Source of the DNA: a bacterium
Lineage (GTDB): Bacteria; Planctomycetota; Planctomycetia; Planctomycetales; Planctomycetaceae
Reading direction: 5' to 3'
DNA length: 64,000 bases
Assembly (NCBI GenBank): GCA_016124895.1
Contig: WGMU01000087.1
Coordinates: forward strand, 1 to 64,000
The notes below the pieces were generated by a model. The model saw nothing but the letters and a program-made list of their open reading frames with translations. It did no database searches and was not told the origin of the DNA. The first letter of the stretch is position 1; every line of letters starts with the position of its first letter. A program made the position numbers and the translations under genes. This document shows, piece by piece, positions 1 through 64,000 of this stretch.

Positions 1-260
1 AGCGAACGCTCTGCCGCAAGGTTCCCTATACGACCTGCTCCTACACCTGTGAGACGAAGACACGCAAGGTGCCGTATACGGTCTGCCGTCAGGTCTGCGA
101 AACGAAATTCGTCACACAAACGCGACAGGTTCCGCGGCAGGTTCCGTATACGGAGACGATCTGCGTGCCGCGCGTCGTGTGTCGCCAGGTTCCAGTATGC
201 CCTCCGCAACCGAGCTGCTCCTCCTGCGGTGTGCCAACCTGCACAGGTTGCGGCGGTTAA
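1..260 (+). CDS. YTV-repeat cysteine-rich protein, C-terminal fragment
   Basis: The gene enters from the left edge in frame 3 and stops at TAA 258-260, so only about 85 C-terminal residues are visible. They are built from repeats of the form K/QVPYTxxxxxC with many Cys, Val and Tyr (for example KVPYTVCRQVCETK and QVPYTETICVPRVVCRQVP) and end in a Cys/Pro/Gly-rich tail. This matches the YTV repeat family known from Rhodopirellula and other planctomycetes, whose proteins are secreted and cysteine-rich and of unsettled function, often suspected to be cell-wall related. The N-terminus and signal peptide lie outside the window. A strong hairpin terminator follows 33 bases after the stop. Confidence 0.8.
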   Translation, partial: RTLCRKVPYTTCSYTCETKTRKVPYTVCRQVCETKFVTQTRQVPRQVPYTETICVPRVVCRQVPVCPPQPSCSSCGVPTCTGCGG

Positions 261-292
261 TCCCGTCAGCAGAAGACATCGGATTGAAATCA

Positions 293-327
293 CAGGACCG
301 CTTCCTCGCGAGGCGGTCCTGTTTTTA
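293..327 (+). terminator. Rho-independent terminator after YTV gene
   Basis: A perfect 9-bp stem (CAGGACCGC 293-301 with GCGGTCCTG 313-321) encloses an 11-base loop and is followed at once by TTTTTAT. The loop holds a further short palindrome, CTCGCGAG. Placement just after the YTV stop codon fits a classical intrinsic terminator. Confidence 0.85.
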
Positions 328-429
328 TGCGCGGACGCCGTGCCGCTCACACCGTCCGGCCTGTTCGCTGGCTTTATTACGCGACCGCGTCTGTGAAGAC
401 ATTCCTGATGTCGCCTGATTAGAATCGCC

Positions 430-482
430 GAAGTTTGCGGGCCTGCAAACTTCACAGTCGAGTCTTCGTTGCTGAAGACTCG
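430..482. promoter_or_regulatory. Tandem pair of matched hairpins upstream of the LRR gene
   Basis: Two perfect 9-bp inverted repeats, each with a 6-base loop, sit 5 bases apart. The first is GAAGTTTGC (430-438) with GCAAACTTC (445-453). The second is CGAGTCTTC (459-467) with GAAGACTCG (474-482). The second ends 22 bases before the preferred ATG of the LRR gene. There is no T-tract, so they look more like leader RNA structures or protein-binding sites than a terminator. Function is inferred from position only. Confidence 0.55.
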
Positions 483-504
483 GGCACAGGAACGGAATGG
501 ACGG

Positions 505-2100
505 ATGGCGAACACACCGGATGCACAACAACAGTCGATTGCCGCTCTCAGGAAACTGGGAGCCCGGATTGTTGAAGACGAAGGGCAGGTTCAGCTTGTC
601 GATCTCGCGGACACGCCCATTGACGATGACGACCTCAAGCTGCTGACACCATTCACGGATCTGCGCAGCCTGAACATCGCCGACACAGACATTACGAACG
701 ATGGATTGAAGCACATCGCGAAGATTCCGTCGCTCGAAACGCTCGACCTCTCAACGACTCAGATTGACGACGACGGACTGGCACACCTCTCGGCCCTGCA
801 GAGGCTGGACATGCTGATTCTCGGCGGCTGCCACATTCGCGGCAGCGGTCTGCGCGCTCTGCGGGACGTTGCCTCACTGAGAATGCTCATCCTGTCCGAC
901 ACCGAGATCACTGACAGCGGCCTCGCGGAAATCGCTGAACTGAGACAGTTACGGAATCTGAATCTCGATTACACCTCAGTCACTGACCGGGGACTGCCAC
1001 ATCTGGCATCGCTGCCGGATCTGGAACTCATTGGCCTGGTCTTCTGCAAAGGTGTCACGGACGCCGGAATCGAGTCTCTCCACACACTGAAGAAGCTGCA
1101 GGTGCTGGATGTCTGCACGACGATGGTGACCCCCGAAGGTGTGCGTCGACTGCAACAGACGCTGCCGGACTGCTTTATCGCCTATTCACCGGACCCTCTG
1201 CTGGAAGCCATCGAAAAGTATCGCGGCGACGTGACCGCTGCACTGGGCTCGATTGGCCAGATTGAACTGGACGAGGCGCAACAGATCACAAAACTCCGGG
1301 TCGATCAGGTCCAGTTGACTCGGGCTGGACTCGAATACCTGAAGCGTCTGAACCGTCTCGAAGACTTGAGCCTGCACCATCACCGGCAGTTGCCCGACGC
1401 TGGTCTGCGCCATCTGCAGGAACTGAAGTACCTGAAGAAGCTCGGTCTGCTGGGAACGAACGTGACCGACGACGGGCTGCGTTATCTCAGTGAACTGTCG
1501 AGCCTGAAGATCCTCAATCTGGCTTATACGCCGGTCACGGATCGTGGCATCGCCAGTCTGGCCGGTCTGCTGGAGCTTGAGGAGCTACTGCTGGGCGACA
1601 CGCTCGTCACCGATGGCGGACTCGCTCACCTGGCGCTACTGCACAATCTTCGTGGTCTCGGACTGAGCGGTACCCGGATTGAAGGGCACGGACTGAAACA
1701 CCTGCAGCGACTGGAGTCACTCGAACGAATCGGCCTCAGCGGAACGCTGATCTCTGACGAAAGCGTGCATTTCGTGGCGTCACTGCGAATCCTGGTCGCG
1801 GTCAGTCTGCGCGGAACCCGTTTAACGGACGCAGGGGTCCGGAAGCTCGAATCTCTCGAACGGCTCGAAGTCCTCTGGCTTGACCGGACGGCGGTCACTG
1901 ATCAGGGACTTCAGTGGTTACCGAAGGTGTCCGGATTACGAGAACTTGGCGTGCGTAATTGCCGGGTTGGTGATTCGCTGATCGATACGCTGGTCACGAT
2001 GCCTCAACTTGGCGTCGTTAACCTATTCGGCACAGACGTCTCCGAGGCTGGAATAGCACGGCTCCGTGAGGCACGGCCAGATTGCGAAATCATACGTTGA
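505..2100 (+). CDS. Leucine-rich repeat protein
   Basis: About 531 residues of near-continuous leucine-rich repeats with consensus T-D-x-G-L-x-x-L-x-x-L-x-x-L-x-L-x-x-T-x-V, roughly 23-24 residues per repeat, as in the ribonuclease-inhibitor-like LRR proteins expanded in planctomycetes. A break near residues 220-280 separates an N-terminal and a C-terminal repeat array. There is no signal peptide or membrane segment, so a cytoplasmic scaffold or binding role is likely; the partner is unknown. I chose ATG 505 because the earlier in-frame candidate is a TTG (469) lying in the loop of a strong hairpin. The FHA gene follows on the same strand, so both may belong to protein-interaction signalling, but a 168-base gap leaves co-transcription open. 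Confidence 0.85.
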   Translation: MANTPDAQQQSIAALRKLGARIVEDEGQVQLVDLADTPIDDDDLKLLTPFTDLRSLNIADTDITNDGLKHIAKIPSLETLDLSTTQIDDDGLAHLSALQRLDMLILGGCHIRGSGLRALRDVASLRMLILSDTEITDSGLAEIAELRQLRNLNLDYTSVTDRGLPHLASLPDLELIGLVFCKGVTDAGIESLHTLKKLQVLDVCTTMVTPEGVRRLQQTLPDCFIAYSPDPLLEAIEKYRGDVTAALGSIGQIELDEAQQITKLRVDQVQLTRAGLEYLKRLNRLEDLSLHHHRQLPDAGLRHLQELKYLKKLGLLGTNVTDDGLRYLSELSSLKILNLAYTPVTDRGIASLAGLLELEELLLGDTLVTDGGLAHLALLHNLRGLGLSGTRIEGHGLKHLQRLESLERIGLSGTLISDESVHFVASLRILVAVSLRGTRLTDAGVRKLESLERLEVLWLDRTAVTDQGLQWLPKVSGLRELGVRNCRVGDSLIDTLVTMPQLGVVNLFGTDVSEAGIARLREARPDCEIIR

Positions 2101-2268
2101 ATGGGTAGGCTGGTGAGACTTTCAATGAGTGGAGCGTCGAAACGGTCTCGCCAGCCCTGACTGAATGAGAGCATCGCTGACAGTTCTGACGTAAGCCCGC
2201 TGGAGTCCGAGTCGGACCGGAGAGACGAAAAACGCAGTTCAGCCCCGTCGTCCAGGTGCCTTAACCGG

Positions 2269-2823
2269 ATGTCGTCAATGAGTGTCATTCTCAAACCTGA
2301 ACGTGGCGGACGCCCGATCGTCCTCGACAAACCGATCCTGCTGGTCGGTCGGCATCCGGACTGCGACGTCATCATTAAAGACAGCCCGAAAATCTCGCGA
2401 AAGCATTGCTGCATCGCGCTGGTGGATCACCGCTTCGTTGTCCGCGATCTTGACAGCATGAATGGTGTCTGGGTCAACGGTGACCGCGTTACACATTCGC
2501 ACGACCTGCTCAACGGCGACCTTCTGACAATTGGCGACGTTCCGTTTGCAGTCGTCAATATGGGGCAACCCAAAGACGGACGACCTCGACAACCTGACAG
2601 CGATGACGAGTCGATCGTTGATCCGGAATTTGCCCGCGAGGCTACTGTCGCGCTGCATGAGGATGCAGCAGACTCGGCAGAACATCTACCGCCGAAAAAA
2701 TCGAAGTCGGTCCACGAAGCCGGCCCCAACGACGTCGTTGAGTTCAGTTCAGCGTTTGCCGTCCCGATTACCGATTCGTCCGACGGCGATGAGTTCATTT
2801 CGCGGTCTGACTCCGAAGACTGA
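2269..2823 (+). CDS. FHA domain protein
   Basis: A 184-residue protein with one forkhead-associated domain, about residues 5-100. It shows the hallmark phosphothreonine-binding motifs: VGRHPDCDV, then a K-I-S-R-K-H-C segment, then D-S-M-N-G-V-W-V-N-G-D-R-V. FHA domains bind phosphothreonine peptides and usually act as readers for Ser/Thr kinases, which are abundant in planctomycetes. The remaining C-terminal 85 residues are acidic and Ser/Asp-rich, probably disordered, and could be regulatory. A second possible start is ATG 2281, four codons inside. It is convergent with the HTH/EIIA gene downstream. Confidence 0.88.
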   Translation: MSSMSVILKPERGGRPIVLDKPILLVGRHPDCDVIIKDSPKISRKHCCIALVDHRFVVRDLDSMNGVWVNGDRVTHSHDLLNGDLLTIGDVPFAVVNMGQPKDGRPRQPDSDDESIVDPEFAREATVALHEDAADSAEHLPPKKSKSVHEAGPNDVVEFSSAFAVPITDSSDGDEFISRSDSED

Positions 2824-2836
2824 CCACCAGGCAATC

Positions 2837-2858
2837 AGCTCGACAATACCGTTGAGCT
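2837..2858. terminator. Small inverted repeat between convergent genes
   Basis: AGCTCGAC (2837-2844) pairs with GTTGAGCT (2851-2858) with one mismatch over a 6-base loop. It lies in the 59-base gap between two convergent genes, where a bidirectional terminator would be expected. No T-tract is present, so the call is weak. Confidence 0.3.
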
Positions 2859-2882
2859 TACGCCGGTCGAATAGCTCGTCGC

Positions 2883-3599
2883 TCAACCGCGGTCGAACCG
2901 GGCCACTTCCTCATCTGCTGCGCAGATGACGTCATACGTTGAAGTCGAATCGTCTGCTTTGCGCAGCCGGTCGAAAAAGTCCGGCAACTGGAACATGCGA
3001 CCGAGTCGCGCGACGATACGCAGATGGCTTCGCGAATCGTGACAGAGCACCAGAAAGAAGAGGTCTGTCAGGCCACCTGACGTCGCTCCAAACGGAATGC
3101 CACTGAGTGTCCGCCCGAAGGCGACCAGCGATTCGCCATGTGCTTCCGGAAGCGGGTTTCGCGGATGGGGAATGGCAACGCCACCGGGATACGCTGTTGA
3201 GAAAAGTTCTTCACGCTGAAGCACGGCATTCAGAATGTCCGCTGGCGACCAGACCTGCCATGTGCGGCCGGCAACTTCAATCAGCGACTCAAGAACCGAT
3301 CGCCGCGTCCTCGCTTCCAGCGGCACCTGAACTGTGTCGGGGTGCAGAATTGAAGTGACGGGCAGCGTGTCGCACACGGTCGTCGAGTCCTGACTGACTT
3401 CGACGTTGCGCAGTTCGGCGCTGGAGTATTCACGCATCTCCTTTTCAAGCCAGCGTGTGACCTCCATTGAGTGAAACTGCCAGTTGCCGCCGACTTTGCG
3501 TCCGGGTAACCGTCCGCGATTAACGAGTTTTTCGATTTCGCGACGATCGCGGCCGAGATGCGTCGCCAGTTCATCGAGCGTGAAAACTTCGTGAGACAT
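2883..3599 (-). CDS. Excisionase-type HTH fused to PTS EIIA (fructose/nitrogen type) domain
   Basis: A 238-residue, two-domain protein. Residues 1-55 form a MerR/excisionase-like helix-turn-helix (FTLDELATHLGRDRREIEKL, then R-L-P-G-R-K-V-G-G-N-W-x-F). Residues about 85-235 are a type-2 EIIA phosphoacceptor domain with the active-site motif VAIPHPRNP, whose histidine (about residue 145) is the expected phosphorylation site. EIIA-Ntr (PtsN) proteins regulate rather than transport, and an HTH fusion suggests direct coupling of phosphotransfer state to DNA binding; that is inference. No EIIB/EIIC genes are nearby. ATG 3599 is preferred over a GTG three codons upstream. Confidence 0.85.
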   Translation of the reverse strand: MSHEVFTLDELATHLGRDRREIEKLVNRGRLPGRKVGGNWQFHSMEVTRWLEKEMREYSSAELRNVEVSQDSTTVCDTLPVTSILHPDTVQVPLEARTRRSVLESLIEVAGRTWQVWSPADILNAVLQREELFSTAYPGGVAIPHPRNPLPEAHGESLVAFGRTLSGIPFGATSGGLTDLFFLVLCHDSRSHLRIVARLGRMFQLPDFFDRLRKADDSTSTYDVICAADEEVARFDRG

Positions 3600-3621
3600 G
3601 ATTGACACTTCGGGCAGAAGC

Positions 3622-3646
3622 GCCCGTCACGTTCGGAGTGACGGGC
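3622..3646. promoter_or_regulatory. Perfect 9-bp inverted repeat upstream of HTH/EIIA gene
   Basis: GCCCGTCAC (3622-3630) and GTGACGGGC (3638-3646) flank 7 bases, ending 22 bases upstream of the minus-strand start at 3599. Position and symmetry would suit an operator for the HTH protein encoded next to it or a leader hairpin. No T-run follows. Confidence 0.4.
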
Positions 3647-3904
3647 AGGCGGGAATACTTCCGGAACGGACGGCAGGCAGGAGTTGGGTGGGAAACGAAT
3701 CAGGCGACGCTGATCAGCTTCACCGTACCGTCCTGGGAATCGACACGCCACCTCACCGAAGAAACTGCCTTGAACGAGAGCTGCGTCACTGAACGTGGAT
3801 TGCGTTCGAGCGAGAGATTCAATCTCAGCACGCTCAACAGTCTGTCTGAACGGCCCCGCATTCCCGCGGAGCGTCCGTTGCGGCAGACAAGCACGCACGA
3901 TCGT

Positions 3905-4741
3905 TTAAACAGAGACCGGCAACTCAGATGCAGGCGTTGGCACTGCAAGCAGTTGATCGACCTGCGAACGAACGGCGGCCAGCACTTCAGTGATGGGTCG
4001 GTGCCAGACGGCATCCGACCAGACCTGCACGTCAACATCGCCGACGAAACCGTTTTCCCGCAGTGCTGCCAGAAAATCAGCCAATGGGAGGTCGCCTTCA
4101 CCCGGCACCAGCCGGTCATACATCGTCGCCGGTCCGGCAATGGAATCGCTGAGCTGCACGAGATCGATCAGCGTCGCAAGATGCTCGAGAATCGCCACGA
4201 TGCGATCCGAACGTCCGAACTGAAACGTGTCAAACACGATGCCGACATTGTCCCGGCCGGTGTCATCAGCCATTTCTGCAGCGCATCGGAGCGACGTCAG
4301 CGACGTCCATTCACCCGCAAATCTTCGCTCCATCGGCAGCAGCGCCAACGTAAGGCCGAAATCGTCAGCGGCCATTGCAAGTTCACGCACGGCTGACACG
4401 ACAAGCCGGCGTTCGTGTCGCTCGGTATACCGTCCACGAGATCCCGGAGCGATGACGACCGTATTCGCCCCGACGGCCGCGGCCAGAAACAGAGCGTCGT
4501 AGCCGTCACTGAGCGCTTCGCGGAACTGAAATCCACTGCTGCCGGTAAAGCCGCCAGCAAAGGAAACGCTCGTGACGTTCAAGCCGGAACTGCGAATCAG
4601 TTCGACCGCCTGCTGTTCGCCGATCTCGTCGACTTTGCGTCTCCAGAGTCCGATTGACGGAATTCCGGCGTGACGCCATTCCGCAATGTCGGCTTCGAAC
4701 GGCGACGAGCAGGTCGTGATCTGATTGATGGAATAGTCCAT
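3905..4741 (-). CDS. Sugar phosphate isomerase/epimerase-like TIM-barrel protein
   Basis: About 278 residues resembling the xylose isomerase-like TIM-barrel superfamily (AP endonuclease family 2). Recognisable elements are the N-terminal INQITTCSSPFEADI strand and loop, G-I-P-S-I-G-L-W, the central strand T-L-A-L-L-P-M-E-R, V-G-I-V-F-D-T-F and V-Q-L-S-D-S, and the late G-E-G-D-L-P motif. These carry the usual metal-ligand Glu, Asp and His-equivalent positions. Such proteins isomerise or epimerise sugars, inositols or related hydroxy-acids; the substrate cannot be read here. The frame stays open to a TTG at 4816, but family members normally begin just before the INQIT strand, hence ATG 4741. 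No clear ribosome-binding site is seen for either. No signal peptide, so cytoplasmic. Confidence 0.78.
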   Translation of the reverse strand: MDYSINQITTCSSPFEADIAEWRHAGIPSIGLWRRKVDEIGEQQAVELIRSSGLNVTSVSFAGGFTGSSGFQFREALSDGYDALFLAAAVGANTVVIAPGSRGRYTERHERRLVVSAVRELAMAADDFGLTLALLPMERRFAGEWTSLTSLRCAAEMADDTGRDNVGIVFDTFQFGRSDRIVAILEHLATLIDLVQLSDSIAGPATMYDRLVPGEGDLPLADFLAALRENGFVGDVDVQVWSDAVWHRPITEVLAAVRSQVDQLLAVPTPASELPVSV

Positions 4742-4946
4742 GACGAGTCGCGCATCGCAATCAAGCGAGGGCAAGGCAACGTCATCTTCGGCGGAGAACT
4801 TCCCTGGATCCGACAAGAGACCGCTCTTTCTGTGTCGAGAGGATGGACAGAAATGAAAGTCGAAGAGCGTATCAAAGCAGGCAGTGCCAACACGGCGACG
4901 CGGACTGTCCGCAGTGACTCCACGGACAGCGGGGATCGAAGGCCGA

Positions 4947-5999
4947 TCAGCCTTTTGCGTTCAGCTTGACGTCCGGGCTGTCTGAGATGTTGACCCAGAC
5001 GTGGACGTGGGGTGCGCCACGGTAATGCCAGACAAAGGTCGGGCCTTCCAGACGCCAGTTGTCCCAGACGCCGTCATCACCGATATCGTTGTTCTGGTAG
5101 AACGCAATTCGGCAGGCATCCAGACCGCCATGAGAATTGAGGCACTTCATGGCCTCGTCGCGGTCGATCGAGCGGTAAGGCTCAAGCAGCAGGTCGAGAA
5201 CTCCGCGGACGTGAGCCTTCTGATCGTCCGCCAGTTCGTTGATCCGAATCCCCTGAAAATCATCCGGGTCGCGGAACGCAACTTTGTCTTCTTCCGGGGC
5301 TCGTGGAACCAGAGCCCGACTGCGCTGCTTGCCATCGAGCATCTGATACAGCTCGTTGGCCTTCAACGCCTGGTGCCAGTAGACGTTGCCGGTGTGCTGA
5401 GCGTCTTCGTTAAAGTTGCGAGCCGCGTGACCGTAGAAGATGGGACCGCCGAAGGCCATATGTTCGGTCGAGTTACCATCGCAGCGGATCGTCAGATGCC
5501 GCCCCGTCATCACGAACTCAAACTTGTCCTCGCCGGGCTTGCCGAAGATCGCGATCGTCTGCTGCTTACCGTACCCGCCGGCGTCGTCGTGAAGCTGCGT
5601 TCGAATCCGGTCGTGCCACTCCGGGTTGTAGAGACTGAAGAACAGAGCCTCGATCAGTTCCTGCTGGACTTTCGAGTAAAAGCTTCCGCCGACGTTCTGC
5701 GTCTTTGGGTCAGTAATGCTCCAGTTATTCTGAACCCGAGTCCGCAACAGGCCGCGGGCGTCTTCGTAATCCCATGGGAAGCAGATCGCTTTCTGCTGGT
5801 CGGGAGTCATCGAATCGTAAAGCTGTTTGACAAGCGTCTCGGGCTTTGCAGTTCTGGCCGAATCACTTTCGGCGGCGGGCAGCACGCGTGGCAGCAGAGA
5901 AGCTCCCGCGACTGCACCGACCGTCTGCACAAACCGCCGGCGATTGACATCGAGATCCTCAAGCGAGCAACAATCCGGACAGAGACGCTCGTGATTCAT
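4947..5999 (-). CDS. DUF3500 domain protein, Tat-exported
   Basis: A 350-residue protein. The N-terminus has a twin-arginine signal (V-N-R-R-R-F-V-Q-T-V-G, then a hydrophobic stretch ending LPRVLPAAES). The rest matches DUF3500, with the conserved stretch A-F-G-G-P-x-F-Y-G-H and the diagnostic C-terminal W-H-Y-R-G-A-P-H-V-H-V-W-V-N. The histidine-rich ends suggest a metal site, but no reaction is established for the family. ATG 5999 is supported by AAGGAG six bases upstream. The N-terminal C-P-D-C-C before the RR motif is common in planctomycete Tat proteins. Confidence 0.88.
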   Translation of the reverse strand: MNHERLCPDCCSLEDLDVNRRRFVQTVGAVAGASLLPRVLPAAESDSARTAKPETLVKQLYDSMTPDQQKAICFPWDYEDARGLLRTRVQNNWSITDPKTQNVGGSFYSKVQQELIEALFFSLYNPEWHDRIRTQLHDDAGGYGKQQTIAIFGKPGEDKFEFVMTGRHLTIRCDGNSTEHMAFGGPIFYGHAARNFNEDAQHTGNVYWHQALKANELYQMLDGKQRSRALVPRAPEEDKVAFRDPDDFQGIRINELADDQKAHVRGVLDLLLEPYRSIDRDEAMKCLNSHGGLDACRIAFYQNNDIGDDGVWDNWRLEGPTFVWHYRGAPHVHVWVNISDSPDVKLNAKG

Positions 6000-6353
6000 C
6001 GAACACTCCTTGCCCTTGCAGAAGGCGGCTGAAGACGACGTTTCCGGTTCAAGAGGCAGATGAGGTGACGCATGGCCTTGAGCCCGCCCGCGTCATCGAT
6101 CCGTGGTGGTCAGTCACCGATCGAGTCAATCGCCGTCGCTCCTCACGTGCGCCGGTGACTTTACCAATGGTTCTTCGATTCGCAATCGACTTTCTTCCGA
6201 CAAATCGGTTGCTGGCCAATGTCGATCATTCAGCGTCACAGTGAGTTGACGCTGCGCGATGTGCTGCTCCTTCAAACCTGATCGGCTGGCGGGAACACGA
6301 CGGAGTGACTTCGGTCGAACACCAGGTGCGACAGCTTTCAGCTCAAACTCATT
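6000..6353. other. Intergenic region with one hairpin
   Basis: No gene is supported in these 354 bases. They contain the DUF3500 ribosome-binding site (AAGGAG on the minus strand near 6005-6010) and a perfect 8-bp inverted repeat, CAGCGTCA (6231-6238) with TGACGCTG (6247-6254), over an 8-base loop. The hairpin lies about 100 bases beyond the end of the upstream minus-strand gene, so it could help terminate that transcript. Confidence 0.5.
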
Positions 6354-7076
6354 TCAGTGCCACGGATACTTTGACCACGGGCGGTAACCACTGCGGACAG
6401 GGATCGACCATGTGTAAGGATCAAGCGGCCGGACTGTCACGTTGACGGTCGGTTCGATTCGCGGCGCGGATGGCCGGAGCTGATTGAGCAGCAGTTCCAG
6501 CGTGCCATTGTGACGGTAGTTCGGATCAGCATCGTACTCCGCACGGCTGAACGGGATGCTGCGATAGACGTCGATGTAACGCGGTAAGCGGACGGGTTGC
6601 GGTACGATTTCCGGCAGTGACTTCAGCAGTTCCGACTTCGCAGTCTGCTTCGCTGCGGGCTTCTTCTCTGACGACTCGCTCGCTGCCGCCGCTTTCGTCT
6701 TACGCTTCTTTGCCGGACTGGCCTCATCGGCCTTCTGTTTCTGATTCCGCGTTTGATTCGCTGCGGCGAGTTGCTGCTTCTGCCACTCTTCGCGAGCACG
6801 ACGGCTCGCGCTCTCGCGGGCTGAATCCGGCGGCGAAGCGGATTCCGTCGAGTCTGCGGCCCGGCTCTGCAACGTCTGAGTGGATCGCGGTTGAACAGCT
6901 TTCGTCACTGGAGCAGGAACGATCAGCGGCAGGTTCTCACGCGAAGTCGGCTCAGACTGAGCAGCAGCCGAAATGACGGCAACGTTCGGAGCGGCGTCAT
7001 CGGCGATCAGTGAATCAAAACGCGGCAGCGAACACGCGGCAGCAAGACAAAGCAGAGACAGCGGTCGAGCGGACAT
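6354..7076 (-). CDS. Secreted low-complexity protein, function unknown
   Basis: About 240 residues from ATG 7076. The N-terminus MSARPLSLLCLAAACSL gives a short signal peptide. The middle (residues about 60-150) is rich in Ala, Lys, Ser, Gln and Arg, with K-K-R-K-T-K-A-type runs, and is probably disordered and basic. The C-terminal 80 residues are more ordered-looking (R-Y-I-D-V-Y-R-S-I-P-F-S-R-A-E-Y-D-A-D-P-N-Y-R-H-N-G-T) and rich in Pro/Arg/Tyr. The frame extends another 51 codons upstream, but ATG 7076 has a GAGG nine bases ahead and gives a sensible signal peptide. I do not recognise the family. It is divergent from the toroid protein at 7393. Confidence 0.65.
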   Translation of the reverse strand: MSARPLSLLCLAAACSLPRFDSLIADDAAPNVAVISAAAQSEPTSRENLPLIVPAPVTKAVQPRSTQTLQSRAADSTESASPPDSARESASRRAREEWQKQQLAAANQTRNQKQKADEASPAKKRKTKAAAASESSEKKPAAKQTAKSELLKSLPEIVPQPVRLPRYIDVYRSIPFSRAEYDADPNYRHNGTLELLLNQLRPSAPRIEPTVNVTVRPLDPYTWSIPVRSGYRPWSKYPWH

Positions 7077-7392
7077 TGATGATACCTCAGAAGCAGACGG
7101 GAACAGACAGACGACCAGGCGATTCAACGCCCGCGGGCCAGCCACGCCCTGACAGACTCCTGAGTGCGATTCGCAGTCGCCGGCAGACTGTCGCAACAGG
7201 CGCCTTCGAGAAACGGCAGCGTTCGACAAATCCGTAACGACCTCAACTGCGGCTCAGCACAGGGATCGAGGCTATCGAGAACTCACACGACGCGTCAAAC
7301 TTCCGGCAGCAATCGTCCCGTCCGGAGAGTGGTCACAGCCGATAGCCATCGCCTCCTGGTCGCCACGAATCGGATCTCAATAACGCTTCGCT
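7077..7392. other. Divergent promoter region
   Basis: This 316-base gap separates two divergently transcribed secreted-protein genes and must hold both promoters. I see no convincing -35/-10 pair, inverted repeat or small gene in it. Confidence 0.5.
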
Positions 7393-8490
7393 ATGACTGC
7401 CTGCCGAACACGACTTCCCGAACAGATGCTGCATGCGCGGAGATTCCGTCGTGCCAGCACAGCGCTGATCGTCGTCGCGGTGAGTCTGGTCGCAACGACT
7501 CCTGCACTGCAGGCGCAGTCAAAGCTGCCGCGACAGGCCGAGACGAGCGGCGTACGTTTCATGAATCCACAAACGCTCGAACGCATCGAGAAGGGACTGA
7601 AGTGGCTCGCTGCACGGCAGAATGCGGACGGAGCATTTGGCGTCGGGCGCGGTTATGGCCGTAATGTCGGAGTCGTCTCGCTGGCCGGTATGGCATGGCT
7701 TTCGTCCGGCAGTACTCCCGGACGCGGTCCCTACGGCGAGCGGATTCAACAGGCGACGGATTTTGTTCTCACTGCGTCGCGCTCCAGCGGTTTTATTACG
7801 GTACCAGAGGGGCAGTCGCATGGCCCAATGTATGGACACGGGTTCGCGACGCTGTTTCTCGCTGAGGTTTACGGTATGTCGCCAAGACCGGAGATTCGTG
7901 AGCGACTCGAAAAGGCAGTTCACCTGATCGTGGCGAGTCAGAATCGTGAAGGTGGCTGGCGCTATGATCCGTTGCCCAAAGAAGCGGATATCTCGGTGAC
8001 CGTTTGCCAGATTATGGCTTTACGGGCGGCGCGAAACTGCGGCCTGTTCGTGCCGCGAGACACCGTCGACCTCTGCATCGAGTACGTGCGCGAGTGCCAG
8101 AACGACGACGGCGGTTTCAAGTATCAGCTTGTTCGACGCAGCCCGAGTCAGTTTGCACGTTCGGCCGCGGGACTCGTCGCGCTGTACAGCGCCGGCGTTT
8201 ACGAAGGTGCCGAAATCACGCGGGGACTGAACTATCTGACGACGCACCGTCCCACAGGTTTTATCGATCCGCACTATTACTACGGGCACTATTACGCAGT
8301 GCAGGCGATGTATCAGGCCGGCGGTGATCACTGGGAAAACTGGTACCCACGCGTCCGTGACCAGCTTCTGGGTGATCAGCTCCGCGACGGAAGCTGGTCC
8401 GACACAACGTTCTCGGGCGAGTACGCGACCGCGATGGCTTTGATCGTCCTGCAGCTTCCGAACAACTATCTGCCGATCTTCCAGCGCTGA
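7393..8490 (+). CDS. Secreted prenyltransferase/squalene oxidase-repeat (alpha/alpha toroid) protein
   Basis: A 365-residue protein. Residues 1-42 form an export signal (R-R-F-R-R-A-S-T-A-L-I-V-V-A-V-S then A-L-Q-A-Q). The body has alternating helical repeats ending in Q-N-x-D/E-G-x-[FW], seen as RQNADGAFG, SQNREGGWRYD, CQNDDGGFKYQ and LRDGSWSD. These QW-like repeats define the alpha/alpha-toroid fold shared by squalene cyclases, prenyltransferases and complement-like proteins. No DXDD cyclase motif is evident and the protein is exported, so a catalytic terpene role is unlikely; binding or structural use is more plausible. A second start at ATG 7426 is possible. Its stop overlaps the next gene's ATG by one base. 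Confidence 0.82.
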   Translation: MTACRTRLPEQMLHARRFRRASTALIVVAVSLVATTPALQAQSKLPRQAETSGVRFMNPQTLERIEKGLKWLAARQNADGAFGVGRGYGRNVGVVSLAGMAWLSSGSTPGRGPYGERIQQATDFVLTASRSSGFITVPEGQSHGPMYGHGFATLFLAEVYGMSPRPEIRERLEKAVHLIVASQNREGGWRYDPLPKEADISVTVCQIMALRAARNCGLFVPRDTVDLCIEYVRECQNDDGGFKYQLVRRSPSQFARSAAGLVALYSAGVYEGAEITRGLNYLTTHRPTGFIDPHYYYGHYYAVQAMYQAGGDHWENWYPRVRDQLLGDQLRDGSWSDTTFSGEYATAMALIVLQLPNNYLPIFQR

Positions 8491-9746
8491 TGCCTTCTGC
8501 TTCTGCCACTCTCTGTTGCCGTCTCGAAGCCGCGTTTGCGCTGGTGACTCTGCTTGCCGCGACGGCCAGCGCGCAGGTTTCCGTTGTTGCACAGCAGGTC
8601 GACGGCAGCTCTGTCAGCGGGCAACTGGTGCAGCTCACGGCGAAGCAGGCATTTCTGCGGATCAGGGACAATGTCGAACCGACCGGAGGCACAAACATCC
8701 TCCGCTTGTTGGTTTCTCCTGAGACCGTCGGCGACGCATCAGAGAAAGACTCGCGCGCAACGCCAGAGACGTCCGCGACGCCATGGCTGCTGACTTCGAC
8801 CGGCGACTGGCTGCGGGTTCGGCCGTTAATGATCGATGACGAGTCCATCGTTGCCCGCTGGAGCCACCTGGCGAATCAGCCACCGCTCACCATACCGCTG
8901 GAAGTCTGTCGCGGCGCTTTGTTTGAGCTGTCGAGCGATCCGTACCGGCAAGGCATCGAGTTCCTGTCGCTGTTCGATAACGACCGATCGAGTGACCGAC
9001 TCGTCCTGCAGAACGGAGATCGGATCACGGGCGAGTTCGCCGGGCTTGATGACGGAAAACTGCAGATTGAGACATTGCTCGGGATGACGACGGTCAGTCC
9101 CGAGAACGTCCACTCGATCGCTTTTAACCCGGAGCTGATCTCGACACCCGCGCTGCCCGTCGCGCACGTCCGCGTGTTGCTGCGTGATGGCTCGCTGCTG
9201 AGGCTCAAGACTGCGCTCTCGAACGGCGGTGTCCTGCTCGGCGAAACTCTGGCGGATGCCTCGATCTCCCTGCCGCTCGAACACATCGCCGAAGTCTGGT
9301 TCTTCGACGACAATCGCGTCCCGGTTTCTTCGCTGCCGCTGACCAACGCGGAGCTGACTCCGTACCTGTCCGTCCGCCGCGAACCGCAACTCGACCGCAA
9401 CATCCTCGGCGGCCCGCTGCGTGTTCGCGGCATCCCGGCCGCCTCGGGCATCGGAACAACAAGTGGTTTGACGATCACGTTCGCACTCGATGCTCGCTTC
9501 CAGACGCTGCTCGGTCGCGTCGCGCTGGACGACGCCGCGGGAGCGGCCGGCAGCGTGGCTTTCGAGATTGTCGCTGACGGCAGAAGACTCTGGAGCAGCG
9601 GCGTTGTCACAGTGGAGTCTGGCCCCGTGAAACTCCCGCGGCTGGATGTCTCGCAGATCTCGCAGCTCGCGTTGAAAGTCGACTTCGCAGATCGAGGCTC
9701 CGTCCGCGACATCGCCAACTGGTGCGATCTCGTCCTGCTGAAGTGA
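8490..9746 (+). CDS. Secreted protein with C-terminal NPCBM carbohydrate-binding-like domain
   Basis: A 418-residue protein with a signal peptide (residues 1-28, ending ATASAQ). The middle (about 30-270) holds repeated beta-rich segments of the form L-x-N-G-D-R-I-T-G-E-F and L-L-R-D-G-S-L-L-R, resembling Sm-like or SPOR-type small beta units. The last ~130 residues match the NPCBM/NEW2 putative carbohydrate-binding module: ALDARFQTLLGRVALDD, a G-S-V-A-F-E-I-V-A-D-G strand, L-W-S-S-G-V-V, and the ending A-N-W-C-D-L-V-L. ATG 8490 shares its A with the TGA of the upstream toroid gene, so translation is probably coupled and the two exported proteins likely work together. Catalysis is not indicated. 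Confidence 0.82.
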   Translation: MPSASATLCCRLEAAFALVTLLAATASAQVSVVAQQVDGSSVSGQLVQLTAKQAFLRIRDNVEPTGGTNILRLLVSPETVGDASEKDSRATPETSATPWLLTSTGDWLRVRPLMIDDESIVARWSHLANQPPLTIPLEVCRGALFELSSDPYRQGIEFLSLFDNDRSSDRLVLQNGDRITGEFAGLDDGKLQIETLLGMTTVSPENVHSIAFNPELISTPALPVAHVRVLLRDGSLLRLKTALSNGGVLLGETLADASISLPLEHIAEVWFFDDNRVPVSSLPLTNAELTPYLSVRREPQLDRNILGGPLRVRGIPAASGIGTTSGLTITFALDARFQTLLGRVALDDAAGAAGSVAFEIVADGRRLWSSGVVTVESGPVKLPRLDVSQISQLALKVDFADRGSVRDIANWCDLVLLK

Positions 9747-10160
9747 CGAGAACGTTGCTCGGTCAAAGTCGCCATCTCGTTCCGCGAAATGAGCCGTCAT
9801 CAGGAATGGCGAAACGTTTTCCTGAGACCAATCCCTGCGGGTATCCGACGACGAACGGTGCTTTCGTTTGCTGCGCTGTGTTCTTCTGAGTGGGCAGGTC
9901 GCATTGGTTGCGCTCGGCTCATCTTGTCCGCGAGATGGTTACTTTGAAACGGCGCTGGTGTGCCACCGGCGCTGCCAGTGCAAATCCTGCGGGGTAGTCG
10001 AAATCGGTCAGCACGGGCAGAGCCAGTGGCGCACTTTTCACGTCGGTCCTCATCGAGCGGCTTCGCAGTCAGTTCACAGACGGCCCTGCCAGACAGTAAC
10101 GTCTCCCGCGCCGTACCGACGGCGGATCACGCATCGCTACTTGCACAGGGAGTTGAGACC
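9747..10160. other. Intergenic region without a supported gene
   Basis: These 414 bases carry several open frames, but none has a ribosome-binding site or a recognisable product. AGGGAG at 10147-10152 is the ribosome-binding site of the oxidoreductase that starts at 10161. No strong hairpin was found. Confidence 0.5.
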
Positions 10161-11444
10161 ATGTCCGGCGGACTCGATCGACGTCAGTTTCTCAAGGGAG
10201 CCGCGGCAGCGACCACGGCCGGGTATCTGGTCACGCGCGGTCGGGCGATCGCTCAGAACGAAGCGAACAGCCGGGTGGTTGTCGGCGTCATGGGCCTCAG
10301 CCGCGGCAAGTCGCTGGCGGATCGGTTCGGCAAGGAGTCCGGTATCGAGGTTCGCTATCTCTGCGATGTCGACAAGGACCGCCTCGCCGCCGGAACGGAC
10401 TTCATTACAAAGAGCACCGAGCAGAAGCCGAAACCGGTCGACGACTTCCGCCGCATTCTGGACGATTCGGAAATCGATGCGTTGATCTGCGCGGCCCCGA
10501 ATCACTGGCACGCTCCGGCAACGATTCTTGCGTGCTCGGCCGGCAAGCACTGCTACGTCGAGAAGCCCTGCAGTCACAACCCGGCCGAAGGCGAGCTGAT
10601 GGTCGAGGCGGCTCGCAAATACAAACGCTGCGTTCAGATGGGCACCCAGCGGCGCAGTTCCGAGCCGATCACCGAAGGCATGCAGCGGATGTGGGACGGC
10701 GTCATCGGTCGCGTTTATCACGCGAACTCCTGGTACGGCAACGCCCGTGGCTCGATCGGTCGTGGCAAGCCGGCACCGGTGCCCGAGACGCTGAACTATG
10801 ATCTCTGGCAGGGCCCGGCGCCGCGAGTGCCCTACTACGACAACCGGATTCACTACAACTGGCACTGGTTCTGGCACTGGGGCAACGGCGAACTCGGCAA
10901 CAACGGAGTCCACTCGCTCGACCTCTGCCGCTGGGGTCTGCAGGTGGATTTCCCGATCCGGGTTACTTCAGCCGGCGGCCGTTACCGCTTCGACGACGAC
11001 CAGCAGACGCCGGACACGCACAACGTCGCGTACGAGTTTGAAGGGAAGAAATCAATCTCGTGGGACGGCATGAGCTGCAACCGCCACCGCAACGCCTTCG
11101 TCACGTTTTACGGTGAGACCGGCGCTCTGGTCATCGAAGGCGGCGGCAACGTGGCGATCTATAACGACGTCGACAAGCTCGTTGATGAGATCAAAGGCAA
11201 CCAGGGCGACGTTGAGCACATCGACAATTTCGTAACCTGCATCCGCAACGACACGCCGATGAAGCTGAACCAGGAAATCGAATCCGGTCACCGCAGCACG
11301 CTGCTCTGCCACCTGGGCAACATCGCCCACCGCACCGGCCGCTCGCTGACCTGCAGCAGCAAAGACGGCCACATCCTCGGCGACGAGAAAGCAATGGCCC
11401 TCTGGAAGCGCGAGTACGAACCCGGCTGGGAACCGAAGATCTGA
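10161..11444 (+). CDS. Gfo/Idh/MocA family oxidoreductase, Tat-exported
   Basis: A 427-residue protein starting MSGGLDRRQFLKGAAAAT, a twin-arginine signal, with the AGGGAG ribosome-binding site eight bases upstream; the longer open frame back to 9960 is rejected. Residues about 35-150 are the NAD(P)-binding Rossmann domain (V-V-G-V-M-G-L-S-R-G, C-D-V-D), followed by C-A-A-P-N-H-W-H-A and the family's catalytic-site motif E-K-P-C-S-H-N. The C-terminal alpha/beta domain includes the W-H-W-F-W-H-W-G-N-G-E stretch with N-N-G-V-H-S-L-D, typical of planctomycete exported members. It probably oxidises a sugar or cyclitol in the periplasm with a bound cofactor. The substrate is unknown. Confidence 0.92.
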   Translation: MSGGLDRRQFLKGAAAATTAGYLVTRGRAIAQNEANSRVVVGVMGLSRGKSLADRFGKESGIEVRYLCDVDKDRLAAGTDFITKSTEQKPKPVDDFRRILDDSEIDALICAAPNHWHAPATILACSAGKHCYVEKPCSHNPAEGELMVEAARKYKRCVQMGTQRRSSEPITEGMQRMWDGVIGRVYHANSWYGNARGSIGRGKPAPVPETLNYDLWQGPAPRVPYYDNRIHYNWHWFWHWGNGELGNNGVHSLDLCRWGLQVDFPIRVTSAGGRYRFDDDQQTPDTHNVAYEFEGKKSISWDGMSCNRHRNAFVTFYGETGALVIEGGGNVAIYNDVDKLVDEIKGNQGDVEHIDNFVTCIRNDTPMKLNQEIESGHRSTLLCHLGNIAHRTGRSLTCSSKDGHILGDEKAMALWKREYEPGWEPKI

Positions 11445-11484
11445 TCGGCCGCACGCTTTGGAAATCCGAGCCAGCAGGAAACGC

Positions 11485-11513
11485 AGACGACCTCATCGTC
11501 TCGTTTTCTTTTT
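11485..11513 (+). terminator. Weak intrinsic terminator after the oxidoreductase
   Basis: A 6-bp stem, AGACGA (11485-11490) with TCGTCT (11496-11501), is followed by CGTTTTCTTTTT. The stem is short, but the T-rich run and position 40 bases after the stop support termination. Confidence 0.45.
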
Positions 11514-11531
11514 GCGCGGCAGCAGCCGCAG

Positions 11532-11585
11532 GGCCGGTTCCCACCGGCCAGCATCATGCTGACAATCGGCCGGTGAAAACCGGCC
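11532..11585. repeat. GC-rich inverted repeat (18-bp arms)
   Basis: GGCCGGTT-CC-CACCGGCC (11532-11549) and GGCCGGTG-AA-AACCGGCC (11568-11585) pair with two central mismatches. The 18-base spacer itself contains the palindrome CAGCAT-C-ATGCTG, and each arm is nearly self-complementary, so a cruciform or clover-like structure is possible. It lies between the oxidoreductase terminator and a decayed small gene. Confidence 0.6.
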
Positions 11586-11602
11586 CAACTCGGGCTGATC
11601 CC

Positions 11603-11864
11603 GACTCCAACCTGTCACCAGGAGAAGCCGCATGACACCTCTGCACCACTTCGGCGACCTCCTCCGCGACGCCCTGTCAGCCATCCCGCTGTGGTCCGTC
11701 CGAGCCCTCTTCGTCGGCAGCCTGCTCGCCGTCCTGATCTGGCTCCTCCGCCTGCCCCGCTCCGCCACAACACCCCGCGACGGTCGGGTCCGCTGGGACG
11801 AGAACCTCAAAACCACCGCTTCATCGCCCTGCTGATCCAGATCGCCATCTACTCGCTGCTGTGA
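11603..11864 (+). pseudogene. Decayed copy of SSS-transporter tail plus small membrane protein
   Basis: From ATG 11632 the frame reads MTPLHHFGDLLRDALSAIPL and closely parallels the intact 77-residue membrane protein at 32630-32863. The copy loses one base near 11822 (TCATC where the intact gene has TCAATC), ending early at TGA 11833-11835. Restoring one A gives S-I-A-L-L-I-Q-I-A-I-Y-S-L-L and a stop at 11862-11864, exactly as in the paralog. The bases before the ATG also match the end of the symporter gene next to the paralog: read in the right frame they give N-L-S-P-G-E-A-A-stop, compared with T-L-P-A-G-E-A-A-stop at the symporter end. So this looks like the remains of a symporter/small-protein pair whose large gene has been lost. 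It may still make a 67-residue truncated peptide. Confidence 0.7.
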
Positions 11865-12179
11865 GAGACTTCCGGTCGATGGCCCCGTCATGCGCCACCG
11901 CAGAACTCAGCGGCTTCGTTCCGGAATACTCAACTGTCAGCTCATTGGCCACATTCGCTCAGTCGCATTCCGGCCCCCGATCTCGCGACTCTACAACGGA
12001 GTAGCCCGCTGGCATGATACATACACATATCTGACTCATTCCCTTTCAACACACCTCTGGCTCTCATTCAGCCCTTGCTGAACACGTAATCCCAGATACG
12101 ATCCCACCGATTCCGACATTATCCCCCGGTTTAATCCGAGATACTGAGTACCTTCGGCGGCAAAGCAGAGGAGCACACC
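11865..12179. other. Intergenic region with repeat copy A
   Basis: No gene is supported. The 3' two-thirds hold copy A of a direct repeat (see the repeat entries). The DUF1579 ribosome-binding site, AGAGGAG, is at its end, six bases before ATG 12180. Base composition falls towards AT compared with the left flank. Confidence 0.5.
12055..12152 (+). repeat. Direct repeat copy A with TTCAGC/GCTGAA hairpin
   Basis: The segment aligns with 13007-13080. Shared blocks include CTCTGGCTC, ATTCAGC, TTGCTGAACACGT, GATCCCACCGA and ATCCGAGATACTGA. Copy A has an extra ~27 bases before the last block. Both copies hold the hairpin TTCAGC-4-GCTGAA (12067-12082 here); the stem is conserved while the loop differs (CCTT versus TTTT), which suggests the structure matters. 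It ends about 25 bases before ATG 12180. Confidence 0.7.
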
Positions 12180-12707
12180 ATGTGCCTTACCCAATCGTTT
12201 CTTTTCGTCGCTATTTTTTTCATCTCGCTCAAAGTTGCTCCCGCCCAGTCGCCGGAGAAGCCTGCTGAGTTAGAGGTGCTTGACAGGCTCGTCGGCAATT
12301 GGCGATACGAGTGGGAGTCCAAACCAACTGAGTCCGAACCCCTCGGAAGCAAGGGCAGTGGGACAAGCACCAATGAATGGGCTTTGAACGGATGGTTTCA
12401 ACAACACAAGGGCAAAGGTGAAAACAACACCCACGAAATACTTGAGGTCTGGACCTACGATCCATCAATAAAGAAGTACCGAGCTTGGGGGTTTATGGCA
12501 CCTGGTGCAGTTCACTATGAAGCAGATGGCACTTGGGATGCAAAAACAAAAACGCTTGCTTACGAGGGTAAAGGCCCAGGAGACGTTTCCACCGTATCAA
12601 CCATGCGTTTTATCGACGAGGACAATCGGATTGGGACTCGTGTGGCAAAGAACCCTGCAGGGAAAATCGTCCAAGACACCATCTTCAAGCTGACCCGGCT
12701 GAAGTAG
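12180..12707 (+). CDS. DUF1579 family secreted protein
   Basis: A 175-residue protein with a signal peptide (MCLTQSFLFVAIFFISLKVA, cleavage near PAQS). The mature part matches the DUF1579 family: L-D-R-L-V-G-N-W-R-Y-E-W near the start, W-A-L-N-G-W-F-Q-Q-H in the middle, and repeated W-T-Y-D-P-x-x-K-K-Y-R / D-G-T-W-D-A-K-T-K-T-L units. The fold is a lipocalin-like beta-barrel; no enzymatic role is established. The start is supported by AGAGGAG six bases upstream. Codon choice is AT-richer than in the flanking genes, and the gene lies between two copies of a direct repeat, both consistent with recent acquisition. Confidence 0.8.
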   Translation: MCLTQSFLFVAIFFISLKVAPAQSPEKPAELEVLDRLVGNWRYEWESKPTESEPLGSKGSGTSTNEWALNGWFQQHKGKGENNTHEILEVWTYDPSIKKYRAWGFMAPGAVHYEADGTWDAKTKTLAYEGKGPGDVSTVSTMRFIDEDNRIGTRVAKNPAGKIVQDTIFKLTRLK

Positions 12708-12812
12708 TCGGTCGATCTCCAGACGCACCGCCAAACAAGACGGCCAGCCCGATTGGCGGATCGGATGAATTCTGAAATCAAAGGTTCTTGGCCGCCGCCG
12801 GGTTACCTTGGT

Positions 12813-12841
12813 CATTCGCCGTCTCGATAGCCGCTACCCAG
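12813..12841 (+). repeat. 29-base perfect direct repeat, first copy
   Basis: The unit begins CATTCGCCGTCTCGATAG and ends CCGCTACCCAG. It is identical at 12813-12841 and 13078-13106, 265 bases apart. The second copy is the tail of direct repeat B, so this first copy is probably a truncated third element. Confidence 0.85.
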
Positions 12842-13006
12842 CACTCGTAGGGTAGCTCGGACAGAATTGGCCGAGTGCCGCAGGCACAGGAAGCCAGACC
12901 ATCAGGGTTCAACTCCGGAATCCGGTCGACACTGATCGGGAGACAAAAGGTGCTGCTTCCTGCCGATTCGCAACCCGATCACGAGTGGCCGGGCCGCCCA
13001 GCGTCT

Positions 13007-13106
13007 CTGGCTCACATTCAGCTTTTGCTGAACACGTCATCCGGGATAAGATCCCACCGAATCCGAGATACTGAATACATTCGCCGTCTCGATAGCCGCT
13101 ACCCAG
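13007..13106 (+). repeat. Direct repeat copy B with hairpin and 29-base tail
   Basis: This is the counterpart of copy A. The hairpin TTCAGC-TTTT-GCTGAA is at 13017-13032, the GATCCCACCGA and ATCCGAGATACTGA blocks follow, and the 29-base unit closes the element. It ends 19 bases before the preferred ATG 13126, so it occupies the leader or promoter position of that gene just as copy A does for DUF1579. Confidence 0.7.
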
Positions 13107-13125
13107 TCGATAGGAGATGGCACCG

Positions 13126-13515
13126 ATGGAACGCGCTGTCCAGATTTACGCGATCATCAACCTCACCGTCATCGGCATTTCCCATGTGGTGAGGCCGCGT
13201 GTCTGGGTAGACTTCTTCATCTTTCTTCGGGAACGCGGCGAGGCGGGCGTGTTTGTCGTCGCCCTATTGAATCTGATCTTCGGTTCCATAATCGTCGCGT
13301 TCCACCACATTTGGTCGGGCATCCCGGTTGTGCTCACGGTGTTGGGCTGGGCGAATCTGGCCAAGGCTCTGATGTATTTCGTGTACCCCGCGTTCGCTCT
13401 GCGCAGACTCCAGTTCCTCTCCCAGGAGCGGTCCAACTTAATCGTCGGCGGTGGCATTCTCTTCCTGCTGCTGGCTGCGGTCCTTGGCTTTTACGTCTGG
13501 AGCACAGCAGGGTAG
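13126..13515 (+). CDS. Small four-helix integral membrane protein, unknown function
   Basis: A 129-residue hydrophobic protein with four likely membrane segments, about residues 5-22, 38-58, 64-82 and 103-124. I do not recognise the family. I prefer ATG 13126 (MERAVQIYAI) over ATG 13117 because AGGAG (13112-13116) abuts 13117 directly but lies nine bases from 13126. It is followed by two GNAT genes on the same strand; a 107-base gap leaves co-transcription open. Confidence 0.68.
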   Translation: MERAVQIYAIINLTVIGISHVVRPRVWVDFFIFLRERGEAGVFVVALLNLIFGSIIVAFHHIWSGIPVVLTVLGWANLAKALMYFVYPAFALRRLQFLSQERSNLIVGGGILFLLLAAVLGFYVWSTAG

Positions 13516-13622
13516 CCCATCTCTCGTCAACCGGGGTCGTGGAGCGACAAGCATGGTAACCTCTTTCCGCTAAGCTACTCGGCGAGCAGCCTGAGCCACC
13601 CAGTGTGCTTTGAGGGAATTGA

Positions 13623-14135
13623 ATGGGCGGTACCCTGGAAGTTTCGATCGCCGATCCTCGCTGTGCGGAAGCTGTCGAGCTGGTACAGGCTTTGTCAGCG
13701 GAATTGGCGCAGCGGTATGACTTTCAGGACGATGGCTCGGGCAACTTCAAGGCCGAAGACACTCTGGTTCCACGCAGTGGATTTGTGCTCGGTCGAGTCG
13801 CCGGCCGAGCCGTCGCCTGCGGCGCGTTCCGCCCACTGGAAGACGATATCTGCGAGGTAAAGCGGATGTTCGTCGCCTCTGACTTTCGGGGCCGCGGCTA
13901 TTCCAGAATCATCCTGGCCGAACTGGAACGGCTGGCTGCAGAGATGGGCTACGCCGTCGCCCGTCTGGAAACCGCCAATCGTCAGCCCGAAGCGATCGGG
14001 CTCTACGAACGGGCCGGCTACCGGCGCATCCAGAAATTCGGAATCTATGCCGACAGCGAACGCAGCGTTTGTTTCGAGAAACGGCTTGAGCGCGATCATT
14101 GTTCCGAACCAGACGTCACCGGCGAGCTGTCGTGA
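13623..14135 (+). CDS. GNAT family N-acetyltransferase
   Basis: A 170-residue protein with the GNAT fold. The acetyl-CoA-binding motif A is clear: V-K-R-M-F-V-A-S-D-F-R-G-R-G-Y-S-R-I-I-L, where R-G-R-G-Y corresponds to the Q/R-x-x-G-x-G/A loop. The later motif B is seen as E-A-I-G-L-Y-E-R-A-G-Y. It transfers acetyl from acetyl-CoA to an amine; the substrate is unknown. A GAGGG shortly before ATG 13623 supports the start. The next gene is also a GNAT, starting 44 bases after the stop. Confidence 0.88.
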   Translation: MGGTLEVSIADPRCAEAVELVQALSAELAQRYDFQDDGSGNFKAEDTLVPRSGFVLGRVAGRAVACGAFRPLEDDICEVKRMFVASDFRGRGYSRIILAELERLAAEMGYAVARLETANRQPEAIGLYERAGYRRIQKFGIYADSERSVCFEKRLERDHCSEPDVTGELS

Positions 14136-14179
14136 ATGCAAAACCTGCCTCACTTCCAGGAGACGACAGAAGGCTGACC

Positions 14180-14665
14180 ATGCAGATTGCCGTGATTGAA
14201 GCCGACCTTGGAAACAATGAGCACACCACTGGAATCATCGACGTGCTTGATTCCTACGCGTCCGATCCCGTGGGGGGTGGCCAGCCGCTCTCGCCTGACG
14301 TCCGGGCACGAGTCATCCCCTTGATTCGCGATCATCCCGCGGCATTCGTGCTCCTCGCCCTGGTTGACGATCGCGTCGTGGGGCTGGTGCTGTGCTTTCT
14401 CAATCTCTCGACCTTTCGAGCACGCGCCGAGCTGCACATAGAGGATCTCGCGGTCCTGCCTGAATTCCGCGGCCAGCGCGTGGGCCGCGCTCTCCTTGAA
14501 GCTGCCGAGACAAAAGGGCGAACGTTGGATTGCTGCCGCATGGCACTCAACGTTCAGGACGACAACCTGCGTGCTCTGGGCCTTTACCGATCCTTCGGCT
14601 TCGTGGATCTGGTGTATGGCGACTCACAGCCCACCCGACACCTCGTCAAGCTTTTCGACGTGTGA
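14180..14665 (+). CDS. GNAT family N-acetyltransferase (second)
   Basis: A 161-residue GNAT from ATG 14180 (MQIAVIEADL). Motif A is I-E-D-L-A-V-L-P-E-F-R-G-Q-R-V-G-R-A-L-L, with the R-G-Q-R-V-G acetyl-CoA loop, and motif B is N-L-R-A-L-G-L-Y-R-S-F-G-F. It differs clearly from the preceding GNAT, so the two are not a recent duplication. The ORF remains open upstream to 14099 inside the previous gene's end; ATG 14180 with AGAAGG upstream is the sensible start. Confidence 0.88.
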   Translation: MQIAVIEADLGNNEHTTGIIDVLDSYASDPVGGGQPLSPDVRARVIPLIRDHPAAFVLLALVDDRVVGLVLCFLNLSTFRARAELHIEDLAVLPEFRGQRVGRALLEAAETKGRTLDCCRMALNVQDDNLRALGLYRSFGFVDLVYGDSQPTRHLVKLFDV

Positions 14666-14712
14666 CAGGTGCATGCCAGCGCAGATTCAGTGGCCCGCTA
14701 CAGACGCATTCG

Positions 14713-15732
14713 TTACTCGGATGCCGGACCGCGCCAGGTCGCCATGTTGATCGCGAAGTACTTGTTGACGAACGGCGGCTGCTTGCGGCTCGCGTACCAG
14801 ATGCGGAACGAGCCATCCGCGTTGCGAATGACCGACTGGCTCGTCGTGTAGTGCGACTCCCACGGACGATCCGGATCGGGACGCAGCACCGGGTTGTGGG
14901 GATTCCGAATCCAGCGTTTGCCGTCGACGCTGACAGCCAGCCCGATCGCCGTCGTGTTCGGTCGCTCGGACCAGTAGCTGCCGTACCACATCAGATAAAC
15001 CCCGTCGGCCTTCAGCACCGCCGGATAGAACAGCCGCGATCGCTCCCAGTCGGCTTCGGGCTTCAGCAGCGGTTCCGGATGCACGCGCCACTGCCGACCG
15101 TCGGAACTGACCGCCAGCTTCATCACCCACGGCGAACTCGACACGTCGGTGTACCACATCCGGTACTCGTCGCCTTCCTTCAGAATCGTCGGAGCGTACA
15201 CGCCATCGAGCAGCGGCTTTGACGGAGCAGCCCAGGTCACTCCGTCGAGGCTGTTCGTTTCGTACAGAGCATGATGCCCGGTTCCGTCCGAGAAATGCGT
15301 CGAGCTGAACCACATTCTCAGTCGACCGCCTTCCCGCAGCACTGCGCCGTCAGGACTTCGCAGCAGCGTCGCTGTCAGAATCGAGTGTCGGCCGTCACCA
15401 AAGCGGAAGACGGGACTCTCCGGGTACTTCGTGAACGTCCGGCCGTCCTTGCTGGTCGCCAGTCCAAGATCGAAGACGCGTTCAGCCACCGAGCCTGTCG
15501 AGCCGCTGTACCACAGGAAGTAGCGATCATCGAGCCACGCGACGCACGGAGCGAAAATGTGCGTATCGTCAAACTCGCCGGACTGTCCGAGTTCGACAAT
15601 CGGCCCGTCGGTGTCGCGAACCCAATGCTGCGGCTGCATCCAGCGTTGCAGCTCCGACGGAACGTCCGCTGCAAAGACGGCCAGCATCTGCAGGCACAGG
15701 GTGGAAATGACGACAACCGCCGAGAGTCTCAT
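14713..15732 (-). CDS. Secreted five-bladed beta-propeller protein (GH43/GH32-like superfamily)
   Basis: About 339 residues with a signal peptide (MRLSAVVVISTLCLQMLAVF, cleavage near AADVP). Repeats of the form S-x-D-G-x-x-W (SLDGVTW, SSDGRQWR, SVDGKRW), each with a nearby W-Y-S/T/G after a hydrophobic strand (FLWYSG, RMWYTD, LMWYGS, RIWYAS), are typical of five-bladed propellers in the GH43/GH32/GH130 superfamily. A conserved acidic pair (F-D-D-T-H near residue 55, and later E or D on propeller strands) could be catalytic, but assignment is uncertain. It probably binds or cleaves glycans outside the cytoplasm. ATG 15732 with GAGGTG upstream is preferred to a GTG three codons earlier. Confidence 0.75.
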   Translation of the reverse strand: MRLSAVVVISTLCLQMLAVFAADVPSELQRWMQPQHWVRDTDGPIVELGQSGEFDDTHIFAPCVAWLDDRYFLWYSGSTGSVAERVFDLGLATSKDGRTFTKYPESPVFRFGDGRHSILTATLLRSPDGAVLREGGRLRMWFSSTHFSDGTGHHALYETNSLDGVTWAAPSKPLLDGVYAPTILKEGDEYRMWYTDVSSSPWVMKLAVSSDGRQWRVHPEPLLKPEADWERSRLFYPAVLKADGVYLMWYGSYWSERPNTTAIGLAVSVDGKRWIRNPHNPVLRPDPDRPWESHYTTSQSVIRNADGSFRIWYASRKQPPFVNKYFAINMATWRGPASE

Positions 15733-15789
15733 CACCCACACCTCATTGTTGTGGACCTGTTTGATGAATCCGGAAACCGACTACGGAAC

Positions 15790-15920
15790 GTGTCGGAAAC
15801 AAGTTCCCGTAATCAGCCAGCACGCGCCAGCGTCCGGCTTCTTTGAGTGGTGCCAGAACCGGACGCTGGCGCGTGCCGGCTGATGCTGCTTGATCAGAAT
15901 CAGGCGGTTGTTCCCGACAC
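15790..15920. repeat. Composite long inverted repeat (26-bp inner, 13-bp outer arms)
   Basis: Inner arms are 15812-15837 and 15859-15884, 26 bases each with one mismatch, separated by 21 bases. Outer arms are GTGTCGGAAACAA (15790-15802) and TTGTTCCCGACAC (15908-15920), with one mismatch. It fills the space between the stop of the PPC gene and the start of the propeller gene, both on the minus strand, so it may end the PPC transcript. Its core AGCCAGCACGCGC recurs inverted at 32218-32230, pointing to a REP-like family. Confidence 0.85.
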
Positions 15921-15924
15921 ATTC

Positions 15925-18000
15925 CTACGGTGCTGCCACGGTCAACTGAATCAGTTCCGTACACGGGCCGGGGATTCCCTTTCGCGTTTCGCTGCTCCAC
16001 GCGTCGGCGACGGTCAGACCATAAATGCCCGGTTGAGTATTCGCGGGGATTGTCACGGGAACGCTGAACTCCGGGCCGGGGCCGCTCAGTGGAACCTGCG
16101 GACCGAAGGCGCATTGGAAATGTACCTGACCGCGATTGACCGACACGCCGGTCAGCGACTTCGGACGCTTCCCATCAGGTGTCTCGATGCGGATCGGGAT
16201 ACTGATCTTCTCCCCGGGTTTGCCCGATAGCTCCTTCTGCAGAGCGCGAATCTGAAACGCGTACGGTGGTGCGACGACGGCTCGGGCAATCGAACTGAGG
16301 CGGAAGCGGTTCGGCTCCTGCCACATGTGGAGCGTCAGCGCTTCGGCTCGATGCACGACCTCGCGATCACCCATGGCAGCTCGGCCCACGACCTGAAACT
16401 CAGCCATCGTCCCCGGTGCGACATCCGGCGATGCGGTGATCGTCAGCAGAGTCTTCTGTCCGAACGCCGGACGAGGCGGCAGGCGGTACTCGTGATTGAG
16501 CGAGCGATTGACGCTGCCCGTCCAGCCTTCGGGAAGCCCTTCGATTGCCAGCTCAACGTCAGCAGTCAACCCGCCCATTCGATGAGTCTCGACGACGAAC
16601 GCCGCGGTCGAACCTGGTCCCCAGATCGGCAGCGCATCCGGCCACTGGTAAATGCGGAAGTCCGGCTCGGTAAGAAACAACGAGAGCCGAAAGATGGCAC
16701 GTTCGCCGAACGTGCCGGATTGCTCGATGACGCGCACGAAGTAATCGCCAGCGTCTTTCGCGGTGAACTCAAGGCGACTGTCAAACGGCACGAAGTCGTG
16801 CGAGCACTCGCTGCCGAACAACTGGCTGTCATCGTTAAACGCGACGCGTTCTCCCTCGGCGTTCTGTATCTCGATGGCCGTGTCGACCGGCGAGCGCAGA
16901 TGCCGCTGGGCCATGATCGACAGCGTGACCTGCTCGCCTTTCTCCAGCGAAAGCCGGCACCAGACATCCTTGCCTGGTTTCTCAAACCGACCATCGAGAA
17001 TCACTGGCAGGGTGACCGACTTTGCGAGTTCGCGACTGACAGCATCGCTCGAAATCACGTCACCAGGCAGATCACTGCGGATGAACGGCAGTTCGTGAAC
17101 ACCCGCGGCATCGCCCGCAAGACTGACGTACTGCACGGCGAACGGGGCATCGTCCACGGTGATCGTCTGCCGCGTTCCGTCGGGGACATTCGGCCCGAAA
17201 AACTGAACGTCGAGCGTTTCGCCACGAAGGCCTCCGGACGGAACAACCGCGACCGGGTACGGTACCTCGCCCATCGTCAGTCGATAAACCGCTTGCGGAA
17301 ACCCTTTGAACCCCATGCCGCTGACGCGAGCGATGTACTCACCGTCGGTCGGTACTTCAAAGTGGATCAGCGGGTCCAGTCCCAGCGTGTCGCTGGCCTG
17401 CGCGAGCACTCGGCCCGTTGCATCGAGCACTTCCAGACTGAGATCCGCAAACCCCATGTTCGCGCGGTCGTAGCCGATGGCGTCCAGCCAGTGCGACATC
17501 ACAGCGATGACCGGCTTCTGACCAGCCTTCGCGGAAAACTGAAAACAGTCCTGATCAAGCGTCGGATTCACGACGCCGTTGACGACGACCGGCAGCGTCA
17601 CCTGCTCGGCAGCTTCAGCCGAGTTGTTGTCGCGACCTTCGACGTGCTCGGGCAGCGGTCCCACAAAGAACCAGCGAAAGCTCGTCAGCCCGGTCGCTCC
17701 GCCTTTCACACGCACCATCCGCCGACCGGGCTCTGCGTCTGCTGCGATACTAAACGTCGCTTCCATTTCACCGCGATCGCTGACGGTGATGTCAGATACA
17801 GAAATCCCCGGCGCGCCGTCGATCACAACCGAATCAGCGCCTTTGAGACCACCTTCGCGCGCGGACAGCGTCACACGAACCTCAGTTCCGACCTGACCAC
17901 CGGACGGGAAGATCGATTCCAGAATCAACTGGTTGTAATCCGGCGCGGCAGACACCGCAGATGGCAAGAACAGGCAGAAGGCAGTCAGGAGATACTTCAC
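15925..18000 (-). CDS. Secreted protein with PPC (pre-peptidase C-terminal) domains
   Basis: About 691 residues starting at GTG 18000 (MKYLLTAFCLFLPSAVSA signal peptide; GAGGA lies upstream). The open frame reaches ATG 18063, but those codons fall inside a palindromic repeat and spoil the signal peptide. Residues about 22-110 resemble an IPT/TIG-like domain (S-I-F-P-S-G-G-Q-V-G-T-E-V-R-V-T-L). Two PPC-type beta-domains follow, marked D-C-F-Q-F-S-A-K-A-G-Q near 145 and D-V-W-C-R-L-S-L-E-K-G-E-Q near 350, each with the Y-F/I-x-R-V strand. The C-terminal third holds further Ig-like beta domains. No protease catalytic motif is present, so it is probably a substrate-binding or structural exoprotein. 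Confidence 0.78.
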   Translation of the reverse strand: MKYLLTAFCLFLPSAVSAAPDYNQLILESIFPSGGQVGTEVRVTLSAREGGLKGADSVVIDGAPGISVSDITVSDRGEMEATFSIAADAEPGRRMVRVKGGATGLTSFRWFFVGPLPEHVEGRDNNSAEAAEQVTLPVVVNGVVNPTLDQDCFQFSAKAGQKPVIAVMSHWLDAIGYDRANMGFADLSLEVLDATGRVLAQASDTLGLDPLIHFEVPTDGEYIARVSGMGFKGFPQAVYRLTMGEVPYPVAVVPSGGLRGETLDVQFFGPNVPDGTRQTITVDDAPFAVQYVSLAGDAAGVHELPFIRSDLPGDVISSDAVSRELAKSVTLPVILDGRFEKPGKDVWCRLSLEKGEQVTLSIMAQRHLRSPVDTAIEIQNAEGERVAFNDDSQLFGSECSHDFVPFDSRLEFTAKDAGDYFVRVIEQSGTFGERAIFRLSLFLTEPDFRIYQWPDALPIWGPGSTAAFVVETHRMGGLTADVELAIEGLPEGWTGSVNRSLNHEYRLPPRPAFGQKTLLTITASPDVAPGTMAEFQVVGRAAMGDREVVHRAEALTLHMWQEPNRFRLSSIARAVVAPPYAFQIRALQKELSGKPGEKISIPIRIETPDGKRPKSLTGVSVNRGQVHFQCAFGPQVPLSGPGPEFSVPVTIPANTQPGIYGLTVADAWSSETRKGIPGPCTELIQLTVAAP

Positions 18001-18013
18001 GAGGGAGTTCCTC

Positions 18014-18116
18014 AACCACGAAAGACACCAAAGACACGAAAAGGATTCAATGGCCGCCGTCATCGACTGCCCCGTCCCCGTGCTTTTCTTTCGTGTCTTT
18101 CGTCCCTTTCGTGGTT
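18014..18116. repeat. Palindromic AACCACGAAAG element, copy 1
   Basis: The left arm (18014-18044) begins AACCACGAAAGACACCAAAG. The right arm (18083-18116) is its approximate reverse complement and ends CCTTTCGTGGTT. The arms are about 27-30 bases with a 38-base spacer. A second diverged copy lies at 18519-18635, so the GxxExxY gene is bracketed by the two. Elements with this sequence style are common between genes in planctomycete-like genomes. Confidence 0.8.
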
Positions 18117-18123
18117 CCCAACC

Positions 18124-18501
18124 TCAACGGACGATCCGTTCCCAATCAACTTTCGGGTGATGGCCGAAGTTGACGAGGAGGCCGAGTTTGAAGCCGGTAG
18201 CTTTCAGATAATTGTGGACCTGAGCACGGTGCTGGTCCGTGAGTGCTGAGACGGCTTTGATTTCGAGGATGATCCTGTCGAAACAGATGAAATCAGGTTT
18301 ATAAACCTGCTCAAGTCGGCGTCCTTTGTAATTCAAATTCAATTCGATCTGCTGCTGGAACGGAATCTCCTGCAGTCCCAGCTCGATACCCAGGCACTCC
18401 TGATAAACAGGTTCAACAAACCCGCAACCCTTCTCTTTGTAGACCTCGAAACAGGCTCCCATGATCCGGTAACACTCGTCTGGATAAATCAACTCCGTCA
18501 T
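18124..18501 (-). CDS. GxxExxY protein (PD-(D/E)xK superfamily)
   Basis: A 125-residue protein. It contains the family-defining G-F-V-E-P-V-Y (GxxExxY), then P-D-F ... L-E-I-K-A-V, which fits a PD-(D/E)xK nuclease-like core, and Q-V-H-N-Y-L with the conserved Gln. Biological function is not established; the fold suggests a nuclease or a nuclease-derived regulator. ATG 18501 is preferred over GTG 18504. The gene sits between two copies of a palindromic element and between genes of unrelated function, which suggests it moves or is maintained with those elements. Confidence 0.88.
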   Translation of the reverse strand: MTELIYPDECYRIMGACFEVYKEKGCGFVEPVYQECLGIELGLQEIPFQQQIELNLNYKGRRLEQVYKPDFICFDRIILEIKAVSALTDQHRAQVHNYLKATGFKLGLLVNFGHHPKVDWERIVR

Positions 18502-18518
18502 CACTGGCCCTTCTGCTC

Positions 18519-18635
18519 AACCACAAAAGACACCAAACACACGAAAAGGATTCAACGCACGATTCGTTCGCATCAATCAATTTGATTGTCAACGGGCTCC
18601 TGTTTTCTTTCGTAGATTTCGCCTCTTTCGTGGTT
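18519..18635. repeat. Palindromic AACCACGAAAG element, copy 2
   Basis: The left arm (18519-18549) is a variant of copy 1 (AACCACAAAAGACACCAAAC). The right arm (18603-18635) ends CTCTTTCGTGGTT. Copy 2 has more mismatches and a longer spacer (53 bases) than copy 1. It ends 12 bases before the stop of the DUF1501 gene and may serve as its terminator. Confidence 0.75.
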
Positions 18636-18647
18636 CCCTCCTCCTCC

Positions 18648-19988
18648 TCAAGCAAGTATGCCGCGGATCGGCTTGCCATTATCGGTCGTCAGAATCGGCC
18701 GGTTGTCGATGTTGCGGTACACCTTGTCGTAGTCGACGCCGAGTACCGAATAGATCGTCGCGGCCAGGTCGTGCGTTGAGTTCTCCGTACCGACAACGTG
18801 CTCGCACTTGTCGCTCGTCCGGCCGTGAACGTGCCCATCCATGCGGACGCCGGGGCCGCTGACGCAGATGCTGTTGACCTTCGGGTAGTGGTCGCGTCCT
18901 GTCTGAGCGTTGACTTTCGGAGTGCGGCCAAATTCACCCATGCAGATGACGAGCGTCCGTTCCAGCATTCCGCGTTCGGACAGGTCTTCCAGCAGCGTCG
19001 AGTACGCGGCGTCGAGCTTCGGCAGCAGTGGGTCTTTCAGTTCGATGAAGTTTTTGTCGTGTGTGTCGTACCCGCCGAAGTTGACCGTCACGAAGCGGAC
19101 ACCAGCCTCAACGAGCCGTCGGGCCAGCAGGGTTGACTGCCCCTCGCGGCAGCGACCGTATCGGTCCCGCAATGCGTCCGGCTCTTCGCTGATCTCAAAC
19201 GCCTTTTTCGCGGCCGGCGACGTGATCAGCCCAAATGCCTGATCGTAGAACTCATTCCGTGCGGCGACGTCGCCCGCCGATCGCTCGCGCACACGCTGAA
19301 ACTCATCGAGCTGACTCAGCATCCGTCGGCGACGATCCAGCCGTGTTGTGCCAATCGATTCCGGCACGCCGACGTCTTCCACCTGAAAGCCAGCCGCATT
19401 GGGATCCGCTTTGACGCGCAGTGGATCGAGTGCCGAGCCGAGAAAGCCCGCGTGGTGATAGTGAATGTCTCCACCGGAAAGCTGGACAAACGGCGGAAGA
19501 GAATTCCGCCAGCCGAGTTGCTCGCTGACAACCGAGCCAAAACACGGATGCACGACAGAGCCGACGGGTTGCGCGTTGACGTCGGGCACCTGCGGATGAC
19601 CCGTCAGCATGAAGTGATTCGCTTCGGCGTGCTGACCTCCCGAATGGACGATCGTGCGAATCTGACCGACGCGGTGCATCTGACGCGCGACCTGCGGCAG
19701 ATGCTCGCAGACCGTCAGTCCCGGCACGCTGGTCGAGATCGGCTGGAACTCGCCGCGGTACTCAATCGGCGCGTTCGGTTTCAGATCGAACGTGTCGACA
19801 GTGCTGATTCCTCCGGCACACCAGAGCAGGATACAGCTCAGGTCATCCTTTGCCGGAGACTTCTCAGCCGCCGCCAGAGCCCGACTGAGCGACAGCCCGA
19901 AAAACGGCAGGCTGCCCATCTGCAGAAACGTACGGCGATCGAGACCGTCGCAGCAGCGGGATGATCGCGTCGTTTGAAACTGAAGCAT
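18648..19988 (-). CDS. DUF1501 domain protein
   Basis: A 446-residue protein from ATG 19988. It has a Tat-like signal (C-C-D-G-L-D-R-R-T-F-L-Q-M-G) followed by F-F-G-L-S-L-S-R-A-L-A-A-A. The body matches DUF1501, an alkaline-phosphatase/sulfatase-like fold: C-I-L-L-W-C-A-G-G-I-S-T-V-D-T-F-D near the start, S-G-G-Q-H-A-E-A-N-H-F, and the late M-G-E-F-G-R-T-P-K-V-N with G-R-D-H-Y-P. Its TGAGG ribosome-binding site lies in the 14-base gap after the DUF1549/DUF1553 stop, so the two genes form an operon, the standard planctomycete pairing. A role in degrading complex sulfated or other polysaccharides is proposed for these pairs but unproven. Confidence 0.93.
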   Translation of the reverse strand: MLQFQTTRSSRCCDGLDRRTFLQMGSLPFFGLSLSRALAAAEKSPAKDDLSCILLWCAGGISTVDTFDLKPNAPIEYRGEFQPISTSVPGLTVCEHLPQVARQMHRVGQIRTIVHSGGQHAEANHFMLTGHPQVPDVNAQPVGSVVHPCFGSVVSEQLGWRNSLPPFVQLSGGDIHYHHAGFLGSALDPLRVKADPNAAGFQVEDVGVPESIGTTRLDRRRRMLSQLDEFQRVRERSAGDVAARNEFYDQAFGLITSPAAKKAFEISEEPDALRDRYGRCREGQSTLLARRLVEAGVRFVTVNFGGYDTHDKNFIELKDPLLPKLDAAYSTLLEDLSERGMLERTLVICMGEFGRTPKVNAQTGRDHYPKVNSICVSGPGVRMDGHVHGRTSDKCEHVVGTENSTHDLAATIYSVLGVDYDKVYRNIDNRPILTTDNGKPIRGILA

Positions 19989-20002
19989 CACGGGCCTCAC
20001 AT

Positions 20003-22318
20003 TCAGTGATTGAACAGGAACGCTGTCGAGTTCAGCAGCGTCCAGGTCAGGTCTTCAAAACCGGCTTCCCGCGAGTCCGACTCGCTGACAAGCCGGATGG
20101 CGATTTCAAGTTCCTGCGGACGAGGCTCGCGCGCCAGCGCCGTCAGGTACAGCTCTGTGACAATCTCGGCGTCTGAACGGTCCGACTTGAGTGCCGCGGC
20201 AAGCCGGCCGTCAGGTGCAGAAATTTTGCCGTTCAGGTTGACGCTGTTGATCAGATGCAGCGCCTGCGCGAGGTCCGGTGATTCTGAAGTCGCGCATTCG
20301 CACGGACTGCTGCGGACAGATCGGCCAAACGCGTCGAGGAAGTACGAGGGAATCTGCGGGTCAGGCAGTTGCTGAGCCCGCGTGCCGGCCGGCATTCCCG
20401 GAAAGGTCTCGTGCGTTCCGCAGACCTGATCAACCGCGTCCAGCAGCACGGCCGCCGACAGCCGACTGAACCGTCGATGCGTGTAGAACGTGCCGTCCTG
20501 ATCGCGCTGCGGAGCGACTACGGATTCGAGCTGATAAACGCGCGAGTTGCAGATCGTCCGCAGCAGATGCTTCACATCCAGACCGTGCGCGACGAAATCG
20601 GCGTTCAGCGCGTCGAGCAGTTCCGGATGCGTCGGCGGATTCGTCGCCCGGAAGTCGTCGACCGGTTCAACCAGTCCGCGGCCCATCAGATACGACCAGT
20701 AGCGGTTCACAAAGCTGCGAGTGAAAAATGCGTTGTCCGGCGACGTGATCCAATCCGCCAGTTGGACGCGAACATCGTCGACGCCTTCGGTCTCGGCCGC
20801 TTTGCCAAACAGAGCCGGCGGCACGTCCATCGCAATGCGGCGGTCCTTCTGTACCTGAGCCACTGGCCGCAGCAGCTTCGCTCCACCAAAGCGGGCGTTG
20901 TCTCCATTGTCCTTCAGTTCCAGCCGCGTGAAAAAACTCGCCAGCCCATAATAGTCTTCCTGGCTCCAGACTTCATACGGGTGATGGTGGCAGCGGGCGC
21001 ACTGGAGGCGCACTCCGAGGAACAGTTGGGCCGTCGTTTCGGCAAGGTCGTCCGGCTTCGTATCAGTGAAGTAGTAAGCGGTCGCTCCATTCGAGAAGAG
21101 GCTGCCGCGAGCGGTGATCAGCTCGCGCGCAACTCGATCGACCGGCCAGTTCTCGCGCACAACGTTCTGCACCCACCCCCAGAAACTCCATAGCCCCTTG
21201 TCGCCCACATAGCGGCGATGCACGCGCAGCAGGTCCGCCCACTTGTGAGCCCAGTGGTCGACGTACTCCTGCCGGCCAAGCAGCGAATCAATCAGCGCCA
21301 CTCGTTTACCGGTTTCTGTTGAGGCCACGAAGCCGCGCACCTCGACAGGCGTCGGCAGCGTGCCAATCAGGTCAAGATAAACACGTCGAACGAACGTCGC
21401 GTCATCGCACAGTGGAGCCGGTACCAATCCGACAGCACGCCATTCTTTCGCGACCAGTCCGTCAACGAAGTTCTGTGGCACAAAGTCGAACGGAACTGCT
21501 TCCTCGGCGTACGGAGAAGTCACGGTCACGGCGCTGACCTGCCCCATAAATGAAACGGTCACGGCCGACCGTCCTGGCCGCAGGGCGAGAACGCTGCCGG
21601 CTGGCGAAACTTCGACACGCGATTCGTCCCGCGACTCGTACACGGTCAGTCGAGTGACATCCTGCACCACTCCGTCCGACCAGGTCGCAGTGACTTTGAG
21701 CGACTGTGACTGCTCGGCCGCGACGACAATCGCCGCCGGCTCGACAACGATTGACGAAACAGTGAGTGCAGCGTCGGCCGGCTTCCCGGCTCCCTGAGCG
21801 ATCCACTGACGCAGCGTCTGATACAGCGCGTCGTCTCGACCAAACCGACGTCCGCCACCGTGCGGTACCTCGCCCAGCGGCTTCTGCAGCAGGAGGCTCG
21901 CGTCCGGAGCTGTCAGACTGACTCGCCGCCCCCGCGCGTGAGCTGTAATCGCTTCGTGATCGGCCGCCGGATCGAACCCAAACAGCGAGAGCCGGAATCC
22001 ACCACGTCCCTGAAACGACCCGTGACACTTGCCACCATTGCAACCCGCCTTGCTGAGCACCGGCGAGACGTCACGAATGAAGTCTATGCGTCGCGACCGA
22101 CTTTCAGAGCCGCCTTCGACTGCAGGTCCAGCGGCTGCCACAGCAGGCTGCCACGTAAGCAGAAGGAAAACGAAACCGGTTGCGGAGAGTACGGAAGCAT
22201 GTCGCACAGGAGGGAACACAGAATTCAGGGCAGGACAGTGGATGGCGGGCACTCTTTCAGACGGAAGGACAGCCAGCGAAGGGAAGGAACGGGCAGGACT
22301 TCGAGAGATCATGATCAT
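20003..22318 (-). CDS. DUF1549/DUF1553 (PSD1 type) protein with cytochrome-like N-terminus and Ig-like domain
   Basis: About 771 residues from ATG 22318, chosen because GGGGAG lies six bases upstream. A hydrophobic export segment is near residues 45-62. An early C-N-G-G-K-C-H-G gives a CX4CH haem-like motif near residue 93. A Big_2-type Ig domain follows (about 185-265: T-A-T-W-S-D-G-V-V-Q-D-V-T). DUF1549 spans about 280-480 and includes Q-C-A-R-C-H-H-H-P, a CXXCH site. DUF1553 covers about 510-765, with F-V-N-R-Y-W and S-S-P-C-E-C. These proteins are abundant exported proteins of planctomycetes, thought to bind haem and act with DUF1501 partners; the substrate is not known. It is divergent from mch. 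Confidence 0.92.
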   Translation of the reverse strand: MIMISRSPARSFPSLAVLPSERVPAIHCPALNSVFPPVRHASVLSATGFVFLLLTWQPAVAAAGPAVEGGSESRSRRIDFIRDVSPVLSKAGCNGGKCHGSFQGRGGFRLSLFGFDPAADHEAITAHARGRRVSLTAPDASLLLQKPLGEVPHGGGRRFGRDDALYQTLRQWIAQGAGKPADAALTVSSIVVEPAAIVVAAEQSQSLKVTATWSDGVVQDVTRLTVYESRDESRVEVSPAGSVLALRPGRSAVTVSFMGQVSAVTVTSPYAEEAVPFDFVPQNFVDGLVAKEWRAVGLVPAPLCDDATFVRRVYLDLIGTLPTPVEVRGFVASTETGKRVALIDSLLGRQEYVDHWAHKWADLLRVHRRYVGDKGLWSFWGWVQNVVRENWPVDRVARELITARGSLFSNGATAYYFTDTKPDDLAETTAQLFLGVRLQCARCHHHPYEVWSQEDYYGLASFFTRLELKDNGDNARFGGAKLLRPVAQVQKDRRIAMDVPPALFGKAAETEGVDDVRVQLADWITSPDNAFFTRSFVNRYWSYLMGRGLVEPVDDFRATNPPTHPELLDALNADFVAHGLDVKHLLRTICNSRVYQLESVVAPQRDQDGTFYTHRRFSRLSAAVLLDAVDQVCGTHETFPGMPAGTRAQQLPDPQIPSYFLDAFGRSVRSSPCECATSESPDLAQALHLINSVNLNGKISAPDGRLAAALKSDRSDAEIVTELYLTALAREPRPQELEIAIRLVSESDSREAGFEDLTWTLLNSTAFLFNH

Positions 22319-22533
22319 GTGCCGCTCCCCGGTCACAGCAACAAATGGGTCTTTCAGCCTACCGACCGGATGCGATTATCGCGAGATGTGACTGCAGGAC
22401 CACGGATGACGACGCTTGGCCACTCCGCAGATCGTCGTCATCACTGCGTTGTTTCTGAGACGCTGCGATGGGCAGGCAGAAACGATTGTCTCGCCTATAC
22501 TCCCGACTTTTCGCCTCCGGAGATCAATCAGTC

Positions 22534-23481
22534 ATGACCAGTTCTCTCAATCAGAATGCGGCAACAGTCGTCTCGGCAATCAGTGACGCCGCGACGCTGG
22601 CACGCCTGGGAATCGTGGCTTCGACAACGACCAACGGAGCGTGCGTCTTCGACACCGGCATCAACGCACGAGGCGGAATCGATGCAGGCCGTCTGCTGGC
22701 CGAACTCTGTTTCAGTGGACTCGGTACCACGCAGATCGGCGTCGACGTCGACGGAAACCCGAGCGTTCAGGTCGTGACGGACGCCCCGGTCGCCGCCTGC
22801 CTGCAGAGCCAGTACGCCGGCTGGAAAATCAGCGTCGACAAGTACTTCGCAATGGGGTCCGGCCCGATGCGTGCCCTCGCCGCGCGGGAAGAACTGTTTG
22901 AGAAGCTGCCGATTGACGAGCAGTCCGACGTCGCGGTCGGCGTCCTGGAAGCGGGCCAGCTTCCGGATGACTCGGTCACGAGCTACATCGCCGAGCGCTG
23001 CGGGATCAGCCCCGAAAAGCTGACATTGCTCGTCGCACCGACAGCCAGCCTGGCCGGCACGATTCAGGTTGTCGCTCGATCCGTTGAAACCGCGATGCAC
23101 AAGCTGTTCGAGCTGGGCTTTGACGTCCGGCGCGTCCGCAGTGGCTTCGGGACGGCCCCGCTGCCGCCTGTCGCAAAGGACGACCTCGCGGGAATCGGCC
23201 GCACGAACGACGCGATTCTGTACGGCGGCCGAGTGACGCTGTGGGTTGACGGTGACGACGATTCGCTCAAGGAAATCGGCCCGCAGGTTCCGTCGTCCGC
23301 AGCCGAGTGTCACGGTCGTCCGTTCCTCCAGATTTTCAAGGAAGCCGGATACGACTTCTACAGAATTGATCCTCTGCTGTTCAGCCCGGCCGAGATCACG
23401 TTCCACAACCTCGAGACCGGAAACGCATTCCGCTTCGGCCAGCGCGAACCGGACGTTCTCCGCGAGTCGTTCGGTGTTTAA
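22534..23481 (+). CDS. mch: Methenyltetrahydromethanopterin cyclohydrolase
   Basis: A 315-residue protein matching methenyl-H4MPT cyclohydrolase (EC 3.5.4.27), which hydrolyses 5,10-methenyl-H4MPT to formyl-H4MPT in C1 oxidation or formaldehyde detoxification. Family features include the N-terminal S-L-N-Q-N-A, N-A-R-G-G-I-D-A-G, Y-A-G-W-K-I, F-A-M-G-S-G-P-M-R-A, D-V-A-V-G-V-L-E, and the C-terminal N-D-A-I-L-Y-G-G. Length is normal. ATG 22534 has GGAG upstream; the longer frame back to 22468 is rejected. Cytoplasmic. The H4MPT pathway in planctomycetes is well documented. The ATP-grasp ligase downstream is a natural partner. Confidence 0.95.
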   Translation: MTSSLNQNAATVVSAISDAATLARLGIVASTTTNGACVFDTGINARGGIDAGRLLAELCFSGLGTTQIGVDVDGNPSVQVVTDAPVAACLQSQYAGWKISVDKYFAMGSGPMRALAAREELFEKLPIDEQSDVAVGVLEAGQLPDDSVTSYIAERCGISPEKLTLLVAPTASLAGTIQVVARSVETAMHKLFELGFDVRRVRSGFGTAPLPPVAKDDLAGIGRTNDAILYGGRVTLWVDGDDDSLKEIGPQVPSSAAECHGRPFLQIFKEAGYDFYRIDPLLFSPAEITFHNLETGNAFRFGQREPDVLRESFGV

Positions 23482-23532
23482 TTCAGCAGCGCAAGATCGG
23501 CATGTGTTAGCGGGATTACTCCGAAACCTCTC

Positions 23533-23613
23533 GTTTAACGCCCAGCCGCAGGCTCCGGCTCATTCTGAGATTGAAAGTGTCACGTGGCCGGCGCCTGCGG
23601 CTGGGCGTTAAAC
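23533..23613. repeat. Near-perfect 27/27/27 inverted repeat between mch and ligase
   Basis: Arms at 23533-23559 and 23587-23613 are each 27 bases and pair with one mismatch; the spacer is also 27 bases. The left arm begins GTTTAACGCCCAGCCGCAGG. It starts 52 bases after the mch stop. It could end mch transcription or be a REP-type repeat; the symmetry and length exceed those of ordinary terminators and there is no T-run. Confidence 0.9.
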
Positions 23614-23664
23614 AATTTACAAGTTGCGAATTGACACACTGGACGGCTTGCGTCAAACCGCTGC

Positions 23665-24645
23665 ATGTTTCAGTCGGCTATTCACTCTGGCCGCCTGGCC
23701 TGCTTCTTCCCACTCGAGTCACTCACCTTGAAGCTTGGAATCCTGGCCAACGAAGGAAGCTGGTACTGGGCCGACCTTGCCCGCGCCGCTGCGCCGCTCG
23801 GGCATACGTGCGAGCGGCTCGACTTTGCCCGTCTCGCAACCGCATCAGGATTCAGCGGCTCGGCGCGACACAGCACGCCGTATGAGTTACTTGCCGAGAG
23901 TGATGCCGCGATGCGGCCTCTCGCCAATTTCGACGCCATCATCGTGCGCACCATGCCGCCCGGATCCCTCGAACAGGTCGTCTTCCGCATGGACGCGCTC
24001 GGCCGACTCGAAGCCGCAGGAACGCCGGTCGTCAATCCGCCGCGGTCGATCGAGTGTGCGGTCGACAAGTTCCTCACAACAGCTCGACTGGAAGCCGCTG
24101 GCCTGCCGGTTCCGCGAACGGTGACGTGTCAGGATTCCGAAACGGCGATGCAGGCGTTCGAGTCACTCGGCCGCGACGTCATCGTCAAGCCGCTGTTCGG
24201 AGCCGAAGGCCGCGGCATTTGTCGGGTCAGCGACCCGGACCTCGCGTTCCGCACCTTCCGCACGCTCGAACGCATCGACGCGGTGCTCTATCTGCAGGAG
24301 TTCGTGCGGCATCCCGGTCACGACGTCCGGGTTCTTGTGCTCGGAGGTGAGATCGTCGGCTCAATCCGCCGTTATGCCGACAGCGACTTCCGAACGAATG
24401 TCGCGATCTCTGGCCGAGCAGAAATCCACTCAGCCACTGGCGATGAACAGCGTCTCGCCCTGGCCGCCTCCGACGCCGTCGGCACCGACTTCGCCGGCAT
24501 CGATCTGCTGTACGACGAGGCCGGCCGCTGCTTCGTTATCGAAGTCAACGCCGTCCCCGGCTGGCAGGCATTTCAGAGAACGACAGGCATTGATGTCGCC
24601 ACCCGGTTTCTGGGCTGGGTTAAAGGCAGGGTAATTGCGCCATGA
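23665..24645 (+). CDS. RimK-type ATP-grasp ligase, likely H4MPT-related, C-terminus altered by IS
   Basis: A 326-residue ATP-grasp protein of the RimK/MptN type, which join glutamate or similar amino acids to a carboxylate with ATP. Visible features are the N-terminal L-G-I-L-A-N-E-G-S-W-Y, I-V-R-T-M-P-P-G-S-L-E-Q, the ATP-grasp strand I-V-K-P-L-F-G-A-E-G-R-G-I, and the Mg-binding V-I-E-V-N-A-V-P-G-W. MptN-like enzymes add glutamate to tetrahydromethanopterin; adjacency to mch supports that, but the substrate is inferred. Family members start near L-G-I-L-A, so TTG 23728 may be the true start. The last five or six codons (from about 24627) lie in the left end of the adjacent ISAs1 element, so the natural C-terminus has been replaced. 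Confidence 0.85.
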   Translation: MFQSAIHSGRLACFFPLESLTLKLGILANEGSWYWADLARAAAPLGHTCERLDFARLATASGFSGSARHSTPYELLAESDAAMRPLANFDAIIVRTMPPGSLEQVVFRMDALGRLEAAGTPVVNPPRSIECAVDKFLTTARLEAAGLPVPRTVTCQDSETAMQAFESLGRDVIVKPLFGAEGRGICRVSDPDLAFRTFRTLERIDAVLYLQEFVRHPGHDVRVLVLGGEIVGSIRRYADSDFRTNVAISGRAEIHSATGDEQRLALAASDAVGTDFAGIDLLYDEAGRCFVIEVNAVPGWQAFQRTTGIDVATRFLGWVKGRVIAP

Positions 24646-25877
24646 TAGGCAATCCGCGAAGCTGAGACATGCGTCTGTTGGCCTGAGTGACGGGCGATCT
24701 GGTGTGGCCTCGGAAGCAGGATGTGGGCATGGCGAAATCACAGGGACGTGTGCGGTTGCAGGACCACTTTGCGGAGCTGACGGACCCGCGGCGGGGCAAG
24801 GTGACTCACCCCCTGCTGACGCTTATGGCCATCGCGGTGTGTGCGGTGATCTGCGGTGCGGATGACTTCGTGGCGATCGCTCACTTTGGACGCAGGAAGC
24901 GGAAGTGGCTGAAGAAGTTTCTGGATCTCTCCAACGGTGTGCCGTCGCACGACCGCTTCGACCAGGTGCTGGCGGCGATCCGTCCTGAGGAGTTCGAGCA
25001 GTGTCTGCTCAACTGGATCACGGCGCTGCAGGACATCACCGACGGCCAGATCATCGCGATTGATGGCAAGACGCTGCGGCGGAGTTACGACCGTGCCAGT
25101 GGTAAGTCGGCGATCCATATGGTGAGCGCTTGGGCGAGTGCCAATCATGTTTCGCTCGGGCAGGTGGTTGTCGACGAAAAGAGCAATGAGATCACCGCCA
25201 TCCCGAAACTGCTGCAGATGCTGGAGCTTCAGGACTCGCTGGTGACCATTGATGCGATGGGCTGCCAGGTGGACATCGCCCGGCAGATCGTGGAGCAGCA
25301 GGCCGATTATGTGCTGGCGGTGAAAGGCAATCAGCCGACGCTGTTTGGTGGTATCACAGAGCGCTTCGTCACGCACGTTGAGAACGATGACGCCTTCGTC
25401 GGCCGCGGTTTCCACCAGACCAGCGAGACGGCTCATGGCCGTGAAACCGACCGCCAATACTTCATCTGTGACGTTCCAGCCGATCTGCCGGATGCGTCCC
25501 GCTGGCCGAAACTGGGGCCATCGGCATGACCGTGAACCGCGCGATCCGGGACGGCAAAGAGTCGATCGAAGGGCGTTATTATATTCTGTCCCGCCAACTA
25601 ACCGCGAAGCAGTTTGCCCAGGCGGTACGGAAGCACTGGTCCATTGAGAACAGCCTGCACTGGCAACTGGACGTGACGTTCGGCGAAGACCAGTGCCGTG
25701 TCCGCCAAGGCAACGCCGACACCAACCTGAGCCTCATTCGCCGCCACGCTCTGACCCTGCTGAAAACGAGCGCACCGCGAAGGTCGGAGTCAAAACCAAA
25801 CGCCTCGCCGCCGCCCTCTACGAAGACTACCTCACCAAAGTCCTGCTCGGAGCATGACTTAACGTGCAATCGCCCTG
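24627..25877 (+). mobile_element. ISAs1-family insertion sequence, decayed
   Basis: The element is bounded by imperfect terminal inverted repeats: left CAGGGTAATTGCGCC from 24627, right, read inward, CAGGGCGATTGCACG ending at 25877. It encloses one ISAs1-type transposase gene. Length is about 1,250 bp, normal for the family. No target-site duplication was found (left flank ...GGTTAAAGG, right flank CTATTTCAG...), so ends may have been rearranged. The boundaries rest on the repeat match alone. Confidence 0.75.
24729..25857 (+). pseudogene. ISAs1-family transposase, two frameshifts
   Basis: From ATG 24729 (MAKSQGRVRLQDHFAEL) the product matches ISAs1 DDE transposases: D-P-R-R-G-K-V-T-H-P-L, I-A-I-D-G-K-T-L-R-R-S-Y-D, V-T-I-D-A-M-G-C-Q, Y-V-L-A-V-K-G-N-Q-P, and E-N-S-L-H-W-Q-L-D-V-T-F-G-E-D. 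The frame breaks twice. Near 25514-25517 a GGGG run is one base short, which puts TGA at 25527. Near 25763-25766 an AAAA run is one base short. Adding one G and one A restores a single protein of about 376 residues ending at TGA 25855-25857. Both losses are in homopolymers, so replication slippage is likely. The element is probably immobile on its own. Confidence 0.88.
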
Positions 25878-25916
25878 CTATTTCAGCCCGTCACATCCGC
25901 TTTCAATCGCCTGGGC

Positions 25917-27896
25917 CTACGGAACCGAAGACTCAGTCGCAGCAAATACCTGTGCTTCCAATGAACCGCCACCACGGATCACGATCCGGCCCCCTTTTGT
26001 GAGATGAATCCACCACTTGACCTCGTGAGTTCCTGCATCCAGCCGCACGGCCAGACTCGTTCCGAAATTGACATATCCATCTCCATCCGCTCCTCCGGTT
26101 GTTGCCAGACGATAGGATGGTCTGATGTGTTCGTCGTCAATCTGAAGCCCGCTGGAGAACGTCTCCGGCCTGCTGATTCCAGCCGCGCTTGCACTGGCAA
26201 ACAAATGCACGATTGCGGACTCCTTGAGACGGATCCGGCGTGTGACCAGTGCTGTGTCTGATGAGAATTCCTGCGGCTTTGGGTAGTAAAAGTATGTGGC
26301 TGATGGCTGGGGTTCCGTGTTTCCCGGTAAATCGCCGCGGCCAGAGTCGCCATTCAGGAACCGGACGTCCAGTTCCCGGCCTTCCGGCCAGACACTCGCC
26401 AATTGAGGGTTACGTCGCGCGTTCTGAAGAAGGGTCTGTTTCAATTCAAAGAATGTGGCGTTCCGATAATCTGGATGGCCCAACAGCAGTGCGGCTGCAC
26501 CAGCCACATGTGGAGTCGCCATAGACGTTCCTGCGAGGAACGCATACTGGCCTCCCGGCCAAGTACTGAGGATGTCATCGTCGTCGGCGGGGGCTCCTGT
26601 TCCCCCAGGGGCTCCGATATCGACATTCTTCATACCGAAGTTACTGAAGACAGACCGCTGTCCATCAAACGTGACGGCCCCGACGCAGAGCACGTTGTCG
26701 TGCTGGGAATTGGCAGGAGAGTATTCAATGGAGTCAATGTTCCGCCCGTCGTTTCCGGCGGCAGCAACAAACAGAATGCCTGCCTGTTGAGCGCGACCGA
26801 TAGCGTCTTCGAGGACAGGCGGAATCTCACCGGCCCCACCCCAACTGCAACTGATGATACGAGCACCATTTTCCCGTGCGTAGTCAATGCAGCGGACTGC
26901 GTCAGATGTCAGGCCGTTTCCGGTGCGTGTCAGGAATTTGAGCGCCATGATTTTTGTCTGAGCCATTCCTGCGACACCGAGCCCGTTATGGACACCCGCG
27001 ACGGTGCCCGCGCAATGAGTTCCATGCCCGTTGTCGTCTTGAGGGTTGCCGCCAGCGCGACCATTGACGAACGCGGCTCCATACTTGTCGTCAACAATAC
27101 CGTTGCCATCATCGTCGACATCAGGCTGACCGTTCTGCTCACTTTCATTGACCCACATATTGCCCTGCAGATCCTGGTGGCTGTAATCGACGCCGGTATC
27201 GATTACTGCCACGATAATCTCACGGGGAGTGCTGTATTTCTGGACTTTATCTGCGCCAGTTTTCTCGATTCCCGGGACGCGGTCGAATTCCGGGTCGCCT
27301 GAAGCCGTCGGACGAATCGCGTCCACAGATACGATCCGAGGCACCACATCGTGAGATTCCGGAACACTCAGGATCCTGTTGCGATAGACCTTTCTGATCC
27401 TGTCGATCGCTGCGAGTTTCAGCATCGCACTGCCATGTATTCCGGGTACATTTTGAGTTCCTGCAGAGCCCGCATTCATGGGCGAAACAACACAGAAGGC
27501 TCCGTCGACGTTGACTTCAAGAAGTTCAAACCCTGACGCGTTCATCTCATCTTTGGTCGGCCGGTCTCCAGGTGGGTATGTGACGATTAACTGATTGACC
27601 GGGAAGTCTGGACTCTGTGTCGCCTCCAGAGTGATGTCCTGGCCAAAACTTCGTGCCTGGCCCGCGGGGACTTCCAGCACGAACCGGCCGTCTTTCTGTT
27701 CTCCAATCAGGACCGCGTTCCGCCTGGCGATGTCGGCAAGCTGAGGTGACAGCTTGCTGAGAACGGGATCCTCTTCTGCGGACGGCGATTTTATGGATGG
27801 GACATAAACAATCCGCCGTTTGGGTTCAGTCTGTGCCAGGACAGAGCCCACGGGAAGTATCAGCACCAGCGTGAAGAGAAGCAGTCGTGGTGTCAT
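25917..27896 (-). CDS. S8 (subtilisin-like) secreted serine protease with C-terminal module
   Basis: A 659-residue protein from ATG 27896, which has GAGGG upstream. A signal peptide is clear (MTPRLLLFTLVLILPVGSVL, cut near AQ). The catalytic triad is Asp in V-I-D-T-G-V-D-Y (about residue 233), His in D-N-G-H-G-T-H-C-A-G (about 291) and Ser in G-T-S-M-A-T-P-H-V-A-G (about 458). Asn in A-A-A-G-N-D-G (about 382) supplies the oxyanion hole. The N-terminal ~200 residues are probably a propeptide/inhibitor domain. A C-terminal ~110-residue beta-rich module also occurs in the M6 protease upstream. The M6 gene ends 115 bases before this ATG, so the pair is probably co-transcribed. Confidence 0.93.
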   Translation of the reverse strand: MTPRLLLFTLVLILPVGSVLAQTEPKRRIVYVPSIKSPSAEEDPVLSKLSPQLADIARRNAVLIGEQKDGRFVLEVPAGQARSFGQDITLEATQSPDFPVNQLIVTYPPGDRPTKDEMNASGFELLEVNVDGAFCVVSPMNAGSAGTQNVPGIHGSAMLKLAAIDRIRKVYRNRILSVPESHDVVPRIVSVDAIRPTASGDPEFDRVPGIEKTGADKVQKYSTPREIIVAVIDTGVDYSHQDLQGNMWVNESEQNGQPDVDDDGNGIVDDKYGAAFVNGRAGGNPQDDNGHGTHCAGTVAGVHNGLGVAGMAQTKIMALKFLTRTGNGLTSDAVRCIDYARENGARIISCSWGGAGEIPPVLEDAIGRAQQAGILFVAAAGNDGRNIDSIEYSPANSQHDNVLCVGAVTFDGQRSVFSNFGMKNVDIGAPGGTGAPADDDDILSTWPGGQYAFLAGTSMATPHVAGAAALLLGHPDYRNATFFELKQTLLQNARRNPQLASVWPEGRELDVRFLNGDSGRGDLPGNTEPQPSATYFYYPKPQEFSSDTALVTRRIRLKESAIVHLFASASAAGISRPETFSSGLQIDDEHIRPSYRLATTGGADGDGYVNFGTSLAVRLDAGTHEVKWWIHLTKGGRIVIRGGGSLEAQVFAATESSVP

Positions 27897-28011
27897 TTTC
27901 GACCCTCTTTCCATTCTGAATACGATCTGTCACTGTGTCAGCATGTCCGGCACGCGATGGTCCGAGGTGACCTGAGTGGCACAACAGTCCGTTGTGGTTC
28001 ATCTCCGTTGC

Positions 28012-30054
28012 TCAGTCAGCGAGCTGTATCGGGACTGCTGGTCGATTCGTGTCTGATGCCCGGCGCGGCTGGCATGGGAAGGTTTGGATCAGAAGTGCCC
28101 CGCCACTGCCAAAGTGCATCACATGATTCGAGCGAACCACCCAACGAATTGCGTGCTGGCCGGGAGGCAGACGGCGGCAACTGTTGAGACTGACATTGAC
28201 GTAATGACCGGCAGACCGAGGAGACACGATTCGAATCGATTCCCTCCACATGGAAAGCGGAGACGAGCGATCGCTGTTGATCCCCATCGTCACCGGACCT
28301 CCCGCGCCAACCGGCGTCAGACTCGTATTTGCTCGCACGTGGACCACTGATTCGCTGGCGAGATTGATGGTCGCTTCAAGCAGCACTCCATATCCTGTCA
28401 ACTGCCGCTGCTCCTCAGAGCTGAATGACGCTGAAGCAACCCGAGCGCCGGCAATCGGAATAGCGAATTCATCAGTGTTCGCTATCGAAACCCGGTGACT
28501 CTGAACGGAGTTGTCAGTATTTACGCGTGCGGGTGTGCCAGCCACCGACTGGTTTGCGGCGAGCAGTTCGGTCTGAGGCTGCTGTATCACTCTGTCGTAA
28601 CGGAAGGTCATGACTTCAGCCGGTTCAGAAATCTGAGAAATCCTGTGCAGCACGTGACCGCTCACACGCTGCAGTCCAGACGCCGGGATTCCCGCCGCTG
28701 GACCGGAGCCGGTCGTCAGACTATCGACACGGCCACCGCGAAAGAGGTCTTCGGCGTCTCCGAAGTTGTTGCCGTGTTCGAGGTCAAAGCGGCCGTCCGC
28801 CTGGACGAGTGACACCATGTAATGAGCAGAACTGTCGGACTCAGTGTTTCCGCTGGCGAGCTTCGGCACGTCATTGCTTTTCATGTTTTCATCAACGTGC
28901 CAGATTGCGAGTCCACCCTTACCATCCGGAAGGTCGCTGTCGAATCCAACTGGCTGTCGATTTTCAATCAGCAGGTATTCGCCTTCTGGAAACCCGTCAC
29001 TGATCCTGTAGAAAAGCGGTGCGGTTTCGCTTTGCGGGATCGAGTAAATGCCGGGGCGCTTCAGGTCGACCGGGGTCACCCAGCCCAGAAAAACCTTGGC
29101 CCACGCACTCAGATGGGATGGTCGGTGGCCAGTCATAGTGAAGCCGTCCGAGAAACCCATCAGGCCCCAGGCTCCGATACCCCAGCCTCCAACTCTGCCA
29201 TACAGATCCGGCAGATCGCCGAGGTGAGCAGTCTCGTGCGCCAGGAGCCCCAGTCGGCAGGGTTCTGTCCCTTGAACACCATGCAGTCCTGACGCAAATG
29301 CGTATCTGGTGACACGAATTCCACTCACCGACGTCCACACAGGAATCTTTGCCTGGTGAGACCAGATTCGGTCACTCGCGATCATGCCATCAGCAGCCAC
29401 ACCCGGCCACTCAGCTCCGTAGCCGGAATGAACAAAAGCAACTGCGTCAGCGTACCGATCGCCATTACGGTCGAGGTCGCGAAAGTCCACGAGTCCGTTC
29501 CGGTCGACATAGTCGAGAGCATAACGGACAGCATCAGCCACTCGATTGCCCGGTCCTGTTCCTTCGACACCGTTCGCGTAATACTGCTCGGTTTCTGGGA
29601 GGTCGACCCAGCCGACGATATGGCTGGTGAGCGTCAGCCGCCCATTCGACACCTCCAAACCATAATCACGAAGACTGCCGGCAGGTGCATACTTTGGATG
29701 CCCACCTGGCTGATTCAGGATGGCCTCGTAAACACTCTTGTCGGAGAGTTGACGGTCCCGATGATTCCGGAACCGCAACATGATGAACAGTTCTTTATGG
29801 ACGCCGACAGGGTTGATGACCTGTTCATCGGGGGCTCTAGCCGCCAAGCGAGGATCGTGACGTCTTCGCTGCCGGACAATTTCCTTTGAAAGAGCAGCCG
29901 CAGTCGCCTTTTTCGCAGCGGCTCGCTCGTCGGCAGGAACCGTAGACAGGGAATCCGCAGACACAGACCTGTCGCTGACCACAGACAGGAAAAGTCCTGC
30001 CAACAGCAACCAGGACATTGGCTCCAGACAAGACAGACGCGTTCCCGGTTTCAT
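28012..30054 (-). CDS. M6 (immune inhibitor A-like) secreted metalloprotease
   Basis: A 680-residue protein from ATG 30054, supported by AGGAG six bases upstream; the frame stays open beyond this but without a signal peptide. The signal peptide covers MKPGTRLSCLEPMSWLLLAG and the hydrophobic run after it. The zinc site H-E-T-A-H-L-G-D-L-P-D-L-Y (about residue 273) is the M6 HExxHxxGxxD-type motif. Conserved D-R-N-G-D-R-Y-A-D and D-G-M-I-A-S-D-R-I-W-S-H-Q lie before it, G-L-M-G-F-S-D-G after. The last ~115 residues form the same C-terminal module as in the S8 protease downstream. Likely degrades extracellular proteins. Confidence 0.9.
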   Translation of the reverse strand: MKPGTRLSCLEPMSWLLLAGLFLSVVSDRSVSADSLSTVPADERAAAKKATAAALSKEIVRQRRRHDPRLAARAPDEQVINPVGVHKELFIMLRFRNHRDRQLSDKSVYEAILNQPGGHPKYAPAGSLRDYGLEVSNGRLTLTSHIVGWVDLPETEQYYANGVEGTGPGNRVADAVRYALDYVDRNGLVDFRDLDRNGDRYADAVAFVHSGYGAEWPGVAADGMIASDRIWSHQAKIPVWTSVSGIRVTRYAFASGLHGVQGTEPCRLGLLAHETAHLGDLPDLYGRVGGWGIGAWGLMGFSDGFTMTGHRPSHLSAWAKVFLGWVTPVDLKRPGIYSIPQSETAPLFYRISDGFPEGEYLLIENRQPVGFDSDLPDGKGGLAIWHVDENMKSNDVPKLASGNTESDSSAHYMVSLVQADGRFDLEHGNNFGDAEDLFRGGRVDSLTTGSGPAAGIPASGLQRVSGHVLHRISQISEPAEVMTFRYDRVIQQPQTELLAANQSVAGTPARVNTDNSVQSHRVSIANTDEFAIPIAGARVASASFSSEEQRQLTGYGVLLEATINLASESVVHVRANTSLTPVGAGGPVTMGINSDRSSPLSMWRESIRIVSPRSAGHYVNVSLNSCRRLPPGQHAIRWVVRSNHVMHFGSGGALLIQTFPCQPRRASDTNRPAVPIQLAD

Positions 30055-30127
30055 AGCGATCTCCTGGCCTGTCAACCGCAGTTCCCTGGCGACAAAGTGG
30101 GCCATCTGGATGTTGGACGAATCATCG

Positions 30128-30836
30128 TCAGTCAACGAAACCGTCCGGCAGATTGTCGATTTCATCAATGTCCCCACGTCGCTCATTGATATCCACAGGC
30201 TTCGAATCGGAGTCGTCCGGCAAGACACCGTTCAATTCAGACGCACGGCTTGCCAGCCTATCACGAGCGGACAGGCGGGCATCCAGTTCATCGAGATGCT
30301 CATCGAACGTTCGTAGTGCCGCTCCTGAGCACGCAACCGTGATTGAATTCTTCACGCCTGCAGTGGTCTGATTGACTACTGAAGTCTCCGCTGGTGTGAG
30401 TCCGACTAGCGCCGAAGGCATAGAATGCAGGGGAGAAGTCACCGTCATGGCTTTTGGAATGGTTTTGACGATCGTCGCTCGCCTGGCAGTGGATGCCGGG
30501 AGCAGCCAGAAGTTTGTCACCACTCGTACAGACCCATTGGCATACGTCTGAGACGGTGCAGAAACCACGCGTCAGGTCGCGACAGGCCGTGGTCCATTCG
30601 AAAGGCCCAAATGGCCATGCTGCTTGTAGTTTTATGAACACTCTTTCTGTCGACACAGCCCTCAGAGTGGCGCTGGTGTCTGAGTCAGTATACACTACAT
30701 CTGTAGCTGAATTGACTACAGGTGCAGCAGGCATTGGCTGGCTCCAGTCAACTCCGGCTCGCGTCACCTGTGCCGAAAGAGTCGGAGGCAACAGGACTGT
30801 CATCAGTACGATGACTACCACGAGAGGCAATCGCAT
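30128..30836 (-). pseudogene. Secreted protein gene with probable frameshift, function unknown
   Basis: A gene seems to start at ATG 30836 with a signal peptide (MRLPLVVVIVLMTVLLPPTL, cut near SAQ), then reads D-S-A-T-D-V-V-Y-T-D-S-D-T-type mature sequence. Past about 30570 this frame turns Cys/His/Arg-rich and looks non-coding, ending at 30300. A second frame, open from about 30568 to TGA 30128, is more protein-like (N-G-S-V-R-V-V-T-N-F-W-L-L-P, then an acidic D-E-H-L-D-E-L-D-A-R-L tail) and leads straight to the M6 gene 73 bases on. A shift between 30571 and about 30540 would join them. Homologs are not recognised, so this could be two genes; one frameshifted gene is my preferred reading. 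Confidence 0.45.
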
Positions 30837-31140
30837 GTTGCTCACTCTCTCAGATAGTTATGTTCTAAATTGTTCATTTGGATATTTATCTTGGCAAATC
30901 TAATATGTCCTTACGTAGAGTACCCCTGTTTCCCCTAAAGTATCTATGGCACCCACCGTGTCAACAGCTACGCGTGTCAAAATATGCAGAATCTAAATAA
31001 ACTCACGAATATACAGAAAATAGGGTGGAAAAAATCATTTACATTGTGTACATAATCTGAAGTACTGCGGCTGAGCCCCGCAGATACTGCGGCGACGAAT
31101 AATGGCATATTTGATCAGTCACTGTAAGGAGCGTGCAACT
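30837..31140. other. AT-rich divergent promoter region
   Basis: This 304-base spacer between divergent secreted-protein genes is the most AT-rich part of the window (TTTACATTGTGTACATAATC near 31038-31057, several TATTT and AAATAA runs). It must hold promoters for the protease cluster and for the gene at 31141. The TGTACA palindrome near 31046-31051 could be part of an operator, but no -35/-10 pair is convincing. Confidence 0.5.
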
Positions 31141-31782
31141 ATGACTAGAATGTTCTTAGTCTACTGGCCTTTTGCGTTAGGCCTGGTGATGAGCAGCGTT
31201 CAGACTGTAAAAGCGCAAGGTCTGGACAAGGAGCAGCGAGCGGAAGTCAGAGACATTCTGGACGAGGCACTGGCTTCAGCAGCTCCAGCTATCGCCGACT
31301 CCGTGATAAAGATTCTCAGGGCATCTCAGGCATCACCGAGCACTGCCGAAAGGTTCGCTTCACCGTCGGTCGAAGTCTCCCCGGCTCTTAAAATTGTGGA
31401 AGAGCTTGTACATGAAGGCCAGATACGAGATGAGCGTGCGAGAGTCGGCCGAGCATTGAAGAGCCTGATTGACGAAGCCGACCCCAGTGGTAGAGATTGC
31501 GGTTTCAGTGGTGGCGGTTGCGAATTTTATCGTTCCGATGGCTCGCTTGATTTTGAAGGTCTGATTTCATGCGAACTGAGACGGCAGAGGCTGATGGAAG
31601 AGCGACAGAAGTTGGGAAAAGTATTGAGGAGACTGATCTCGACCGATCAATGCGGGAAGTGCGAGCCAGCCAGGTGCGAAACCAGCAGCATTGAGAGAAG
31701 TTCCTTCACCAGCAGACCCCATTTGGCGCCGACGGTCCTGGAGTCGCCAGCTCGATACTATCGATACGTCGACTGCAACTGA
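31141..31782 (+). CDS. Secreted cysteine-containing protein, function unknown
   Basis: A 213-residue protein. ATG 31141 is chosen because AAGGAG sits nine bases upstream and it gives a clean signal peptide (MTRMFLVYWPFALGLVMSSV, cut near KAQG). The mature part is helical and charged (residues about 25-110 and 125-165, with heptad-like L-R-R-Q-R-L-M-E-E-R-Q-K-L-G-K-V-L-R-R-L). Paired Cys lie in C-G-F-S-G-G-G-C-E-F and C-G-K-C-E-P-A-R-C. I do not recognise the family. It is divergent from the protease cluster, so shared regulation is possible. Confidence 0.62.
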   Translation: MTRMFLVYWPFALGLVMSSVQTVKAQGLDKEQRAEVRDILDEALASAAPAIADSVIKILRASQASPSTAERFASPSVEVSPALKIVEELVHEGQIRDERARVGRALKSLIDEADPSGRDCGFSGGGCEFYRSDGSLDFEGLISCELRRQRLMEERQKLGKVLRRLISTDQCGKCEPARCETSSIERSSFTSRPHLAPTVLESPARYYRYVDCN

Positions 31783-32629
31783 CCAGCTAATGATCAACTG
31801 CGTTCGACAGTGCAAACCCGACTGACGACTTCAACCAGAAGTGACGGCTGAAATTCCGGCTACGCATTGCAGGTCAGTTCCCAGCGGGCTGACCTTCGTT
31901 CCCAGAGCATCCGACGTCTCCTGTTCGTGTGTCCCAGAGCGAGTTCACAGCAAACACACTGGAGTGCCCGGTGTGGATGTCAAACTGCCGGTGAGTCGCG
32001 TCCTTTCGGCAGGCGTGGCACGCAACGCCGTTCAAGAGATGAGTCGGAAGTGGAATTCAGGTTGTTGGGCTTTGCGGATTTCTGACATTCGGGCTGGGCT
32101 TTTTGGGGGTGGTTGAGGCGGTGATTCCTGCTTTTCCGGAGCCACGGGCGTGTCTGTTCCGGACCGCGCTGAGGACCCGCGACCGTTTTAGAAAGAGCGA
32201 ACTGACTGCGCACGCCAGCGCGTGCTGGCTGGCCGGTTCACCGCGACACGGCGTCGCCTGGTCGCGCCGGTCAAATCGCACGCCGCCAACGGTTTTGCCC
32301 GCTTGTCGATGGAGCGTGAATTGGGAGGCGACACTCTCGGGTTGCGGACGCGGCCACTGGCTGGAGTCCACTGATGCGTCTCAGCGAAGAAGAATTACAT
32401 CAGGGACAAGCATGGTATACAGGGATGTGAACTGAGGGTGACCTCGGGGGCTTCCTGTGCGGCTTCGATCCGATTGTGCTCCCAGTAGTTTGGATTTCCG
32501 ACTTGATCGTCAGGAAGACCACAGTTGTCGGGACGGAGTCGCAACCTGCGTCTGCTGACCGCTCTGGGACCATTGGGCATTCGTCCTTTCGTTCCCAGTT
32601 GGGGCGGTCACGGTCGGAGCGGAGTAGCG
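31783..32629. other. Long non-coding spacer with REP-like core
   Basis: About 850 bases with no gene that I can support. A palindromic core lies at 32210-32230 (GCACGC-CAGC-GCGTGC, within AGCCAGCACGCGC in inverse), shared with the repeat at 15815-15827. A short frame at 32373-32429 (MRLSEEELHQGQAWYTGM) is too short to call a gene and could be a relic. The spacer marks the boundary between the accessory protease block and the transporter genes. Confidence 0.5.
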
Positions 32630-32863
32630 TCAGAGCAGTGAGTAGATGAGGATCTGGACCAGCAGGGCGATTGACGCTGTCGTTTTGAGGTTCTCGTCCC
32701 AGCGCGTTGTTCCGCCACGTGGCGTTGTTGCGGAACGAGGCAGACGCAGCAGCCAGATCAGGACGGCGATGAGAGTGCCGATGAAGAGCACTCGCACGAG
32801 CCACAGGGGGATATTCGACAGCGTGTCGCGGAGAAGTTCGCCGAACTGATGCAGAGGTGTCAT
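32630..32863 (-). CDS. Small membrane protein coupled to SSS symporter
   Basis: A 77-residue protein (MTPLHQFGELLRDTLSNIPL...). It has one strong membrane segment at about residues 19-42 (IPLWLVRVLFIGTLIAVLIW) and a second hydrophobic stretch at the C-terminus, about 63-77. A conserved R-L-P-R-S-A-T-T-P-R-G-G linker and R-W-D-E-N-L-K lie between. Its ATG overlaps the symporter TGA as ATGA, so translation is coupled. Small subunits for SSS transporters are known (YhdT with PanF, DUF4212 proteins with acetate-type symporters), but this one does not resemble those I know and lies after, not before, the transporter. A decayed paralog is at 11632. Confidence 0.8.
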   Translation of the reverse strand: MTPLHQFGELLRDTLSNIPLWLVRVLFIGTLIAVLIWLLRLPRSATTPRGGTTRWDENLKTTASIALLVQILIYSLL

Positions 32864-34530
32864 GCGGCTTCTCCTGCGGGCAGAGTTGTGGGCGGCTCGC
32901 TGTCTGCTTCGACTGTGGCCCAGGCTGAGTAGACGTAGCGGAGTTTCTCCTCGGGATCGGGTGGGCTCAGCAGACTGCTCACGACCAGCAGAGTAGCCGT
33001 GACGAGGAATGCCCAGATCGAGAAGTACAGAAACGGCTCCTGAATCTGGAACAGTGGCGGCCATCCGAGGGCCTCGTAAACGGCGGGCTGGTTCAGTGCG
33101 TACAACAAAACCGACGTGGAGATTCCGCAGAGCAGGGCGAACAGCGCGGCTCGACCGGTCGCCCGTCGCCACAGAATGCCGAGTAGCAGGACTGCGAAGG
33201 CCGGGCCCTGAAAGAAGGCCATCAGCGTCTGAAAGATGGAGTAGATGCCAGACGCTTCGTTCATGCGCGTCAGCAGAAAGGCAAAGCCCAACGCCCAGAT
33301 CATCAGAGCGACGGTCGTGACACGGCCGACGCGCAGCAGTTGCTCGTCGGTCACGGACGGGTTCAGAAACCGCTTGTACAAATCGCTGGAAACGATGGTC
33401 GCGGCTGAATTCAGGTACGAATCGATGCTCGACATCAACGCTGCCAGAAACGCAGCGACGAACAGACCTCGCAGGCCAGCCGGCAGCAGCACGCCGACGA
33501 GGCTGGGGATCGCGGCGTCGCCGTTGGGCAGATCGGGTAGCAGAGCCACGGCGATCAGGCCGGGCACGGCAACGATCAGTGGAATGATGTTCTTGAGAAG
33601 GGCTCCCCAGACGTACGACGCCTTCGCCTCGAACTCGCTGCGGGCTCCGAGCGACCGCTGCACGATGGCCTGATTCCCGATCCAGTAGGCCGGGCTGAGG
33701 ATCAGTGCCAGACCGAAGTAAATGCCCGGCCAGGGAAACGGCGAGGGCGTATCGACCGGCAGAATCAGCGAGGTGCGTTCGGCGGGGCCTGTGTCGAGTT
33801 CGTTCGAGACTGACGCTGGCGCATCGTGCTGGCCATCGGGCGTATCGACGGTTTGCTGAGTGCGTCCTTCGGCCTCAGTCAGTCGACGGTTCAATTCACC
33901 AATGCCGCCGACCTCGACCAGTCCCAGCACAAGAATCATCAGGCAGCCGGTGATCATCACACAGCACTGGATCATGTCGGTATAGACGACCGCAGCCAGG
34001 CCGCCGATCAGTGTGTAGCCGCCGACCAGCAGAGCGGTCACTACAATGCACGCCGTCGTGTTCCAGCCGAACACCGCCGACATCATCCTGGCCGACGCCA
34101 GCAGCATGATGCCGAGGTTGCAGGCCATGAACAGCAGCCAGCACAGCGCCATGACCAGACGAACGCCGGCGTTGTAGCGGCGTTCGAGGAACTCGGGCAC
34201 GGTATAAACGCCGGCTCGGTAGAAGAAGGGGATGAAGACGAACGCGCCGACAATCATCGCAGGTACGCAGCCAATCCACTCGAAGTTTGCGACCGCCAGT
34301 CCGTGACTGTAGGCCGCTCCACCAACTCCGATAATGTCCGTTCCGCCGATATCCGTGGCGACAAGCGACATGCCGATCGCCCACCACGGCAACCGTCGCC
34401 CGGCCAGGAAGAAGTCGGTGCCACTCTTCAGCCGCAGACCGATAGCGACACCGAGACCGAGCGTCGCCACGAGGTAGATCCCGATGACGAGATAATCCGG
34501 CAGAGTCAGAACGCTGGTGTCGGCGAGCAT
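32860..34530 (-). CDS. Sodium:solute symporter (SSS family)
   Basis: A 556-residue integral membrane protein with about 13-14 predicted helices. SSS hallmarks are the first helix D-Y-L-V-I-G-I-Y-L-V-A-T-L-G-L-G-V-A, F-F-L-A-G-R-R-L-P-W-W-A-I-G-M-S-L, A-Y-S-H-G-L-A, G-G-L-A-A-V-V-Y-T-D-M-I-Q, W-I-G-N-Q-A-I-V-Q-R-S-L-G-A, and A-A-L-M-S-S-I-D-S-Y-L-N-S-A-A-T. It probably imports a sugar or similar solute with Na+. A ~55-residue hydrophilic loop (about residues 218-272) is longer than usual. The gene ends in ATGA overlap with the small membrane protein. Confidence 0.93.
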   Translation of the reverse strand: MLADTSVLTLPDYLVIGIYLVATLGLGVAIGLRLKSGTDFFLAGRRLPWWAIGMSLVATDIGGTDIIGVGGAAYSHGLAVANFEWIGCVPAMIVGAFVFIPFFYRAGVYTVPEFLERRYNAGVRLVMALCWLLFMACNLGIMLLASARMMSAVFGWNTTACIVVTALLVGGYTLIGGLAAVVYTDMIQCCVMITGCLMILVLGLVEVGGIGELNRRLTEAEGRTQQTVDTPDGQHDAPASVSNELDTGPAERTSLILPVDTPSPFPWPGIYFGLALILSPAYWIGNQAIVQRSLGARSEFEAKASYVWGALLKNIIPLIVAVPGLIAVALLPDLPNGDAAIPSLVGVLLPAGLRGLFVAAFLAALMSSIDSYLNSAATIVSSDLYKRFLNPSVTDEQLLRVGRVTTVALMIWALGFAFLLTRMNEASGIYSIFQTLMAFFQGPAFAVLLLGILWRRATGRAALFALLCGISTSVLLYALNQPAVYEALGWPPLFQIQEPFLYFSIWAFLVTATLLVVSSLLSPPDPEEKLRYVYSAWATVEADSEPPTTLPAGEAA

Positions 34531-34858
34531 GGATCACTTCATTAAGGAATGCGTCCGAAACAACAGTCCGACATCTCAGCGCAAAGACGCGAAGTCTCAA
34601 AGATTCGCGAAGACTTTGCGTTCCTTTGAGTCTTTGCGCTGCTGTCAGTCTGAAAAAATGATGAGTTTGTTTCGATCACGGTTCATACGAAAGTCACAGA
34701 GACATCGATCGGATTTCCGCGTTAAGCGTGTCATGCTACCGGGACTGTCGCCGGCCCGACACAATGTCCGCGAAGCCCGCTCGTCCAGAGGGCGTATTGA
34801 CCGTTCGATCGTCGTTTGACGTCGCGCCGCTGTTTCCCAGAGGGAGTCCATCATCGCT
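34531..34858. other. Divergent intergenic region with palindrome
   Basis: No gene is supported. It contains an inverted repeat, CAGCGCAAAGAC (34577-34588) with GTCTTTGCGCTG (34630-34641), perfect over 12 bases with a 41-base spacer that carries further GCGAAG/CTTTGCG repeats. It separates the symporter from the FG-GAP/DUF1080 gene and must hold both promoters. AGGGAG (34840-34845) is a possible ribosome-binding site for the latter. Confidence 0.6.
34577..34641. repeat. Palindromic GCAAAGAC element
   Basis: Perfect 12-bp arms, CAGCGCAAAGAC and GTCTTTGCGCTG, flank an internally repetitive spacer. The style (CAAAGACGCGAAG) recalls intergenic repeats seen in many planctomycete and verrucomicrobial genomes. 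It is unlike the other palindromes in this window in sequence. Confidence 0.75.
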
Positions 34859-37276
34859 ATGAAGACACTCGTGATTCTGAATCTACAAGTGGTTGTCGCG
34901 CTGGCAGCTCTGTTGAGTTCGGCAACAGCGGACGACTTCACACTGCACTCGTTTCAGAGGCAGCAACTGACTGACGTGTATTACTCGGAAGGCGCCAACA
35001 CCGGAGACCTCAATGGGGACGGCAGGGTCGACGTCGTTTATGGGCCGTTCTGGTTCGTCGGACCGGACTTCAAAGTGAAGCATGAGATCTACACGCCGGT
35101 GCCGCAGGACACGAACCGGTATGCGGACAACTTCTTTTCGTGGGTTTACGACTTCAATGGCGACGGACGCAACGATGTCTTCGTCGTCGGCTTTCCCGGC
35201 ACGCCCGCGTACGTTTACGAAAACCCCGGACCGACCGGGCTCAGTTCGCACTGGAAGAAGCACCAGGTTTTCGACTGGGTCTCCAACGAGTCTCCGCAAC
35301 TGACAAATCTCACTGGTGATGAGCGGCCCGAACTGGTCTGCACGCGCGACGGCTTCTTCGGCTTTGCGACGATCAACTGGGACAGGCCATTTGACGCGTG
35401 GTCGTTCCACCCGATTTCAGAGCAGATCACCGCAACAAAGTTCGGACACGGGCTCGGGATTGGTGATGTCAACGGCGACGGTCGGCTCGACGTGATTCAT
35501 TCCAAGGGCTGGTTCGAACAACCCGAATCGAATGCAGAATCGTCACGCTGGATTCCGCACGCGGCCTCGTTCAGCAACGCGTACGGCGGGGCGGAAATAT
35601 ACGCGTACGATGTCGATGGTGACGGCGACAACGACGTCATCACGAGCCAGGCGGCGCATGACTTTGGTCTGAGCTGGTATGAACAGGTCCGCGACGGCGA
35701 CGGCGTTACGTTCAAGCATCATCTGATTATGGGATCGCACCCGTCGGAGAATAAGTACGGCGTTCTGTTCAGCGAACTGCACTCGGTCGCGCTGGCGGAT
35801 ATAGACGGCGACGGTCTGAAGGATATTGTCACCGGGAAGACTTACTGGTCGCATCACAAGCAGAGTCCGATGTGGGACGCCGGCGCCGTTGTCTACTGGT
35901 TCCGGCTGACGCGAACCGACAAGGGCGTCGACTGGATTCCGTATCAGGCTGATGGAGAAGCGGGTATCGGGCGGCAGCTTTCTGTGACGGATATCAACGG
36001 CGACGGAAAACTGGACATCATCGTCGGTGGCATGAAGGGCGCTCACGTTCTGACGCATCAGACGAAATCTGTCCCAGAAGCGGAATGGCAGGCCGCGCAG
36101 CCGAAGCCGTACACCGGTCTGAAGCTGCCGTCAGTTGAGAGCGCCAAAGCGGCTCGCGGACCGAAAGCAAAGATCGACGAAAAGACGGGCCGCGTTGAGG
36201 GCGCGATCGAGGGAGAGTCGTTGAAGTCTCGGGCGTCCGCCGGTAAACCCCAGACGCAGGATATGAGCCGCTTCAAGGAAGACCGCTGGAGCGATGACGC
36301 GCAGCTCTGGTGGGCAGGCGGTCGGCCGGGCGACGCATTGACACTCGACCTGCCCGAGTTCACTGGAACGGTCGATCTCGAAGTCGTTCTGACCTGCGCT
36401 CGGGATTACGGCATCGTGCAGTTGTCACTCGACGATCAGCCGCTCGGTGATCCGATCGACCTGTTCAATCCCGACGTGATTACGACCGGCGTACTGAGCT
36501 TTCCGAAACTCGCCGTCAAAGGCCGCAAGCACTCGCTGACGCTGCAGATCGCGGGAGCGAATCCGCAGGCCGTGAAGGCGTACATGGTGGCGATCGACTG
36601 GCTGCGTCTCCGCCAGTCAGACGGAACCTTCGTTGCCGGTGCGTCTAACGTTCCGCCAGACGGTGCGGCATCAACCGCCGTTGTAAAACAGCCAGTCCCG
36701 GCAACTCGCGAAACAGCAAAGATATTGTTCAACGGCCGTGATCTGACCGGCTGGTCGGGACATGCTGATCTGTGGTCGGTGGAAGACGGCGAACTCGTCG
36801 GACGCACGGATGGATTACGCCGCAACGAGTGGATCGTCAGTGACCTGTCGGCTGTGAATTTCCGTCTGACGCTGGAAGTCAAACTCGTCGACAACGCCGG
36901 CAACAGCGGGATCCAGTTCCGCAGCAAGGCGCATGATGGCGAGGTGTCCGGCTATCAGGCGGATATTGGCGCCGGCTGGTGGGGCAAGCTGTACGAGGAA
37001 CACGGCCGCGCGCTTTTGTGGGCCAAGTCCGGCGAGCAGTACGTCAAGCCGGGTGACTGGAACACGTACGAAGTCGTTGCCGACGGACATTACATTCGGA
37101 CGGCGATTAACGGCCAGACATGCGTGGACCTCAATGATCCCAGGGGAGCGACGCGCGGCATCATCGCCTTTCAACTGCACAGCGGTGGAAAGACGGAGGT
37201 CCGTTTCCGGAAGATTCGACTGGAACTGCTCGATGACAAGCCAGAAGCGCCAACAGACGGGAAACGTCCGGAATGA
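34859..37276 (+). CDS. Secreted FG-GAP/VCBS protein with C-terminal 3-keto-disaccharide hydrolase-like (DUF1080) domain
   Basis: An 805-residue protein with a signal peptide (MKTLVILNLQVVVALAALLS, cut near ATADD). Residues about 25-405 hold FG-GAP/VCBS repeats with Ca-binding D-x-N/D-G-D-G-x-x-D motifs (GDLNGDGRVDVV, YDFNGDGRNDVF, GDVNGDGRLDVI, DVDGDGDNDVI, DIDGDGLKDIV, DINGDGKLDII), a propeller. A linker and a carbohydrate-binding-like beta domain follow (about 430-590). Residues about 615-795 match DUF1080: I-L-F-N-G-R-D-L-T-G-W-S-G, W-S-V-E-D-G-E-L-V-G, N-S-G-I-Q-F-R-S, and G-D-W-N-T-Y-E-V. Likely binds and cleaves glycans outside the cell. Divergent from the symporter, which could take up the product (inference). 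Confidence 0.88.
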   Translation: MKTLVILNLQVVVALAALLSSATADDFTLHSFQRQQLTDVYYSEGANTGDLNGDGRVDVVYGPFWFVGPDFKVKHEIYTPVPQDTNRYADNFFSWVYDFNGDGRNDVFVVGFPGTPAYVYENPGPTGLSSHWKKHQVFDWVSNESPQLTNLTGDERPELVCTRDGFFGFATINWDRPFDAWSFHPISEQITATKFGHGLGIGDVNGDGRLDVIHSKGWFEQPESNAESSRWIPHAASFSNAYGGAEIYAYDVDGDGDNDVITSQAAHDFGLSWYEQVRDGDGVTFKHHLIMGSHPSENKYGVLFSELHSVALADIDGDGLKDIVTGKTYWSHHKQSPMWDAGAVVYWFRLTRTDKGVDWIPYQADGEAGIGRQLSVTDINGDGKLDIIVGGMKGAHVLTHQTKSVPEAEWQAAQPKPYTGLKLPSVESAKAARGPKAKIDEKTGRVEGAIEGESLKSRASAGKPQTQDMSRFKEDRWSDDAQLWWAGGRPGDALTLDLPEFTGTVDLEVVLTCARDYGIVQLSLDDQPLGDPIDLFNPDVITTGVLSFPKLAVKGRKHSLTLQIAGANPQAVKAYMVAIDWLRLRQSDGTFVAGASNVPPDGAASTAVVKQPVPATRETAKILFNGRDLTGWSGHADLWSVEDGELVGRTDGLRRNEWIVSDLSAVNFRLTLEVKLVDNAGNSGIQFRSKAHDGEVSGYQADIGAGWWGKLYEEHGRALLWAKSGEQYVKPGDWNTYEVVADGHYIRTAINGQTCVDLNDPRGATRGIIAFQLHSGGKTEVRFRKIRLELLDDKPEAPTDGKRPE

Positions 37277-37372
37277 CTGGAACGTAAGAGCCCGGTACCA
37301 GCAGGTCGGGCAAGGTCTGTACCGCGCGGCAGTTGCCTGTGGTCAGTCAGGTTCTCGAAGGAAGTGTGATCA

Positions 37373-37507
37373 ATGACGACTCAACGCACGAACAGAAGAC
37401 TCGAACGCGTCTCAGGTTTTCATGGTCTGTGATGCCTGGTCGCTACAGCATCTCTGGCGGCCAGTGCAGCGCATGCGGCCCCTCCGTCGGACTGGCCGGA
37501 TCCCGTT
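37373..37507 (+). other. Interrupted signal-peptide region of the next gene
   Basis: ATG 37373 has an AAGGAAG ribosome-binding site eight bases upstream and opens the same frame as the sialidase-like protein. It reads MTTQRTNRRLERVSGFHGL, then TGA (37430-37432), then C-L-V-A-T-A-S-L-A-A-S-A-A-H-A-A-P-P, running on to residue 1 of the annotated CDS. Joined, this is a textbook signal peptide with a basic n-region and AHA-A cleavage site. The TGA therefore looks like a nonsense change, possibly from TGG. Confidence 0.75.
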
Positions 37508-38620
37508 ATGAATCCGGCCAGCCCGTTTATGCTCAAGCTGCCGGAAGTGGACTCGGACCCGGCGAAAATCGACTTCGCGCGGCTGCCGCGAGTTCCGTCC
37601 GAGCACGCAGTGATCAGCGACGCGCGCGATCGTGCCGGCACCTGGGTGCATCAGCATGCGTATCTGGCGTACTTCGGCAGCCGTTACTGGGCGATGTGGA
37701 GCGACGGGCCAGGCGTGCCGAATCCGAAACTCACGGCCGAGCAGCATCGTAACGTTGTGCCGGGGCACGACCGCCCAGGCACTCGCGTGTCCTATGCGAC
37801 AAGCACGGACGGTCTGCGCTGGAGCCAGCCCGCTGATCTGTCCGGCCCGCCGAGAATTGACGGCTTCGGATGGATTGCCCGCGGACTGTGGGTGCGTGAC
37901 GGCGAACTACTCGCGCTGGCCAGTCACTTCAATGCGCCAGGCTATCCAGGTGAAGGTTTGAGCCTTGAAGCGTTTCGCTGGGAAGAATCATTACAGCGCT
38001 GGGTGGCCCACGGTACGGTTCTCGACGACACGTTGAATAACTTTCCGCCGAAGAAGCTGCCGTCGGGTGAGTACATGATGACGCGCCGCGATCACCGCCA
38101 GCAGGTGTCTGTCATGATCGGGGGCGACAAGGAATTCAACCGCTGGCAGATTCGTCCGCTGGCCAGTTATGACCGAAAAGGCCGTCCGGAAGAACCTTAC
38201 TGGTACGTGCTGCCGGACGGCAAAAACCTGGTGGGCCTGATTCGTGACAACGGAGGTTCGAAGCGTCTGCTGCGCACGTTCTCAACCGACAACGGCCGGA
38301 CCTGGAGCCGTATCATTCAGACAGACTTTCCCGATGCGACCAGTAAGTTCTTCGCACTGCAAACGTCGCGCGGCTATTTCGCTCTGGTGTCGAATTCCAA
38401 TCCGCGACGCCGCGACCCACTCACGCTGGCCATCAGTCCGGACGGTCTGGTGTTCACGCACCTCTTCTACCTGGTCGGCGGTCGGCACATCGACTATCCG
38501 CACATGATCGAACATGACGGTCACCTACTGATCGCGTTTTCCGGTGCGAAGCAGACGATGGAGGTCCTGAGAGTATCGCTTGATTCGATTGACGGACTGC
38601 TCAGCGCGACGTCGCAGTGA
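37508..38620 (+). CDS. Sialidase/BNR-like propeller protein (5' end interrupted)
   Basis: A 370-residue open frame from ATG 37508; the natural gene starts at 37373 but is cut by TGA 37430. The product has Asp-box (BNR) motifs, S-T-D-N-G-R-T-W-S and S-T-D-G-L-R-W-S-Q, plus Arg-rich strands typical of exo-sialidase-like six-bladed propellers. No complete Arg triad could be confirmed. Original role was probably a secreted glycan-binding or sialidase-like protein; without the signal peptide the product would stay inside or not be made. It follows the FG-GAP/DUF1080 gene with a 96-base gap, likely one functional locus. Confidence 0.72.
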   Translation: MNPASPFMLKLPEVDSDPAKIDFARLPRVPSEHAVISDARDRAGTWVHQHAYLAYFGSRYWAMWSDGPGVPNPKLTAEQHRNVVPGHDRPGTRVSYATSTDGLRWSQPADLSGPPRIDGFGWIARGLWVRDGELLALASHFNAPGYPGEGLSLEAFRWEESLQRWVAHGTVLDDTLNNFPPKKLPSGEYMMTRRDHRQQVSVMIGGDKEFNRWQIRPLASYDRKGRPEEPYWYVLPDGKNLVGLIRDNGGSKRLLRTFSTDNGRTWSRIIQTDFPDATSKFFALQTSRGYFALVSNSNPRRRDPLTLAISPDGLVFTHLFYLVGGRHIDYPHMIEHDGHLLIAFSGAKQTMEVLRVSLDSIDGLLSATSQ

Positions 38621-38743
38621 AAGCTGTGCTTGAAATGCTGCACAAGCTGCAGTTATGCGAAATCGAAGGGCCTGGTGCCGTTTACGGAACACGCCTGCCG
38701 GCTGCCTGCCACGAGACGATTCCGCGGCTGCCCGTCTTGATGC

Positions 38744-40009
38744 TTACTCGCGCCAGAAGGTTGACTCCTGAGACGCGCTGTAAGTGACGTCGAGATGCGG
38801 TGTCTTAAGCGGCTGGTGTCTGGTTAATGACTGCAGTGCTGCTTCCACAAGACCGCTGGTCAGCAGCGTTCGCTCAATCGGATACGGAGCTTTTCCGGTA
38901 AGAAACATCTGCTCGGCGTTATCCATCAAAGCAGCGGAGTAGACGACGTTCGGGTTCGGCGGCAGGTAGAACAACGTCGAGAGCGGGGCCTCGCGGCCCT
39001 TCAGACGTGCTGCAAAGTTGAAGTCCTGCACGACACCATTGAGCATCAGCACGGTGCCGCGCGTGCCGTCGACGTAGCGGAAGAAGTAGCCGCGAGCGTC
39101 TTTGCCCCATTCTCGAATCTGGTCTGCCGTCGGGTAACGATGGCTGAAAGATTCCGGCTGACGCAGTGTCTGGCTGCGCGACAGGCAGGCTTCAAAGAGC
39201 TGCGGACTCCAGCCGCCCGGCAGATCGCCGGCGTCGACTCGTCGCCAGAGTTCGTCGCCCTCAAGGGCCAGCACGCTGGCGACGCCGGTTTCACCGCCAC
39301 GACGACGTTCCATCATGCACTGCAATGTCTCGATGGCATGGAAGTCGTAGATGTCTTTGCTGCCATAGGCGACGACCAGACCCTCTTCGATTTCGGCACC
39401 CAACGGCATTTCGACAGACGGCATCCGCCACGTCACCGGCAGTGAAGAGCCTGCCAGCAGCGGGAACTTCAGTTCGCGTGAGAGGTCGACCATTTCCTGC
39501 GCCAGATCGAAGCTCCATGACAGGTGCTTATCATTGAAAACGGGGACCGAGCGCCCGTCGATGCGGAAGACGTTCGCGATTTCTGTAAACAGCCGGTGCC
39601 GTGGATACAGCTTCTGGCCGAATTCGTTGAGCGGGTAATCACCGTGCTCCCCGATCAGCAGCACAGCGTCGACGGCCAGTTTCTCACCCCCGCAGCGCAG
39701 GGCTTCAGCAATCGTCGGGTAGATCGAGAATCCGTTTTCCTGAGCGCGGCGACGGCTGAGGTCGCCATCGGGCTGCTGATCGACATACGCCGCGACGACG
39801 TCCAGGCCTGGCCGATGCCACCTGCCCTGTTTCGGATAGCCGTGTAGAAACCGCTCGGCCATGTGCCAGGCGTGCGTCCCGTATTTCCACAGCGTCGTGA
39901 CAACCGCCAGCCGTTTGCGTGCCGTTGCCGACTGTTGAGCGGCGGATGCAAACGGAGTCAGAAGCAGAGAGCCGCCGGCAGCCGTGAGAAACTGTCTTCG
40001 ATCGAGCAT
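38744..40009 (-). CDS. Tat-exported conserved planctomycete protein, Gfo/Idh-like, unknown function
   Basis: A 421-residue protein. It has a twin-arginine signal (MLDRRQFLTAAGGSLLLTPF, cut near ASAAQ). The first mature strand, R-L-A-V-V-T-T-L-W-K-Y-G-T-H-A-W-H, then D-V-V-A-A-Y-V-D-Q-Q-P and I-G-E-H-G-D-Y-P-L-N-E-F-G, recalls a Rossmann-like N-terminal fold, but there is no clear G-x-G-x-x-G loop. The conserved L-A-G-S-S-L-P-V-T-W-R-M-P and E-T-L-Q-C-M-M-E-R-R-R-G-G-E-T-G-V are, from memory, shared by a family widespread in planctomycetes with no named function. It is convergent with the sialidase-like gene. Confidence 0.72.
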   Translation of the reverse strand: MLDRRQFLTAAGGSLLLTPFASAAQQSATARKRLAVVTTLWKYGTHAWHMAERFLHGYPKQGRWHRPGLDVVAAYVDQQPDGDLSRRRAQENGFSIYPTIAEALRCGGEKLAVDAVLLIGEHGDYPLNEFGQKLYPRHRLFTEIANVFRIDGRSVPVFNDKHLSWSFDLAQEMVDLSRELKFPLLAGSSLPVTWRMPSVEMPLGAEIEEGLVVAYGSKDIYDFHAIETLQCMMERRRGGETGVASVLALEGDELWRRVDAGDLPGGWSPQLFEACLSRSQTLRQPESFSHRYPTADQIREWGKDARGYFFRYVDGTRGTVLMLNGVVQDFNFAARLKGREAPLSTLFYLPPNPNVVYSAALMDNAEQMFLTGKAPYPIERTLLTSGLVEAALQSLTRHQPLKTPHLDVTYSASQESTFWRE

Positions 40010-40217
40010 GTTGGAAATCCCTGGTTGCAGGTTGAGTTGAGGATGTGTGCCGAACCGTTTCCGGGATCAGGACGTCAGCCTGAGGCTTCGTGGTCGTTGT
40101 TCGTTCCGGGAAAGCAAGTTGCGCGACGCGGCCTGTCGGGGAGTGAACGACGACAATTCCGCAGTCATTTCAGTGAGCATACGCGGTTCAGTCTGCGATT
40201 CATGACTGTGGCATCCT

Positions 40218-42887
40218 TCAGGCGGGGCAGCATTCTGCATCGTCGACGGGAAGCGAACCATTGTCACCGGACAGCCGGGCGAGTTGCTCGGCGACAACTG
40301 CGACCGTCCGGTTCAGCAGCAGCAGCGGCTGGTGTGAGATTGTCCGCTGCAGTTCCCGCACTTCTTCGGACAGCGCCTCGACGTTCTCATCCAGAACGGC
40401 ACGTTCTGCGCGAGCCAGCCGCAACAAAGGTTCGGCCGGCAGCAATGATTCGCCGAGTTCAATCTGGCGATCGGCCTCTGCTCGATCCCCGCGATCGAGT
40501 GCCAGCATGGCCAGCAGCGCATGAATGGCAGTGTCGTCAGGGGCGATGGTCAGAGCCTGCTGGGCGATGGTCAGGGCCTCGTCAGTTCGATCGAGCCCGC
40601 GGAACGCTCGACACTTCAGGATCAACGGAAGCGGATCCTGACGATCAAGCTCCGGCTGGATGTAGTCGACGATTTCAATGGCCCGCTGGTTGTTGCCGCT
40701 GTCGAGATAGACGCGGGCGAGTGTCGTTGCCGTCACCGGCATCCACGGATAGTCGCGATGCAGTTTTTCGAGCAGCTCGACCGCCTTCTCACAACGCCCG
40801 ATGGCCAGCAGTGAAACCGCCGCATTGTGAGTCAGGAACCGATCCGTTGCGATGACCTTGTAATTGTCCGACGCGATCTTCACGACTCCGCCGTAATCAC
40901 CTCGCTGCAGTGCGCCACTGATCTCAATCATCAGCTTCGGCACTTTGCCACGGTTGATACGGCTGCTCATCGGGATGCCAATCAGCACGAGCAGCGAAGC
41001 GACGAAGCACAGCGACAGGAGCATCAGCAGGATGGCGGTCCATGTCTCGCAGCCTTCGACTTCCTGGAACCTCGCTAGGATGACGATCTGGCCGAGTAAC
41101 ACGCTGCCGACAAGGACGGCGGCAGCAGTCCAGCCAGTCTTCTGCTTTCTCGTCAGCTTCGACCAGCGCCAGCGGCCATGAACCCGCCGGTGATCAATCC
41201 TGGCTGTGCGACGGAGCGCGATGATCAGCAGAATGAGCGGCGTCAGAATGGCGAGATGCAGTGACGGCAAAGCGACCCGCTCGTTTCCGGTCAGCAGCAT
41301 GTGGCCGATGCTCAGAGGGACGAGCAGCAGCCAGCCGAATCCGAAACCCAGCGCCAGCCGCTGGCACAGCCGCACGCGACGCTCGTCGAACGGAACGGTC
41401 ACCATTCCGGATTCGACATTCAGCTTCGCCAGCGCAGCGACGCGTTCATCCAGCGACGGGTGCGTTGAGCAACTGAGCGCCAAAGACGCCATCAAGGTCG
41501 GCCGCCCGAGTGCATGGCCGGCATGAATGCGACGCAGTCCGCGAGCCATCGCATCCGGTGATGTCACCAGAGCAGACCGACGATCGCTGTCATACTCGAA
41601 CCGGCGGCTGACGATGCGAAAGACGCCACTCCGCAAAGCGATTGCAGAAATGAAGCCGAGATAGCCATTGGTAAAGAACGAAATCACGACTCCGCAGCAC
41701 GCCGCCAGGGGAAAGAGTGCGACGTAAAGACGAATCGAACGGTTCGCTACGTGGGCCAGTTCGTGTCCGATTACCGCGTCCTGCTCGTCGGTGCGTAGCT
41801 GCTGCAGCACGGTGTCGTAAACGACGATGGAAAACGGAGCCAGTCCGCCGACAAACGCCGCCACACCATCCTTGACCGAATTGACTGCGGTCTGCACGCG
41901 GACACGCGGCACGCGAACATGCAACGCTTCCGCCAGGTGACGAATCCGATCGACCAGCTCGGGGTCATCACACAGTGGCAGCGGTTCTTTGCCGACATAG
42001 GTGATGTTCGGCGGACTCATCATCAGGAACGCCATCAGAGCTGAGAGCAATAACAAAACGTAATGCCAGACGAGGGAAGGCGGCCGGCCGATGTCCAGAA
42101 ACTCCAGCGTGCTGAACGTCGTGACGGGGAGCGTCCACAGCAGCGCGACGACGGCCGACACCGCAATCAGCCGCCGCCAGGATCCGCCAGCGTCGCGCCG
42201 CTGCTTTCGCCCTCGAAGGAAGGCGAACAGCCAGAAGATCAGGAAAACGACTGCCGCAAGCACAGCCAGCGACATTGAGCGGCTCAAAGCAATCCTGCCG
42301 AGGAATGCCCCGAGCAACTCTCCGGGATCCGACCACGGCTCAATGCGAGGGGCATCCTCCCAGAAAACGTTAGCGTCCCAGGCGTTCTCCATGAGGTTCG
42401 ATTCGGCTTCCGCGAGATCCCACTCTCCCTGAGCGAGAAAGATCTGACTGCGCACCAGATGGATCCGCCAGTCGCGCGGGCCCAGCTCCTGGGCGACATC
42501 GACGTCAGCGTGTGCCGCTGTCGGTTGTTCCAGATCAAGGCGAATCGCGGCACGCAACAGGAAGACGTCGGCAGTTGGCTTCCGATTCAGAAGTTCGGTG
42601 CAGAGCGATTCTGCGCGGCCAAGGTCGCCGTCGCGGTCAGAGACAATCAGATCGGGTAACTGAGCCAGTTCCGGATGATCGTACGCGATCGACAGCAACC
42701 CGCTCGACATCGTCCCGATATGCGCAGGATCGAGGTCGCTGTTGGCAAAGCCCTGCGCCATCGTCTCTGCAGGAGTCAGGTCTTTGGCAGCATCCTGTGC
42801 GTGCATCTCGACGCACGAAGACAACGCGACGATCAGGGTGATTGACCGGAGAAGAATCGTGACGCGGATCAGAAAGTTGCTGTTCAT
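40218..42887 (-). CDS. M48 family metalloprotease with TPR repeats, probable lipoprotein
   Basis: About 889 residues from ATG 42887 (MNSNFLIRVTILLRSITLIV). ATG 42911 is also possible; neither has a strong ribosome-binding site. The N-terminus carries a lipobox-like A-L-S-S-C. Residues about 30-180 hold helical TPR-like repeats, followed by several membrane segments (about 205-225, 250-270, 285-305). The M48 domain has V-I-G-H-E-L-A-H (HExxH, about residue 375) and F-E-Y-D-S-D-R-R (the third zinc ligand). More membrane helices follow (about 510-640), and the C-terminal ~220 residues are TPRs. Likely a membrane quality-control protease. The giant gene ends 129 bases upstream on the same strand. 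Confidence 0.88.
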   Translation of the reverse strand: MNSNFLIRVTILLRSITLIVALSSCVEMHAQDAAKDLTPAETMAQGFANSDLDPAHIGTMSSGLLSIAYDHPELAQLPDLIVSDRDGDLGRAESLCTELLNRKPTADVFLLRAAIRLDLEQPTAAHADVDVAQELGPRDWRIHLVRSQIFLAQGEWDLAEAESNLMENAWDANVFWEDAPRIEPWSDPGELLGAFLGRIALSRSMSLAVLAAVVFLIFWLFAFLRGRKQRRDAGGSWRRLIAVSAVVALLWTLPVTTFSTLEFLDIGRPPSLVWHYVLLLLSALMAFLMMSPPNITYVGKEPLPLCDDPELVDRIRHLAEALHVRVPRVRVQTAVNSVKDGVAAFVGGLAPFSIVVYDTVLQQLRTDEQDAVIGHELAHVANRSIRLYVALFPLAACCGVVISFFTNGYLGFISAIALRSGVFRIVSRRFEYDSDRRSALVTSPDAMARGLRRIHAGHALGRPTLMASLALSCSTHPSLDERVAALAKLNVESGMVTVPFDERRVRLCQRLALGFGFGWLLLVPLSIGHMLLTGNERVALPSLHLAILTPLILLIIALRRTARIDHRRVHGRWRWSKLTRKQKTGWTAAAVLVGSVLLGQIVILARFQEVEGCETWTAILLMLLSLCFVASLLVLIGIPMSSRINRGKVPKLMIEISGALQRGDYGGVVKIASDNYKVIATDRFLTHNAAVSLLAIGRCEKAVELLEKLHRDYPWMPVTATTLARVYLDSGNNQRAIEIVDYIQPELDRQDPLPLILKCRAFRGLDRTDEALTIAQQALTIAPDDTAIHALLAMLALDRGDRAEADRQIELGESLLPAEPLLRLARAERAVLDENVEALSEEVRELQRTISHQPLLLLNRTVAVVAEQLARLSGDNGSLPVDDAECCPA

Positions 42888-43016
42888 GACAGAACAGAGT
42901 CTGCCATTCACCCGGCATGTCGACCAGTCCGCAGCGGCTGGGTCTGCAGATTCTGAACGACAAACTGTCGGCCGAAGATGCGTCAGTCAGGCAGGTGCTG
43001 ACGTCCGGGCGAACGG

Positions 43017-46000
43017 TTACGCGCCTTCCTGCGAAGCGGTACCTGTGTCCTGAGCATCACGCACCGCTGTTTGCGGAACCGAACGGACACCCGGTGCCCG
43101 TGCTGGTTCCTGAGTCGGTGGCTTTGTCTGCCGCGGCTGAGCCCACGGACTCGACTTGCCGTCGTCGAGTTGAGCGAAGCGGCCGTCCGGCCAGTAGCGC
43201 AGACGGCGGTAGCGTTCCGGCATCAGGGCCGCCTGGTCATTTTCGTTGGGTTGAGCCTGGCCGTTATTGGGTGCCGCAGCTCCGTCATTCGCCCCATTGT
43301 TCTGACCATTCTGCTGCTGTCCGTTTTCAGCGGCATCACCATTCTGGGCCTCGCCGGCTTCTTCGTTCGAGCCCGTCAGATCAAAGAAGTCCGACAGGTT
43401 CAGCAGATTGCCCGGCGTGCCCAGCAGCGTGCGTCCGAGGCTGCGCCAGAAGGTGTCGAGCGTATTGGGTGGAGTATTGTTCTCGGCGTTGGCCGGATTG
43501 CGAATGCCACGCGGCTGCAGTTCATCCGCCGGGTCACCGAACAGTTCGTGCAGTTCATCGGCGACGGAGCGACTGAGCTGGCTGCCGAAGTCCGTCACCG
43601 AACGCAGGACCTGTCCGAAGATGCCGCCGAATGGCTGAGCCCGGCCGTCGATGATGGCAGAGTCACGGAATTCGGCCAGCAGGTTCTCAAACGCCAGCCG
43701 CGCATCTTCCGCCGCCGCAAGTTGCGAGTTCGTCTGATTGTTCAGGAGCTGCTGCGCCACCGCGTTGCCGGCGGCCCCCGCCAACTGGGCGAAGACGCTG
43801 TTCTGCAGATTCGCCACGGGAGTCGATGTCAGATTGAGGGCCAGTTCAAAATCCCCGTTGAGCACGCCGCCGGTGGTCTGAGTCGTGGCAAAGCCTTCCG
43901 CCGTGACGAGCGTGGCGGCTGTCCGGTACGCACCCGACCCGACACCAGTAAGCTGCAGGCCGTAGACGCCGGATTCGGCTCCAGGAATCACGACAAGCTC
44001 GACCGCGGCGTCACCGGAATAGTACGCCTTAGCGACTTCGGTCACTTCGCCACTGGAGTTCGTATAGCCAACGGTGCGGCTTGAGACGTCGGTCAGGAGG
44101 AAGTCGACCGGGTCAGTGATGAAGACCAGTCCGGCGTCAAGGTTCAACTGCCGGAGAACTTCACGGCTGAGCAACGTGATCAGGTCGATGAGTTCCTGAT
44201 TGCCGGGGTTATTGCCGACTTGATCGATCAGGTCCTGAATCTGCCGCGCGATTCGCATCAGCTCCTGATCGGCGTCTTCGCGGAAGACGCGCACATCGTC
44301 GTCGAGAATGGTTCCAGTTCCCTGCGGAGTGGCCGGATCGACCGTCGCGCCGGTTGGATTCGCCAGGCTCACGAAGAAGGATTTGGTTTCGTCCTCCGGC
44401 AGACTGTCGCCGACCACTTTGACGGTGATCTGCTGAGTCGCCACACCTCCGGGTGTAAATGTCAGACGTCCCGACTGCGACACGAAATCGAGTCCGGCAA
44501 GTGCTGTTCCTGCCTGGGTCGAGTAGTCGACCGTAACATTCGACGTCGGCTGCCCGACCCGTGTGACGGTGAAGACAAAGTCTGTCGTTCCGTCGCTGCC
44601 TTCCCGCTGCGTCACAGCATCGATCCGCAACTGGATCGCCGGGCTGTCGTCGTTCTCGATCACTCCGCTGCCCTGAAATGCCGCCGGATCCAGCGTCGCG
44701 TTCACCGGACTGGAAAGCTGAACGACGAATTCTTCCGTGCGCTCGTCGACCGTGTCTCCGATGATCGGAACCTGAATCGTCTGCGTACGGGTTGTGCCGC
44801 TGAACGTGAGCGTGCCGGAAACCGGCTGATAGTCAGACCCGGCGAGCGCCGTGAAATCCAGCGTCGAGTAATCGACTGTGACCGTCTGGCCTCCGGACTG
44901 TTGCGGGTCGGCGTCGAGTGTGACTTCAAATTCGAGGACATTCTGACCTGGCGTGTCGCCTTCAAGCATCATTGCCGAAGCGATCGACAGCGTTGGCACC
45001 GGTGAGTCGTCGTTGAGAATGCGTCCGACCGCCTGGTTCGCTCCGTCGGCGAGATCGACGCCATCGGCATTGAACAATCGGACGAAAACCAGTTCATCGG
45101 CTTCAAAGCGATTGTCGGGCACAACGCGGACACGGAACTCCTGCGTGGTCACATTCGGGTCGAAATACAGAATGCGGCGCGTGGCGAACACGTCGCGGTT
45201 GTCACCGTCGGTCAGAGCAAGGCCGGAGATTTCGTCAGCCAGCCGGTCGGTCTCCAGTTCAACGCTCACCTGCCGATCGGGGACGGGTCCAGCGAGCTGG
45301 ATCGTAAAGACAAGATCGACATCATCACCGGGGTCGCCTTCAATGACTTCCGCATCTGAGATCTGCACGACGGGACGTTCAAAATCGTTGTCGACGATCG
45401 TGACCTGACCCTGCTGGTCGGTCCGGGAGATGTCTGCCGCACCGGAAATCACCGAATCCAGCATCACGAGAAACTGTTCGTCGCCTTCCTGCAGATTGTC
45501 GCCAATGATGCCAACTGAAACGGTCGCTGAGGTCCGGCCGGCCGGGATGGTCACTGTGCCGGCCGCGACAGACTGGTAATCGACGTCGAGAGTGGCATCT
45601 CCCGGCAGCGAACTGCTGCGCGTCGACCAGGCAACAACGACATCATGATCGAGTGCGCTGTCGAGCGAGACTGTCAGTGTGACCGGCGAGACGGCAGGCG
45701 CGTCAGGTTCGAGCACTGACGCCGTCGACTGAATCGAGACAGTCGCCTGCCCGTTGTCGTTATCCAGAATCGTAGCCTTCGCCTGCGACTGGAACGGATC
45801 GAGTGTGGCCGCAGGATTGATGATGAGGCCCGTGCTTGAGTCGACGGCCCGACCGGCGTCGTTCTCGCCGCGAACGCTGGTCAGTTCAATGAAGAAGTCT
45901 TCAGGATCTTCCTGCAGTCGATCACCGATGACGACGATTCGAATCTTCTTCTCGATTTCACCGGGGGCGAAAACGATCGTGCCTTCGGTGCCAGGCGTCG

Positions 46001-49000
46001 CGCCCACTGGAACAAAGTCGACGCCCGGCGTCGCAAGGCCCATGCCTGACACGTCTATCGTGCGATAGCCGACTGTGACCGTTTCGTTCGCGACCGTATC
46101 AAGACGCACGGTGAATTCGGCCACACTGGTCTTGGGATCGTCAGTTTCGCGAACAGTGGTTTCTGGATCGACGGTCACCACGGCGCTCGGCCGGTCATCG
46201 TTGAGGATCGTGCCTGTTGCCTGCGTCCGCGCCGGATCCAGCGTCACATTGCCTTCGACGCGGTCGATCCGCAGTCGCAGTTGCTCGTCACTTTCCGGCA
46301 TCTCGTCGCCGACGATATCGACCGCAACGGTTGCCGATGTCTGACCTCGCGGGATCACGACCTTGCGTTGCGAGAACGACAGGAAGTCGCCTCCAGTGGG
46401 AGTCACGCTTCCGCCTGTCGCGAGCATTGCCGGAGTTGCCGTCAGTGATCCGGTTGAAGTGCCTGGATTGACGGTCGAAACGACAACTGTCACGTCGGTG
46501 GCCGCTGGTCCGTTTAACGAGACCTGGAACTGCATCTGACGGAACTCGTTCCGCCGTCCCTCGTTGACAGAGACATTGCCGCTGAAGCCGACCTGCGGAG
46601 TGGCGAAGTCGTCGTTGATGATTGTGCCCACGCCGAGCGATTCGCCGATCAGACCGTTCGTCACGCTGAGAATCTCAACCGCCATGACTTCGTCTGGCTC
46701 GATGTCCTGGTCGCCGAAAACCGGAATCTCGATGAAGCCATTGACCTGCCCGGCGGGAATAGAGAGGACTCCGTTGAACCGCGGCGTGTAATCGACGTAC
46801 GCCGTCGCCGTGCCCGTCCCCTGCAGGATGACGGACGAGAACTGAATCGACACCGTCTGAGTCGACGGACCGTCAAGCGTGACGGGAAACTTCATCGTCG
46901 GCAGAAACGGTTCGTTCTTTTCAACGACCTGCGCATCACCGATCGACACGGTGGGCATGGCGACGTCGTCATTGATGATTGTTCCCAGTGTGGACGTGAC
47001 TGCTCCAAGTTGTACCGGAATACCGGCCAGTGACGAGACGCCCGTCAGTCGCAGTGGTACGACTTCGTTGGGTTCAATGTTGTTGTCACCAAGAACCGAA
47101 ACTCGAATGATCGCCGACGTCTGGCCGGCCAGAATGCGGACCGTACCCGATGCGCTCAGGTAGTCAGCGTCTGGCGAAGTGGCTGACGTTCCCGGCGTCG
47201 CCTCGACAACTCCGATTGGTGCCGTGCCCGGTGCTGTCTGGTAGCTGACCAGAATGTCCTGATTCGATGGGGCGCCGAGCAGTCGAACCTGATACTCCAG
47301 ATTCGGCCGGTCCGGGAAGTTCCGTTCGGTGACCGTTGGGTTCGGTACCAGTTCGACTGTCCGCGTCTGGAAGTCGTCGTTGCGAATGACCGCCAGAGCA
47401 ACACTGTCATTAATCGTACCATTAACAGCGTTTGACAAACGAACTTCGAAGGCTTCATCTGGTTCGATCGTGCCGTCGCCAAGTACCGGAAGGCTGACGA
47501 ACTGCGATGTCTGACCCGGCTGAAACGTGACGGCCACGCTGCCGCCGGTAAACTGCTGGAAGTCCGTGCCGAGCGTTGCCGTCGCGAACGACTGGCCATT
47601 GTTTCCGGCAAACGCCTGCGCCGTCACTGTGACTGGCCGCGGGGATCGGCCGTCGAGCTGAATCTCGAACGTCAGCATAGTGACATCGCCGGACTGACCT
47701 TCGTTGATCGGTTGCGGGTCGAGAATCGAAACGAGTACGGGAGCCAGTCCGGCATCGACCGACGAAATCTGGTCACCAGTCTGCAGGGAAATCGCGTTCG
47801 TTCGTCCGGTCAGACGAAACGCATCACTGTCGACCGTATCGTCCGTTCCGACGTCTCGCAGCGTGAAACGATCACCGACTGGCGGATCGAATTCGACGAC
47901 GACATCGGCCGCCGGCAGTCCGCTCAGCACGTACGTTCCATCGCTGGCAGTGGTTGCGGTCGCGAGAATCTGACTGGTGAGCGCCAGCCGGGCGCGAACG
48001 GTGACACCCGCAATGCCGGGTTCGCCTGATTCACCGATCTGTCGAATTCCGTCCTTGTTGAGATCGTCCCAGACGATGCCGGATAGGCTCGACGTCGGCA
48101 GCAGGACGATGTCATTTCCGTCACCTCCGGTGTAACTGAGAATGAATTTTCGAGTGCCACCGCCGTTGTTTGCCGGAATTGTCGCCGTGACAACGGCACC
48201 TTCTGGCAGCCCCGCAAACATTCCGCTGACTGGATCAGTGCCATCGTTATTCAGAATGAGTTTTGCGTCGCCCGGCGTCGGCTGCAGTGAATCAATCAAC
48301 TGAAGTTGAGCGCCGCCGACGTCGATTGCTCCGTTAACAGCCAGTGGATTTCCGGTCGCGAGCTGAACGCTCTGGACGAAGTCGACCAGTGAAGCCGTTA
48401 ACGTTGTCGGGTCGGTAAACGTCACGGACCCGTTGAGTCGGATCGTATTGCTGCCCGCGTCAATGTCGCCGTTGAGCTGAATCGACTCCGCAGTGACATC
48501 AAGGTCGCCATCGAGTCCCCCGGCGGGAAGCCCGGCTGCAATGAAAAACGCATCGTTTCCGGCACGGCCATCGAATGTCAGACCCGCATCGAAACCGGCT
48601 GGCAGACTGACGACCGAGAACTGGTCGCTGGCAGTGCTTCCCAGGACTTCAAGATGACCCGGCACCATCTGCAGAATCAAAGACGTAAGTCCGGGAGAAA
48701 CGAGACGCGTCTCGTCGGGAAACGTCTGACTGCCGGTCTGCATCAGATTCAACGTCAACGCCGATGTGAGTGAGGAGTAGTCGACGCGAGTCTGCGCGGC
48801 TCCGAAGCCATCTCTGATTTCATTGATGCCCGTAAACGAAAGTGAATCCGAAACGGTTTCGCCGAGTTCAAGGGCCTGCCCTGTGATCGTGCCGTTCTCT
48901 GCGGACGTGAATGCGTATGTCGCGGCCTGGGCGGTCGCTCCGAAACGAACATCGAACTGCAGAATCAATGTGTCGTTGCCGGTGCTGCCCTGCGCCTGAT

Positions 49001-52000
49001 CTGTTCCCTGAAACAGCAGATGAGTCAGCAGGTCATCGCCCGCGCCGCCATTCAACGTGTTGGTTCCTGCGCCGCCAAACAGTTCGTCGTTGCCGGTTCC
49101 TCCATCGAGCGAGTCATTTCCGTTTCCGCCGATCAGAGTGTCGCTGCCACCACTTCCAAGTAATCGCGTTCCGGACGCGACTGGCTGACCATCGCGTGCA
49201 AATGCCGATGTGTCGAGCAGATCCTGGCCGGCGCCTCCCTGAACGATCGTCTGCGGAACGCTGTATTGCGAATCGACCGTCAACAGGCTGACCGTGTTAT
49301 TCCCGTCACCAGTCACGATGGTCAGACTGCTGGACGGTACGCGGAAGTCGACCGTCTCGCTGCTGGCACTTTGCAGACGCGCGATCCCGTTACCGGCCGT
49401 TCCGTCGTCCAGCAATTGAATGGAGTCGTCGCCGTCGCCAAAGGCGAACACCCGATCGGCAGCATTCAGGTTGTCAACGATCGGTTCCAGACCAGTATAT
49501 GCAATGGTAAATCCGTCAACGCGGACGCTTCCCGAGTGCTCGTCGGTAAAGCTGTGACTGACCAGAACTGCGGCACCATCGACCAGTGACAGCGAATCGC
49601 TGCCGGTTCCTGTTCCACCGTCGTAATTGATGACTCCCGCGGGAAGCGGCACTCCACCGGAGAAATCGACGCGCAGTTCATCGCTGGCGTTGTCCCGTCC
49701 AGTGACGTCGATGCTGAGCACGTTCGCGACTGCGACCGGCGGCACCAGATCTTCACCGGAGTCATCGACCGCCCGCAGCAGTCCGCCGTCACGAACCAGC
49801 GTGACTCGTCCGGCCACGAAGACTGCTGGCGAAATCACAAAGATCTCCGGCAGATCATTCAGGTTGATCGTGAAGGTCTGAGTGGCGGAATTCAGAGTCT
49901 CGTCGGTGGCCTGAACTGTTAGCGTAAATGTCGGCGTTGTTTCGAAGTCGATCGCCGCCGGATTGTTGATCGTGATCTCTCCACCGGAACTGATTGCAAA
50001 TGCGTTGCCGGTATTGCCTGCGGTGATTGCATATGTCAGGTCATTGGCATTTGAGTCGACGTCGCTGACTGCGACGGTGAAGATCGGCATGACATCGGAC
50101 CGGTTCTCGTCGATCGTCACAGAGACTGGCTGGCCACCGTCGAACACCGGCGCGTCCGGGACCGAAACCACGTTGATACTCCGTGTCGCCGCCGGACTGG
50201 ATGAAAAGCCGTCGGTGACTGAGAACGAAACGATTCGCGTCGCAGTCGTCGGCAGTTCGCTGGTGTTCTGATAACGAACAGTGCGCAGCACCTGCTGGTA
50301 GGCTGCCGACGAATCATTACCGGCCAGTGTCAGCACGCCACTCAGCGTGTCGAAGCCGACGAGGGAAATCTCCGTGCCGGTCGTGTCAACAGTGAGCACA
50401 TCCTGCCCGCTCTGGTAGTTCGCCGAAATGGCGACCGTTGCGCCGCTCAGCAGAGGCGAATCGGAATCGCTGACCGTCAGTGCCTGCGTCACCGGCAGAG
50501 GTGCGTCGTTTTCGGTAAACGTCAGCGGAGCACCTTCGATGCCTGACAGAACCGGCGATAGATTCGTCGTCACATTGATGTCGACGGTCTGACTTGCTGT
50601 CTGCCCAGCCGGCGGACCATCACCCGTATTCGTAAGGTCGTTAACCGTGACAGTCAGGCTGTCGAAACCCGAGAAGCCCATCGCATTGAGATAAGTAACG
50701 CCGGCTCCAAATGTCGCGCTGATCTCAGACACGGTTCCCAGCAACGTGACCGTTGCCGTGCCATTTCCGGTAATCCTCGCGGAGGGAACTCCGCCGATCG
50801 CTGAACTGTTGACCGTAAGCACGCCGTTTGACACAGCCAGAGTCGCCATCACATTGGCGGAGCCAGCGTCGGCATCAGAAACCGTAATGCCGTTGATCGT
50901 CAGTACGGAGTCCTGCATGACCGACTGCGGCCCTGGCACGACGACAATCGGCACGTCGTTGAGGGCTCGCACTTCAACGGTGATGTCCGCGTTGTTCGTG
51001 GTGCCGCCGTCGCCATCCGTGCCTGAAAAACGGATCGTGCGAAGTCCGGAGGTCGGCGTGTCATTGTCGATGTTCTCGTAAGTGATGTTCTGCAGCAGTG
51101 CCGTGGCAGCGGCTGGCGTCGCGCTTCCATTCAGCGTGATGACCAGACTGTCGCCATTACTGCCGCCGACAAACGAACCAATCAGCAGACCACCAAAGCT
51201 GATATCGCTATCGACGACGCCAACCTGTCCCGTTCCGGAACCCTGATTCCGAATCGACAGCACGTCTTCGGCATTCACTCCGCCGCTGACGAAGGAAACA
51301 GTCAACGTTCCGGTATTCAGATCGGGTGAATCGACATCTGCAAACAGAGCCGGGATGTTCTGATCGATCACGACGGCGCCATCGCCTTCGTCATAGCTCA
51401 GCAAGTCTCCAGCGAGTTCGAGAATCTGCGGCGAGTCATTGATGCCGGCGACGCTCACTGTGGCGCTGACTCCGGCCGTGCCGCCGTCGCCGTCGGCCAG
51501 AGAAAAGAGGACGGTCCGGTCGCCGACAGTCGGGTTGTCGCTGTTCAGGTTTTCGTAGGTGATGTTCTGCAGCAGCGAGGTGACTGAAGCGGCATTCGCC
51601 GTTGTATCCATAAAGCTGATGACGAGTGGGTTTCCGTCTGTTCCACCAGCAAACGTTCCGATGGTCGTTCCCTCGAACAGGACATTGCTGCCCGACAGGC
51701 CGATCTGTCCGATTCCCGCACCCTGATCGCGAATGGCGACAACGTCTTCCGCCGGATTGCCGCCAGCGGCGATCGTGACGGTGAGCGATCCCCCATTGAA
51801 GTCGGCGGAATCAACATCCGTAACAACGGCCGTCATGCTCTGGTCAATGACCCGTTGCCCGTCACCTTCGGTGTAGCTCAGCGTGCCGCCAGGAAACTGA
51901 ATGACGGGAGCATCGTTCACTGCGTTGACGACGATCGTCACCGCAGCACCGTCTGTCTTTGCACCTCCGGAACCGGTATTCCCCAGATCGTTGATCAGCA

Positions 52001-55000
52001 GCGTTAATGAACTGGCACCATTGAAATCCAGACCCGGAGAATATGTCAGACTCTCGAGCGCCGCGTTGATGCTGGCTGCAGAGCCCTGAAACGTCATTGA
52101 ACTGTCGTTGGTGCCGTCACCCACGCTGAAAGTCAGGCCGGCGGTTCCGGACAGAGTGAGTACACCATCCGAGACAGTCAGTTGCAGTTCCAGAAGAGCA
52201 TTGCCCGCATCAACGTCGCTGATCGAGATCAGGTTTCCGCCAGCCATGCTGAATGCAAGCGTCGAATCCTCGTCAACGAATTGTGACGGCGGCGTAGAAA
52301 TCACCGGGCCATCGTTGACGGCATTGACCGTGATGGTGACGGCATTTGATGCCAGCATGTTCCCGCCGGAACCGGTGTTGCCATGATCGGAGGCAGCGAT
52401 ACTGAGTGAATCAGAGCCGTTGAAGTTGAGATTCGGCAGATACTGGAGACCATCAAGCGCCGCGTTGATGTCAGTCAAAGTGCCGGTGAACTGCATCGAC
52501 GCATCGCTGGTTCCGTCTCCGACGTCAAACGTCAGTCCGGTCGTTTGCGACAGGCTCAGAGTGCCGTTTGCAACCAGGAGGCTCACGCTGACTGCCTGCG
52601 TCCCGGCATCGACATCGCTGACGACGATCTCGTTTCCGCCAGCGCTGCTGAATGCGAGCTGCGAATCCTCAGTGATGGTCTGATCGCCCGGTACCGTAAT
52701 CGTTGGAGCGTCATTCACGGCAGCGACGTTGATTGCTACCGAATCTGTCACCGAATTCGGCCCGCCCGCTCCACTGTTGCCAAGATCGCTGACACTGATT
52801 GACAGCGAGTCAGAACCGTTGAATTCAGCGTTCGGCGAATAGCTCAGTCCGTCCAGAGCGGCATTGACATCAGCCTGGCTGCCGCGAAATCTCAGATCGC
52901 TGCCGGTGCCCGTCTTGTTCAGGAACAGCACATGCACCGCGCCGCCTTTTCCACCGCCATTGTAAATATCTCCAGTGCTGTCGTAGCTCGCTCCCACAGC
53001 CAGATCGGTCACGCCGTCCCCGTTCAGATCTCCCACCGCCGTCACCGAACTGCCGAAGTAATTATCTCCGACGAGCGTTGGTCCACCGCTCGTGCCACTG
53101 GCGATCTTTGTGGAACTCTTCACTGTGCCGTCGGCGTTCAGGAGCAGCACATGCACCGCGCCGACATATGATGCCGGGCCACCACCAGTTCTGTCGCGTT
53201 TAGCTCCAACGGCCAGATCGGGCACACCGTCCCCGTTCAGATCACCCACGCCCGCCGCTGAAGTGCCAAAGAGATCACCGTCCGAGAGTGTCGGTCCGCC
53301 ATTCGTGCCGCTGGCAATTTTCGTGGAGCCCTTCACCGTCCCGTCGGCATTCAGGAAGAGCACATACACAGCACCGCGACGCGAATTCATGCCGCCGCCC
53401 GTATCATCGCCGTAGGCCCCGACGGCCAGATCGGTCAATCCATCGCCGTCCAGATCCCCGACGTTCGCCACGGCACTCCCGAAGGAATCATAGCTCCCCA
53501 GCGTCGGTCCACCGCTCATACCGCTGGCAATTTTGGTGGAACTCTTCACCGTGCCATCGGCGTTCAGAAACAGCACATGCACCGCACCGGGACCACCCAA
53601 ACTTCTGGCTCCGACGGCCAGATCGACCACACCATCCCCGTTCAAATCCCCGACATTGGCAACCGAACTGCCGAACAAATCGCCGTTGCTGAGCGCCGGT
53701 CCGCCGTTCGTACTGCTGGCGATCTCCGTGGAGTTCTTCACCGTTCCGTCAGCATTGAGAAAGAGCACATACACGACACCTTTATTAGTGCCAGCTCTAT
53801 TAGCTCCGACGGCCAGATCGGTCACGCCGTCTCCGTCCAAATCCCCCAGATTCGTCACCGCACTGCCGAAGCGAACACCGCTCCCCAGTGCCGGTCCTCC
53901 GTTCATGCCACTGGCGATCTGTGTGGAACTCTTGATCGTTCCGTCGGCATTCATAAACAGCACATACACTGCGCCGCTATTAGTTCCCCCCGTGCCATCG
54001 GCTCCGACGGCCAGATCGGTCACACCATCTCCGTCCAGATCCCCGATGTTCGCTACCGAACTGCCCAGGAAATCGTAGTTCTCGAGCGTCGGCCCGCCGC
54101 CTGTGCCGTTGGCGATCTTCACACTGCTGGAGACCAGGTCAGAAGACGCACCCAGGAATGTCAAACCGGCGGTGCTTCCGAGTGTCAATGCCCCGTTGCT
54201 GACCGTGAGCTGGACTTCTAATTCACCGGTACCGGCATCCGGATCGCTGATGGAAATCTGATTCGAATTCGAAGCACTAAAGACAACGCTGTTGTCTTCA
54301 TTCGTGTTCTGTGTCGCCGGCACGGTGATAACCGGCGGGTTGTTCAGCGCCGTGTTGCCAAACAGGAGCCCGGTCACATTCTGGCCAGCATCGAGCTGGA
54401 CGACGTGTCCGTTGACGACTGAGTGAATCAGCTCGATCGTCCCCGGACCTTCGTCGGTTGCCGTCACGACCAGGTCGGTCAGTCCATCCCCATCGAGATC
54501 GGCGGCCGCCAGCGAACCGGGAGCGGCGCCCGTGTTGTACGAAGTTGCTGTCTGAAACGATCCATCGCCGTTGCCCAGCAGCAACGAGAACTGATCGACG
54601 TCTTCGTGGACAACGGCCAGATCGGGTTTCTGGTCGCCATTGAAATCACCTGAAACGATCGTGCCAGGCGTTGTCGACACGGGGTAGACAGTTTCCTGTC
54701 CAAAGTGACTGGCGGACCCATTGCCGAGGAGAACGCTGATTGTTCCGTTGCCAAAGTTGGACAGGGCCACATCGAGTAGTGAGTCGCCATTCAGATCGGC
54801 CAGCAGTACCGATTCGGCGTCAGAACCCGGTGTCAGCAGGATGGTGTCCGGACCAGTGAAACCGACTCCGCCGGTGCCGAAGAACACGCGCAGGATGTTC
54901 TGGCCGGGAGTCGTGACTACAACGTCGAGGTTGCTGTCTCCGTTGATGAACCCTGCGGCGATCCCTGCCGGCGCCGTCCCTGTTCCAACAAACTGGTTGT

Positions 55001-58000
55001 TCGCCGAGCCGAACGCACCGTTGCCATCATTGATCAGGATGGACAGTGAATCGGAATCGCTGTTTGTTGTCACGATGTCCAGAAACGTATCATTGTCGAA
55101 ATCTGCCAGTACAAAATCTTCCGGCGACGTCTGCACTGCATAGTTCACCGCTGTCACGAAGCTTCCGCTTCCGGTTCCGAGCAGCACCGACACGTTGTTG
55201 CTCAGCGTATTAACGATGACCAGGTCAATGTTTCCATCTTTATCCAGGTCGGCCGCCTGAACTTTCAGAGGCTCTGATCCGACACCATATGCTGTTGGTG
55301 TCGCATAGGATCCGTCTGTCTGTTGCAGATAGACCAGCACCTGATTATTGACTTCGTCGGTAACGATCAGGTCGTCGCGCAGGTCATTGTTGACATCAGC
55401 AACCGCCACACCAAGCGGTGTTGAACTGCTGAGTTCCACGGTCGCAAACTGCAGATCGGCCGGTGCGGTCTGGATGAAACCCGGCTGCTGAACTTCGCGA
55501 ATGGTGTATTCACGCAGGCTGCCCAGATTACTGAGCGTCCACGAACCATTAGCGGCTGTCACGGTCGACGGTTCGCCGACATCGAGGAGCCCGTCAAGAT
55601 TGAGGTCGGCGAAGATTGTGAATCCACCCAGCCCGGGCTCACCCACATCCTGCAGGCCGTTCTCATTCAGATCGTTGAACTTGATGCCCGAGATATTGCC
55701 CGATGTCGGAACATTACCGAAGTCAAACCGGCCACTGAAAACATCATCGGGGGCCGGTGACATCGGAACTCCAGTCCCCAGCGGATGATTTTCCAGCGAG
55801 ATATGGAGCGTGTAATCAGAACCGACTGGCACGGGGCCGTGCGAAATGCCATTGATACCGGCCAGTGGAACGTTCGAAAAACTGGCGACACCGAGGACAT
55901 AGATCCCGGCTGCCGGGAACATGTACTCCACCAGCGAATCAAGCGTGAAGGATCCTTCTCCCGAGCTGCCCGGGTCGCCGTCACCGTCGTCGTTGGTCGC
56001 CAGCAGGTTGCCGTCTGCGTCATACAGGTACAGCACCGAATCGAATGCGTCTGTGGAGCTGTTTCCGAAATCAATATCGAAGTAGCCCTTGTCGCCCGCG
56101 TTGGTCACTGTGAAGGAATAGAACTCGTAAACTCCGGCGCCGATTGTCGGCAGCGAGAGATGCGGGACTGACGTCGAGATATCGCCTCCAGCGGCGTTCG
56201 AGACATCCGGATCAGAAGCGAGTGAGAAACCGAGATGGTCAACGCTCTGCAGGTGAATGATGTCTTCGACCGTGGCGCCAGCCGGCAGATTGACGGTGTA
56301 ACTGCCGGTTCCATTCAGTAGAAAACCAACCGTGCTGTCGCCGTAGCCGCCGCCGTCAAGCTGTCGTGTGAATGCAAGATCCGGGCGACCGTCGTTGTCC
56401 ACGTCGGCGACGGCGATGCCGCCCAGCGGAGTGGAGCTTTCATACAGATAGCTCTGGGTGAATGTCCCGGCGCCGTTGCCAATGAAAAACGTAATCGCGT
56501 AATCCAGGCGAGTTGCAGCATCCAGATGTCCGTCGCCATTGATATCGCCCAGAACGACATCGGTCCCATAGAGGTTGTTCAAGGCCTGAGCTGCGAAGCT
56601 ACCCGTCCCATCGTTGACCAGTAACTGGGCGGGTCCATCGGTCGCCACCAGCAGATCCATGTCGCCGTCGCCGTCCACGTCACCCGCAGCGAGCCCTGAC
56701 GGTGTTGACGTAACGGGCACTCCGACAGCGGCCTGGAGCGTGCCTGCATTGTTCAGGCTGATGCTGACCTGGCTGGAACCGCTGTCAGCCGATGCCAGGT
56801 CGACGACACCGTCTCCGTTGAAGTCTGCAGCGACGATTCCGACTGGCAAAACTCCTGTAGCCACCATCTGAACGGACGAGAGACCGCCATTACCGTCGTT
56901 TTCAAGAATCCGAACACCGGACGATTCACTGATCGCCACATCGGGAATCGTGTCGTTCGTGAAGTCAGCGATAATCACGCGCTGAGCTTCGCCGGTCAAT
57001 ACGACCACCGGCATCCCAAAGCTGCCATTTCCATCATTCAGCAGGACTGACACCGAACCGACGGTGCTGTGCGATACGACGATGTCCGGAAGACCGTCAC
57101 CGTCGAGATCTCCCAGAGCAACGTCTGAGGCCCCTGATCCGCCTGTGGAGAAATCCCGGCGCACGAACTCGCCAGCCACACTGTCGAACAACAGGACGGA
57201 GACCGTATCGGTCCCGCGATTGACAGTGACCGTATCGAGATCTCCGTCACCATCGAGATCTCCGACGGCGACTCGTTCCGGGTCGTCTCCGACCGGGAGA
57301 AAATCGGTACTGATCGCACTGGAAGTCCGCGGCAATGTCTGCGTCCACCCTGCAGGGATGACCTCGCGAATAGAGACATTCTGAGCGGCTTCGATACCCG
57401 CCAGCACATACACGCCGTCGGGACCCGACACGGTTGACGGTTCACCGGGATCAAGCATCCCGTTGTTATTGAGGTCGGCAAAGATCGTGAAGCCTGCGAG
57501 CGGTTCATCGGCTCCATTGAACAGTCCGTCACCGTTACGATCGAGAAACTTGCGCCCCTGAAGCGTGGCCTGAGCAGTGATCCCAAAGTCGACGAAGCCA
57601 GCGGCACCGTATTCGGAGACACTGACCTGCTGGCTGCCCGGTCGATTGAGCAGAATATGAACGTTGTTCTGTCCGTCGACGAGACCGGCCACCACAAGAT
57701 CCGGCACGCCGTCGCCATCAATGTCACTACTCGACAGGCCGTTCGGGGATGGCCCGGCCGCAAAGCTGCCGGCCGAATTGAAATACCCGTAGGCATCGTT
57801 GGTGAAGATAGCAATCTGCCCGCCGTTCGACTCGTCGGTCACAGCGAGATCGAGATAGCCATCGCGGTTGAAGTCGCTGACAACCATCTGCGTGGGATTC
57901 ATGCCGGTCAGCATGGAATTGCCAAACGACCAGGAAAAGTCGCCATGTGACAGATACACGTCGACTTCGCCTCCCGAGCCTGGAAGGGCGACAGCGATAT

Positions 58001-61000
58001 CCGGACGCCCGTTACGGTCAAAGTCAGCAATCCGCAGCGACAAGGGGTCGAGGCCGGTGTCGAACATCCCGGCTTCGGTAAATGAACCGGCATCGTTCCG
58101 ATAGGCTCTGACGGGAGACGACGTTTGCCCCGTCTGCTCTCCGGTCACCAGGTCGAGATCCCCGTCGAGATCGAGGTCCGCGAGGTCAAACGCGACGACG
58201 GGGGCGTCACTGCCGATATCAACACGCGTCCCGAACGCAAAGCTGCCTGCACCGGTACTCTGATTCGGAAAGTAGACGACCGACTCCCGACTTCCGGGAA
58301 GAGGTGCCATGTTGGAAACGACCAGGTCCGGCAGCGAGTCGCCGTTCAGATCGACCAGCCGGACGGATGCCGGGCCAGGCAGAGATGGTATCACCGCTGC
58401 TGGCGTCCGGTCCTGCAGCAAACCGTTTTCAAACTCAAGGACGGAGACCGTTCCGTCAGTTGAGTTGGTAACGACAAAGTCCACATTGCCGTTTCCGTCA
58501 ATATCCCCGGCCGTCAGATGATAAGCTCCCTGTCCCACCGTCACGGAATCAATGAAGACAAATCCGCCATGACCATCGCCCCGATAGATCTCAAGGCTGC
58601 CCGACGCGCCAATCGGTGCCCGCGTGACAGCGAGATCAAGTATTCCGTCGTGGTCGACGTCAACCAGTTCGGTGGCCGCAGCGGCGTCACCGGTCGAGGG
58701 CAGCCCGCGCAGAAAGAACGACAGGCCCGACGGACTCGTCTGCGAGTATCCAGGCGGAAGAATCTCCGTGACCAGGTAGTCTCCGGGAACGACATCGTCG
58801 AAGTGGTATTGGCCGCTTTCGTCAATACCTGGAGTTGCCGGATCGTCTCCCGTCGTTGTCGTCACGGGTTCGTAATTGTCGCGCCGACCGTTGCCGTTCA
58901 GGTCGAGATAGACATCGATGCCGGAAAGGCCGGAATCAGACGCCTCAAGACTCATCACGGAAATGTTGTCAAACGCCTGCGCCGAGTTGGAATACAGAGC
59001 GAACTGGTTACCGTAGTAATTCGAGTCTGTCAGAGTTGTCGCCGGAGTCGCAGAACCATTGAGATACACCGAGTAAGTGTCGCCCTGGGCGACGACGCGC
59101 AGATGGATATTGTCGCCGGGTGAAAACAGACCGCTGACCGGATTCAGCACTGCCCCCGCAGTACCATTCGTCACGATGTGCCAGTAAAGGCCGGTCTGCC
59201 CCGTGCCACCACCTCCCGTCACCAACAGCACGCCACTATGCGTGGTGAGGTCGCTCCGGATCCACAGACCACCGTCACTGACATTGTTGATGTCCAGCTC
59301 GGCCTCAAAGTTGGTCAACGAAAACGGCAGGCTGTTGTATGTTGGGGGATTGTTTGACGGGGTTCCCGCCACGTATGCGCCATTGCTGACCTGCCAGTCC
59401 CCCTGCTCGTTCTGCCAGTTGAAATCGGGGGACCCCGAAGAAAAGTCGTCAAAGAAGTTCACCGAAACGCTCTGTTGAAAACCATCGCGGTTCGCGTCGC
59501 TGAAGATCGTCCCCGAAATCGAGGCCAGTTGCTGAACGCCGAGGTTGATCCCTGTGACCGGGACTCCTGTCGTGGCCACTGCGACCGAGCTATGCGCCAG
59601 GCCAGGCACAAGCTGAACGGTATCCATCAAGTCACCGGAAACTGTCAGGTCACCGCGTCCATCTCCAGTGAAATCGCCAACCGCCAGACTCTGCGGCTCT
59701 TCAGCGACGGGGACATCAATGCTGGCGGGGATTGGGGTACCTGGCAGAAAGTAGCCACTCGCCCCCTGATTCTCGTAGATGGTCACAAGACTGATGAATT
59801 CGCGTGCGAGAATCAGTTCCGGCAGACCGTCTCCATTCAAGTCGCTGGACTGGAGATCGGGGCCGGCGAGCCCTGGCAGAAGCTGCGTCGCCGTGAAACT
59901 GCGGTTACCGACTCCTCGAAGAATCTGCGTTCCGGTTGACGAGGTCTGGCTCACCGCGAGATCGACAAGTCCGTCGCGATTCAGATCGTCAGCAACCAGC
60001 GACTGCGGCTGATCCGCGAGGCCGATCTGCTGTGTGCTGAAGATGCCGCTGCCCTCGTTGAATGCGACGATGACTGCGTTGGCACTCTGATCGAGCGTCG
60101 CAAGATCCGGGTGTCCATCATCGTCAAAGTCGGCGATGACCAGACCCGTCGAAACCGAACCAGGGACGGCAATTGACGTCAGCGGCGACAGCCCTCCGAA
60201 CGCGTCACCCACAAGAACATGAAGAACGTTGTTACCGGCATCTGCCAGCACGACATCGCTGAATCCGTCACTGTTAACATCACCTGAAGCGATACCGGTA
60301 AGGGTCGCCCCACCGAACGTAATCGGCGATTGAGGAAGAAAACGTCCCGGCTGCGAGGCATCGTTCAACAGGATGGTGACCGAACCGCTGAGAAAGTTGA
60401 GGCTGATCAGATCGAGCAGGCCATCACCGTTGATGTCTCCGGCCACGACGTCGTTTGTTGCTAAGCCACCCGTCACATAGTCCATCGCTGTGAACTGTCC
60501 GGTGCTGTCATTCGTCAGTACGCGAACGGAACCCGCACCCGAAAGTGCGACGGCCAGATCAGGATTGCCGTCGTTGTTGAAGTCGCCGGAAACAGACCCG
60601 CGGTGGCCGGCACCGGGCGCAGATGAAATCGCCTGGGGATCGCCCAGTGCCAGTGAGGGCGTTGTTGTTCGTCTGCTGTGTTCGGACGGAATCAGATCGA
60701 CAGTTCCCTGGCCCGGTGGGACGAGAGTCAGCGTGTATGCCCCCGCTGTCTGTTCTCCGAAGCCCGATACGGTATTAGGTTCACCTGAATCAAACCGTCC
60801 ATTGCGGTTGGTATCGAAGTACACCGTGACGCCATACTGCTCGAACTCGCCAGGATCGAGAATGCCGTTTCCGTTTGTATCATCGAAAACAACGCCGCTC
60901 ACCGTCGTATGAAACAGTTCGACGGCTCCCACATCGACCGTTGCCATCGCATCGTTGTTACCATCAATCGGCCGTGAGATGCCTCGCTGGTCGACAGTTG

Positions 61001-64000
61001 GTGCGCCGGAATTGTTTCCGGCATCGACAGCGGGGCTGTCCGGCAGCAGGGCGTGAGTGGCTGGTATGACAGGCTCGACGGGCGCCACGAGCGGTCCCGG
61101 CTCAGTGACGGGCGTCATCTGCTCCGAGTCGTCAGGTACCGTATTGTTCTGCAGCGGTCCAAGCCGCGGGTCGACGAGTTGGTAAACCTCGCCGGTCCCC
61201 GGAGTATATGGGCCACTCCCGAATGAGTTTTCGAGTTCGAAAGTGCTGGCATCGAGTACGGTGACCGTAAAGACGCCATTGGCTGCCTCGTTGCCCATGA
61301 CGCCGGAGACGCGGACGAGGTCGCCTGTCACCAATCCGTGACCTGCCGCCGTGATCACAATCGGAAACGCGTTCGTCGCGTCGCTGATCAGCACGGATGT
61401 TTCGCCGCCAACGATGTCTCCATTGGTTCCGTTGCTGAAACCCGTCGCAACGCCAATGTCACCGATCAGGTTATTTCCAGTATTGCCACTGGTCGCAAAA
61501 TTCCCCTGGACGTCCGCCCCCTCGCTGGCTGTGTTGCCAGCAATGATCGAGTTCTTCACTTCGACGGCAGGCGTTCCGAGCGACTCGTCCAGTTGAACAC
61601 CGCCGCCCGATCCGTACGCAGTGTTTAGAGTCAGTGTCGAATTCAGAACCGACACCATTGTGCTGCCACCGAACACAAAGAGACCGCCTCCTTGATCTCC
61701 GGCGAGGTTTCCAGACAGTGTTGAGTTCGTCACAGCAACCGTCCCGCTGGCGTAGATCGCGCCGCCACTCATACCGGCAGTGTTGGACTCAAAGGTGGTT
61801 GCCGTCACATTCGCGGTCTGGTCAGTGGCAATCGCGCCGCCGCCGGTCGACACCTGATTGTATATAAAAATGGAACCATCAACGGTCAGCGTAGCTCCGG
61901 TTCCCGAACTGTCGATGGCAGCACCAAAGCTGGCCGGCCCGAAGGCCCCGTTGCCCTGGAACCGAGTCGACTCGATCATCAGTTGGCCGGACGTATTCTG
62001 GATGCCGCCACCATTACCGGAACTGGCGGAGTTCCCAATGATTTCCGAATCGACGATGGAAACGGTTTCATCGAAGATCTGCAGTCCACCGCCGGAGCCG
62101 ACAGCGCTGTTGTAACTGATTCGAGAGCTGGCGATCGAAACAGTATGAGGCATCGCACCGCCGCGTTCGATCCGCAGGCCGCCAGCGTCATCGGTGGTCG
62201 TGGTGTTTTCGGAAATCTCGCTGTCGATCAGTGTAAAATCGCTATTAGAGACGAAGACGCCACCAACCGTGCCCGCTGAATTGCTGCGGATCAGGCTGCC
62301 GGCGATGGACAGCGTGTCTGACGAGTTGAAGATGGCGCCGGCAAAGTCCGCCGAATTGTGTTCAATCAGCGAGTCCGTAATGATGAGCGAAGCGAGGCCG
62401 CTGGAATCAGAAATGGCGCCGCCGGATACGTCTGCGACGTTGTCACGCAGTGTGACGCGTGTCAGCTCCAGATGAGCGCCTGCCATGCGGATTCCGCCTC
62501 CGCTGTCGCCTGCAGCCCAGCCATTGATGATCGACACATCACGCAGATCGACGTTGGCCCCGAGCTGCAGATCCAGCAGGCGGTCCTGTGCGACTCCATC
62601 CAGGGTGGTGACTCCCGAACCGGCTCCGAGGATTGTCAGTCGGTTTGTCGTTGTAATATCCAGATCGCCGCTTGCAGCCGAGTCTTCACCTTGCCCGTAC
62701 AAATCCAGCGAATATTCACCAGCGGGCAGGACGATGGTGATGTCGCCAGCGCTGGCGTTCGCTTCCTGAATCGCCGCACGCAGAGACGTATTCCCTGACG
62801 CATCCCGCGCCATACCGTCGCCAGGGTTCGTGTCCACCGTGTCGTCAGTCGTATTGACGAAGAACCCGGTAAAGCCGGCCTCAAACGCACCGATATCAAC
62901 CTGCCCGGCTGAACCTGGAGCCTGTGAATTAAGCTGCCGTGTTGCGCCACGCTGGTCCGTTTCGGACGCCAGCTGGTCATTGCCGGCATCCAGTGCAGGG
63001 CTCCCGGGCTGCAGGGCCATTGTCCGCGTCAAACCACCGTTTGACTGCAGCGGTCCGAGTTGAGGACTCAGAGTGTTGCCGGCTGTGCCTGCCCGATCAC
63101 TGTTGATGCCGTCAATAAATCCGTAGCCGCCCAGCCCGATCAGGTTAGAGCCAGCAGAGTGGAACGATGAATCTGAAAAGACATCCGGATCACTCGCAGT
63201 TGCTGTATTTGCAGCGATGATCGTATTCGCGACCGTGGTCGAGGCAGCACCGATCGAAGCAATTCCGCCAGCCTGACCGGCATCGTTCCCGGCGATCGTG
63301 GCGTTCGTCAGTGACAGCGTTCCTCCCGTATTTAAGAGACCGCCGCCGAGGCCCAATGCCGTATTCGCAGCAATTGTCGAGTTGTCGATCGTGGCCGAGC
63401 CGGATGTCAGGCGGAGGCCGGCCGCATCCATCGTGGCGACGTTCTCTGCAATCGTCGACTGTGAAATCGTCAAGGTGGCGTCGGCACTGTCGATGCCTGC
63501 ACCGCGGGCGGCCTGATTATTAGAAATCTCACTGAAGCTGATTTCGACATCCGGCGATGCGAATCCCATCGTCGCGTCCTGCACCGCAATGCCACCGCCG
63601 GAACTGACAGCAAAATTGTCAGTGACGCCGGACGCGATGATCGACAACGAACCGGCCTCTGCGGCCACGCCTCCGCCGATCGTGCCGGCCGTGTTTGACG
63701 AAATGCTTGTCCGGACCAGGCTGGTCGTCCCTTGTGAGCCCACTCCACCGGCTCGCCCCACGGCCGTGTTAAACGCAATGGTGGAATTAACGGCGTTCAG
63801 CGTTCCGTACAGGTCGACGCCAACACCACCGGCATCGTTCATCGCGGTGTTTCCATTGACGAATGAGTCAATCAGTTCCGCTGTTCCCGTGACGCCCACT
63901 CCACCACTGTCGTTTCCGGCCACATTACCCGCAATCGTCGACTGAACGATACGACCGTCGCCCATGGCCACGCCGCCGCCGTTGTCAGTCGCGGTATTAT
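43017..64000 (-). CDS. Giant multidomain extracellular protein, 5' end beyond window
   Basis: One unbroken frame of more than 6,990 codons. The ATG at 63971 is not the start: the frame stays open to the window edge and continues the beta-helix repeat (N-x-A-T-D-N-G-G-G-V-A). Order from the N-terminal side: parallel beta-helix repeats with a CSLREA-type linker (61.4-64.0 kb); four SdrD-like B-domains, each leading a run of FG-GAP/VCBS repeats (54.4-60.9 kb); a PPC-like domain (about 55.8-56.25 kb); cadherin-like/tandem-95 repeats (49.9-54.4 kb); RTX nonapeptides (49.0-49.2 kb); another SdrD-like domain (47.7-48.1 kb); nine Calx-beta domains (44.3-47.7 kb); and an unanchored Asn/Gln/Pro-rich C-terminus. 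Likely a Ca-binding adhesin or surface-layer protein. No protease, sortase, PEP-CTERM or dockerin signal is seen. Confidence 0.92.
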   Translation of the reverse strand, partial: NTATDNGGGVAMGDGRIVQSTIAGNVAGNDSGGVGVTGTAELIDSFVNGNTAMNDAGGVGVDLYGTLNAVNSTIAFNTAVGRAGGVGSQGTTSLVRTSISSNTAGTIGGGVAAEAGSLSIIASGVTDNFAVSSGGGIAVQDATMGFASPDVEISFSEISNNQAARGAGIDSADATLTISQSTIAENVATMDAAGLRLTSGSATIDNSTIAANTALGLGGGLLNTGGTLSLTNATIAGNDAGQAGGIASIGAASTTVANTIIAANTATASDPDVFSDSSFHSAGSNLIGLGGYGFIDGINSDRAGTAGNTLSPQLGPLQSNGGLTRTMALQPGSPALDAGNDQLASETDQRGATRQLNSQAPGSAGQVDIGAFEAGFTGFFVNTTDDTVDTNPGDGMARDASGNTSLRAAIQEANASAGDITIVLPAGEYSLDLYGQGEDSAASGDLDITTTNRLTILGAGSGVTTLDGVAQDRLLDLQLGANVDLRDVSIINGWAAGDSGGGIRMAGAHLELTRVTLRDNVADVSGGAISDSSGLASLIITDSLIEHNSADFAGAIFNSSDTLSIAGSLIRSNSAGTVGGVFVSNSDFTLIDSEISENTTTTDDAGGLRIERGGAMPHTVSIASSRISYNSAVGSGGGLQIFDETVSIVDSEIIGNSASSGNGGGIQNTSGQLMIESTRFQGNGAFGPASFGAAIDSSGTGATLTVDGSIFIYNQVSTGGGAIATDQTANVTATTFESNTAGMSGGAIYASGTVAVTNSTLSGNLAGDQGGGLFVFGGSTMVSVLNSTLTLNTAYGSGGGVQLDESLGTPAVEVKNSIIAGNTASEGADVQGNFATSGNTGNNLIGDIGVATGFSNGTNGDIVGGETSVLISDATNAFPIVITAAGHGLVTGDLVRVSGVMGNEAANGVFTVTVLDASTFELENSFGSGPYTPGTGEVYQLVDPRLGPLQNNTVPDDSEQMTPVTEPGPLVAPVEPVIPATHALLPDSPAVDAGNNSGAPTVDQRGISRPIDGNNDAMATVDVGAVELFHTTVSGVVFDDTNGNGILDPGEFEQYGVTVYFDTNRNGRFDSGEPNTVSGFGEQTAGAYTLTLVPPGQGTVDLIPSEHSRRTTTPSLALGDPQAISSAPGAGHRGSVSGDFNNDGNPDLAVALSGAGSVRVLTNDSTGQFTAMDYVTGGLATNDVVAGDINGDGLLDLISLNFLSGSVTILLNDASQPGRFLPQSPITFGGATLTGIASGDVNSDGFSDVVLADAGNNVLHVLVGDAFGGLSPLTSIAVPGSVSTGLVIADFDDDGHPDLATLDQSANAVIVAFNEGSGIFSTQQIGLADQPQSLVADDLNRDGLVDLAVSQTSSTGTQILRGVGNRSFTATQLLPGLAGPDLQSSDLNGDGLPELILAREFISLVTIYENQGASGYFLPGTPIPASIDVPVAEEPQSLAVGDFTGDGRGDLTVSGDLMDTVQLVPGLAHSSVAVATTGVPVTGINLGVQQLASISGTIFSDANRDGFQQSVSVNFFDDFSSGSPDFNWQNEQGDWQVSNGAYVAGTPSNNPPTYNSLPFSLTNFEAELDINNVSDGGLWIRSDLTTHSGVLLVTGGGGTGQTGLYWHIVTNGTAGAVLNPVSGLFSPGDNIHLRVVAQGDTYSVYLNGSATPATTLTDSNYYGNQFALYSNSAQAFDNISVMSLEASDSGLSGIDVYLDLNGNGRRDNYEPVTTTTGDDPATPGIDESGQYHFDDVVPGDYLVTEILPPGYSQTSPSGLSFFLRGLPSTGDAAAATELVDVDHDGILDLAVTRAPIGASGSLEIYRGDGHGGFVFIDSVTVGQGAYHLTAGDIDGNGNVDFVVTNSTDGTVSVLEFENGLLQDRTPAAVIPSLPGPASVRLVDLNGDSLPDLVVSNMAPLPGSRESVVYFPNQSTGAGSFAFGTRVDIGSDAPVVAFDLADLDLDGDLDLVTGEQTGQTSSPVRAYRNDAGSFTEAGMFDTGLDPLSLRIADFDRNGRPDIAVALPGSGGEVDVYLSHGDFSWSFGNSMLTGMNPTQMVVSDFNRDGYLDLAVTDESNGGQIAIFTNDAYGYFNSAGSFAAGPSPNGLSSSDIDGDGVPDLVVAGLVDGQNNVHILLNRPGSQQVSVSEYGAAGFVDFGITAQATLQGRKFLDRNGDGLFNGADEPLAGFTIFADLNNNGMLDPGEPSTVSGPDGVYVLAGIEAAQNVSIREVIPAGWTQTLPRTSSAISTDFLPVGDDPERVAVGDLDGDGDLDTVTVNRGTDTVSVLLFDSVAGEFVRRDFSTGGSGASDVALGDLDGDGLPDIVVSHSTVGSVSVLLNDGNGSFGMPVVVLTGEAQRVIIADFTNDTIPDVAISESSGVRILENDGNGGLSSVQMVATGVLPVGIVAADFNGDGVVDLASADSGSSQVSISLNNAGTLQAAVGVPVTSTPSGLAAGDVDGDGDMDLLVATDGPAQLLVNDGTGSFAAQALNNLYGTDVVLGDINGDGHLDAATRLDYAITFFIGNGAGTFTQSYLYESSTPLGGIAVADVDNDGRPDLAFTRQLDGGGYGDSTVGFLLNGTGSYTVNLPAGATVEDIIHLQSVDHLGFSLASDPDVSNAAGGDISTSVPHLSLPTIGAGVYEFYSFTVTNAGDKGYFDIDFGNSSTDAFDSVLYLYDADGNLLATNDDGDGDPGSSGEGSFTLDSLVEYMFPAAGIYVLGVASFSNVPLAGINGISHGPVPVGSDYTLHISLENHPLGTGVPMSPAPDDVFSGRFDFGNVPTSGNISGIKFNDLNENGLQDVGEPGLGGFTIFADLNLDGLLDVGEPSTVTAANGSWTLSNLGSLREYTIREVQQPGFIQTAPADLQFATVELSSSTPLGVAVADVNNDLRDDLIVTDEVNNQVLVYLQQTDGSYATPTAYGVGSEPLKVQAADLDKDGNIDLVIVNTLSNNVSVLLGTGSGSFVTAVNYAVQTSPEDFVLADFDNDTFLDIVTTNSDSDSLSILINDGNGAFGSANNQFVGTGTAPAGIAAGFINGDSNLDVVVTTPGQNILRVFFGTGGVGFTGPDTILLTPGSDAESVLLADLNGDSLLDVALSNFGNGTISVLLGNGSASHFGQETVYPVSTTPGTIVSGDFNGDQKPDLAVVHEDVDQFSLLLGNGDGSFQTATSYNTGAAPGSLAAADLDGDGLTDLVVTATDEGPGTIELIHSVVNGHVVQLDAGQNVTGLLFGNTALNNPPVITVPATQNTNEDNSVVFSASNSNQISISDPDAGTGELEVQLTVSNGALTLGSTAGLTFLGASSDLVSSSVKIANGTGGGPTLENYDFLGSSVANIGDLDGDGVTDLAVGADGTGGTNSGAVYVLFMNADGTIKSSTQIASGMNGGPALGSGVRFGSAVTNLGDLDGDGVTDLAVGANRAGTNKGVVYVLFLNADGTVKNSTEIASSTNGGPALSNGDLFGSSVANVGDLNGDGVVDLAVGARSLGGPGAVHVLFLNADGTVKSSTKIASGMSGGPTLGSYDSFGSAVANVGDLDGDGLTDLAVGAYGDDTGGGMNSRRGAVYVLFLNADGTVKGSTKIASGTNGGPTLSDGDLFGTSAAGVGDLNGDGVPDLAVGAKRDRTGGGPASYVGAVHVLLLNADGTVKSSTKIASGTSGGPTLVGDNYFGSSVTAVGDLNGDGVTDLAVGASYDSTGDIYNGGGKGGAVHVLFLNKTGTGSDLRFRGSQADVNAALDGLSYSPNAEFNGSDSLSISVSDLGNSGAGGPNSVTDSVAINVAAVNDAPTITVPGDQTITEDSQLAFSSAGGNEIVVSDVDAGTQAVSVSLLVANGTLSLSQTTGLTFDVGDGTSDASMQFTGTLTDINAALDGLQYLPNLNFNGSDSLSIAASDHGNTGSGGNMLASNAVTITVNAVNDGPVISTPPSQFVDEDSTLAFSMAGGNLISISDVDAGNALLELQLTVSDGVLTLSGTAGLTFSVGDGTNDSSMTFQGSAASINAALESLTYSPGLDFNGASSLTLLINDLGNTGSGGAKTDGAAVTIVVNAVNDAPVIQFPGGTLSYTEGDGQRVIDQSMTAVVTDVDSADFNGGSLTVTIAAGGNPAEDVVAIRDQGAGIGQIGLSGSNVLFEGTTIGTFAGGTDGNPLVISFMDTTANAASVTSLLQNITYENLNSDNPTVGDRTVLFSLADGDGGTAGVSATVSVAGINDSPQILELAGDLLSYDEGDGAVVIDQNIPALFADVDSPDLNTGTLTVSFVSGGVNAEDVLSIRNQGSGTGQVGVVDSDISFGGLLIGSFVGGSNGDSLVITLNGSATPAAATALLQNITYENIDNDTPTSGLRTIRFSGTDGDGGTTNNADITVEVRALNDVPIVVVPGPQSVMQDSVLTINGITVSDADAGSANVMATLAVSNGVLTVNSSAIGGVPSARITGNGTATVTLLGTVSEISATFGAGVTYLNAMGFSGFDSLTVTVNDLTNTGDGPPAGQTASQTVDINVTTNLSPVLSGIEGAPLTFTENDAPLPVTQALTVSDSDSPLLSGATVAISANYQSGQDVLTVDTTGTEISLVGFDTLSGVLTLAGNDSSAAYQQVLRTVRYQNTSELPTTATRIVSFSVTDGFSSSPAATRSINVVSVPDAPVFDGGQPVSVTIDENRSDVMPIFTVAVSDVDSNANDLTYAITAGNTGNAFAISSGGEITINNPAAIDFETTPTFTLTVQATDETLNSATQTFTINLNDLPEIFVISPAVFVAGRVTLVRDGGLLRAVDDSGEDLVPPVAVANVLSIDVTGRDNASDELRVDFSGGVPLPAGVINYDGGTGTGSDSLSLVDGAAVLVSHSFTDEHSGSVRVDGFTIAYTGLEPIVDNLNAADRVFAFGDGDDSIQLLDDGTAGNGIARLQSASSETVDFRVPSSSLTIVTGDGNNTVSLLTVDSQYSVPQTIVQGGAGQDLLDTSAFARDGQPVASGTRLLGSGGSDTLIGGNGNDSLDGGTGNDELFGGAGTNTLNGGAGDDLLTHLLFQGTDQAQGSTGNDTLILQFDVRFGATAQAATYAFTSAENGTITGQALELGETVSDSLSFTGINEIRDGFGAAQTRVDYSSLTSALTLNLMQTGSQTFPDETRLVSPGLTSLILQMVPGHLEVLGSTASDQFSVVSLPAGFDAGLTFDGRAGNDAFFIAAGLPAGGLDGDLDVTAESIQLNGDIDAGSNTIRLNGSVTFTDPTTLTASLVDFVQSVQLATGNPLAVNGAIDVGGAQLQLIDSLQPTPGDAKLILNNDGTDPVSGMFAGLPEGAVVTATIPANNGGGTRKFILSYTGGDGNDIVLLPTSSLSGIVWDDLNKDGIRQIGESGEPGIAGVTVRARLALTSQILATATTASDGTYVLSGLPAADVVVEFDPPVGDRFTLRDVGTDDTVDSDAFRLTGRTNAISLQTGDQISSVDAGLAPVLVSILDPQPINEGQSGDVTMLTFEIQLDGRSPRPVTVTAQAFAGNNGQSFATATLGTDFQQFTGGSVAVTFQPGQTSQFVSLPVLGDGTIEPDEAFEVRLSNAVNGTINDSVALAVIRNDDFQTRTVELVPNPTVTERNFPDRPNLEYQVRLLGAPSNQDILVSYQTAPGTAPIGVVEATPGTSATSPDADYLSASGTVRILAGQTSAIIRVSVLGDNNIEPNEVVPLRLTGVSSLAGIPVQLGAVTSTLGTIINDDVAMPTVSIGDAQVVEKNEPFLPTMKFPVTLDGPSTQTVSIQFSSVILQGTGTATAYVDYTPRFNGVLSIPAGQVNGFIEIPVFGDQDIEPDEVMAVEILSVTNGLIGESLGVGTIINDDFATPQVGFSGNVSVNEGRRNEFRQMQFQVSLNGPAATDVTVVVSTVNPGTSTGSLTATPAMLATGGSVTPTGGDFLSFSQRKVVIPRGQTSATVAVDIVGDEMPESDEQLRLRIDRVEGNVTLDPARTQATGTILNDDRPSAVVTVDPETTVRETDDPKTSVAEFTVRLDTVANETVTVGYRTIDVSGMGLATPGVDFVPVGATPGTEGTIVFAPGEIEKKIRIVVIGDRLQEDPEDFFIELTSVRGENDAGRAVDSSTGLIINPAATLDPFQSQAKATILDNDNGQATVSIQSTASVLEPDAPAVSPVTLTVSLDSALDHDVVVAWSTRSSSLPGDATLDVDYQSVAAGTVTIPAGRTSATVSVGIIGDNLQEGDEQFLVMLDSVISGAADISRTDQQGQVTIVDNDFERPVVQISDAEVIEGDPGDDVDLVFTIQLAGPVPDRQVSVELETDRLADEISGLALTDGDNRDVFATRRILYFDPNVTTQEFRVRVVPDNRFEADELVFVRLFNADGVDLADGANQAVGRILNDDSPVPTLSIASAMMLEGDTPGQNVLEFEVTLDADPQQSGGQTVTVDYSTLDFTALAGSDYQPVSGTLTFSGTTRTQTIQVPIIGDTVDERTEEFVVQLSSPVNATLDPAAFQGSGVIENDDSPAIQLRIDAVTQREGSDGTTDFVFTVTRVGQPTSNVTVDYSTQAGTALAGLDFVSQSGRLTFTPGGVATQQITVKVVGDSLPEDETKSFFVSLANPTGATVDPATPQGTGTILDDDVRVFREDADQELMRIARQIQDLIDQVGNNPGNQELIDLITLLSREVLRQLNLDAGLVFITDPVDFLLTDVSSRTVGYTNSSGEVTEVAKAYYSGDAAVELVVIPGAESGVYGLQLTGVGSGAYRTAATLVTAEGFATTQTTGGVLNGDFELALNLTSTPVANLQNSVFAQLAGAAGNAVAQQLLNNQTNSQLAAAEDARLAFENLLAEFRDSAIIDGRAQPFGGIFGQVLRSVTDFGSQLSRSVADELHELFGDPADELQPRGIRNPANAENNTPPNTLDTFWRSLGRTLLGTPGNLLNLSDFFDLTGSNEEAGEAQNGDAAENGQQQNGQNNGANDGAAAPNNGQAQPNENDQAALMPERYRRLRYWPDGRFAQLDDGKSSPWAQPRQTKPPTQEPARAPGVRSVPQTAVRDAQDTGTASQEGA
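44290..47740 (-). repeat. Nine tandem Calx-beta domains in giant protein
   Basis: Nine units of about 120-130 residues. Each begins with a strand such as V-S-I-G-D-A-Q-V-V-E-K, carries the conserved D/E-Y segment in the middle, and ends V-I-G-D-x-x-x-E-x-D-E followed by G-T-I-x-N/D-D-D. Calx-beta domains bind Ca2+ and are found in adhesins. Units are diverged at the DNA level, so the array is old. Confidence 0.88.
49030..49165 (-). repeat. RTX-type Ca-binding nonapeptide repeats in giant protein
   Basis: About five G-G-x-G-x-D-x-U-x units, seen as GGSGGSDTLIGGNGNDSLDG and further GGTGNDELFGGAG. They form Ca2+-dependent beta-rolls and usually mark type I secreted proteins. Here they are internal, about 2,000 residues from the C-terminus, so they are not the usual C-terminal secretion signal. 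Confidence 0.85.
52910..54150 (-). repeat. Six integrin-type FG-GAP blades nested in a cadherin-like repeat
   Basis: Six units of about 60-68 residues with the pattern F-G-S-S-V-x-x-V-G-D-L-D/N-G-D-G-V-x-D-L-A-V-G-A followed by G-A-V-H-V-L-F-L-N-A-D-G-T-V-K-S-S-T-K-I-A. DNA identity between units is visibly higher than elsewhere in the protein. They are inserted between G-L-T-F-L and S-D-L-R-F-R-G-S, segments that adjoin in the neighbouring cadherin-like repeats. Confidence 0.85.
54420..60890 (-). repeat. Four SdrD-like domain plus FG-GAP modules in giant protein
   Basis: Each module starts with a Cna/SdrD B-like unit (for example F-D-D-T-N-G-N-G-I-L-D-P-G-E ... Y-F-D-T-N-R-N-G-R-F-D-S-G-E-P). 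These are at about 60.70-60.89, 58.74-59.52, 57.33-57.57 and 55.48-55.71 kb. Each is followed by several FG-GAP/VCBS units with D-x-N/D-G-D-G-x-x-D-L. The modules are homologous but diverged. A PPC-like domain lies before the last one. Confidence 0.82.
61400..64000 (-). repeat. Right-handed parallel beta-helix repeats in giant protein
   Basis: Repeating strands with patterns such as I-x-x-S-x-I-S-x-N-x-A-x-G-x-G-G-G-V, typical of Pmp-like and pectate-lyase-like beta-helices. Two helical blocks are each closed by D-A-G-N-D/N and D-Q-R-G segments (about 62.94-63.02 and 60.96-61.04 kb). A CSLREA-type segment, T-S-L-R-A-A-I-Q-E-A-N-A, lies between them at about 62.75-62.80 kb. The array continues past the right edge. 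Confidence 0.85.

Follow-up and report, generated by a model that had tools for sequence, protein, structure and literature searches.

A two-helix protein encoded behind a planctomycete SGLT-type symporter as the probable second chain of the transporter

The window analysed here is a stretch of 64,000 nucleotides from a bacterium of the Planctomycetaceae (GenBank assembly GCA_016124895.1, contig WGMU01000087.1, positions 1 to 64,000). Its reverse strand carries a gene for an SGLT-type symporter of the sodium/solute symporter (SSS) family (556 aa, 32860..34530), followed by a gene for a small partner protein of 77 aa with two transmembrane (TM) helices and without a known family (32630..32863). 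The original prediction, made from the letters alone, held that the two reading frames share an ATGA (32860..32863), which was confirmed: the symporter ORF (34530..32860) ends with GCA-TGA and the small ORF (32863..32630) begins with ATG-ACA, the shared tetranucleotide thus comprising the symporter stop and the small-gene start. This overlap is kept in relatives with both genes, where ATGA occurs at 46/59 and GTGA at 6/59 junctions, i. e. at 52/59 together. Seemingly fused genes in G405 and G456 are really open +1 frames in GC-rich DNA. The two hydrophobic segments that had been described for the small protein are likewise borne out, as TM helices are predicted at residues 20–40 (helix 1; 32744..32806, reverse strand) and, C-terminally, at residues 53–76 (helix 2; 32636..32707, reverse strand). 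Both were also assessed by profile scans, and a further helix is predicted at residues 3–16 (mean pLDDT 73). Family-wide charges, with mean net values of −0.3, +0.75 and 0, show a mild bias toward an inter-helix loop inside and both ends outside.

The small ORF is more than a chance reading frame, since 63 of the 170 family genomes contain a homologue, these homologues lie next to the same symporter, and purifying selection acts on them. Compared pairwise by NG86, the small gene shows a dN/dS of ~0.17 against a same-genus homologue and of 0–0.06 in four closer pairs, while a fifth pair has hardly diverged (dS 0.02) and is hence uninformative for dN/dS. No family match was obtained in Pfam and NCBIfam for the small protein, either alone or via 16 homologues. 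Caveolin, FixP_N and other Pfam matches of single members were below the cut-off and differed from member to member. Small partners of SSS transporters are known, namely YhdT/DUF997 with PanF as well as DUF4212 and DUF485 with acetate-type symporters, and they share with the present case a small membrane protein encoded beside an SSS gene. However, their genes usually precede that of the symporter instead of following it, they belong with other SSS subgroups, and the small protein described here matches a 14th transporter helix (see below) and lacks those Pfam families: none of the 16 members matched the profiles of YhdT, DUF4212 or DUF485 at E-values up to 1. The earlier statement that the known accessory subunits do not resemble the small protein is upheld by the profile search. 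A described small SSS partner of such a kind was not found in the literature searched.

The affiliation of the large chain is clear from its matches to PF00474 (E 3.5e-73, 247 bits against a cut-off of 22.8, model positions 1–406 of 406) and TIGR00813 (E 4.1e-92). Among solved structures, SGLT1 and vSGLT come closest to it, with E-values of 1e-60 to 1e-65 over helices 1–13. The alignment with a vSGLT orthologue (a full-length match to 2XQ2; 30% identity) stops at residue 507 of 543 of the orthologue, before its last helix, and 13 TM helices instead of 14 are present in the single chain of the symporter. The same applies to the partner-bearing symporters in general, which end 10–40 residues past the 13th helix and have no hydrophobic segment beyond it, whereas each of 18 SGLT-type paralogues without the small gene carries a C-terminal 14th helix. 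An AlphaFold model of the symporter built from four sequences was set aside (mean pLDDT 36).

The prediction had called for a search of planctomycetes for the small protein beside SSS genes and had named homologues lying mostly far from such genes as the outcome that would speak against it. The opposite was found. At thresholds of E <= 0.001 for the small gene (63 genomes) and E <= 1e-60 for the symporter (62 genomes), both genes are present in 62 of the 170 family genomes and neither in 107, one genome having a decayed small gene alone; most of these assemblies are drafts, with only a few exceptions. All 62 symporter-bearing genomes also carry the small gene, and the two sets are identical apart from G058. 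When family and phylum loci were pooled and duplicates removed, the small gene lay <=400 nt downstream of 60 out of 61 symporters of the clade. Within mixed genera, the two genes were gained or lost jointly, as in G049 compared with G048/G050/G051, or in G052/G054/G056 compared with G053/G055/G057/G059. The search with the small-family profile covered the planctomycete phylum and also recovered remote homologues from its other families by profile only (with the first model at E-values of 1e-8 at best), and these directly follow an SGLT-type symporter in every case where the contig extends over the locus. The sole exception to adjacency is G144, whose symporter and small gene are both intact and unlinked (L165 1–5001, L166 1–7001); the small gene sits there behind a lysyl-tRNA-synthetase-like ORF. 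Two irregular loci were also noted. In G058 (L169 2886–3041), a small-gene remnant contains five stop codons and a symporter of the clade was not found, an apparent joint loss of both genes. In the highly fragmented draft of G165 (L170 3220–3480, reverse strand), a frameshifted small gene follows an intact symporter, for which sequencing error and recent decay cannot be told apart. Among plasmid records, no symporter of the partner-bearing clade was found, the best match having 34% identity.

Adjacency, co-occurrence and the kept 4-nt overlap hence make it well supported that the small protein is a dedicated partner of the symporter, as originally interpreted, although one argument adduced for this does not hold. 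A second, decayed copy of the small gene does exist in the window (11621..11864, forward strand; ORF 11632–11835, remnant to 11864). It is 80% identical to the linked copy over residues 1–65, after which one missing base causes a 1-nt frameshift of the last residues. Ahead of it lies an unrelated oxidoreductase-like ORF and no symporter adjoins it, so that this copy provides no evidence for the association. Its DNA is 92.7% identical to the symporter-linked small gene of the same-genus locus L065 and 81% identical to the linked copy of the window, in a match that spans the gene and about ten preceding bases only. We rather regard it as a stray that is older or was acquired separately. A 65-bp stretch also occurs twice in this part of the window (12055–12119 and 13005–13069, forward strand, ~950 bp apart, 86% identical).

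The main evidence on the role of the partner came from an ungapped profile–profile scan, in which the C-terminal 26 alignment columns of the small family were moved over an alignment of the paralogues, and which took the place of HMM scores for individual paralogue windows with the C-terminal half of the small protein. The C-terminal helix of the paralogues obtained a raw score of 12.7 versus −1.6 for the next best of 551 scanned positions (z 6.4 versus 3.6), and none of 500 column permutations scored as high. The aligned consensus reads DGRWWRNLKIWAALALLIQIVIYSLL for the small family and GPSWYGSPRLWASVVVAVMVALYVVF for the paralogues. The register was identical whether near or far members of the small family were used, and also in three separate paralogue groups, one of which, the WYKS-motif group, is weak on its own (22/500). 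When single sequences from beyond the phylum were scanned, the last SGLT-type helix was top-ranked in YidK (0/500 permutations), a Catenovulum protein (1/500), a Novosphingobium protein (19/500) and the vSGLT orthologue (28/500); for the individual paralogues L140 and L213, the last helix was not ranked first. In YidK, it is helix 497–522 (PWKNVKIASIGILFAMIGVYAGL) that matches the second helix of the small protein. This E. coli transporter belongs to the same broad SGLT-type group but is a single chain with its own 14th helix and one further helix. A comparable match was absent from more distant SSS proteins that lack a 14th helix, as well as from the large chains of the clade itself. With hhalign, the only local match fell on the last helix of the paralogues (P 0.0018); its low probability of 14.7% is usual for so short a match, although a length of just 26 residues also counts against the assignment. 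Helix 1 of the small protein aligned with a segment near the 12th helix at z 5.0; given a poor raw score and 93/500 permutations, this was put down to chance. A convincing symporter counterpart of the N-terminal half was not found by profile scan. Helix 2 is thus probably equivalent to the 14th helix lost from the large chain, and the small protein seems to be a detached part of the transporter combined with an extra helix.

On this basis, we consider it likely that the products of both genes form a single two-chain transporter. Its large chain would be a sodium/solute symporter of the SGLT type without any helix beyond the 13th, while the small chain would supply a short N-terminal amphipathic helix, an extra TM helix and, at its C-terminus, a helix equivalent to the 14th. 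Through the overlap, the small gene would be translated after the symporter, a coupling suggested by the arrangement of the two frames. The small chain may then insert with both ends outside, as weakly favored by its charges, so that helix 2 would run from the cytoplasm to the periplasm and, to judge from its match, take up the position of the 14th helix. Presumably, the two chains bind each other, and the complex could import a sugar-like solute together with sodium. Compared with vSGLT, SGLT1 and SGLT2, the large chain aligns over helices 1–13 and retains key sugar and Na2 residues, yet those transporters have all 14 helices on a single chain, the last of which is matched here by the small protein.

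The 14th helix of SGLT-type transporters, which is TM13 in the numbering of SGLT structures that starts at TM0, is peripheral to the LeuT-fold core. In human SGLT2, which requires the subunit MAP17 for activity (PMC10803289; PMC9616851), TM13 contacts the single helix of MAP17 (PMC10803289). As the same helix bears MAP17 in SGLT2, both the 14th helix and a companion helix may be united in the small protein, and helix 1 could pack beside helix 2 much as MAP17 does against TM13. The two systems are alike only in how they are arranged, a small membrane subunit accompanying an SGLT-type symporter in each. With its one TM helix, MAP17 joins a complete symporter, whereas the planctomycete partner has two TM helices, one of which appears to be the 14th helix itself. 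A profile search for MAP17 homology among sequences of solved structures gave merely two chance-level matches, neither of them MAP17.

As an alternative, the small protein could be a regulatory or stabilizing subunit whose helix 2 resembles the 14th helix by convergence only. It would account equally well for the gene association and the overlap, and two-helix accessory proteins do occur with other SSS groups. The activation of human SGLT2 by single-helix MAP17 is a further precedent (PMC10803289). However, such a subunit would not be expected to match the missing helix in a fixed register across several independent SSS groups, nor would the 14th helix be expected to be absent in exactly the partner-bearing clade, and we therefore regard this explanation as rather unlikely. 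Far less credible is programmed frameshifting at the ATGA to give one fused 15-helix protein, since the 4-nt overlap would permit a −1 shift but the bases ahead of it differ among genomes, the genes do not overlap in L067, L164 and L194, and the unlinked small gene of G144 has its own start. Equally hard to credit is a non-functional remnant of the former symporter C-terminus, for even though the small protein resembles a detached C-terminal helix and one copy within the window is decaying, the low dN/dS, the phylum-wide retention, the kept length and overlap and the survival of the unlinked gene in G144 all argue against it.

Regarding the origin of the two-chain transporter, a tree of 54 symporters unites the partner-bearing ones in one group (support 96/98) on the same side as the 14-helix SGLT-type proteins. 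The simplest history inferred from these sequences would be a single split deep in the phylum, by which the symporter gene gave up its last helix to a separate, usually overlapping gene that also encodes an added helix. By the same token, the complementarity between missing helix and partner represents one event and may not be counted as many independent observations. Moreover, not every SSS protein depends on a 14th helix, as 13-helix members exist, so that its loss need not require a replacement. The complementarity alone is hence suggestive, and the sequence match is the stronger evidence. The more far-reaching idea of a phylum-wide split SGLT-type clade, in which the small chain of an obligate two-chain symporter joins a counterpart of the 14th helix to one of a MAP17-like companion, appears to us evenly poised. 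If the two-chain reading is true, an undescribed protein family would receive a name and a function, and the case would show a membrane transporter gene that was split once and then stayed split. A 14th helix made as a separate gene product could also be taken away, given back or swapped while the transporter itself stays uncut.

The solute is probably a sugar or a similar compound, because the SGLT1 sugar-site residues E102, Y290, W291, K321 and Q457 as well as the Na2 serines 392/393 are kept in the symporter (E84, Y282, W283, K313, Q434, S367 and S368 in its own numbering). N78 and H83 of SGLT1 are not kept and correspond to D60 and D65. Neighbor genes in relatives encode GH35 enzymes, a sialate acetylesterase-like enzyme, amidohydrolases and GDSL hydrolases. 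The symporter of the window has as its divergent neighbor a gene (34859–37276, forward strand) whose product combines FG-GAP repeats with a DUF1080-type 3-keto-disaccharide hydrolase domain. Three relatives encode an Amidohydro_2 protein divergently from the symporter (L066 1193–3022, reverse strand; L067 1897–3114, reverse strand; L192 7177–8370, forward strand), in one of them with CBM9-like domains, which may be a hint at the pathway.
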